IMG/VR virus record: IMGVR_UViG_3300043425_000929
Coordinates: 1 to 27,843 of that record
Reading direction: 5' to 3' (one strand)
Source: a virus
Length of the DNA: 27,843 bases
Positions 1 through 27,843 of the stretch are shown one piece after another. A program made the translations under genes and the position numbers. The notes below the pieces were generated by a model. That model worked only from the letters and a program-made list of their open reading frames with translations, was not told the DNA's origin and did not search any database. Each line of letters opens with the position of its first letter. The stretch's first letter is position 1.

Positions 1-237
1 TTCATTTTTACATTTTATGATATAAATCGCTTGTTTGATTTTATCGATGTCTTCTCTTTGTTCATATGTTCCTATGTAAAATCCATTCACTCGAGACATA
101 CCCATTAATGTATAAACATCACGCACGAATTTAAAATTCATGATAGTAAGATGAGGAAACTCTTTAAGTTTCTTAGTAACAAAGTCTTGGTACTCTCGAA
201 AAGTACCAGACACAACAAAATACATCTTATCTTCCAT
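1..237 (-). CDS. Partial hypothetical phage protein
   Basis: This reading frame is open from an ATG at 237 to the window edge (79 codons, no stop), so the C-terminus is missing. The N-terminus reads MEDKMYFVVSGTFREYQDF, a short beta strand followed by a helix. I do not recognise the family. The start overlaps the end of the upstream gene by 11 bases, which suggests translational coupling. Confidence 0.65.
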   Translation of the reverse strand, partial: MEDKMYFVVSGTFREYQDFVTKKLKEFPHLTIMNFKFVRDVYTLMGMSRVNGFYIGTYEQREDIDKIKQAIYIIKCKNE

Positions 238-514
238 AAACTTTATTTAAATTTGTAATTTCTTCATTCAATAACAAAACAGAATGCTCACCACGTTGTT
301 CAGAAACTCGCCATGCTTTACCACATTCAGTACATTGATATGTTGAAGTTGTAATGTTACCGTCAGGATTTAAATTGTTACCTTCTTTATCATAGACAGG
401 CGCAAAATACATTGCTGTCGTTGAAGAAGGACCAGTTTGTCTAAACTTACAATCTCTATCACATCCTTGTGACAATTCTTTGAATATGTTTTTTGGTTGA
501 GGATTGATTATCAT
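227..514 (-). CDS. Small Cys-containing phage protein, possible zinc binder
   Basis: The protein is 95 aa, counted from the ATG at 514. A TTG further upstream at 541 would lengthen it into the preceding small gene, so the ATG is preferred. It holds two Cys pairs, CDRDC near residue 20 and CTEC near residue 60, spaced as in a small zinc ribbon. Metal binding is inferred from the Cys pattern alone. No family is recognised. The start lies directly after the stop of the 44-aa membrane protein upstream. Confidence 0.7.
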   Translation of the reverse strand: MIINPQPKNIFKELSQGCDRDCKFRQTGPSSTTAMYFAPVYDKEGNNLNPDGNITTSTYQCTECGKAWRVSEQRGEHSVLLLNEEITNLNKVYGR

Positions 515-515
515 T

Positions 516-650
516 TTATTTTTTCCCGAAAGAAGCACCAAACACCAGTGTCAATACAAACCACCAAGGTGACCAGTCAAATACTTGTACAAGATAGGCT
601 GTTCCAGCAACTAGAATAAGATTATACACACACGCTGTAATAAAAGTCAT
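516..650 (-). CDS. 44-aa membrane protein
   Basis: This short gene is supported by a strong ribosome binding site (GGAG seven bases before the ATG) and by fitting exactly between its neighbours, with its stop one base before the next ATG. The product starts MTFITACVYNLILVAGTAYL and has two hydrophobic segments (about residues 3-20 and 28-39), ending in GKK. It is probably an inner-membrane micropeptide. The function is unknown. Confidence 0.65.
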   Translation of the reverse strand: MTFITACVYNLILVAGTAYLVQVFDWSPWWFVLTLVFGASFGKK

Positions 651-651
651 A

Positions 652-1368
652 CTAATCTCCATTCCAATTTTTATACCAGCGATTAAATGCACTAATCATT
701 GATTCATCTTTTCGCCATTCACAAGACCAACCCATGCGACCGCCTTTCCATGAACCTGCACGTTCACCTAATTCAATATCAGAATTACAGTCAACAGTAC
801 GTTGAATCTTTCTAAACAAAGGAAGCCAAGTAAACCACTTCATTCTCCATTCACGTTCTTCACCAGCTAATCTAATCTTAGCAACTTGTTTCTTACCTGT
901 TTTAGTATAGTGAATGACATCAACAAACTTAGCACATTCTACTTGAGTTCCTGATACTCTAGTTTTCTTCTTAGTTTTCTCAAATACATCAAACCATGTA
1001 ATATATCTATTCTTTTGTCCTAGTCTATATTTTGGATAGTTGTTTCTATGATATAAACTACCGTTAGGTAAAAGCAAGTCATGTCTAACAATTGTATATT
1101 GCCAAGGCATGTCAAAAGTAATCCATCTATCACCTTTACCTAAGTAAATCCAAAACATATCACTATGAAATGAAAAGCCATACCTTGGAGAAGACTCTCC
1201 AAATTGTCGATAAATCTTAACTTTGATGAATTTAATAGGAATATTTACGTACAATCTATACAGCGCAAATGTTAGTTTTAAGTATTTGTCATCAAATTGT
1301 TCAGTAGGCCAATCTAAAGTGATTGAAAAGAATTTAAAATCGGACCAGGCAGTATATATTTTATTCAT
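652..1368 (-). CDS. Trp-rich conserved phage protein
   Basis: The product is 238 aa, soluble, rich in Trp, Tyr, Lys and Arg, with no signal peptide. The C-terminal part (ELGERAGSWKGGRMGWSCEW, about residues 195-215, then a short Trp/Tyr-rich helix) matches a motif I recall from unnamed proteins in many tailed phages. No catalytic motif is evident and I assign no function. It overlaps the end of the upstream 61-aa gene by 8 bases. Confidence 0.75.
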   Translation of the reverse strand: MNKIYTAWSDFKFFSITLDWPTEQFDDKYLKLTFALYRLYVNIPIKFIKVKIYRQFGESSPRYGFSFHSDMFWIYLGKGDRWITFDMPWQYTIVRHDLLLPNGSLYHRNNYPKYRLGQKNRYITWFDVFEKTKKKTRVSGTQVECAKFVDVIHYTKTGKKQVAKIRLAGEEREWRMKWFTWLPLFRKIQRTVDCNSDIELGERAGSWKGGRMGWSCEWRKDESMISAFNRWYKNWNGD

Positions 1369-1546
1369 TGAAAGATTCAGTTCCTATTGATTGATACACT
1401 TCATGAAGTAACATGAAAGCTTGTGCCACTAAGTCATTATATTTCTTATTCTCAAGAATATATGGATGACCTAATAAATAATTATCGATACTATCCATGA
1501 TTACATGAGTTCTGTCAAGTGCTTCGTGTCTATGAAATTTATCCAT
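1361..1546 (-). CDS. Small hypothetical phage protein (61 aa)
   Basis: A 61-aa, mostly helical protein (HEALDRTHVIMDSIDNYLLG in the N-terminal half). Similar helical proteins of about this size with a LDRTHVIMD-like start are common in T4-like phages, but I cannot name a family. The start overlaps the end of the next upstream gene by 8 bases and AGGG lies upstream as a weak ribosome binding site. Confidence 0.7.
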   Translation of the reverse strand: MDKFHRHEALDRTHVIMDSIDNYLLGHPYILENKKYNDLVAQAFMLLHEVYQSIGTESFNE

Positions 1547-1778
1547 TTAATAATGCCCTATTCAATCTAGTATTATGTTTTTCTTCTACGGCTATCTTTG
1601 CTGAAGATAGTTTTATATACTCACCAATAAGTAAATCTTTTTGTTCTTCATCTTTTACATAAGCAGAACAAATAGAACTACTGAATGATTCATATACTCT
1701 ACCAACAATCTTTTCAGAATCAGCATCATAGCAATAATGCATCTGACCACTATTTTTAGTTACCCATTTAAGACTCAT
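1539..1778 (-). CDS. Hypothetical phage protein (79 aa)
   Basis: The start is placed at the ATG at 1778, not a TTG one codon upstream, because GGGAG sits at the right distance. The ATG shares its A with the TGA of the preceding gene. The product begins MSLKWVTKNSGQMHYCYDAD with a beta-rich first half and ends in a basic helix. Family and function are not recognised. Confidence 0.7.
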   Translation of the reverse strand: MSLKWVTKNSGQMHYCYDADSEKIVGRVYESFSSSICSAYVKDEEQKDLLIGEYIKLSSAKIAVEEKHNTRLNRALLNG

Positions 1779-1993
1779 CAAATACTCCCATACTGTGCTA
1801 AGATTTTATTATCATAATATGCTCGAACACAAACAATAGTTTTCAGTACACCTAGTTGACGTAACTTTTGTAAAGGCATATACAATTCATGCATTAAATC
1901 AGAATAGTTTTCTTCGGTTGTACTTGTGAATACTTCAAGATAACCTTTAGTTGCAGATTCATAACCTATACTAACATCATTATAGTTAATCAT
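1778..1993 (-). CDS. Hypothetical phage protein (71 aa)
   Basis: A 71-aa alpha/beta protein starting MINYNDVSIGYESATKGYLE, with no recognisable motif. It overlaps both neighbours by four bases or fewer (ATGA type), and GAGG precedes its ATG. It belongs to the same dense block of accessory genes. Confidence 0.7.
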   Translation of the reverse strand: MINYNDVSIGYESATKGYLEVFTSTTEENYSDLMHELYMPLQKLRQLGVLKTIVCVRAYYDNKILAQYGSI

Positions 1994-2409
1994 TTAGTGG
2001 CCTCAGATAGTTCTTTATATCCAGCCCAACTAGGATGAATCTTGTCTGCTTGCAATCGTTTAGTTGCAACAACAACATCATTATGCTTTTCAGCAATCTC
2101 AGCAACGATTTGTTGAAGGTCTTCTAACTCAACTCCGCTCTTAGGACTATTACCCATAGGAAGAATCCAGTAAACACGTTCAGCTTTGACTCGTGCTCTC
2201 ATAGTTTCCAATTCTTTACGTGTTTTCACATACTGATGGTCGTTAGTACCTAAACTGATAATAACACTCTTAGCTTTCAAGTCAGCATCTTTGTACTTCT
2301 TATTCCATTGCCAACTATTCAAACCACCTGTAGCATATTGAGAACATTCTGTACGTACCATATGAGTACCTACAGCGATACTATCACCTAATATTAAACA
2401 ATCAATCAT
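1990..2409 (-). CDS. SGNH/GDSL-type hydrolase
   Basis: A compact 139-aa protein with the SGNH esterase blocks: block I GDS (residues 8-10, Ser10 nucleophile), block III GTND (54-57), and block V D-x-x-H (Asp122, His125) in DKIHPSWAG. A clear block II Gly (about 28-29) is also present. Such enzymes hydrolyse ester or acetyl groups on carbohydrates or lipids. In phages they are sometimes linked to deacetylation of surface glycans. There is no signal peptide, so action would be cytoplasmic or on virions. The length is short for the family (usually about 180-200 aa) but the catalytic set is complete. The substrate is unknown. Confidence 0.85.
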   Translation of the reverse strand: MIDCLILGDSIAVGTHMVRTECSQYATGGLNSWQWNKKYKDADLKAKSVIISLGTNDHQYVKTRKELETMRARVKAERVYWILPMGNSPKSGVELEDLQQIVAEIAEKHNDVVVATKRLQADKIHPSWAGYKELSEATK

Positions 2410-2412
2410 ACA

Positions 2413-2610
2413 TCAAACTCCAAACAAAACATCACCAGCATCTGGTGGAAATGTAGAACCCCATGACGCAATAAAATTAACATCATTCATTTCATCAAGA
2501 CCTTCTACTGCCGCAATATAGTATTTGATACCTTCATAGTCTGTTTCAACTCGAACAATACCTACATTAGTTCTTCCACAAAACCATTTATAATCAAGTA
2601 CTCTCTTCAT
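2413..2610 (-). CDS. Hypothetical phage protein (65 aa)
   Basis: The start is placed at the ATG at 2610 (MKRVLDYKWFCGRTNVGIV). GAGG at 2620-2623 gives nine-base spacing, and it lies in the 3' arm of a perfect hairpin (2619-2640). The product is a small beta-rich protein with a Trp/Gly-rich C-terminus, SWGSTFPPDAGDVLFGV. Family unknown. It is likely the first gene of a transcript starting at the promoter at 2644-2670, with translation possibly tuned by the hairpin. Confidence 0.7.
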   Translation of the reverse strand: MKRVLDYKWFCGRTNVGIVRVETDYEGIKYYIAAVEGLDEMNDVNFIASWGSTFPPDAGDVLFGV

Positions 2611-2640
2611 AATAAAAAACCTCATCTATTAAGATGAGGT
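2611..2640 (-). terminator. Hairpin with T-tract (terminator-like, contains SD of next gene)
   Basis: On the minus strand ACCTCATCT (2640-2632), a 4-nt loop (2631-2628) and AGATGAGGT (2627-2619) form a perfect 9-bp stem. A run of T follows (2619-2614, T partly in the stem). This is the form of an intrinsic terminator for the upstream gene. It also holds the GAGG ribosome binding site of the downstream gene, so it may act on translation instead. No T-run follows on the plus strand. Confidence 0.6.
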
Positions 2641-2643
2641 CAG

Positions 2644-2670
2644 TCTATATCAAAACACAATTCTTGTCAA
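2644..2670 (-). promoter_or_regulatory. Sigma70-like promoter, 15-bp spacer
   Basis: TTGACA (2670-2665) and TATAGA (2649-2644) are separated by 15 bp. The -35 box begins right after the TAG stop of the 71-aa membrane protein. The predicted start of transcription (about 2637) falls inside the hairpin, so promoter and hairpin overlap. The -35 is perfect but the short spacer and imperfect -10 make this weaker than the promoters further right. Confidence 0.45.
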
Positions 2671-2886
2671 CTAGTACCACTTGGCTTCGTCTACACCTTG
2701 TTCAACATCTTTAATCATAACAAACTGAGCAAGCATCAAGAAAGCCCACCAAAACGTAATCTGCATCAATCCGTGTACGATTCCTTCACTTAAAGTCACT
2801 TGAAATGTCTCAAGTAAACCTATCGTCCAAAAAGTAACACGATACCAATTACGTTCATTTAACCACTCTTTTACAGTATACCACAT
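2671..2886 (-). CDS. Small membrane protein, two TM segments (71 aa)
   Basis: The start is placed at the ATG at 2886 (MWYTVKEWLNERNWYRV) because GGAG lies nine bases upstream, inside the end of the metallophosphoesterase gene. Two hydrophobic segments (about 16-32 and 36-58) are followed by an acidic tail. It is probably an inner-membrane protein. The function is unknown. It closes the ligase/phosphoesterase operon. Confidence 0.7.
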   Translation of the reverse strand: MWYTVKEWLNERNWYRVTFWTIGLLETFQVTLSEGIVHGLMQITFWWAFLMLAQFVMIKDVEQGVDEAKWY

Positions 2887-2887
2887 T

Positions 2888-3685
2888 TTAAATCTCCAGT
2901 ATTTTATCAACAATAAAACCATCTTTATTCTCATCACCATAGCCGTATGGATTCGAGACTAATCTTGTACCATCAATCATAAAATCAAAAGATGTGTGAG
3001 TATGTCCAAATAACCACATATCTATACCAGGCATATAATGTTCCATATCTTGAATAAAGTATGGATTCAATGCAGACTTTTCAAATTGAGGTGCTAGTGC
3101 CTTATATGTAGGCACGAAATGACTAACAACAACTCGCTTTTTATGGTCATTCTTTTTCCAATAACCTAACTCTTTACAGAATTTTTGATGTGCTTCACGA
3201 TGGTCTTCAGTATTCCATCTAGGATTAAAATTTAAATATTGTTCTTCAGATACTAGATTCTCTAATCTAATTTCTTTATGTATAACTGAAAAATCAGGTA
3301 TGTATCTAACACACAAACTATCAATATCAGCACCTTCAAGATTTGTGTACATGATACCACCGAAGAATGAGACATCATCAATCGTTACACTACTATCATT
3401 TAAATAATAGAAGTTGGCATGAGTCTCATCAATACTCTTTAGATTCTCATGTACTGCTTGAAAAGAAGCACCGTATGCTTCATGGTTACCAGCAACCATA
3501 ACCACTTTAGCATCACTTGCAAGAATTCTATGAATAAGAGAAAGATGTCTGCCTTGCGTGTGTATATCACCAGCAAGAACAACAACATCTTCACCTAGAT
3601 TTTCATATTCAAAAGGATTAGCACATATCGGTGCCTTGTTGTAAGGCATCTCAAGGTGCATATCTGATAGTAATCTAATTTTCAT
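2888..3685 (-). CDS. Calcineurin-like metallophosphoesterase
   Basis: A 265-aa protein with all metallophosphoesterase motifs in order: SDMH (Asp8, His10), AGDIH (Asp40), AGNHE (Asn67, His68), SHF (His189) and FGHTH (His228, His230). These coordinate two metals and hydrolyse phosphomono- or diesters. The ATG shares its A with the last base of the RNA ligase stop (TAATG), so the two are translationally coupled. The pairing suggests end-processing of RNA before sealing, but a nucleotide phosphatase or general phosphodiesterase is equally possible from the sequence alone. Confidence 0.88.
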   Translation of the reverse strand: MKIRLLSDMHLEMPYNKAPICANPFEYENLGEDVVVLAGDIHTQGRHLSLIHRILASDAKVVMVAGNHEAYGASFQAVHENLKSIDETHANFYYLNDSSVTIDDVSFFGGIMYTNLEGADIDSLCVRYIPDFSVIHKEIRLENLVSEEQYLNFNPRWNTEDHREAHQKFCKELGYWKKNDHKKRVVVSHFVPTYKALAPQFEKSALNPYFIQDMEHYMPGIDMWLFGHTHTSFDFMIDGTRLVSNPYGYGDENKDGFIVDKILEI

Positions 3686-4713
3686 TAATCATCATTCTTC
3701 AATAAGAATTTATTAGAAATTGCTTTGAATGAATTCTTACCATCAACTGATTTGAATACAACACCTTCAGCTTCAGTTTGTTTGTTCAAGTAAGATTTAA
3801 ACTCAGCATTTGTTAATACATAATCGATAGTCCAGTTATTCTCTTTGAAGTTAATCGAATGAGATATAATAGGAGTATGATTAATACCTAATTCCATAGA
3901 TAAACATAATCGTTCTTTAGGATTGTAGTATTCTTGTTTATCGATATCATATATATCAAACAAATAGAAGTCAAGTTCAGAAAGATTGTATTTGTTACCT
4001 TGTACTCCTGGTCCTACAAGTTCACCTTGTAACGCAAGATTCTTACCTGTTGATTTAATCTTATCAATGAAACTTTCACGTAACGCAACTTTCCAGAATG
4101 AATTCTCTTCAGTCTCTTTTAGATTTAGATTACGTGAACAGACACCAGATTCTTCACCGTTAACATATACAGTCATAGATGAACCATCAAGTTTCTCAGT
4201 CATTTCCCATTCAACACCTTCTTCTTGCCACTGAGTATACTCACGTTTCAAGTTTTGAATACGTTCTTGGTCAGTCTTACGGATGAATGAAGGAAAACTA
4301 CCACGACTAATACCAGCTAATTGTGCTGGCATCTCACGTTCCCATTTCTGAATCAGCAGATTATCAGTCAAGTCTAAGTCTTCTTCAACTTGAGAACCTG
4401 CACCATCATAAACTGATTGAGGAATAGGCATCAAAAGACCTTGACTTAATTGTCCTCGTAAACGAATAGTCTTTAGTCTTTGTCCTTCGACACCATTATA
4501 AACTTTAGGAAACTGACCAGGCTTAGTTAAGAATGGAGCAAGTTCATTAGGAATCCATGAGTCAATCTCAAAGTATACTGCTAGGTCACCAGCTTTATAC
4601 TCATTCTTTTTGACTACAACTTTCCATCCACCAACTGTTGCTACTTCAATAGCATCAGCACCAAGGATTGCACTAATCTCATCAATTTTAACTACTCTGG
4701 CTAATTTTCTCAT
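3685..4713 (-). CDS. RNA ligase, DraRnl/Rnl5-like
   Basis: A 342-aa nucleotidyltransferase. The first 130 residues (VVKIDEI..GADAIEVATVGGW) form the N-terminal OB-like module found in the Deinococcus DraRnl family. Ligase motifs follow: motif I EKLDGSS with Lys174 as the predicted adenylated Lys, SRNL (193-196), motif III-like FDIYD (252-256), motif IV EGVVFK (316-321), and motif V SFKAISNKF (328-336). The family seals 3'-OH/5'-phosphate nicks in RNA-containing duplexes using ATP. It lies between a 58-aa membrane protein (ATGA overlap) and the metallophosphoesterase (TAATG overlap). A role in repairing host-cleaved tRNA or other RNA is inferred by analogy with T4. Confidence 0.9.
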   Translation of the reverse strand: MRKLARVVKIDEISAILGADAIEVATVGGWKVVVKKNEYKAGDLAVYFEIDSWIPNELAPFLTKPGQFPKVYNGVEGQRLKTIRLRGQLSQGLLMPIPQSVYDGAGSQVEEDLDLTDNLLIQKWEREMPAQLAGISRGSFPSFIRKTDQERIQNLKREYTQWQEEGVEWEMTEKLDGSSMTVYVNGEESGVCSRNLNLKETEENSFWKVALRESFIDKIKSTGKNLALQGELVGPGVQGNKYNLSELDFYLFDIYDIDKQEYYNPKERLCLSMELGINHTPIISHSINFKENNWTIDYVLTNAEFKSYLNKQTEAEGVVFKSVDGKNSFKAISNKFLLKNDD

Positions 4714-4886
4714 TTTAAGATTCTAAAACTCACTATTAATTGAACAATAACAACTAAAGGTAATAGTCCACAAGCTAAAGCAAATAAAGCACCTTGTGTT
4801 GTTTTTGTTCTATTTAGAACAAAGTCCATAATTTTCATTGCAGAAAACAAATATGCAAAGAAAGCTAAGAAAATTACAATAATCAT
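4710..4886 (-). CDS. 58-aa membrane protein
   Basis: This gene is short, but both ends fit exactly: its ATG overlaps the stop of the upstream gene (ATGA at 4886-4883) and its TGA overlaps the ATG of the RNA ligase. The product begins MIIVIFLAFFAYLFSAMKIM and has two hydrophobic segments (about 2-17 and 32-53) around a short basic loop (NRTKTTQ). It is probably an inner-membrane protein. No function is assigned. Confidence 0.7.
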   Translation of the reverse strand: MIIVIFLAFFAYLFSAMKIMDFVLNRTKTTQGALFALACGLLPLVVIVQLIVSFRILK

Positions 4887-5233
4887 TTGTTTACCTTTTT
4901 AGGTTGTGCTTTCACATATTCGACAAACTTTTCTGCTAATCGATTATGTTCTTTTTGTGAACAATAGAATATCCATTGTCCTACTGAAACATTACCGCTA
5001 TCATCTTTACCTCTTTGATAACCAATCACAGTATGTGGTGTACGGTTATCAATAATACGTTCAATTGAGAAAGCATTTAAAGCTTTAAAATCAAATTCAA
5101 AAGTAGAACCGTCTAAGTCTTTTTTGAATTCATATTCTTTAATATCTTTTAGTTTAGTGATTTCTTTTTTTAAGTCTCGCACTTGCGCTTCTAAATCACC
5201 AATAAGTTCAACATCTTCTTTACTTCTAAACAT
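4883..5233 (-). CDS. Coiled-coil hypothetical protein (116 aa)
   Basis: The start is placed at the ATG at 5233 because AAGGAG lies seven bases upstream, at the end of the exonuclease gene. Residues about 8-35 (DVELIGDLEAQVRDLKKEI) form a predicted coiled coil. The rest is a beta-rich domain with a QWIFYCSQKEHNRLAEKFVE segment. I do not recognise the family. It is in a tight operon with the exonuclease upstream. Confidence 0.75.
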   Translation of the reverse strand: MFRSKEDVELIGDLEAQVRDLKKEITKLKDIKEYEFKKDLDGSTFEFDFKALNAFSIERIIDNRTPHTVIGYQRGKDDSGNVSVGQWIFYCSQKEHNRLAEKFVEYVKAQPKKVNK

Positions 5234-5237
5234 AATC

Positions 5238-5813
5238 TTACTCCTTTTTACCATATAATAACATCATCGCATCATAAACACAATCATCAATAGGATTATG
5301 TTTAGTAATATCTAGTGCCGAATTAAAACCTTCATAATCAACATCACAATAACCATTATCAGAACCTGTCAAAAAGTCAACTGCGGTTCTTACATCTCGC
5401 CATTTACTATAATGAAAGATAGGTTCAAGACCTAGTTTCTCTTCAATAGAATCAAGTACTAGCTGGTCAAGATTACCTCGTGCCCATACTGTACATGTTT
5501 TATGGTTAGGAAAACGCTGTGCATATTGACGCATTCTTTCATAACCTTCTTCAATCTTAATATCATGTTCAGAAGGTTTAAATGAAGCAATTTTAACGTT
5601 CAGACATTGTTTAGCCCACCACTCAAGTGAAGACTTTGTGACTGTTCGTTTTAGTCTAGTCATTTGGTCTTCAGCATCAAGCTTCACAAAGAATGCATTA
5701 TCTCGCAACTCTTTATGTGAAGGTTTCTTATCAGGGTCAAAGTAAATCAACGACATCGACAAAATCACTGCCGTTGATTCTTTACCTAGCGTTTCTACGT
5801 CGAAGATAAACAT
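5238..5813 (-). CDS. dexA: DnaQ-like 3'-5' exonuclease, DexA-related
   Basis: A 191-aa DEDD exonuclease. Motif Exo I is FDVET (Asp5, Glu7), Exo II lies in WARGNLDQLVLD (Asp near 115), and Exo III HNPIDDCVYDA has the H-x4-D spacing. The central SSLEWWAKQ resembles the STIEWWKNQ segment of T4 DexA, the exonuclease that degrades single-stranded DNA from the 3' end, which supports that branch over ribonuclease T or DnaQ. The ATG shares an A with the stop of the SPFH gene (TAATG) and there is no clear ribosome binding site, so translation is probably coupled. Confidence 0.85.
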   Translation of the reverse strand: MFIFDVETLGKESTAVILSMSLIYFDPDKKPSHKELRDNAFFVKLDAEDQMTRLKRTVTKSSLEWWAKQCLNVKIASFKPSEHDIKIEEGYERMRQYAQRFPNHKTCTVWARGNLDQLVLDSIEEKLGLEPIFHYSKWRDVRTAVDFLTGSDNGYCDVDYEGFNSALDITKHNPIDDCVYDAMMLLYGKKE

Positions 5814-6622
5814 TATTTAACGTTAATCAAAGGTGCTACGTTCATACCTGCTGGAACAACAACTGTGTGAGTACCGTTATTATCAGCAAACTTTTGTAAA
5901 GCAATGTTAGCTTCATGCTGTAGATATTCACGTGTTAATGAACCGTTGATAATCTGGTTAGCTTTTGAAACACCTTCTGCTTTAGTAATTTCAATCTGTG
6001 CTTGTTTCTTAGCAATCTCTTCTTGAACACTCATTTGCTCTAGTTGCTTTTGTGCCGCTACAGCTTTTTGAATTTGTTGTTCGATACTAGGGTCAGTTAC
6101 AATGCTACGAGCAACAACACGAGTAATCGTGAATGTATCAGGGTCATTTGCATTTAGTTCTTTCTGCACGTTTTCTTTGATTGTTGTCTCAAGTTCATCA
6201 CGTTTTGTGTGAATCACTAAAGAGTCGTAGCGGCTGATTGTGTCATACACTACGCTTCGTGCAATGTTTTCGACCATCACACTACCTGGATAATAGATAC
6301 CACTGTTATATCCACTTTGATTACTATACTTAACTTTTAAAGAAGGAATCTTTTGACCGTTTGTTTTATAGTAAATCGCAACATCCATATCTTTAAGACT
6401 TAGATTGTCTTTAGCTTTAGGTGTCAAGTTAGATAGTTCTAAGTTAGTTTCTTTAGTTGTATATTCATCAACATTAGAAAAGAAGCTTGTATAGAAACCT
6501 GTATCAACTGGCTCCATATTCACAGTACCGAATGTTGTTCGAACACCTACGTTACCTTGGTCAACAATACCGCATCCAACCAAAGCCATTGTTAAAGCAC
6601 TTACTAGCATCACTTTTTTCAT
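5813..6622 (-). CDS. SPFH/Band-7 (prohibitin-like) lipoprotein
   Basis: The start is the ATG at 6622, with AAGGA ten bases upstream. The N-terminus MKKVMLVSALTMALVGCG is a lipoprotein signal with lipobox LVGC (Cys17). A Band 7 domain follows (GNVGVRTTFGTV, then VENIARSVVYDTISRYDS), then a long charged helix (about 175-225, KKQAQIEITKAEGVSKANQI), as in prohibitin and HflK/C. These proteins form ring scaffolds on membranes and modulate proteases. Here the lipid anchor would place it on the periplasmic side. It shares a TAATG junction with the 58-aa membrane gene upstream. The role in infection is unknown. Confidence 0.85.
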   Translation of the reverse strand: MKKVMLVSALTMALVGCGIVDQGNVGVRTTFGTVNMEPVDTGFYTSFFSNVDEYTTKETNLELSNLTPKAKDNLSLKDMDVAIYYKTNGQKIPSLKVKYSNQSGYNSGIYYPGSVMVENIARSVVYDTISRYDSLVIHTKRDELETTIKENVQKELNANDPDTFTITRVVARSIVTDPSIEQQIQKAVAAQKQLEQMSVQEEIAKKQAQIEITKAEGVSKANQIINGSLTREYLQHEANIALQKFADNNGTHTVVVPAGMNVAPLINVK

Positions 6623-6798
6623 TATAAATTTCCTTCTAAAAACATTAAAAAAGATAGCACAATCGCAACGACTGCACCAATTACAAACACTCGTCTTCCC
6701 CATTTCTTAGTTTCTGTTTTCGATGTTACTGAAAGCAAATAACCAAAACTTACGAAAAAGAATGTAAAAGTTAACCACAAAATAAAAAATTTAGCCAT
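6622..6798 (-). CDS. 58-aa membrane protein upstream of SPFH gene
   Basis: Its stop shares an A with the SPFH ATG (TAATG) and its ATG shares an A with the stop of the gene before it. The product MAKFFILWLTFTFFFVSFGY has two transmembrane segments (about 4-23 and 36-53) with a basic loop TKKWGRR between. Coupling to the SPFH lipoprotein suggests they act together at the membrane, but that is inference. Confidence 0.7.
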   Translation of the reverse strand: MAKFFILWLTFTFFFVSFGYLLSVTSKTETKKWGRRVFVIGAVVAIVLSFLMFLEGNL

Positions 6799-6947
6799 TA
6801 TACGTTATTCACCAATCTATGTTTTTTCCTGTTGCAAACACTGCAAAACGTATATTGTCGTTCTGCATACCCATATGGTTTATCACACATTTCCCATCGA
6901 TTATAGAAATGCACAAAAGGAATTAAGTGTAAAATCTTTTTAATCAT
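6798..6947 (-). CDS. 49-aa CxxC protein
   Basis: The start at 6947 has GAGG six bases upstream and overlaps the end of the preceding gene by 8 bases. The product (MIKKILHLIPFVHFYNRWEM...) ends with a CSVC motif in a basic tail, plus one more Cys at about residue 21. It is a small basic protein with a possible metal site. Function unknown. Confidence 0.6.
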   Translation of the reverse strand: MIKKILHLIPFVHFYNRWEMCDKPYGYAERQYTFCSVCNRKKHRLVNNV

Positions 6948-7143
6948 CTTCACCTCTCATAACAACAATTTTCAATACTGCTTCGACTGCGGTTTCTTGA
7001 GAAATATATTCACCAATAAACTCACCAAAAAAGTAAGCATTAAAGGTACCATCATGTTCTCGTACACCACCTAACACTCGACCATCAGTTTTTCGATAGC
7101 ATTTATAAGTGTTACCAGTTAGCATCCATGTAATATTATCCAT
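6940..7143 (-). CDS. Hypothetical phage protein (67 aa)
   Basis: A small protein with antiparallel beta character in the first two thirds (MDNITWMLTGNTYKCYRKTD, then FNAYFFGEFIGEY) and a C-terminal helix. The pattern is frequent in small T4-like phage genes, but I cannot name a family. It lies four bases after the Cys-rich gene upstream. Confidence 0.65.
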   Translation of the reverse strand: MDNITWMLTGNTYKCYRKTDGRVLGGVREHDGTFNAYFFGEFIGEYISQETAVEAVLKIVVMRGEDD

Positions 7144-7147
7144 AATG

Positions 7148-7429
7148 TCACCTAGTATATAAGTTATTCATAATTGAGTCAACTAATTTCTCAGCTTCTT
7201 TCATCAAATCTTCATCAGCATGTCGTTTAGATACTTCAGAATAAATTTCACCGTCAGTCATTTCATTGATGGGACACCATCTAGGTATCACTTCAATATC
7301 TTTGATGATGTTGTCATAGCCTTCTGGACTTTCAGGATGAGAACAATAATCAAAGTTCTCACCATGTCCATAGTGATTACGTCTGCACAGACAATCTCGA
7401 CAATCTGTAACGTCTATAGTTAACTTCAT
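7148..7429 (-). CDS. Cys-rich hypothetical protein, likely zinc-binding
   Basis: The 93-aa product has five Cys and two His in its first 55 residues (CRDCLCRRNHYGHGENFDYC, then a further Cys in PRWCPINEM), a typical arrangement for a small zinc-binding fold. A helical tail follows. Similar short proteins with DCRxCxxRNHxGHG-like starts occur in tailed phages. Metal binding is inferred; function is unknown. The start overlaps the HTH gene upstream by four bases. Confidence 0.7.
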   Translation of the reverse strand: MKLTIDVTDCRDCLCRRNHYGHGENFDYCSHPESPEGYDNIIKDIEVIPRWCPINEMTDGEIYSEVSKRHADEDLMKEAEKLVDSIMNNLYTR

Positions 7430-7857
7430 AGAATATTAAAACTACTTTGAATACCGAATTCTTGTTTTTTTCTATCATCTTTATGATAGTTGTAAGGTCG
7501 ACTGTCAATCAATTTAATAACTCGTGCATGAGGTTTAATTGCTTGTTCGTGTTTATATCTTTCATCAAACTCTTTCTGAATCTGCTCTCTAGTTCGAGCA
7601 ACAAAAGGGTAATCTATGTTAGCCAAAAAAATATGTACTTTATCTTTTTTATGTAATTTACATTTACCTACAGTAATTTTTACATGCATATTCTCAACAA
7701 GATAATTTATGTAATGAGTAAACTGATTCTTAGTCAATCCCATCATATCAGCACATTCTTTACGTGACATGTTTTTCTTAACAAGTGCTTCATAGATATC
7801 TTGTTTAATTTGGTCACCTTCAACCATTTTTGTAATAAAGTCTTTTTTGTTATTCAT
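7426..7857 (-). CDS. Putative helix-turn-helix DNA-binding protein
   Basis: A 143-aa basic protein. Residues about 27-54 (KNMSRKECADMMGLTKNQF...) read as a helix-turn-helix: a first helix, MGLT turn, then a recognition helix ending HYINYL. The C-terminal half is Lys/Arg/His-rich and without recognisable domain. It may regulate phage or host genes, but no operator is apparent. The start overlaps the end of the 46-aa gene upstream by 8 bases. Confidence 0.65.
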   Translation of the reverse strand: MNNKKDFITKMVEGDQIKQDIYEALVKKNMSRKECADMMGLTKNQFTHYINYLVENMHVKITVGKCKLHKKDKVHIFLANIDYPFVARTREQIQKEFDERYKHEQAIKPHARVIKLIDSRPYNYHKDDRKKQEFGIQSSFNIL

Positions 7858-7990
7858 AATAATCCAGAGAATCGTAAGGTTTAATTTCTTGTTTTAATTT
7901 AATGCGGCAAATTCTAATACGTTCTAATCTTTTTTTCAACCGTTTTTTATTAATCAACGATAAGATAAACACTATTAGTTTCCTTTTCAT
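7850..7990 (-). CDS. 46-aa basic peptide
   Basis: The ATG overlaps the TGA of the preceding gene (ATGA at 7990-7987) and the stop overlaps the HTH gene. The product MKRKLIVFILSLINKKRLKK is highly basic after a short hydrophobic stretch and ends KPYDSLDYYE. It could be membrane-associated or nucleic-acid binding. It is supported mainly by its exact fit in the operon. Confidence 0.5.
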   Translation of the reverse strand: MKRKLIVFILSLINKKRLKKRLERIRICRIKLKQEIKPYDSLDYYE

Positions 7991-8253
7991 TTAGTATAAA
8001 ATTTTACTGTTTCTTGAAGTTCAGGAAAGTCTTGAAGAATAACATTAATTTTAGAAGTTAAATTAAGTAGTTCGTTTGAAGCTTCTTCTTTTATCTTTGT
8101 TTGAGATATTTTTTTCAAACTTCTTTCATACATTCGATTAAAAACTTCAGCATCTTCTTTTGATATATCACCTAAATCCATAGAACCTAAGATGTATATG
8201 ATAAAGTCTAATTGGTCTTCAATACGTTTTAACTTGAATTCTTCGTTAGTCAT
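7987..8253 (-). CDS. Helical hypothetical protein (88 aa)
   Basis: An acidic, almost wholly helical protein (MTNEEFKLKRIEDQLDFIIY...). No domain is recognised. It lies two bases after the gene upstream and overlaps the 46-aa gene downstream by four bases. Confidence 0.65.
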   Translation of the reverse strand: MTNEEFKLKRIEDQLDFIIYILGSMDLGDISKEDAEVFNRMYERSLKKISQTKIKEEASNELLNLTSKINVILQDFPELQETVKFYTK

Positions 8254-8255
8254 AA

Positions 8256-8474
8256 TTAACGCTCACATATAACAGTACATTTAGATTTGGTACCATCATA
8301 CCAACATAATTGTTTCTTAGCATCTTTTAGTGTTGTATATGTATCTTGAACATATGCATCCCAAGAATTACAACCAACACCAACCCACATCCAACGAAAC
8401 AACCAGTGCTTTTGTTGAATCTGATACCTAACATCACCATTAGGTTTTATAATTTCTACAATTCTAGCTTTCAT
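8256..8474 (-). CDS. Small conserved phage protein (72 aa)
   Basis: A beta-rich product with KPNGDVRYQIQQKHWLFRWM followed by TTLKDAKKQLCWYDG. The pattern of a short YxIQxKHWLFxW strand followed by a helix recurs in small T4-like phage proteins. No biochemical role is known to me. The ATG shares an A with the stop of the membrane protein upstream (TAATG). Confidence 0.7.
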   Translation of the reverse strand: MKARIVEIIKPNGDVRYQIQQKHWLFRWMWVGVGCNSWDAYVQDTYTTLKDAKKQLCWYDGTKSKCTVICER

Positions 8475-8887
8475 TATTCAATCTCAACTTTCACGCAAGT
8501 TTTATTCTTAAATTTCTGATAAGCAAGCGACATGAAGGTTGGTTCTTTTTTAACATATTCAGATTTACGTTCATCTCGATAATCAAGATATTTTACTAAA
8601 GCCCAAGCTAATCCTAAAACTACTGGTATTGATGTTGATATAATCACTATAGTAATAGCGCCTTCACTCATTTTTACATCATGAAAATACCACATATATA
8701 ATTCATAATAACCACCACCTATTAATAAACAGGCAATCAAAATCCCTAATACACACAATAGTATTTTACATATACCAAGAACGACAGACCAAAAGTAACT
8801 ACAAAAATTGGTCTTCATTCCTTTGTACATGTAAAGTCCGCTGAATTTGGCAAGCTTATAGTGCCAAGAGTTTTGTTTGATTATCAT
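8474..8887 (-). CDS. Membrane protein, two TM segments (137 aa)
   Basis: A basic N-terminus (MIIKQNSWHYKLAKF...TNFCSYFW) is followed by two long hydrophobic segments (about 33-59 and 77-99), then a charged cytoplasmic tail ending KTCVKVEIE. The TNFCxYFW start and TCxxVEIE end resemble a membrane protein family common in tailed phages. Function unknown. It begins just after the stop of the 99-aa gene and couples to the 72-aa gene. Confidence 0.75.
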   Translation of the reverse strand: MIIKQNSWHYKLAKFSGLYMYKGMKTNFCSYFWSVVLGICKILLCVLGILIACLLIGGGYYELYMWYFHDVKMSEGAITIVIISTSIPVVLGLAWALVKYLDYRDERKSEYVKKEPTFMSLAYQKFKNKTCVKVEIE

Positions 8888-8888
8888 A

Positions 8889-9188
8889 TTAAAATACTAC
8901 CCTTTTACCTGTGAATACATCGACAACTTCTTCGTCACCGAATGCGGCACGCATCTCAAACTTCTCTTCGTCTGAGTAACCGTATTTTTGACGACGAGCA
9001 ACATATTGTTCTAAGAATTTCGCATCTTCGATTTTACGAGCAGACATTGAGCGTAAAACTTGTTCTTGGCAGATTAAGTCTGCTAACAAAAATTCTGTAA
9101 GAATATCGTTTGGAGGAACGTTATCGCTTGACTTCCAGCGAATCACGTCGTTGTTATCTACATAAAAATCGTTTGCATGTTTTGACAT
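8889..9188 (-). CDS. Conserved phage protein (99 aa)
   Basis: A soluble helical protein (MSKHANDFYVDNNDVIRWKS...) with ADLICQEQVLRSMSARKIED and a C-terminal DVFTGKRVVF. It resembles an unnamed small protein family of T4-like phages. No function can be proposed. It is the first gene after a consensus promoter (9221-9248), with GAGG before the ATG, so it probably heads the transcript covering the genes to its left. Confidence 0.7.
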   Translation of the reverse strand: MSKHANDFYVDNNDVIRWKSSDNVPPNDILTEFLLADLICQEQVLRSMSARKIEDAKFLEQYVARRQKYGYSDEEKFEMRAAFGDEEVVDVFTGKRVVF

Positions 9189-9220
9189 ATCAACCTCACA
9201 TAATTAATGAACTCAATACG

Positions 9221-9248
9221 ATTATACAGAAGTTGGTCTGTATGTCAA
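9221..9248 (-). promoter_or_regulatory. Consensus sigma70-like promoter (module A)
   Basis: TTGACA (9248-9243) and TATAAT (9226-9221) are separated by 16 bp, a full match to both boxes. The leader (9189-9220) carries ATTAATTATGTGAGG before the ATG at 9188. It is one of at least seven similar modules between here and 16820. Confidence 0.85.
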
Positions 9249-9255
9249 CAACAAT

Positions 9256-9471
9256 TTACAATATTTCTCTAGTTTTCTTTTTAACACATAGCACTTGACT
9301 GGTTGGAATCCAAAAAACGTTGTCTGATAATTTAGTATATTCGAAGTCTTCGTTTACCCAAAAACCTTTTCCAATGTCTAAATCATAAATCGTTTGGATT
9401 TCAGTTTCTTTAATAAAGCGTAGTTCTTTGTCTTCGAAACGATAGACACAAACATAATAGGTCTCTCTCAT
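9256..9471 (-). CDS. Hypothetical phage protein (71 aa)
   Basis: A beta-rich 71-aa protein starting MRETYYVCVYRFEDKELRFI. The end reads VFWIPTSQVLCVKKKTREIL, like a small Sm-fold or SH3-like barrel, but that is only an impression. Its ATG overlaps the stop of the membrane protein upstream. Confidence 0.65.
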   Translation of the reverse strand: MRETYYVCVYRFEDKELRFIKETEIQTIYDLDIGKGFWVNEDFEYTKLSDNVFWIPTSQVLCVKKKTREIL

Positions 9472-9704
9472 TTCTTATCCTTTTGAATCCAGTCGATATA
9501 CTCATCGATTTTTTTAGAGATTAAAATATCCAACATTCTTCCTAAGAAATCAAAGAACACAAAGAAAGTAACGATGGGCCAGATAATTATACCGATAATA
9601 AATTCATCAGCATTAATACTTCTTTTTGATGCATACTTTGTGAATAGAGAAATAACTGTAAATCCAATCACAAAGTAAGCTAATAAAAATAAGAACTCAA
9701 TCAT
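9468..9704 (-). CDS. Small membrane protein, two TM segments (78 aa)
   Basis: Two hydrophobic segments (about 2-21 and 34-52) flank a basic loop KYASKRS, followed by a charged tail ending WIQKDKK. It is probably an inner-membrane protein with a cytoplasmic C-terminal helix. Family not recognised. Confidence 0.7.
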   Translation of the reverse strand: MIEFLFLLAYFVIGFTVISLFTKYASKRSINADEFIIGIIIWPIVTFFVFFDFLGRMLDILISKKIDEYIDWIQKDKK

Positions 9705-9735
9705 TTTTCAAACTCCATCGTTACTTTGTTAATTA

Positions 9736-9948
9736 TTAAACAGCGGCCCATTTACGTTCGAGTAAAGGAACCACAACCATTTCAGCACCAGCTTTTTTAA
9801 GTTCAGTTGCTGTATATTCATTAGAATTGGTTAGTCCGTATCCAGGACTCACAAACTTATTTTTTTGTGCGTAATGTGGTAGATATGTAATATCGTTTAA
9901 TTGATAGGTAACTGAATTAACTAATTCTGCTTTTTCTTTTGTACTCAT
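9736..9948 (-). CDS. Hypothetical phage protein (70 aa)
   Basis: The start is placed at the ATG at 9948 (MSTKEKAELVNSVTYQL) because CGGAG lies upstream at proper spacing; an in-frame ATG five codons earlier lies over that ribosome binding site. The C-terminus reads ATELKKAGAEMVVVPLLERK. Not recognised. Confidence 0.65.
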   Translation of the reverse strand: MSTKEKAELVNSVTYQLNDITYLPHYAQKNKFVSPGYGLTNSNEYTATELKKAGAEMVVVPLLERKWAAV

Positions 9949-9993
9949 ATATTTCTCCGTCATAATAAAATTTAAATAAAACTACTCAACTTA

Positions 9994-10404
9994 CTACTTA
10001 ACTAATTCGTATGGCTTATCCCACTGACCTACGTTGATGTGGTAATAATAAGCAGTATCGAAGTAGTCAATCATTGCATCGCTGTTGTTATAGTAGCCTG
10101 CACTTTTTAGTGCATCTACAGCTTTAAGCAAGAATTCTTTAGCAACACCGGTGAAGTTATCTTCAATCCAGTACACGTTAACTTGCATATAATTTTTATG
10201 TCGACCTTCAACACGTTCACCATATGAACGATTTGCGGCAACATGATTTGCATTAGCGATAAAGTCGATGTTACCGGCTTTGATGTTTAGGTTGATAGAA
10301 CTGTAATTATGTACTGACAAACTACCTTTGAGTCCGTACTGTTTTAAAAGTGGTTTAATTAAAGCGGCAATCTGTGCTTTCTTTTCTTGATTCATGTAAG
10401 CCAT
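9994..10404 (-). CDS. Conserved phage protein of unknown function (136 aa)
   Basis: A 136-aa soluble protein. It has KPLLKQYGLKGSLSVHNYSS near the N-terminus and a C-terminal signature NSDAMIDYFDTAYYYHINVG followed by WDKPYE. I recall proteins with these same two blocks in many proteobacterial phages and plasmids, always without assigned function. AAGGAG stands eight bases before the ATG and promoter module B lies upstream, so this gene is probably expressed early. Confidence 0.8.
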   Translation of the reverse strand: MAYMNQEKKAQIAALIKPLLKQYGLKGSLSVHNYSSINLNIKAGNIDFIANANHVAANRSYGERVEGRHKNYMQVNVYWIEDNFTGVAKEFLLKAVDALKSAGYYNNSDAMIDYFDTAYYYHINVGQWDKPYELVK

Positions 10405-10448
10405 CTGAGGCTCCTTTCATAACGAATTAATCAATCACTACATAATTA

Positions 10449-10476
10449 AGTATACAGCAAAATTACTTTTTGTCAA
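10449..10476 (-). promoter_or_regulatory. Sigma70-like promoter (module B)
   Basis: TTGACA (10476-10471), 16-bp spacer, TATACT (10454-10449). The bases just upstream (AAAATAGTTG) are shared with modules C and F. The leader has GTAGTGATTGATTAATT and ends in AAGGAG before the gene at 10404. Confidence 0.85.
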
Positions 10477-10484
10477 CAACTATT

Positions 10485-10805
10485 TTAGTCTGGACGTGAA
10501 CCTGCATAAGCACGGAACCCGTATTTCTGTAACACTTCAGCATATGCACGAGCACCTGCTTCTAACACACTCATACTTTGACCGTAGTACTCACCTGCTT
10601 TCCACAGGTTCAGACATTTCTTTCTCCAACTATTGTTGAAGCCTACTACTTTTAATAATTTTGCTTCTTTAGAATTAGTACGTTCGACATAGACATCAAC
10701 CCATGCGAAACCGCAGTAAGCGTCTTCACCGTATTGATTTAGATAATTATTTTCAGCTTGAACAGCCGCTTGTTTTGCTTCGTTGTGGATAGCTACGATA
10801 TTCAT
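10485..10805 (-). CDS. Conserved phage protein of unknown function (106 aa)
   Basis: The start is the ATG at 10805, after AGAAGGA at nine bases; the TTG at 10823 overlaps that site and is rejected. The protein has AVQAENNYLNQYGEDAYCGF followed by AWVDVYV, then LEAGARAYAEVLQKYGFRAY with a C-terminal AGSRPD. The CGFAWV block and the AYAGSR end define an unnamed family I recall in diverse tailed phages. No catalytic role is known. Confidence 0.8.
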   Translation of the reverse strand: MNIVAIHNEAKQAAVQAENNYLNQYGEDAYCGFAWVDVYVERTNSKEAKLLKVVGFNNSWRKKCLNLWKAGEYYGQSMSVLEAGARAYAEVLQKYGFRAYAGSRPD

Positions 10806-10844
10806 AATATATTTCCTTCTCAATAATTAATCAGTACATTAGTT

Positions 10845-10872
10845 AGTATACATGAATTACATTCTGTGTCAA
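10845..10872 (-). promoter_or_regulatory. Sigma70-like promoter (module C)
   Basis: TTGACA (10872-10867), 16-bp spacer, TATACT (10850-10845). The TAG stop of the upstream gene (10878-10876) lies three bases before the -35 box. The leader has GTACTGATTAATTATTGAGA and AAGGA ahead of the gene at 10805. Confidence 0.85.
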
Positions 10873-10875
10873 CAA

Positions 10876-11211
10876 CTATTTTGCTTCTTTAATCATTCCG
10901 ATAATTTCATCTAAGAAGTCATCGTCATCAGCATCAAAGCTACGTGAGATACCTAACTTTTCGTTGTATGCATCATTAATCTTGTCAAAGAAGGCAAGCA
11001 AGTCTTCATTCTCACGTTCAAGGCGATATACATCAGACTCTAGTTCATCAATTTGGTCTTTTAAATCTTCGACATCATTATCAACTACTTCAGTATTCGC
11101 TTCAGCTTGTTTTAGTAAGTCATACAGAACGTTTTCTGCATCAGTTTTAGGTTCGATATACTTTAATGCATCATACGCATTATTGATAATTGAAATGTTT
11201 AATCCGCTCAT
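10876..11211 (-). CDS. Acidic coiled-coil protein (111 aa)
   Basis: The middle (about residues 45-80, VEDLKDQIDELESDVYRLER) is a clear heptad coiled coil and the C-terminus is strongly acidic (FDADDDDFLDEIIG). It is likely a dimeric or trimeric scaffold. Function not recognised. GAGG lies before the ATG and the gene overlaps the 45-aa gene upstream by four bases. Confidence 0.75.
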   Translation of the reverse strand: MSGLNISIINNAYDALKYIEPKTDAENVLYDLLKQAEANTEVVDNDVEDLKDQIDELESDVYRLERENEDLLAFFDKINDAYNEKLGISRSFDADDDDFLDEIIGMIKEAK

Positions 11212-11345
11212 TGGTTCACCTCTTCATAATCAAGTTTAATTAAAATAGAATCTAGTTCTGGTTGAACATCCTCATACTGAGGCATCTTTACTTTTTGCAA
11301 CACTAACTCTTTTAAAATCATAATTTCAAAAGGAGAGAAATTCAT
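11208..11345 (-). CDS. 45-aa hypothetical protein
   Basis: The start is the ATG at 11345 (MNFSPFEIMILKELVLQKV). GGAGG stands seven bases upstream, inside the end of the preceding gene. It is a helical microprotein with acidic C-terminus. Function unknown. Confidence 0.6.
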   Translation of the reverse strand: MNFSPFEIMILKELVLQKVKMPQYEDVQPELDSILIKLDYEEVNQ

Positions 11346-11346
11346 T

Positions 11347-11544
11347 TTAAACCTCCGCAGGAGCAAAGAATTGTTGCGCTTGTCTAATAAACACACGGAA
11401 CGCTAGATTCTCATTTTCGTCATAGTAGTTATTAACACCGTCTTCATTACAACCGTTACGATAGTCAATCACAGCTTCTAACAACTGAAGATTTTCATTT
11501 CTAGCAATCTCAGCAACAACGTTACAGGCTTCAGCAATATTCAT
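11347..11544 (-). CDS. Hypothetical phage protein (65 aa)
   Basis: The start is the ATG at 11544 (MNIAEACNVVAEIARNENLQ), after AGAAGGAG at eight bases. The N-terminal half is helical; the centre is rich in Asn and Tyr (NEDGVNNYYDENENLAFRVF). No family recognised. It is driven by promoter module D. Confidence 0.65.
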   Translation of the reverse strand: MNIAEACNVVAEIARNENLQLLEAVIDYRNGCNEDGVNNYYDENENLAFRVFIRQAQQFFAPAEV

Positions 11545-11582
11545 CTCAAAACTCCTTCTCAATTAATCTCGTCTACATGTTT

Positions 11583-11610
11583 AGTATACATGAACTAGAT
11601 TATATGTCAA
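11583..11610 (-). promoter_or_regulatory. Sigma70-like promoter (module D)
   Basis: TTGACA (11610-11605), 16-bp spacer, TATACT (11588-11583). The TGA stop of the 87-aa gene lies inside the TTGACA box. Over 30 bases ending at TATACT the module is identical to module E, which points to a recent copy. Confidence 0.85.
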
Positions 11611-11870
11611 GCATAATATGAGTAATAATTGCGAATTTTTGAAGATTTATTTGTATGATTTTCGACAAACTTAAACTCGATACCTCGGTCTTTCAGTTCT
11701 TTAATTAGTACTGAACAATCACAATCTTCTTCTAAGAATGCATTGTCACCGTTTCGATATGAGAATGGAGAAATCTTATCTGAGATACCTAACTTTTTTA
11801 AGACATCTACTTTGATTTTAACCCAACCGTGTCCTGGGTCTGTGAAGTAATTTAATGTAATCTTTTTCAT
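11607..11870 (-). CDS. Conserved phage protein (87 aa)
   Basis: The product starts MKKITLNYFTDPGHGWVKIK and contains GISDKISPFSYRNGDNAFLE then EDCD, ending KIRNYYSYYA. The YFxDPGHGWxK start, the LEEDCD block and the RxYxSY end form an unnamed family I recall across many phages. AAGGAG precedes the ATG. It is the last gene read from promoter module E. Confidence 0.8.
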   Translation of the reverse strand: MKKITLNYFTDPGHGWVKIKVDVLKKLGISDKISPFSYRNGDNAFLEEDCDCSVLIKELKDRGIEFKFVENHTNKSSKIRNYYSYYA

Positions 11871-11879
11871 GTCTACTCC

Positions 11880-12098
11880 TTATTGTAAGTTAACTTGAAT
11901 ATTGTTAGGACCGTATTGTTCACCTAAACTTGATACATTTAGATTAAACATTTTAGCTAGAGCAATTGATAATGCTATTCTATGATTTGCATTACCGATA
12001 GTATTGAATGCATTTTTAATAGTAGTATTAATAACAACGTCGTTAATAATAACTCGAATTTTCTGATTGTTTTTAAAACCTTCAACTATTGCTGGCAT
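11880..12098 (-). CDS. Hypothetical phage protein (72 aa)
   Basis: A small protein (MPAIVEGFKNNQKIRVIIND...) with beta strands then a helix NANHRIALSIALAKMFNLNV. Not recognised. AGAAGGA precedes the ATG, and promoter module E lies directly upstream. Confidence 0.65.
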   Translation of the reverse strand: MPAIVEGFKNNQKIRVIINDVVINTTIKNAFNTIGNANHRIALSIALAKMFNLNVSSLGEQYGPNNIQVNLQ

Positions 12099-12134
12099 AT
12101 CAATTCCTTCTCATAATTAATCACTACAAGATTC

Positions 12135-12162
12135 AGTATACATGAACTAGATTATATGTCAA
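12135..12162 (-). promoter_or_regulatory. Sigma70-like promoter (module E)
   Basis: TTGACA (12162-12157), 16-bp spacer, TATACT (12140-12135), with leader GTAGTGATTAATTATGAGA then AGGA before the gene at 12098. It is nearly identical to module D. Confidence 0.85.
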
Positions 12163-12165
12163 GCA

Positions 12166-12330
12166 CTAATTTAATTCTATTTCATCAAGATAAGTTGGGT
12201 CTTGGAATATTCGTTTGAAATGGTCTTGAACGTTCTCAGGTAAATCTATCAAATCAACTTGGATATCACTACCGTCGGCTTCGTAACCGTAGTCCCACAT
12301 TCTTGCGTGTTGTTTTTGTTTTGTTGTCAT
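12166..12330 (-). CDS. 54-aa acidic hypothetical protein
   Basis: A short gene with start MTTKQKQHARMWDYGYEADG and an acidic C-terminus (PTYLDEIELN). Its stop lies three bases before the -35 box of module E and its ATG two bases after the TAA of the preceding gene. It fills the gap precisely. No function is recognised. Confidence 0.6.
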   Translation of the reverse strand: MTTKQKQHARMWDYGYEADGSDIQVDLIDLPENVQDHFKRIFQDPTYLDEIELN

Positions 12331-12332
12331 AA

Positions 12333-12632
12333 TTACATAGCTCTTTCATTCCATTTTTGTGCTATTTTATAATTTTCTTGTGATATAATTTCACGACATA
12401 TTGCTCTTAACCTCATCACTTCACAATATAAATCGGTCACTAAACGATTAATCTCAAGATTATCATCTTTTAATTCATCATGGATTATTTTATAATAAAT
12501 TCCCTCTAGGTTCGCATTTGTTATTTTTGCTAAAGCAGAAGAGGGATATTTTTCCGCTCTCTTTAACTTATAGAGTGCTGATTCTCTATCTCGTTGAGTT
12601 GCATAATCAATATCTGAAACTTCTTCAATCAT
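12333..12632 (-). CDS. Helical hypothetical protein (99 aa)
   Basis: An all-helical protein (MIEEVSDIDYATQRDRESAL...) with a mixed-charge composition. GGAG lies before the ATG. No family recognised. It is the second gene after the conserved 142-aa gene. Confidence 0.65.
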   Translation of the reverse strand: MIEEVSDIDYATQRDRESALYKLKRAEKYPSSALAKITNANLEGIYYKIIHDELKDDNLEINRLVTDLYCEVMRLRAICREIISQENYKIAQKWNERAM

Positions 12633-12643
12633 AATATATCTCC

Positions 12644-13072
12644 TTATGCGGCTTTATTAAACACCGCTTCACCGTTTGAAAAATGTCCGACTTTATTCAA
12701 GCGAACTCCGAATGCATCATTTACAATCTGATTTAGTTTTGCTTCGATTTTGTTTGCGAATGCAACACCGAAGGCATAGTGTTCGTCTTCTTTAGGCACT
12801 ACCCACACTGATACTAGACCGCAGTATTCTGATAGACCTATGTACACGAGTTGGTTTTCTAAGATGGCATGGTCTTCTCGACCTAACCACTCATCACATA
12901 AACTTAGTGAAGGGAATGCTTCGATTGAAGCGTCTTTTAGATAATCTACGGCGAAATCAAAATTATCTTGAGTTGCGTATTCACAAAAGTTACCGTCATC
13001 GTCATAGATATTATCTGCATGACTATAGATAACTACTTCAGAACCGTTTGCGTAGCTTACTGAGCGTCCCAT
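12644..13072 (-). CDS. Conserved phage protein of unknown function (142 aa)
   Basis: The N-terminus MGRSVSYANGSEVVIYSHAD and the central block EAFPSLSLCDEWLGREDHAI then LENQLVYIGLSEYCGLVSVW are hallmarks of a family I recall in many tailed phages, always annotated as hypothetical. The protein is soluble. GGAGG stands eight bases before the ATG, which shares its A with the stop of the 36-aa gene. Confidence 0.85.
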   Translation of the reverse strand: MGRSVSYANGSEVVIYSHADNIYDDDGNFCEYATQDNFDFAVDYLKDASIEAFPSLSLCDEWLGREDHAILENQLVYIGLSEYCGLVSVWVVPKEDEHYAFGVAFANKIEAKLNQIVNDAFGVRLNKVGHFSNGEAVFNKAA

Positions 13073-13182
13073 TATAGAACCTCCTCAATACCTAATACTA
13101 CGTTGTTTTGAGCGAAATATGCATTAGCATATTCGATTGCGGCATTCAAAGAATTGAAAACTACTTCATTACAAATAAACAT
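13072..13182 (-). CDS. 36-aa microprotein
   Basis: A very short gene (MFICNEVVFNSLNAAIEYAN...VLGIEEVL) with AAGGA eight bases before the ATG, directly downstream of promoter module F. Its stop is shared with the next ATG (TAATG). The N-terminal strand and helix look like half of a small ferredoxin-like fold. Function unknown. Confidence 0.6.
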   Translation of the reverse strand: MFICNEVVFNSLNAAIEYANAYFAQNNVVLGIEEVL

Positions 13183-13217
13183 CTCATTCCTTTCAATAAT
13201 TAATCACTACAGGATTA

Positions 13218-13245
13218 AGTATACACGAAAGGAACTTAATGTCAA
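13218..13245 (-). promoter_or_regulatory. Sigma70-like promoter (module F)
   Basis: TTGACA (13245-13240), 16-bp spacer, TATACT (13223-13218). It shares AAAATAGTTG upstream with modules B and C, and GTAGTGATTAATTATTGA then AAGGA in its leader. Confidence 0.85.
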
Positions 13246-13253
13246 CAACTATT

Positions 13254-14090
13254 TTATGTCCAAAGAGAATCTCTTACTTTAATTAAACGAATCATCATTT
13301 CTTCGTCTTCTTTTGCATAATCGTCTTCCATCTTATGCATTTCTTTGAGCATCTTAGATACTTCTTTTTGCTCTTCTTTTGTTTTCTTACCAGAGAATAC
13401 CCAATTATCAGGTTCGGCTTCACGTTTACGTTCACAGTACGCAGTCCATCCACATACATCATAAACATCAGGTCGTTTCTTGTAGACTTCTTTCCACCAA
13501 CGATATAGTGCTAAGATTTCTTTAGCATTAATCGCTTGTGCTGTCGATTCACCATAATGTTTTTGTCCTGGTTCGATACCCATATGTTCATCGTATTTTA
13601 AACTTGATGCCCATTCAAGGTGCGCTACACCAGCTTCAGCATTTCTCCATTGCATGAACCAACGAGTATACCATTGTTTTCTCCACCAAGGAAGATTGTA
13701 TTGTTCTCTAGACTCATCAGAAAAACATACATGCATCCATGCAGATTCGATTTCTACGAAGTCAACTAATTCATTAAACATGCAAGGTAAGAATCGACTA
13801 CCAACATCACACCATTGTCCTGGTTTAATATCATCTTTATGTGCAGTCAAACTATTTGAACGAATCATATATCGATTGTTTAGATAATAACGAATATCAT
13901 TTATACGCTCAGGAATGTATTTAACGATATCTTCTGTTTTACCTAATACGTTCTCGGCAAGCCAATATCTGATTTTACTCTTCTTAGCTTGCTTTGTCCA
14001 TTCATTCCATTCTTCAGACGATTTAGCACCGCCTGTTGGAGTACCTCTAATCCAATCTGCAACTTTACCACAAGTCCAATAATTTCTCAT
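13254..14090 (-). CDS. Large conserved phage protein of unknown function (278 aa)
   Basis: The start is taken at the ATG at 14090 (MRNYWTCGKVADWIRGTPTG), with AGGA six bases upstream. The longer reading to 14132 would run through the 22-aa gene. The protein is Trp-rich. GAKSSEEWNEW, RYWLAENVLG, LTAHKDDIKPGQWCDVGSRF then LPCMFNELVDFVEIE are blocks of a family very widespread in tailed phages but, to my knowledge, of unknown role. The C-terminal 60 residues are a charged helical tail (KKTKEEQKEVSKMLKEMHKM). Confidence 0.85.
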   Translation of the reverse strand: MRNYWTCGKVADWIRGTPTGGAKSSEEWNEWTKQAKKSKIRYWLAENVLGKTEDIVKYIPERINDIRYYLNNRYMIRSNSLTAHKDDIKPGQWCDVGSRFLPCMFNELVDFVEIESAWMHVCFSDESREQYNLPWWRKQWYTRWFMQWRNAEAGVAHLEWASSLKYDEHMGIEPGQKHYGESTAQAINAKEILALYRWWKEVYKKRPDVYDVCGWTAYCERKREAEPDNWVFSGKKTKEEQKEVSKMLKEMHKMEDDYAKEDEEMMIRLIKVRDSLWT

Positions 14091-14097
14091 GTTTTTC

Positions 14098-14166
14098 CTA
14101 TAATGCCATCCAAATAAGAAGTATTGCGCCAAAAATTTGAACGATTTGTAATTCTAGTAAAATCAT
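14098..14166 (-). CDS. 22-aa hydrophobic micropeptide
   Basis: ATG at 14166 preceded by AAGGAG at seven bases, a perfect ribosome binding site. The product starts MILLELQIVQIFGAILLIWM and is one hydrophobic segment, ending seven bases before the next ATG. The site is partly inside a hairpin (14175-14196), which suggests regulated translation. It could be a membrane micropeptide or a leader peptide for the 278-aa gene. Confidence 0.5.
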   Translation of the reverse strand: MILLELQIVQIFGAILLIWMAL

Positions 14167-14174
14167 GTTTATCT

Positions 14175-14196
14175 CCTTTGTTGTATTTAACAAAGG
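14175..14196 (-). promoter_or_regulatory. Hairpin overlapping a ribosome binding site
   Basis: CCTTTGTT (14196-14189), a six-base loop and AACAAAGG (14182-14175) form a perfect 8-bp stem on the minus strand. AAGG of the AAGGAG site for the 22-aa gene lies in the 3' arm. No T-run follows, so this is not a standard terminator. A role in translational control or as a 3' end for the phoH transcript is inferred. Confidence 0.55.
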
Positions 14197-14239
14197 TCAC
14201 ATGATTGAAACAAATATTTAATATTACTGTAACATTAAT

Positions 14240-14989
14240 CTATTCGTTGATATCTTCATACTTCATCTTAGCTAGAATATAATCTTTAACTAAACTTGAA
14301 CGAACGATGTCATCGGCTGTAAATTCAATTCTAGTGAATGCACCCATATGTTGAGCGATATCAAAGAATTTAAGAATACCACTCATGTCATTCTTTTTCT
14401 TATTCAAATCAGTTTGTCTGTAGTCACCACACCAAATAATCTTTGAACGATAACCAACACGAGTCATTACAGTGTCAATCTCTTCAAAGGTTAAGTTTTG
14501 CATTTCATCCACAATAATGATTGCATCATCAAAAGACATACCACGAATAAATGATGTACTGATAAACTGTACATGATGTTGTTCTTCTAATCTAGACCAT
14601 GCATCTTTACGACCAAATAATGTTTCGCATATTTGAACATATGGTTGTTGATAGATTTCCATCTTTTCATTTACATCACCAGGTAAGTGTCCGATTTCAC
14701 GAGATTGAACTGCCGAACGAACAACAATAATCTTATCGAAAGGATTACCTTTATCAAGTACTTCTTCTAATGCTTTGTACATAGCACAGAATGTTTTACC
14801 TGTACCTGCTACACCATGAAGTGCAATAAAGTAGTCACCAATCTTGTATGCATCAAAGAATTTCTTTTGATTATCTGTTAGTGGTTGAAATGTTTTCAAG
14901 TCGTCTATTCTAATTCTTAATGAATTATTAACAACTTTAAGTGGTACTTTTTCATCCATTTGGATTTGTGTATTAGCTTTTCTAGCCAT
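14240..14989 (-). CDS. phoH: PhoH-like ATPase
   Basis: A 249-aa P-loop protein of the PhoH branch of superfamily 1. Walker A is GVAGTGKT (59-66), Walker B IIIVDEMQN with Asp161 and Glu162, and a sensor-like GDYRQTDL follows near 205. This is the usual length for phage PhoH. The gene is common in marine T4-like phages; its role is debated (RNA/NTP metabolism or phosphate response). It overlaps the PD-(D/E)XK exonuclease gene by 8 bases, so the two probably act in nucleic-acid metabolism. Confidence 0.93.
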   Translation of the reverse strand: MARKANTQIQMDEKVPLKVVNNSLRIRIDDLKTFQPLTDNQKKFFDAYKIGDYFIALHGVAGTGKTFCAMYKALEEVLDKGNPFDKIIVVRSAVQSREIGHLPGDVNEKMEIYQQPYVQICETLFGRKDAWSRLEEQHHVQFISTSFIRGMSFDDAIIIVDEMQNLTFEEIDTVMTRVGYRSKIIWCGDYRQTDLNKKKNDMSGILKFFDIAQHMGAFTRIEFTADDIVRSSLVKDYILAKMKYEDINE

Positions 14990-15647
14990 TTAAGAGTTCC
15001 ATGAGAGGGTTAATGTAATTATTTTTATATCTCACAAAGATTTGCGGCTTCTTAGATTCTTCAACCGCAATCGCAATAACAATCTTGTCAATTGGTTCAC
15101 CGACCAATTCTTCATACATCAAGGCATATGCTGTACCTTGCATGAAGTAATTCTGAATATTCTCTTCTAACTTTTGTTTTGTTGATGTCTTATAATCGAT
15201 AACAGCAATCTCATCATCCCAATCTGCAATCAAGTCAGTACGACCTGCTACTTTTAGTTTGTCTGAATATAATGCTTGCTCAATAGAATATACTGTTCCT
15301 ACATGTGCATCGATTTCTGGTCTTAATTGATTGAATAACTCTTTGATGTTTGGCATCATCATTTTAATTTTCATATCGCTTAGTTTGTTTGCGATATAAT
15401 CTTCAAAGGCCAAATGAACGGCTGAACCTCTACGAGAGGCTCGACCCGCAACTTTATTAGCTTCTTCTTCACCAACAGCATTACGCCATTCTTGAAGAGA
15501 ATCTTTGTTGTATTTTGATAAAGCAGTAGTAATAGATTTATACACATTACCGTTTGGTGTTGTGTATGTTCTACCGCTTTCAGTTGTTACCGCTTCTAAT
15601 TCAAAATCAAGTTGCGGTATCTTTACATGATTAAATGTTCTTACCAT
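14982..15647 (-). CDS. PD-(D/E)XK exonuclease (RecB/MGME1-like)
   Basis: A 221-aa nuclease with RRGSAVHLAFEDY (72-84, motif with His78), GRTDLIAD (135-142, Asp138) and IDYKTS (150-155, Asp151 and Lys153), the metal-binding core of the PD-(D/E)XK fold. A C-terminal helix with QGTAYALMYEEL (about 169-180) follows, as in RecB-like and MGME1-type exonucleases. It probably degrades or processes single-stranded DNA ends. It overlaps its neighbours on both sides by 7-8 bases (phoH downstream). Confidence 0.88.
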   Translation of the reverse strand: MVRTFNHVKIPQLDFELEAVTTESGRTYTTPNGNVYKSITTALSKYNKDSLQEWRNAVGEEEANKVAGRASRRGSAVHLAFEDYIANKLSDMKIKMMMPNIKELFNQLRPEIDAHVGTVYSIEQALYSDKLKVAGRTDLIADWDDEIAVIDYKTSTKQKLEENIQNYFMQGTAYALMYEELVGEPIDKIVIAIAVEESKKPQIFVRYKNNYINPLMELLNG

Positions 15648-15889
15648 TCTCTAGGGGTACTATACTTTCTAGAAGGTGACGCACCAGGATTTCTACGTTG
15701 AATACTATCAACCACATATTTCTGAAAGTCTGAAGGTGGTTTCTGACCGGGGTCAACAATAGGTGCAACAGTATCATGATGTCTAATAATATTAGTATTA
15801 TCTTTCATGTATTGTTCATACTCGGCAATTTTCATTACCTTTTCAAAGATTTCATTTGTATCTGTATTTTTAAGTACGTATGTTGGCAT
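15641..15889 (-). CDS. Small conserved phage protein (82 aa), FmdB-like start
   Basis: The N-terminus MPTYVLKNTDTNEIFEKVMK resembles the beta-hairpin start of FmdB-type zinc ribbon proteins, but no Cys are present, so zinc binding is lost. Homologs I recall in T4-like cyanophages show the same MPTYxFKN..GEIFEK start and a Pro/Gly-rich C-terminus. Function unknown. Confidence 0.75.
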   Translation of the reverse strand: MPTYVLKNTDTNEIFEKVMKIAEYEQYMKDNTNIIRHHDTVAPIVDPGQKPPSDFQKYVVDSIQRRNPGASPSRKYSTPREW

Positions 15890-15901
15890 AATGTTCCTTT
15901 A

Positions 15902-16468
15902 TCATATATTTTTATTTATAAAGAAAGGAACATCACGTTTCTTCCATGAAAACATTCTAGTCTTTTCACCGTTGTAATAATTGTGATAAGACTGTACAGA
16001 ATCACCAGACACTTTGTACTGGTCAGGCATTGCAGGTGTAGGTTCAGTGAATTCATCGATTGAGATGTTATCTGGACAATTACCTAATACTGATAATAAT
16101 CCAGACGATTCACACTTATGAACTTTACCGTAACGATATGTGTATTCTTTACACAATTCAATCATTAGTCTATACAACCACTGATAATTAAATAAACTTT
16201 TTCGACACCATATCGCAGAAGGATGATTGATGTGTGTTGCTGAGTATAATGTTTTATCTTGTAATGCGTTAGATAAAACTAATACTTTTTTCTTCTTAAC
16301 TTGACCTGTAGTTTTATTAGTGAAATCTACAAGATGCTCAGTGCCGTCAAGAACACGATGAGCAGTAGACAATAGTTGAGCAGTCTCAAGAATCATTTTG
16401 ACACAGTGCTTGTCTACATGATACTGAGCGGCTAATTTGGGGTCATTATCTAAGTAAAATATATTCAT
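15902..16468 (-). CDS. Conserved phage protein of unknown function (188 aa)
   Basis: The first residues are MNIFYLDNDPKLAAQYHVDK, then HCVKMILETAQLLSTAHRV; later INHPSAIWCRKSLFNYQWLY and YTYRYGKVHK; and near the end the YNGEKTRMFSWKKRDVP block. These blocks mark a family found in many tailed phages, always unnamed. The conserved His, Lys and Trp residues suggest an enzyme, possibly acting on nucleic acids. It overlaps the 64-aa gene by four bases. Confidence 0.82.
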   Translation of the reverse strand: MNIFYLDNDPKLAAQYHVDKHCVKMILETAQLLSTAHRVLDGTEHLVDFTNKTTGQVKKKKVLVLSNALQDKTLYSATHINHPSAIWCRKSLFNYQWLYRLMIELCKEYTYRYGKVHKCESSGLLSVLGNCPDNISIDEFTEPTPAMPDQYKVSGDSVQSYHNYYNGEKTRMFSWKKRDVPFFINKNI

Positions 16469-16659
16469 CTTTTATTTAACAATCTACATTGCTGTTTAAC
16501 TTGTTGAGGAAAGTCAGGACTAATCTCAGCTAGTCTACAGTCATATTGAATAGAAATCAAGTGATTATTATTCTTTGTATCTAAAAGTCCATATATGCAT
16601 ATGATGCTTATTAGTAACATAATAATAAAGAATATAAGGTCTGGTACATTCATTCGCAT
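16465..16659 (-). CDS. Single-TM small membrane protein (64 aa)
   Basis: One transmembrane segment (about 5-25, VPDLIFFIIMLLISIICIYG) is followed by a periplasm-like tail with two Cys (DCRLAEISPDFPQQVKQQCR). This Cys spacing and CRLAEIS..P block recur in small membrane proteins of T4-like phages. Start at the first ATG (16659) or the ATG two codons in; the ribosome binding site is weak. Function unknown. Confidence 0.7.
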   Translation of the reverse strand: MRMNVPDLIFFIIMLLISIICIYGLLDTKNNNHLISIQYDCRLAEISPDFPQQVKQQCRLLNKR

Positions 16660-16660
16660 A

Positions 16661-16759
16661 TTATTCCCAACCGAATAGGTTAGCTAATAACTCACCGACA
16701 AGTAGAAGACCTACGAAAAGAATCAAACCGGCAACAGCATAAATGGCGTTCAACATCAT
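16661..16759 (-). CDS. 32-aa membrane micropeptide
   Basis: ATG at 16759 with GAGG eight bases upstream, directly under promoter module G. The product is MMLNAIYAVAGLILFVGLLL followed by a short GELLANLFGWE, a single hydrophobic segment. Its stop lies one base before the next gene's start. Supported by signals and fit, not by homology. Confidence 0.6.
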   Translation of the reverse strand: MMLNAIYAVAGLILFVGLLLVGELLANLFGWE

Positions 16760-16792
16760 GATTAATACCTCATAGTTAATTAGTACACTATT

Positions 16793-16820
16793 AGTATACA
16801 TGAATTAATTAATATGTCAA
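16793..16820 (-). promoter_or_regulatory. Sigma70-like promoter (module G)
   Basis: TTGACA (16820-16815), 16-bp spacer, TATACT (16798-16793). The TGA stop of the upstream 125-aa gene lies inside the TTGACA box, as in module D. Leader contains GTACTAATTAACTATGAGG. Confidence 0.82.
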
Positions 16821-17194
16821 TAGTTTCTTATGATATCTATTAAATTCATTAATTCTTGCTCAGACATAACAATAACTTTAGCTTTAACTCTAGTTAAGGG
16901 TAATGGTTCATTAATTTTTATCTGAGTATATGTTGCTTTTTGTTTGATAGCTAAAGCGATTCTATTAGCTAAATCAGATTTAACATGCTCCTTAAAGCCT
17001 TCTTCATTAATTTGAACAGCATGATTAAGGTCAGCAATTTCTACATGTGCCTGAAACAAACAACCAGAATCTTCAATAATTCTCTTCTTTTGAAATTCAG
17101 ATAAGTTTCTAGATGTAGAAGAGACTACAGCATATGAATCCATGTAGTCTTGATATTTTCCTGCTGTAGGAGGGTTCATTATAGAAGAAATCAT
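16817..17194 (-). CDS. Hypothetical phage protein (125 aa)
   Basis: A mixed alpha/beta protein (MISSIMNPPTAGKYQDYMDS...) with a helix EEGFKEHVKSDLANRIALAI and a C-terminal strand/helix RVKAKVIVMSEQELMNLIDI. The ATG overlaps the TAA of the preceding gene and AGGA lies upstream. No family recognised. Confidence 0.7.
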   Translation of the reverse strand: MISSIMNPPTAGKYQDYMDSYAVVSSTSRNLSEFQKKRIIEDSGCLFQAHVEIADLNHAVQINEEGFKEHVKSDLANRIALAIKQKATYTQIKINEPLPLTRVKAKVIVMSEQELMNLIDIIRNY

Positions 17195-17394
17195 TTTATT
17201 CCTAATAGATTCTTAACAATTTTCTCTTGAATCATGAATGGAATACTTACATAAGGATATTCGATAGCAAAAGGACATCCTTCTGCACCCCAACCACCCT
17301 TTACTAGAAACTTTTTATATATTGCTAAGTCTTTTTTGTCAGCAACATTAAAGTTACGTTTTGACTTTTGTTTAAGAATAAATGTATGTGTCAT
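17191..17394 (-). CDS. Small conserved phage protein (67 aa) downstream of structured leader
   Basis: The start is placed at the ATG at 17394 (MTHTFILKQKSKRNFNVADK) because GAGGAG lies seven bases upstream. A longer reading from 17457 would put coding sequence into the folded leader. The KKDLAIYKKFL, GCPFAIEYP and VSIPFM blocks match small proteins I recall from T4-like phages. Function unknown. It has an unusually long 5' leader (about 180 bases). Confidence 0.75.
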   Translation of the reverse strand: MTHTFILKQKSKRNFNVADKKDLAIYKKFLVKGGWGAEGCPFAIEYPYVSIPFMIQEKIVKNLLGIK

Positions 17395-17436
17395 AATATA
17401 ATACTCCTCAATATTTAATAAAAGAAATACTCTGGT

Positions 17437-17572
17437 GTGAAGATTCATTCGTAACAACGCAGTATTACATGGGGTATACTACGGATTCTCTGAATGTTAA
17501 CTACTAAGTAGCATCTTCACTCTTTCCCGCATCCAGACACACGAGTAGAAAGGAGAGAATCAACGAAATCAA
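17437..17572 (-). ncRNA. Candidate structured RNA leader with pseudoknot
   Basis: Downstream of the promoter at 17579-17605, nearly every base can pair. P1 joins 17520-17513 to 17444-17437 (8 bp, GTGAAGAT/ATCTTCAC). P2 is a hairpin at 17512-17500 (5 bp, 3-base loop). P3 joins 17496-17492 to 17450-17446. P4 is a hairpin joining 17483-17476 to 17465-17458 (8 bp with one G-U, 10-base loop). The segment 17561-17554 (GATTCTCT) pairs perfectly with 17491-17484, which lies between P3 and P4, crossing P1 to form a pseudoknot. It may be a riboswitch-like leader for the 67-aa gene or a separate ncRNA. No known class is recognised. Folding was done by eye. Confidence 0.55.
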
Positions 17573-17578
17573 TCTAAT

Positions 17579-17605
17579 ATTATAATCTTTTATTTTGTTT
17601 GTCAA
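17579..17605 (-). promoter_or_regulatory. Sigma70-like promoter before the structured leader
   Basis: TTGACA (17605-17600) and TATAAT (17584-17579), spacer 15 bp; TAATAT two bases further (17582-17577) would give 17 bp. It lies five bases after the stop of the glycosyltransferase gene and does not share the leader of modules A-G. Confidence 0.7.
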
Positions 17606-17610
17606 CCACT

Positions 17611-18369
17611 TTATACAATAACTATAGATACGCCATCACTGTTTGAGATAACTTCTTGTTTTTTATGCCAAGGAAAGTCGTCATTATAAACATTCTTCAT
17701 GATTTTATTACCTTTTTCGAAGAAAGATTTCTGAACAGAACCCTCATTACCACCTAATCTATAGTTAACAGTATGTTGATTTGTACAAGTAAAGTTTGGA
17801 AAGTATTGTTTGATAGCACCGAAGAATTTTCTATCGGCACCCCATTGACCATACCAAGCATGTCCTATTTGAATTGCTACATCTTTTCTTACAGCAAAAC
17901 ATGAAGTGTCTATATGATAAACATTCTCATCAAAGAACGTAGGCCATTTACCAAGTGATTCACAGTTATCTAAACAAACGAATTCACCATCTTCATCATA
18001 TATGTTTCTAAGAGAAAACACCCATTGATTTGTAGAATTCTCTAGCGTGTCAACAATAGTTTGAACATGTGTTGGTTCAATCCAGTTATCTTCGTCAAGA
18101 TATACAATCACATCAGCATTTACTAAGAACGAACAAGCGGCATATACTCGATGACCATACCAACCTTTACCAACATTCTCTTCTAGAGCAATTAGTTTTG
18201 TTTTTGTATATTCATCTTTATCAGTAACTTCTTGAATGCTATCAAAGTATTGCATACCATCAGCAAAGATATAATGAACAATATCAGTATATGTTTGATT
18301 GTTTACGCTCGCAACACATTTTTCTAGATGTTTGCTACCAATAGAAGGAGTGACTACCGCTACTTTCAT
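17611..18369 (-). CDS. Family 2 (GT-A) glycosyltransferase
   Basis: A 252-aa GT-A protein. The N-terminus VAVVTPSIGSKHLEKCVASV then NNQTY is the nucleotide-sugar binding strand/helix. YLDEDN at about 115-120 is the DxD-like metal site. The acceptor half has WYGQWGADRKFF. It transfers a sugar from a nucleotide-sugar donor; the acceptor is unknown. The gene overlaps the nucleotidyltransferase-cupin gene by four bases, which may supply the activated sugar. A role in altering host surface glycan, or a virion component, is inferred. Confidence 0.85.
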   Translation of the reverse strand: MKVAVVTPSIGSKHLEKCVASVNNQTYTDIVHYIFADGMQYFDSIQEVTDKDEYTKTKLIALEENVGKGWYGHRVYAACSFLVNADVIVYLDEDNWIEPTHVQTIVDTLENSTNQWVFSLRNIYDEDGEFVCLDNCESLGKWPTFFDENVYHIDTSCFAVRKDVAIQIGHAWYGQWGADRKFFGAIKQYFPNFTCTNQHTVNYRLGGNEGSVQKSFFEKGNKIMKNVYNDDFPWHKKQEVISNSDGVSIVIV

Positions 18370-19130
18370 TCTTTTCTCTCAATATCACTTTCAACGCATT
18401 CTTCACCGTATTGAATTTCAATAATTCTACATGGTTCATCAAAAGGATTAATTAGTTGATGCCATTGTTCTTTTGCTACAAAATGAGAATCGTGTTTATC
18501 TAATCTCACTGTTGGTAACTTATATTCACCACTAAGTTGCCCTGATACTAATGATTCACCTTCACTGACTAACCAATACTCTGAACGTTTATTATGCTTT
18601 TGCATCGATAATTTCTGACCAGGATTAATAGTCAACTCTTTAACTTTAACGCCAGGTGCTTCATGAAGTACTCGATAGTAACCCCATGGCCTGATAGTTT
18701 TTGGTGCTTTCCATTCTTCAAGAATCCATGATGATGAATTCATCTTGTTATCACCACCGATACCAAACTTGAATATTAGATTATCATCTTTAACATCCAT
18801 TTCAGGAATATTAGCTGAAGTTCTATCGCCACCATTTGCAAAGATGATTTGATTTGTTGGAAATAGTTTTCTGACTTGTGTAATAGCATCTTTTGCTGAA
18901 CCATCAGAATCATCAAACTCAACAACACCCATGACATTTTTTAAACTAGAGACAATCTTTTTTCGCTCAGTATAAGGCATAAAAAAAGCACCCTTCTTGC
19001 GAATAAGCCATGCATCGGAGTTTACTCCAACCATAACTCTTCCCAATTCGGATGCTTCTTTAATATATTCAAGATGTCCGGAATGGATTGGGTCAAATCC
19101 ACCCGTTACAATAACAATTGAATCACTCAT
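18366..19130 (-). CDS. Nucleotidyltransferase-cupin fusion
   Basis: Two domains. Residues 1-135 form a cytidylyltransferase-like fold: GGFDPIHSGH with the HxGH catalytic pair (His16, His19), and FANGGDR (97-103). Residues about 145-254 form a cupin like the C-terminal part of type II mannose-6-phosphate isomerase/GDP-mannose pyrophosphorylase: RPWGYYRVL, PGQKLSMQKHNKRSEYW (His179, Glu184), WHQLINP (His224). Activated-sugar synthesis is likely; the substrate is unknown. It overlaps the GT2 gene downstream and lies two bases after the DUF6433-like gene. Confidence 0.85.
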   Translation of the reverse strand: MSDSIVIVTGGFDPIHSGHLEYIKEASELGRVMVGVNSDAWLIRKKGAFFMPYTERKKIVSSLKNVMGVVEFDDSDGSAKDAITQVRKLFPTNQIIFANGGDRTSANIPEMDVKDDNLIFKFGIGGDNKMNSSSWILEEWKAPKTIRPWGYYRVLHEAPGVKVKELTINPGQKLSMQKHNKRSEYWLVSEGESLVSGQLSGEYKLPTVRLDKHDSHFVAKEQWHQLINPFDEPCRIIEIQYGEECVESDIERKE

Positions 19131-19132
19131 TA

Positions 19133-19576
19133 TTAATCTTCCAAGTCACCGATATAAATCTCTGGAAATGCCTCGTGTACTAATTTAGGTGTTAAACCTT
19201 TAACTTTAATCTTCTTAGTCAGCAATTCAACTAATAGTTTAGCTTCATCTTTATGTAAAGACTCAAGTACTACTAATAACAATTCTGATTTCTTTTTGTC
19301 TGATAGATTTTCAGGACGTTTAGGATGACCTACAACGAATCGATATAATCTTTGCATCTCAGCATCTAGATATGTCATCGATAAACCAGGTGGGTCAAAC
19401 GAAGGACGATAATCAGGAATAATAACGTCGAATTGAATATTTGGATTAAATGCTCCACTTAAAAATTCAACGAATGGTTTGTTTGCGACTTTTTGTAAGT
19501 ACGCAATTTTCTCCGCACGTGACGGAAGTGATTCAAACTTATCAAAAATTTCACTATATAATAACTCAGAACTCAT
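19133..19576 (-). CDS. DUF6433-like T4-type phage protein (147 aa)
   Basis: The start is the ATG at 19576 (MSSELLYSEIFDKFESLPSR) with GAGG upstream; a TTG two codons earlier is less likely. The layout fits an unnamed family next to replication genes in T4-like cyanophages: a helical N-terminus ending in a LPSRAEKIAYL block, a FNPNIQFDVIIPDYRPS centre, then LVHEAFPEIY. The assignment to DUF6433 is from memory. It overlaps the Rnh gene by 11 bases. Confidence 0.75.
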   Translation of the reverse strand: MSSELLYSEIFDKFESLPSRAEKIAYLQKVANKPFVEFLSGAFNPNIQFDVIIPDYRPSFDPPGLSMTYLDAEMQRLYRFVVGHPKRPENLSDKKKSELLLVVLESLHKDEAKLLVELLTKKIKVKGLTPKLVHEAFPEIYIGDLED

Positions 19577-20414
19577 TTGCAACCTCTATTAAGTTTTTAA
19601 GACGATTTGCAACTAAGTAATTTATAAATTGCATTTTAGTCTTTGGTTTAGTATTCTCATAACTATGTATAACACTTGTTCGAATATCTTCAGGTATTTT
19701 ACTTAAATCAATCAAACTTTCATTACGTCTGTAGTTTTTAAGTATCTCTTCATTCTCACAAAACACTTCAGGACTCTGATTCAACCAGACAGCAAGCTTT
19801 TCTTCGTAAATGGATTTCTGTCTAACTCCGTTTACATATGAATCATCGGCTGATAATATGTTTGGAATACCATCACCTTTATCACCACGAATAATTAATT
19901 CTTTAAGATGATTAAGTGGATTACTATCTTTAATTTCTTTTTTCAGAATAGGTGAATATTGCTCAACATTCTTCATCGCTTGAAGTTGAACAAAGTCTTT
20001 ATCCGAAGAAAGAATCATAATCTTTTCATAGGGTGATTGTCTCACACATAAAGTAGCAATAATATCATCAGCTTCTACAGTATCAATTTCTAATACTTTA
20101 TAATGAGAATACTTGATAAGTTCTTCTTTGATTACTTCTAAACACTTGAAAATTTCTTCCCAATTCAATCCAGAAGCCTGTCTAGTTTTCTTACGTGAAG
20201 CTTTGTAGTGTGGAAATAAAGTTTTGCGCCAATACTTTCTATTGTCACATGCAATAATAACCTCTGGTCCGTGAGTAGCTTTATACTTCTTAACATATGT
20301 TCTAAGTGTATTAAGTACTAAATGACGAGCCAAATCAATACTGATATCTTTATCACTTTCAGCTAACTCTTTTAAACTAGAGATAACTACTTGATTGAAA
20401 TCAAATATAATCAT
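19566..20414 (-). CDS. rnh: T4 Rnh-like RNase H / 5'-3' exonuclease
   Basis: A 282-aa FEN-family nuclease matching T4 Rnh in length and motif order: IIFDFNQ (Asp5), ACDNRKYWRK (Asp57), VEADD (113-117), SSDKDFVQL (136-144) and RGDKGDGIPN (176-185). The acidic residues bind two metals. T4 Rnh removes lagging-strand RNA primers and adjacent DNA. It lies beside the GroES-like gene, with which it shares one base of overlap. Confidence 0.93.
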   Translation of the reverse strand: MIIFDFNQVVISSLKELAESDKDISIDLARHLVLNTLRTYVKKYKATHGPEVIIACDNRKYWRKTLFPHYKASRKKTRQASGLNWEEIFKCLEVIKEELIKYSHYKVLEIDTVEADDIIATLCVRQSPYEKIMILSSDKDFVQLQAMKNVEQYSPILKKEIKDSNPLNHLKELIIRGDKGDGIPNILSADDSYVNGVRQKSIYEEKLAVWLNQSPEVFCENEEILKNYRRNESLIDLSKIPEDIRTSVIHSYENTKPKTKMQFINYLVANRLKNLIEVANEF

Positions 20415-20665
20415 TATTCTTCCAATACAGCTACAATAAATTCTTCTTTAACGAACCAGTATTTACCTGCTCGTGCTGATTTTGACCAATCAACAATCAA
20501 TCTATCACCGACAGATACATGTTCTACATCAGGTCCAATAGAGATAACTCGACCTTCAGTCTGAGCATCTTTATCCACTGAAGTCAACACGATACCGCTT
20601 GATGTTGTTGACTCTTTAGCAATTTGTTCTACTAATACGTTATTCTTTAATGGTCTAATATTCAT
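20414..20665 (-). CDS. groES: GroES-like co-chaperonin
   Basis: An 83-aa protein starting MNIRPLKNNVLVEQIAKEST, with the mobile-loop segment TTSSGIVLT (21-29), GRVISIGPD (38-46), and a C-terminal FIVAVLEE strand, all diagnostic of GroES. It would cap host GroEL to fold phage proteins, as T4 gp31 does for the capsid protein. It is slightly shorter than bacterial GroES (about 95 aa). It is a single gene with no GroEL partner. Confidence 0.92.
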   Translation of the reverse strand: MNIRPLKNNVLVEQIAKESTTSSGIVLTSVDKDAQTEGRVISIGPDVEHVSVGDRLIVDWSKSARAGKYWFVKEEFIVAVLEE

Positions 20666-20675
20666 TATTTCATCC

Positions 20676-21764
20676 TCATAAAATTCTCAACAGTATCGTA
20701 TCAGTATTAATACGACCGGTCAATGTTGCTTCTTTAGTTGTTAAATCGGTAAGTACGTTTCTAAGATAAACTTTGCCTTCTTTGATGACTTTTGGAACAA
20801 CTTCATCAGGCTTTCTTAGAGTCTTAGTAATAGATTTTGCTTCTGAAAAGTTTAGTATCGTACTTCCTTTTACTGATAATCCACTTGCATCTTCGGCAAC
20901 ATATACACCTAACTTTTTAGTTTTAGTGTTATATACCCATAACTGCTGAGAACCAATAATTTTCTTAGGGTCTTCAGACTTCAATCCTGCAGGAGGATAT
21001 TCTTTTTGATAAAACATTTTAGCCACTAATTGCTCAGGTGACTTTTGTTTTCTCTTTCTTGGCTTCCTAGACTTAGTAGCAGTCTCTAAGAATTTCATAA
21101 TATCAACAATAATGTTGTCGCAAAATGAGACTACTTTCTTTAATTGTGATTTAGTATAACATGACCAAGCTTCAATCAATTGTTCATCTTCAGTGTTTAA
21201 TGCTTCATCAAACTGTGCTCTACGTTTCTTGAATGTTTCTAGCAATCTATTTGCATGAATACCTTTGACCTTATCTTGCATAATTGCATAAGGTGAAGGT
21301 GTTATCTTGAAGTCGCTGGAGATATATGTATCAATTGCACCTTCTAGTTCACCTGCAATTTCTGATACTTTTTCATTAATTCTATCTTGAATAGACACCA
21401 CATTAGTAGGCTCATCAATTTGAATTTGTTTTCTTTCAGGTACATAAGACTTTAGAACATTAAGTCTCTCATCAAACCATACTTGATTCTTTGCGTTTAG
21501 AATTAAACCTCTGTCTAACATTCGACATATGAAACCAAACGTGGTTGATTGATTGTTGATTGCTTCGGCTGAAGCTTTAATATGATGCTTCTTAGCATAG
21601 TCGACGATTGCTTTATAAGCAAACTTACTATCTCTATTCTGAGTATACCATGTTAATGCTTGTGCTAATTCAATTTTTGAAACTTCAGTTAATTGTGTGA
21701 ATCTAGGTTCACCGCCATTCGACTTTATCTCGAGTTCTTCAAGCGTCTGACGTTTTGTTGCCAT
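20676..21764 (-). CDS. T4-like phage protein of unknown function (362 aa)
   Basis: A 362-aa soluble protein. The N-terminal third has the helical TQLTEVSKIELAQALTWYTQ. A basic patch KSRKPRKRKQKSPEQLVAKM (about 231-250) precedes a beta-rich C-terminus (QQLWVYNTKTKKLGVYV). The basic stretch suggests nucleic-acid binding. I recall similar unnamed proteins in T4-like marine phages near replication genes. It overlaps the 99-aa gene upstream by 26 bases. Confidence 0.8.
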   Translation of the reverse strand: MATKRQTLEELEIKSNGGEPRFTQLTEVSKIELAQALTWYTQNRDSKFAYKAIVDYAKKHHIKASAEAINNQSTTFGFICRMLDRGLILNAKNQVWFDERLNVLKSYVPERKQIQIDEPTNVVSIQDRINEKVSEIAGELEGAIDTYISSDFKITPSPYAIMQDKVKGIHANRLLETFKKRRAQFDEALNTEDEQLIEAWSCYTKSQLKKVVSFCDNIIVDIMKFLETATKSRKPRKRKQKSPEQLVAKMFYQKEYPPAGLKSEDPKKIIGSQQLWVYNTKTKKLGVYVAEDASGLSVKGSTILNFSEAKSITKTLRKPDEVVPKVIKEGKVYLRNVLTDLTTKEATLTGRINTDTILLRIL

Positions 21765-22038
21765 TTAATAATTCCTCAAAAGAGTATCTTGCATAATTTA
21801 GTAGCATGATACCGTTATCTGTTTCACCGTGTAATTTACTTATATGGACAGCTTCTGCCATTGCAGGCTCTTCATGCTTGAATATAAAACAATCTCCAAA
21901 CATTTGCAAGAGTATTTCTCTATTCATCTCGAAGTTATTTGTTAAATCATCATATCGACCAAACAAGTTGGTATATTGATTTGAGTAAGCAACTCGAAGT
22001 CCATCTTTAGTTATTAGTATATATATTCCTGTTTCCAT
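21739..22038 (-). CDS. T4-like conserved protein (99 aa)
   Basis: The product METGIYILITKDGLRVAYSN, with FGRYDDLTNNFEMNREILLQ then MFGDCFIF, matches small proteins I recall from T4-like cyanophages that have the same GxRVAY.. and NxxxxxxMFGxC blocks. Function unknown. It is the first gene of the minus-strand transcript, fed by the promoter at 22072-22100. Confidence 0.78.
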   Translation of the reverse strand: METGIYILITKDGLRVAYSNQYTNLFGRYDDLTNNFEMNREILLQMFGDCFIFKHEEPAMAEAVHISKLHGETDNGIMLLNYARYSFEELLNGNKTSDA

Positions 22039-22071
22039 TTGATTTTTCTTAATTTATTCGTATTCGAGAAA

Positions 22072-22100
22072 ATATTAACATAAATAAGTATATTAGTCAA
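22072..22100 (-). promoter_or_regulatory. Sigma70-like promoter for the minus-strand block
   Basis: TTGACT (22100-22095) and TAATAT (22077-22072) are separated by 17 bp, in the 82-bp divergent gap. It points towards the 99-aa gene at 22038 and the replication block. It lacks the module A-G leader. Confidence 0.55.
22079..22086 (+). promoter_or_regulatory. T4-late-like promoter motif (CATAAATA)
   Basis: CATAAATA differs from the T4 late consensus TATAAATA by one base and is followed by AGTATATT. It lies 34 bases before the ATG of the first plus-strand gene. In such AT-rich DNA one match could be chance; its location at the strand switch raises its weight. Confidence 0.4.
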
Positions 22101-22120
22101 CTATAGATTGAGATATTAAT

Positions 22121-22399
22121 ATGGAACAATTCTTTAAATTAGTCGCAGACGTTGGATTTCCTATAGCGGCCGCATGTGGTGCTGGATACTTTGTATTCTT
22201 AACACTTAAGTTTATTCTTGAAGGTGTTACAGGTGGTGTTAAAAGTATGGCAGGAATTATTATTGCACTTGATAAACGAGTAGCAACTATGAACCACGAC
22301 GTACTACGTATCGATACTAAAGTAAGTCATGCATTAGGTATTCCACCTGATTTAGATAGAATATCACGAGCAGAACAATCTGACGCTAGACGAGACTAA
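22121..22399 (+). CDS. Small membrane protein, holin-like architecture (92 aa), copy 1
   Basis: One N-terminal transmembrane segment (about 13-34, GFPIAAACGAGYFVFLTLKF) is followed by an amphipathic helix (KRVATMNHDVLRIDTKV) and a charged tail (RAEQSDARRD). This matches the shape of small phage holins of the BhlA/UviB type and of unnamed membrane proteins in T4-like phages. It is clearly paralogous to the next gene (GFPIxAAxGxGYFV shared). Holin function is inferred. Confidence 0.75.
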   Translation: MEQFFKLVADVGFPIAAACGAGYFVFLTLKFILEGVTGGVKSMAGIIIALDKRVATMNHDVLRIDTKVSHALGIPPDLDRISRAEQSDARRD

Positions 22400-22400
22400 T

Positions 22401-22658
22401 ATGGATATAGTAGAATTAATTAATAAATACGGGTTCCCAATTGTTGCCGCTGGTGGTCTAGGTTACTTTGTTTACTACGTTTGGAAATGGGTAACTGAAG
22501 AAATTGAACCAGTTATTGGAGATTCTAAAAAAGTTTTGGTTGATTTGATTGACCGTATCAGAATGCTTGATAATGATTTAATCAGATTAACACAGAAAGT
22601 TAATACATTCTTAGCCATTGAAGATGCTAAGAAAAGGGATAGGAATAATAAGCAATAG
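22401..22658 (+). CDS. Small membrane protein, holin-like architecture (85 aa), copy 2
   Basis: MDIVELINKYGFPIVAAGGL then GYFVYYVWKW is one N-terminal transmembrane segment, followed by a helix DLIDRIRMLDNDLIRLTQKV and a basic tail. The order and spacing match the preceding gene, one base apart, indicating tandem duplication. A two-component holin/antiholin or membrane-scaffold pair is possible but unproven. Confidence 0.75.
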   Translation: MDIVELINKYGFPIVAAGGLGYFVYYVWKWVTEEIEPVIGDSKKVLVDLIDRIRMLDNDLIRLTQKVNTFLAIEDAKKRDRNNKQ

Positions 22659-22689
22659 AATCTTATCAAGGGGTAACACCGAGATTCTA
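22656..22689 (+). repeat. Inverted repeat at end of holin-like pair
   Basis: TAGAATCT (22656-22663) and AGATTCTA (22682-22689) are perfect 8-bp inverted repeats around an 18-base loop. The left arm contains the stop codon of copy 2. No T-run follows, so it is not a standard intrinsic terminator. It may be a weak terminator or mRNA 3' end. Confidence 0.5.
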
Positions 22690-22693
22690 CAAG

Positions 22694-22713
22694 TTGTCAA
22701 GTAGTTTGTCAAG
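22694..22713 (+). repeat. Tandem TTGTCAAG repeat, 12-bp period
   Basis: TTGTCAAG occurs at 22694-22701 and again at 22706-22713, one helical turn plus two bases apart. On the minus strand each copy contains TTGACA. It could be a protein-binding pair before the curli cassette, or chance. Confidence 0.35.
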
Positions 22714-22729
22714 AGAAATTTAAAAATAT

Positions 22730-22737
22730 TGTAAATA
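22730..22737 (+). promoter_or_regulatory. Late-like motif (TGTAAATA) before the curli cassette
   Basis: TGTAAATA differs from TATAAATA by one base and lies 53 bases upstream of the csgF start, in the only gap (22659-22790) between the holin-like pair and the cassette. No sigma70 consensus pair is visible there on the plus strand. A weak call in AT-rich DNA. Confidence 0.35.
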
Positions 22738-22790
22738 ATTAGTAACATCATGGTTTAGTTGATTGATTTGAATTACGGAACTGAGCCAAA

Positions 22791-23231
22791 ATGAAAATAT
22801 TAATATTTGCTATATGTCTATTACTATGTGGTAGTGCATATGCTACCGAATTAGTGCACGAGTTTTTTTCACCAGCCTTTTCAGGTAATGGTTATTCAAC
22901 TCATATATTAACCATTGAGCAAATTGAGTCTCAGCGTAAACAAAAAATTAAAGATGAACAGAAAGCGGCTGAGACTAAAGCTGAATTAGCCGCTAAACAA
23001 ACAAATCTTGCTAAGTTTTTAGTGAATGTTGAGTCTAGAATATATGCTCAATTATCTAAGCAACTTGCAGATGAAATGTTTGCCGAAGGTGGTGCTGATT
23101 CCGGTGAAATGAATTTTCAAGGAACTAACATATCATGGTACAAAACAGGAAGTGATGTAACCTTAACTATTCTTGAAGATAACGGTAATAGAACCGAAGT
23201 TACTGTGCCGATAGCAGGATTCTCATTTTAA
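22791..23231 (+). CDS. csgF: CsgF-like curli assembly factor
   Basis: A 146-aa secreted protein with signal peptide MKILIFAICLLLCGSAYA, cut before TELV. The mature start (ELVHEFFSPAFSGNGYSTH) matches the CsgF N-terminus (strand, then xNPxFGGNP, which plugs the CsgG pore). An inserted charged helix (about 45-75, QRKQKIKDEQKAAETKAELA) is longer than in E. coli CsgF. The C-terminal part (YKTGSDVTLTILEDNGNRTE then VTVPIAGF) fits the CsgF beta region. CsgF couples pore and fibre in the type VIII system. It runs into csgG by a TAATG overlap. Confidence 0.85.
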   Translation: MKILIFAICLLLCGSAYATELVHEFFSPAFSGNGYSTHILTIEQIESQRKQKIKDEQKAAETKAELAAKQTNLAKFLVNVESRIYAQLSKQLADEMFAEGGADSGEMNFQGTNISWYKTGSDVTLTILEDNGNRTEVTVPIAGFSF

Positions 23232-24010
23232 TGATTCGTTTATTGATACTAATATTCGTTTTGTCAGGATGTGCTAACGTTCATATGAATGCGGCAAAAG
23301 AAGAACCTGTCAAGATAGAAGCTAGAAAAAAGATTGTTGATGCTTTACCTGAATTGGATGGACCACCGATTCCTATCGCAGTGTATTCGTTCGCAGATAA
23401 GACAGGTCAAAAGAAGTCATCAGATAATCTGGCATTGTTTAGTACCGCAGTAACGCAAGGTGCAGAAGTGTTTCTAATCAAAGCGTTACAAGATAGTAAG
23501 AATTGGTTTAAAGTAGTAGAAAGGGTGGGACTTGATAATCTTATTAAAGAAAGACAGTTGATAAGAAATCAAAGAGAAGTATATGAAGGTAAAGAAGCAA
23601 AGCCATTAAAACCAATGATGGTTGCTGGTGTAATGATAGAAGGAGGTATCATTGGATATGATACTAACATCAGGTCAGGTGGTAATGGTGCTAGATTATT
23701 AGGTATTGGTGTTTCACAGCAATATAGAGTAGATGAAATTGTAATCTCTATTAGATTGGTGAATGTCAATTCGGGTGAAGTAATGTTAACTAACGCAGTA
23801 TCCAAAACGATTTACAGTACTCAACATAACTTAGGTATCATGAAGTTTGTTGATTCAGGTACTAAGTCGATTGAGTTTGAAAATGGAGTTGCACTTAATG
23901 AACCTACTACATTCGCAGTAAGAGTTGCGATTGAACAAGCGGTTTATGAATTGATAATAGATGGAGAAAAGAAAGGTTATTGGAAATTTAAAAAGGAAAA
24001 ACAGCAATGA
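23231..24010 (+). CDS. csgG: CsgG curli secretion pore lipoprotein
   Basis: A 259-aa close relative of E. coli CsgG. The lipoprotein signal is MIRLLILIFVLSGC (Cys14). Signature blocks: IAVYSFADKTGQ, FSTAVTQGAEVFLIKALQDS, IKERQLIRNQRE, VAGVMIEGGIIGYDTN, SGGNGARLLGIGVSQQY, VNSGEV, and the C-terminal IDGEKKGYW (DGxxxGxW). CsgG forms a nonameric outer-membrane channel exporting curlin subunits. The FSTAV eyelet is kept, but positions aligned with the E. coli constriction Tyr and Asn look replaced (Asp and Leu), so the gate may differ. Its last four bases overlap the curlin-like gene. Confidence 0.95.
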   Translation: MIRLLILIFVLSGCANVHMNAAKEEPVKIEARKKIVDALPELDGPPIPIAVYSFADKTGQKKSSDNLALFSTAVTQGAEVFLIKALQDSKNWFKVVERVGLDNLIKERQLIRNQREVYEGKEAKPLKPMMVAGVMIEGGIIGYDTNIRSGGNGARLLGIGVSQQYRVDEIVISIRLVNVNSGEVMLTNAVSKTIYSTQHNLGIMKFVDSGTKSIEFENGVALNEPTTFAVRVAIEQAVYELIIDGEKKGYWKFKKEKQQ

Positions 24011-24594
24011 AAAAAATAGCATTAATCTTTATGATGATAATGCTTAGTAATGTATATGCCGCAGAAATTTATATTGAACAGTCAGGAAGTAGTTCTACTG
24101 TCAATATAAATCAAGAAGGTATAGGTAATATTGTAGGTGATTCACTGAATCCGCTTTATATTGGCGGTGGTTCGAATAACGTTGATATCGACCAAATCGG
24201 TGATAATAACAACCTTCAAGGTGTTGTAAATGGTGCAGGAACAGCAACCACAGTAACAACTAATGGTTCAGGTAATATTCAAATTATTAATTGTGGTACA
24301 ACAACATCAGCAGGATGTTCATCATCAGTAATCAAACAAGTAGTTACTGGAAGTGATAACACTATAACTCAAGATTTAGGTACTGGTGCTAATCATAACA
24401 GTGAGATTACGATTACTGGAAGTGATAACGCAGTGACTCATACTAGCACAAATGCTGGTGCAAGTACTGTAGATATTTCAGTGAGTGGTAATCAAAATAC
24501 TGTGGGAGTAACACAAAGTGGACTTACAGCGAAAACTGTATCAGTTAGTTCTACTGGTAATAGCAATAATATTACTATCAACCAGTCAGAATAG
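24007..24594 (+). CDS. Curlin-like repeat protein
   Basis: A 195-aa secreted protein: signal peptide MKKIALIFMMIMLSNVYA, then beta-strand-loop repeats of the type IxQxG..N (IEQSG, VNINQEGIGN, VDIDQIGDNNN, ITQD, GVTQSGL, ITINQS) rich in Asn, Gly, Ser, Thr and Gln. This is the pattern of CsgA/CsgB amyloid subunits, but spacing is irregular and a Cys pair (CGTTTSAGC) is unlike E. coli curlins. It probably is the secreted amyloid substrate of CsgG. AAGGA precedes the ATG. Its last 77 bases also encode the start of the FecR gene in another frame. Confidence 0.82.
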   Translation: MKKIALIFMMIMLSNVYAAEIYIEQSGSSSTVNINQEGIGNIVGDSLNPLYIGGGSNNVDIDQIGDNNNLQGVVNGAGTATTVTTNGSGNIQIINCGTTTSAGCSSSVIKQVVTGSDNTITQDLGTGANHNSEITITGSDNAVTHTSTNAGASTVDISVSGNQNTVGVTQSGLTAKTVSVSSTGNSNNITINQSE

Positions 24595-25615
24595 TTATTC
24601 AGCAATCGGTAAAGTTTCAGAACAAACAGGTCCTACCGAGATTGTCCGACAAAGCAAATCAATAGAGAGTAAATTAAACTCTTCTATTGAGATGCTTGAC
24701 ACTGTGGTAACCGCAAAGTCTAAAGTGTTACTAACGTTCGAAGATGATACAACAGTTAAGATTACTGAACAATCTAAATTAATTATCGATGATTTTGTTT
24801 ATGATAATAAAAAAGGTGCTGGTAAATTAGCATTAAAAGTTGCTTTGGGTACGGCAAGATATGCTTCAGGACAGATAGCTAAGAGTAACCCACAATCAGT
24901 TAACATACAGACACCAACAGCAACAATTGCAGTTCGTGGTACTGATTTTAGTATGACTGTAGATGAATTAGGTAGAAGTTTGGTGATGCTTTTACCTTCT
25001 TGTGATAAGAAAGCGTGTGTAACAGGTGCTATTGAAGTGAGTACCGATGCAGGTTCTGTTTTTATGAATCAAGCATATCAAACAACTGTAGTTGCTACAC
25101 GAGACCAAGCACCAACTAAGCCTGTGATTGTTAATATAGACCAGGCAAATATTAATAACTTGTTGATTGTTGCACCTCCAAAACAAGTAGAAGAACAAAA
25201 GATACAGCAAGATAATAAAACTGTATTAGATTATAACTTTTTAGATAGAGATTTATTAGAGTATAACAAACTAGATGAAGATGAATTAAAAAGGTTTAGT
25301 TTACTTGATATGAATTTTTTATCTTTTGATTTGTTACCAAATATTTTGGATGAATCGAATAGGTCATTAGCGGCAAGTCAAGAAGCAATGCTAGAAGAAA
25401 AAACTTTGCTTCCTGGATATAATGAAGCATCAGGATTGAAATATGGTATAGATGAAAATGGTAAGTTGATTTTAACAAAGATTGCTAATCATACTGCACA
25501 AGTGACAGTTGATAAAGAGCATGATGTGATTGTTAGTATTACGCAGGATAGTTCACCACTGATACAAAAAGTGAATGGTGGTGGAACAACAACAATTAAC
25601 ATTAATCAGAAATAG
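24518..25615 (+). CDS. FecR-domain exported protein with curlin-like tail
   Basis: 365 aa from a GTG at 24518, the only start after an in-frame TAA (24509-24511); GGGAG (24504-24508) lies nine bases upstream. A signal peptide (about 1-29, LVLLVIAIILLSTSQNSYSA) lies inside the curlin gene. Residues about 33-150 are a FecR domain, with IQTPTATIAVRGTDF (130-144) diagnostic. A Leu/Asp-rich stretch (237-277) repeats every five residues. The C-terminus (GGGTTTININQK) resembles a curlin strand. FecR domains bind or sense extracellular polymers. It may nucleate or tether curlin, or sense it, with the CHASE2 gene nearby. Confidence 0.85.
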   Translation: MDLQRKLYQLVLLVIAIILLSTSQNSYSAIGKVSEQTGPTEIVRQSKSIESKLNSSIEMLDTVVTAKSKVLLTFEDDTTVKITEQSKLIIDDFVYDNKKGAGKLALKVALGTARYASGQIAKSNPQSVNIQTPTATIAVRGTDFSMTVDELGRSLVMLLPSCDKKACVTGAIEVSTDAGSVFMNQAYQTTVVATRDQAPTKPVIVNIDQANINNLLIVAPPKQVEEQKIQQDNKTVLDYNFLDRDLLEYNKLDEDELKRFSLLDMNFLSFDLLPNILDESNRSLAASQEAMLEEKTLLPGYNEASGLKYGIDENGKLILTKIANHTAQVTVDKEHDVIVSITQDSSPLIQKVNGGGTTTININQK

Positions 25616-25623
25616 GAGTAAAA

Positions 25624-27618
25624 ATGCTAAAGCAATCTTTATTAACAGTGGCATTAATCGGTGTGTTTGGTACAGTTCAATCAGCACCTTTAGTATTAGA
25701 AGGCGATTACATCAAAATTGGTGTAAACGAAGTAGGTACATTAGGTTCTAATGGTAATACATCACCTGGTGTTCTATATGATAACACCGGCACAGGAACA
25801 TTCAACACAGCATATGACTACTTAACTCCTGGTTCACCATTCGAAGGATGGACTGTTCAATATAATGGAACAGAATCAGTGATGAATAACAATGCTCAAT
25901 GGTCATCACCACAAATGACAGGTACACTAACAAGTTACAATGGTGTTGCTTACAATGGTACAACATTCGACAATCGAGCAGTTTGGGAAGGTACTTCAGT
26001 AAACTTTGATTTGTTACATGATGTTCGCTTCAATGATAATCAAAAGTTTGTGGATATTACATCAATATTGACAGCTAAAGTTGCAATGACTGATTTATAC
26101 TTCGCAAGATATACAGACCCTGACGCACGTGCGGCCGCTGGTGACAGTTCTGCTACAACAAACACATTAGGATTCTCACCTATTCCAGTAACTCAAGTTG
26201 TATTTTCTGAAGCTTTAGTATCTAGATATGCACTTGGTTTATACTCAGCGGCACCTAACGTAGGCGCAGGTGTTAGTTCAGGTTGGTCAACAGACGCAAC
26301 AACATATTACACCGGTGCAAATGATGGTAATGGTGACTATACGATAGGTTTAGGCTTCCACGTACCAACAGTAGCAATTGGTGACATCGTTACCTTTAAT
26401 TATGCATACATCTTTGGACCTAGCACATTATCTGCTGGTTCTACTGCTGTTACTTCAGGTGCTGGTGGTGGCGTTCCTGGTGAAGTTCCTGGTTGTGTGT
26501 CTGATTGTACATTACCACCTGACCCTAGTTCAACTCCTACATTAGTATCAACAGACGTTGAGTTATCTAGTGTATCTGTAGTTCATAGAGGTGATACTGA
26601 TACTGCAATCGAATACGACTATGCAACATCAAAAGGTTCTAAAGTATTAGCTGTAAATCAAACTACAACTACAACTTTAACAACTCCAGTAACAACTACA
26701 GTAGCTTCTACTTCAACTACAGTTGAAACATATAGTGATTCATCAGTAGTTCGTACAGTTGGTGCAACTACAACGACATCAAGTACAGTTAATGACGTAA
26801 CAGAATCAGAATATGATACTGCATTCTCAACAAGAATTGACCAATTTGATAGATTGTCAGCATCAAATGAAATGTACAATAGACAGTTAAATAGTAATAT
26901 CATGGATAGATTTGTAGCAGGTCAAACTGGTGCTTATTTAAACATCGATAGTCAAACTAGCAATACACAAGATACCTATAAACAAAAAGCAAATCGTTTT
27001 GGTGTTGGAGTAGACAAGTCTATTACTGATAATTTGAATGTAGGTTTTCAATACAATAACATTTCATCAAGATTATCTGGAACTAATGCAGGTGGACGTT
27101 TAGATAAAAATCATGTTGGTGCATATGCTGTATACACTAAAAACAATTGGGTGTTTGTAAACGATATTGGTTTCTCATATAACGATTACAAAACAAATCA
27201 CAGTTTACCTGAATTGAATGCAACAAATAGTTCAAGTGCTAATGGATATGACTTATGGGTTAGCGGTAGAGCATATACTCCATCACTAAAAGGATTCAGA
27301 CCATATGCTGGTATTAGAATTGAAAACAACAACTTAGATTCAGCTAAAGATAAAGGTACTGAATTGACTGCTGTTAGTTATAGTAAAATTAATTCAACAA
27401 ATACAACAGGTGAATATGGTATCAGATACGATTATCAATACAAAAAAGTTAACTTGTTAGCTGAAGTTGGTTCTAATTCTGATAATATCAAACTATACAA
27501 AGCAGGTATTAACTTTATTCCAAATGAAAAAGTTATTGGTGGTGTATCATTTACGCAACAAGAATATGATAATATCAAGAATGATGTGATTTCAGCTAAT
27601 ATAAAAGTTAATTTCTAA
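25624..27618 (+). CDS. Outer-membrane protein with autotransporter-like beta-barrel (664 aa)
   Basis: Signal peptide MLKQSLLTVALIGVFGTVQSA. An N-terminal beta-rich domain (about 22-300, LEGDYIKIGVNEVGTLGS...) is followed by a Pro/Cys hinge (GCVSDCTLPPDPSSTP) and a Thr/Ser/Val-rich stretch (about 340-395). From about 410 amphipathic strands alternate (NRFGVGVDKSITDNLNVGFQ, NHVGAYAVYTKNNWVFVNDI) and end with a terminal Phe (VNF), as in autotransporter barrels. It probably displays the passenger outside the host cell. AGGAG precedes the ATG, nine bases after the FecR stop. No passenger protease motif is seen. Confidence 0.8.
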   Translation: MLKQSLLTVALIGVFGTVQSAPLVLEGDYIKIGVNEVGTLGSNGNTSPGVLYDNTGTGTFNTAYDYLTPGSPFEGWTVQYNGTESVMNNNAQWSSPQMTGTLTSYNGVAYNGTTFDNRAVWEGTSVNFDLLHDVRFNDNQKFVDITSILTAKVAMTDLYFARYTDPDARAAAGDSSATTNTLGFSPIPVTQVVFSEALVSRYALGLYSAAPNVGAGVSSGWSTDATTYYTGANDGNGDYTIGLGFHVPTVAIGDIVTFNYAYIFGPSTLSAGSTAVTSGAGGGVPGEVPGCVSDCTLPPDPSSTPTLVSTDVELSSVSVVHRGDTDTAIEYDYATSKGSKVLAVNQTTTTTLTTPVTTTVASTSTTVETYSDSSVVRTVGATTTTSSTVNDVTESEYDTAFSTRIDQFDRLSASNEMYNRQLNSNIMDRFVAGQTGAYLNIDSQTSNTQDTYKQKANRFGVGVDKSITDNLNVGFQYNNISSRLSGTNAGGRLDKNHVGAYAVYTKNNWVFVNDIGFSYNDYKTNHSLPELNATNSSSANGYDLWVSGRAYTPSLKGFRPYAGIRIENNNLDSAKDKGTELTAVSYSKINSTNTTGEYGIRYDYQYKKVNLLAEVGSNSDNIKLYKAGINFIPNEKVIGGVSFTQQEYDNIKNDVISANIKVNF

Positions 27619-27627
27619 TTTTTAACG

Positions 27628-27635
27628 ACTAAATA
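27628..27635 (+). promoter_or_regulatory. Late-like motif (ACTAAATA) before CHASE2 gene
   Basis: ACTAAATA, followed by AGTAATC, repeats the TAAATAAGTA core found at 22081. It lies just eight bases before the ATG at 27643, so transcription from it would make a nearly leaderless mRNA. Coincidence is quite possible. Confidence 0.25.
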
Positions 27636-27642
27636 AGTAATC

Positions 27643-27843
27643 ATGAAAAAATTACTTAATCCATGGTTAGCGTTAATAACGTTAACTTTATTAGTAGTAA
27701 TCAGATTGGCAGACTTCAGTTTTATCGAGTCTGTCAGATTGCGATATTTTGACACATTAATTACAAGTGAATCTGTAAAGGTTTCTGAACAAATTCACGT
27801 TGTAAATATAGATGATAAGTCCATAGAAAAGTATGGACAATTT
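27643..27843 (+). CDS. CHASE2-domain sensor protein (partial, N-terminus)
   Basis: 67 codons open to the window edge. MKKLLNPWLALITLTLLVVI is a signal-anchor segment; RLRYFDTLI (about 33-41) and the following VVNIDDKSIEKYGQF (about 53-67) are the opening of a CHASE2 domain, an extracytoplasmic sensor usually fused to adenylate/guanylate cyclase, kinase or GGDEF outputs, and often beside FecR genes. The output domain lies beyond the window. No ribosome binding site is evident. Confidence 0.8.
   Translation, partial: MKKLLNPWLALITLTLLVVIRLADFSFIESVRLRYFDTLITSESVKVSEQIHVVNIDDKSIEKYGQF

Follow-up and report, generated by a model that had tools for sequence, protein, structure and literature searches.

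A phage curli-type cassette with a candidate late promoter, a two-part FecR protein and an exchangeable autotransporter

Why a phage should carry genes for curli (type VIII secretion) is the question raised by this locus, and although the cassette is widespread in aquatic phages, its role has been described as unclear from 2020 onward. The window, meaning the whole stretch of 27,843 nucleotides that makes up this 27.8-kb IMG/VR virus record, comes from a T4-like phage of aquatic bacteria and carries such a cassette at positions 22121-27843 on the plus strand. What the cassette is can be stated securely; what it does we infer from its parts and relatives. Our leading reading, which we hold at slightly below an even chance, is a late-expressed cell-surface module that combines curlin-type fibres with the display of an exchangeable adhesin.

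Genes to the left, up to position 22038, lie on the minus strand and are phage-like (RNA ligase, PhoH, exonucleases). From 22121 onward, the plus strand carries genes for two small membrane proteins (TM1 and TM2), followed by csgF, csgG, a curlin-type subunit gene (Cur), fecR, and a gene for an autotransporter of 664 aa. A CHASE2 cyclase gene then begins, and within it the contig end cuts off the right edge of the cassette. The preliminary description placed the beginning of the cassette at 22791. Its account holds from that point onward, including ORFs on a single strand that, starting with csgF, overlap by 1, 4 or 77 nt or are separated by gaps of 8-24 nt, but it missed the two membrane protein genes that move the left edge to 22121. 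The gene identities given there are likewise supported by Pfam, PHROG, and AlphaFold2 models searched with Foldseek, with profile HMM matches to CsgF, CsgG, Curlin_rpt, and FecR all scoring above the curated Pfam cut-offs. Rfam and tRNA scans gave no matches.

The possibility had been raised that the contig is a chimera of host and phage DNA joined at 22039-22790. Homologues of the window genes at 17611-22038 adjoin the same TM1/TM2 pair in 12 other viral contigs (L008, L009, L011, L012, L013, L017, L018, L021, L022, L023, L026, and L032), which rules out a chimera and confirms that the cassette resides in a phage. In L008, viewed in the same sense, the block from csgF to the cyclase appears to be inverted relative to the window, and the TM pair still lies beside those flanking genes. 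The syntenic neighbours at 17611-19130 (minus strand) include a family 2 glycosyltransferase (1.4e-7) and an RfaE-like nucleotidyltransferase (phrog_7878, 1.5e-19), which are predicted to be envelope-directed as well. Elsewhere on the minus strand, the window encodes the CBASS inhibitor Acb3, a counter-defence gene (652-1368; Pfam, E 7.9e-26), and a GDSL-like lipase (1990-2409; 5.3e-10).

A search with FecR as the query found 250 viral stretches, and the best 80 of the 250 were kept. Contigs of these relatives reach 364 kb. The order CsgF-CsgG-Cur-FecR is identical in 80 of 80 loci that carry all four genes, a set that comprises viral stretches together with HTVC008M, Melnitz, and others. About one locus in four has an autotransporter of the window type, placed either after FecR or between CsgF and CsgG. 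At that position the remaining loci carry another curlin-repeat protein, an autotransporter-like protein of greater length, or nothing that was recognised.

TM1 (22121-22399, plus strand; 92 aa) has one apparent N-terminal membrane segment, ends in DARRD, and matches phrog_18771 (4.9e-35). TM2 (22401-22658, plus strand; 85 aa) is a paralogue of TM1 (phrog_18771, 6.3e-33), and both are apparently small single-pass membrane proteins. The published cassette is described, in the part of the article available, as having an upstream 'histidine kinase, sometimes two' (PMC9599517). Judged by position and size, these genes apparently correspond to TM1 and TM2, although Pfam detects no HisKA, HATPase, or other kinase domain in the window pair. 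Among 50,697 phage records, the pair is found only in Melnitz and HTVC008M, both of which carry the cassette. CsgG is present in 64 of the best 80 viral TM1 loci; of the 16 without it, 13 carry CsgF or a cyclase, and the last three are cut near the pair. The mean pairwise identity of TM1 (74%) is the highest of the parts compared. This distribution points to TM1 as a core member of the cassette and to a pair that tracks it.

Upstream of this pair, 42 nt before TM1, is a T4-type late-promoter-like element, CATAAATA (22079-22086, plus strand); the window contains four NATAAATA matches in all, this one included. We take its sequence to be the T4 late-promoter core. TATAAATA precedes TM1 in 36 of 118 distinct regions compared to 3.4 expected from dinucleotide shuffles, and NNTAAATA does so in 107 of 118 compared to 20.8 expected. 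The corresponding counts before TM2 are 0 of 117 and 4 of 117 (7.3 expected), and the element was not found in the regions upstream of CsgG, Cur, or FecR in relatives. With all genes pooled, the enrichment of NATAAATA before leading genes is significant (p 1.4e-13), but it is not significant for CsgF alone or AC alone. Given a T4-type late-promoter core before TM1, transcription of the cassette is probably late.

A late element before the TM pair would also suit a lysis or egress module in which TM1 and TM2 work together as holins and the outer membrane is made permeable by the CsgG pore. This would extend the gated-pore or pinholin idea found in the accessible text of Buchholz et al. (PMC9004378). 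TM2 does match holin phrog_4898 weakly (2.6e-4), over the membrane segment only, and a related autotransporter barrel in phage DSL-LC03 lies beside two endolysins. However, lysis would have no need for a conserved curlin subunit, FecR, a CHASE2 cyclase, or exchangeable passengers, and the pair tracks the cassette and is not found as a general holin. We therefore judge a lysis function to be unlikely.

The first component of the export machinery is csgF (22791-23231, plus strand), which encodes a partner of CsgG with a signal peptide (Pfam CsgF, 2.6e-17); its sole match among PDB sequences, a designed protein, is spurious. The csgG gene (23231-24010, plus strand) encodes an outer-membrane lipoprotein pore with the lipobox LSGC (Pfam CsgG, 3.7e-52) that matches E. 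coli CsgG structures in the PDB (4.6e-47). In the CsgG alignment, the position of Y51, the tyrosine at the constriction of the E. coli pore, shows no conservation. In some 21 contigs, CsgG is 353-415 aa in length and includes a linker and an SH3-like C-terminal part, which Pfam confirms in L076 (SH3_3, 5.6e-9) and L038 (SH3_4, 1.8e-7). Cur (24007-24594, plus strand) has a signal peptide, QxG...N repeats, and two conserved Cys residues. It matches Pfam Curlin_rpt over the cut-off (1.1e-5), as do 34 of 39 relatives, and its family profile matches the curlin-repeat protein 8c50 in the PDB (2.4e-7). By sequence, Cur is an exported subunit with curlin repeats, and we predict that it forms fibres. 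The cassette resembles E. coli csg in its CsgG pore, CsgF, and curlin repeats. It differs by the addition of FecR, the cyclase, and the autotransporter, and by the absence of CsgB, CsgC, CsgD, and CsgE from its eight ORFs according to Pfam, with the region right of the contig end unseen.

Cur and fecR share 77 nt (24518-24594). In 59 of 81 loci the shared stretch measures 59 or 77 nt, so that the codons for the FecR signal peptide lie on top of those for the C-terminus of Cur. The fecR gene (24518-25615, plus strand; Pfam 1.3e-10) encodes a signal peptide (approximately aa 1-29), a FecR domain, an LD-rich linker that is conserved but of low confidence in the AlphaFold2 model, and a C-terminal beta domain. 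Structure comparison of this model places the periplasmic FecR domain (aa 30-212; 24605-25153, plus strand) close to the PupR signalling domain 6ovk (Z 15.0, 134 aa, 2.4 A), and there is a weaker resemblance to the cell-surface anchoring domain 5ix9 (Z 7.2). Pfam finds FecR in 44 of 44 aligned members and no other credible domain. The protein begins with a signal peptide and lacks a cytoplasmic anti-sigma domain, and no sigma factor was found by Pfam among the cassette ORFs. FecR had been put forward as an extracytoplasmic sensing domain, and a periplasmic FecR domain is indeed present. Rather than a membrane anti-sigma factor, however, the protein that carries it is, judging by its signal peptide, an exported periplasmic protein. 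Compared with the PupR/FecR cell-surface signalling regulators, it shares the periplasmic fold but lacks the cytoplasmic anti-sigma part, is exported by a signal peptide, and has the extra linker and C-terminal beta domain.

The likeness to siderophore-signalling PupR, along with a CsgG pore and no CsgE found among the cassette ORFs, could be accommodated by solute uptake, whereby large nutrients would enter through an open CsgG pore and be sensed by FecR. This proposal leaves CsgF, curlin, and the autotransporter unexplained, and Pfam detects no FecI or TonB-receptor partner in the cassette ORFs. We consider it highly improbable.

The C-terminal domain of FecR (aa 306-365; 25433-25612, plus strand) is modelled with six beta strands (pLDDT about 81-88), and it appears to be phage-specific and to end in a curlin-like strand. 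A terminal hydrophobic-x-hydrophobic-(x)-Q strand is present in 81 of 82 FecR and 82 of 82 Cur proteins, compared to 19 of 1145 other ORFs. A structure search with this domain retrieved only Ig-like chains (Z about 3), which is uninformative. The idea that the tail is a proven curlin repeat was dropped: HMMER gives no significant match to curlin, hhalign gives a 60% probability over 13 columns, and Pfam Curlin_rpt is absent from 44 FecR members.

A bacterial source for the whole FecR protein was rejected as well. A pattern-seeded scan of 84,980 genomes recovered only three close, near full-length relatives (L088-L090), which are probably phage DNA binned with bacteria because each contig carries the same TM pair. 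In a FecR profile search of 289 genomes from the class of G001, a Rhodobacteraceae bin, none of the listed matches outside G001 extends beyond model position 279 of 361. An Acidobacteria MAG (L091, 7965-9055) has a cellular pair in which a short FecR protein is followed by a cyclase like the phage CHASE2 cyclase.

Relationships between cassette parts were assessed by partial correlations of distance matrices over 44 loci, and the known pair CsgF-CsgG, which scores 0.22-0.30, calibrates the test. The FecR domain covaries with CsgG (0.37-0.64) and the CHASE2 region (0.40-0.41) and also pairs with Cur. The FecR C-domain covaries with Cur (0.26-0.29) and CsgF (0.25-0.30), and there is no covariation between the two domains of FecR (0.05-0.08). 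These values are exploratory, and shared evolutionary rates or recombination could produce them. One arrangement to consider is that FecR is a retained nucleator. Its PupR-like domain would remain in the periplasm, where the CsgG pore has its base, the linker would thread through the pore, and the curlin-like C-domain would seed the fibre outside, so that growth would be reported to the CHASE2 cyclase. We regard this arrangement as quite doubtful. If true, the secretion pore would carry its own sensor of fibre growth, a design seen to date only in phages.

The 664-aa protein encoded after FecR (25624-27618, plus strand) has a signal peptide and a C-terminal Phe, and it has no Pfam match. AlphaFold2 predicts a plug helix and 12-strand barrel (aa 407-664; 26842-27615, plus strand), with the helix at 407-421, the strands at 436-663, and block pLDDT values there of mostly 80-93. 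The best PDB match of the barrel in Foldseek is the NalP translocator (E 1e-12, TM 0.81 over the target). Based on this model, the protein is a classical (type Va) autotransporter that would display its passenger on the cell surface. The passenger (approximately aa 22-300; 25687-26523, plus strand) has a low-confidence model and is one of three exchangeable types among relatives. The passenger of L007 is 74% identical to that of L075 over 242 aa and its barrel is 54% identical to that of L004, so that relatives swap passengers. NalP and EstA have the same layout, from signal peptide through passenger and plug helix to a barrel of 12 strands, but the protein described here differs in being phage-borne, in lacking a Pfam match, and in the swapping of passengers among phages. 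A related-barrel autotransporter occurs in the Synechococcus phage DSL-LC03 (L086, 3134-4783), where it adjoins two endolysins, and no curli genes are present in the stretch examined around it.

The final ORF (27643-27843, plus strand) covers 67 aa at the N-terminus of a CHASE2 adenylate/guanylate cyclase, whose catalytic domain lies beyond the end of the record. Because only these 67 aa lie inside the window, the CHASE2 match falls below the Pfam cut-off (9.5e-4), and PHROG 35576 is matched at 5.3e-24. Full-length homologues have CHASE2 (6.9e-38) and a cyclase domain. Among 55 cyclase relatives, the catalytic motifs appear complete and of ATP type in about half, and in the other half the transition-state Asn is Ser. 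There are two clades of catalytic domains (L077, L039, and others), and the catalytic and CHASE2 regions do not covary, which suggests domain swapping. FecR and CHASE2 had been described as domains that often occur side by side; both are present here, with the autotransporter between them.

The core cassette has already been published for pelagiphages in 2020 and 2022 (HTVC008M, Melnitz, and HTVC023P-type; PMC7029224, PMC9004378, and PMC9599517), and the preliminary description was right to mention a curli cluster in pelagimyophages. The published cassettes match the window in the order of their CsgF, CsgG, CsgA/B-like, FecR, and cyclase genes, and small genes precede these as well. In HTVC008M and Melnitz, a second protein with curlin repeats takes the place of the window's autotransporter; in HTVC008M it is a PA14-plus-curlin protein between FecR and the cyclase (Curlin_rpt 5.2e-8, PA14 2.7e-6). 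The flanking phage genes also differ, and the placement is divergent. The available portions of these papers do not describe a late-promoter element or the FecR architecture, and those of PMC9599517 contain no mention of an autotransporter, a late promoter, or jumbo phages. Experimental follow-up of the cassette was not found in the open-licence literature. New here are the TM pair without a kinase domain that tracks the cassette, the late element, the autotransporter with passenger swaps, the two-part FecR whose halves covary with different partners, and the SH3 domain on the CsgG of many relatives.

Several functions were left side by side in the preliminary description. The late-promoter evidence and passenger swapping argue for late surface display over uptake or a bare pore. 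Under late surface display, CsgG-CsgF would export curlin late in infection to form surface fibres, and the autotransporter would display an adhesin-like passenger beside them. On the periplasmic side, the PupR-like domain of FecR would sit close to CsgG and the CHASE2 domain. The curlin-like C-terminal domain of FecR might engage the fibre or CsgF as an anchor or nucleator, given that neither CsgB nor CsgE was found, allowing FecR to inform the cyclase about the state of the fibre or pore. As a result, the dying cell, or what is left of it, would become sticky or coated. The most likely outcome would be adhesion or aggregation by which fresh hosts are drawn close, and exclusion of rival phages would be a less likely one. 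Against this reading, Melnitz-infected cultures showed no clumping, according to the available text of Buchholz et al. (PMC9004378).

The same surface machinery could instead serve as a protective coat for superinfection exclusion, with fibres and passenger masking receptors on the infected cell, as proposed in the accessible part of Wittmers et al. (PMC9599517). The envelope-sugar genes that adjoin the cassette fit this idea. If expression is late, however, protection would come after the period in which superinfection mostly counts, except where the latent period is long. We favour late surface display over this coat, which is possible but not probable, and over the lysis module, which we rank lower again.

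If late surface display is correct, these phages would make a dying host secrete curli-type fibres, and would represent viruses that build extracellular structures late in infection. With the evidence for a late promoter, an autotransporter that is exchangeable and a FecR protein in two parts, guesses about this cassette become proposals that are testable on cultured HTVC008M and Melnitz.
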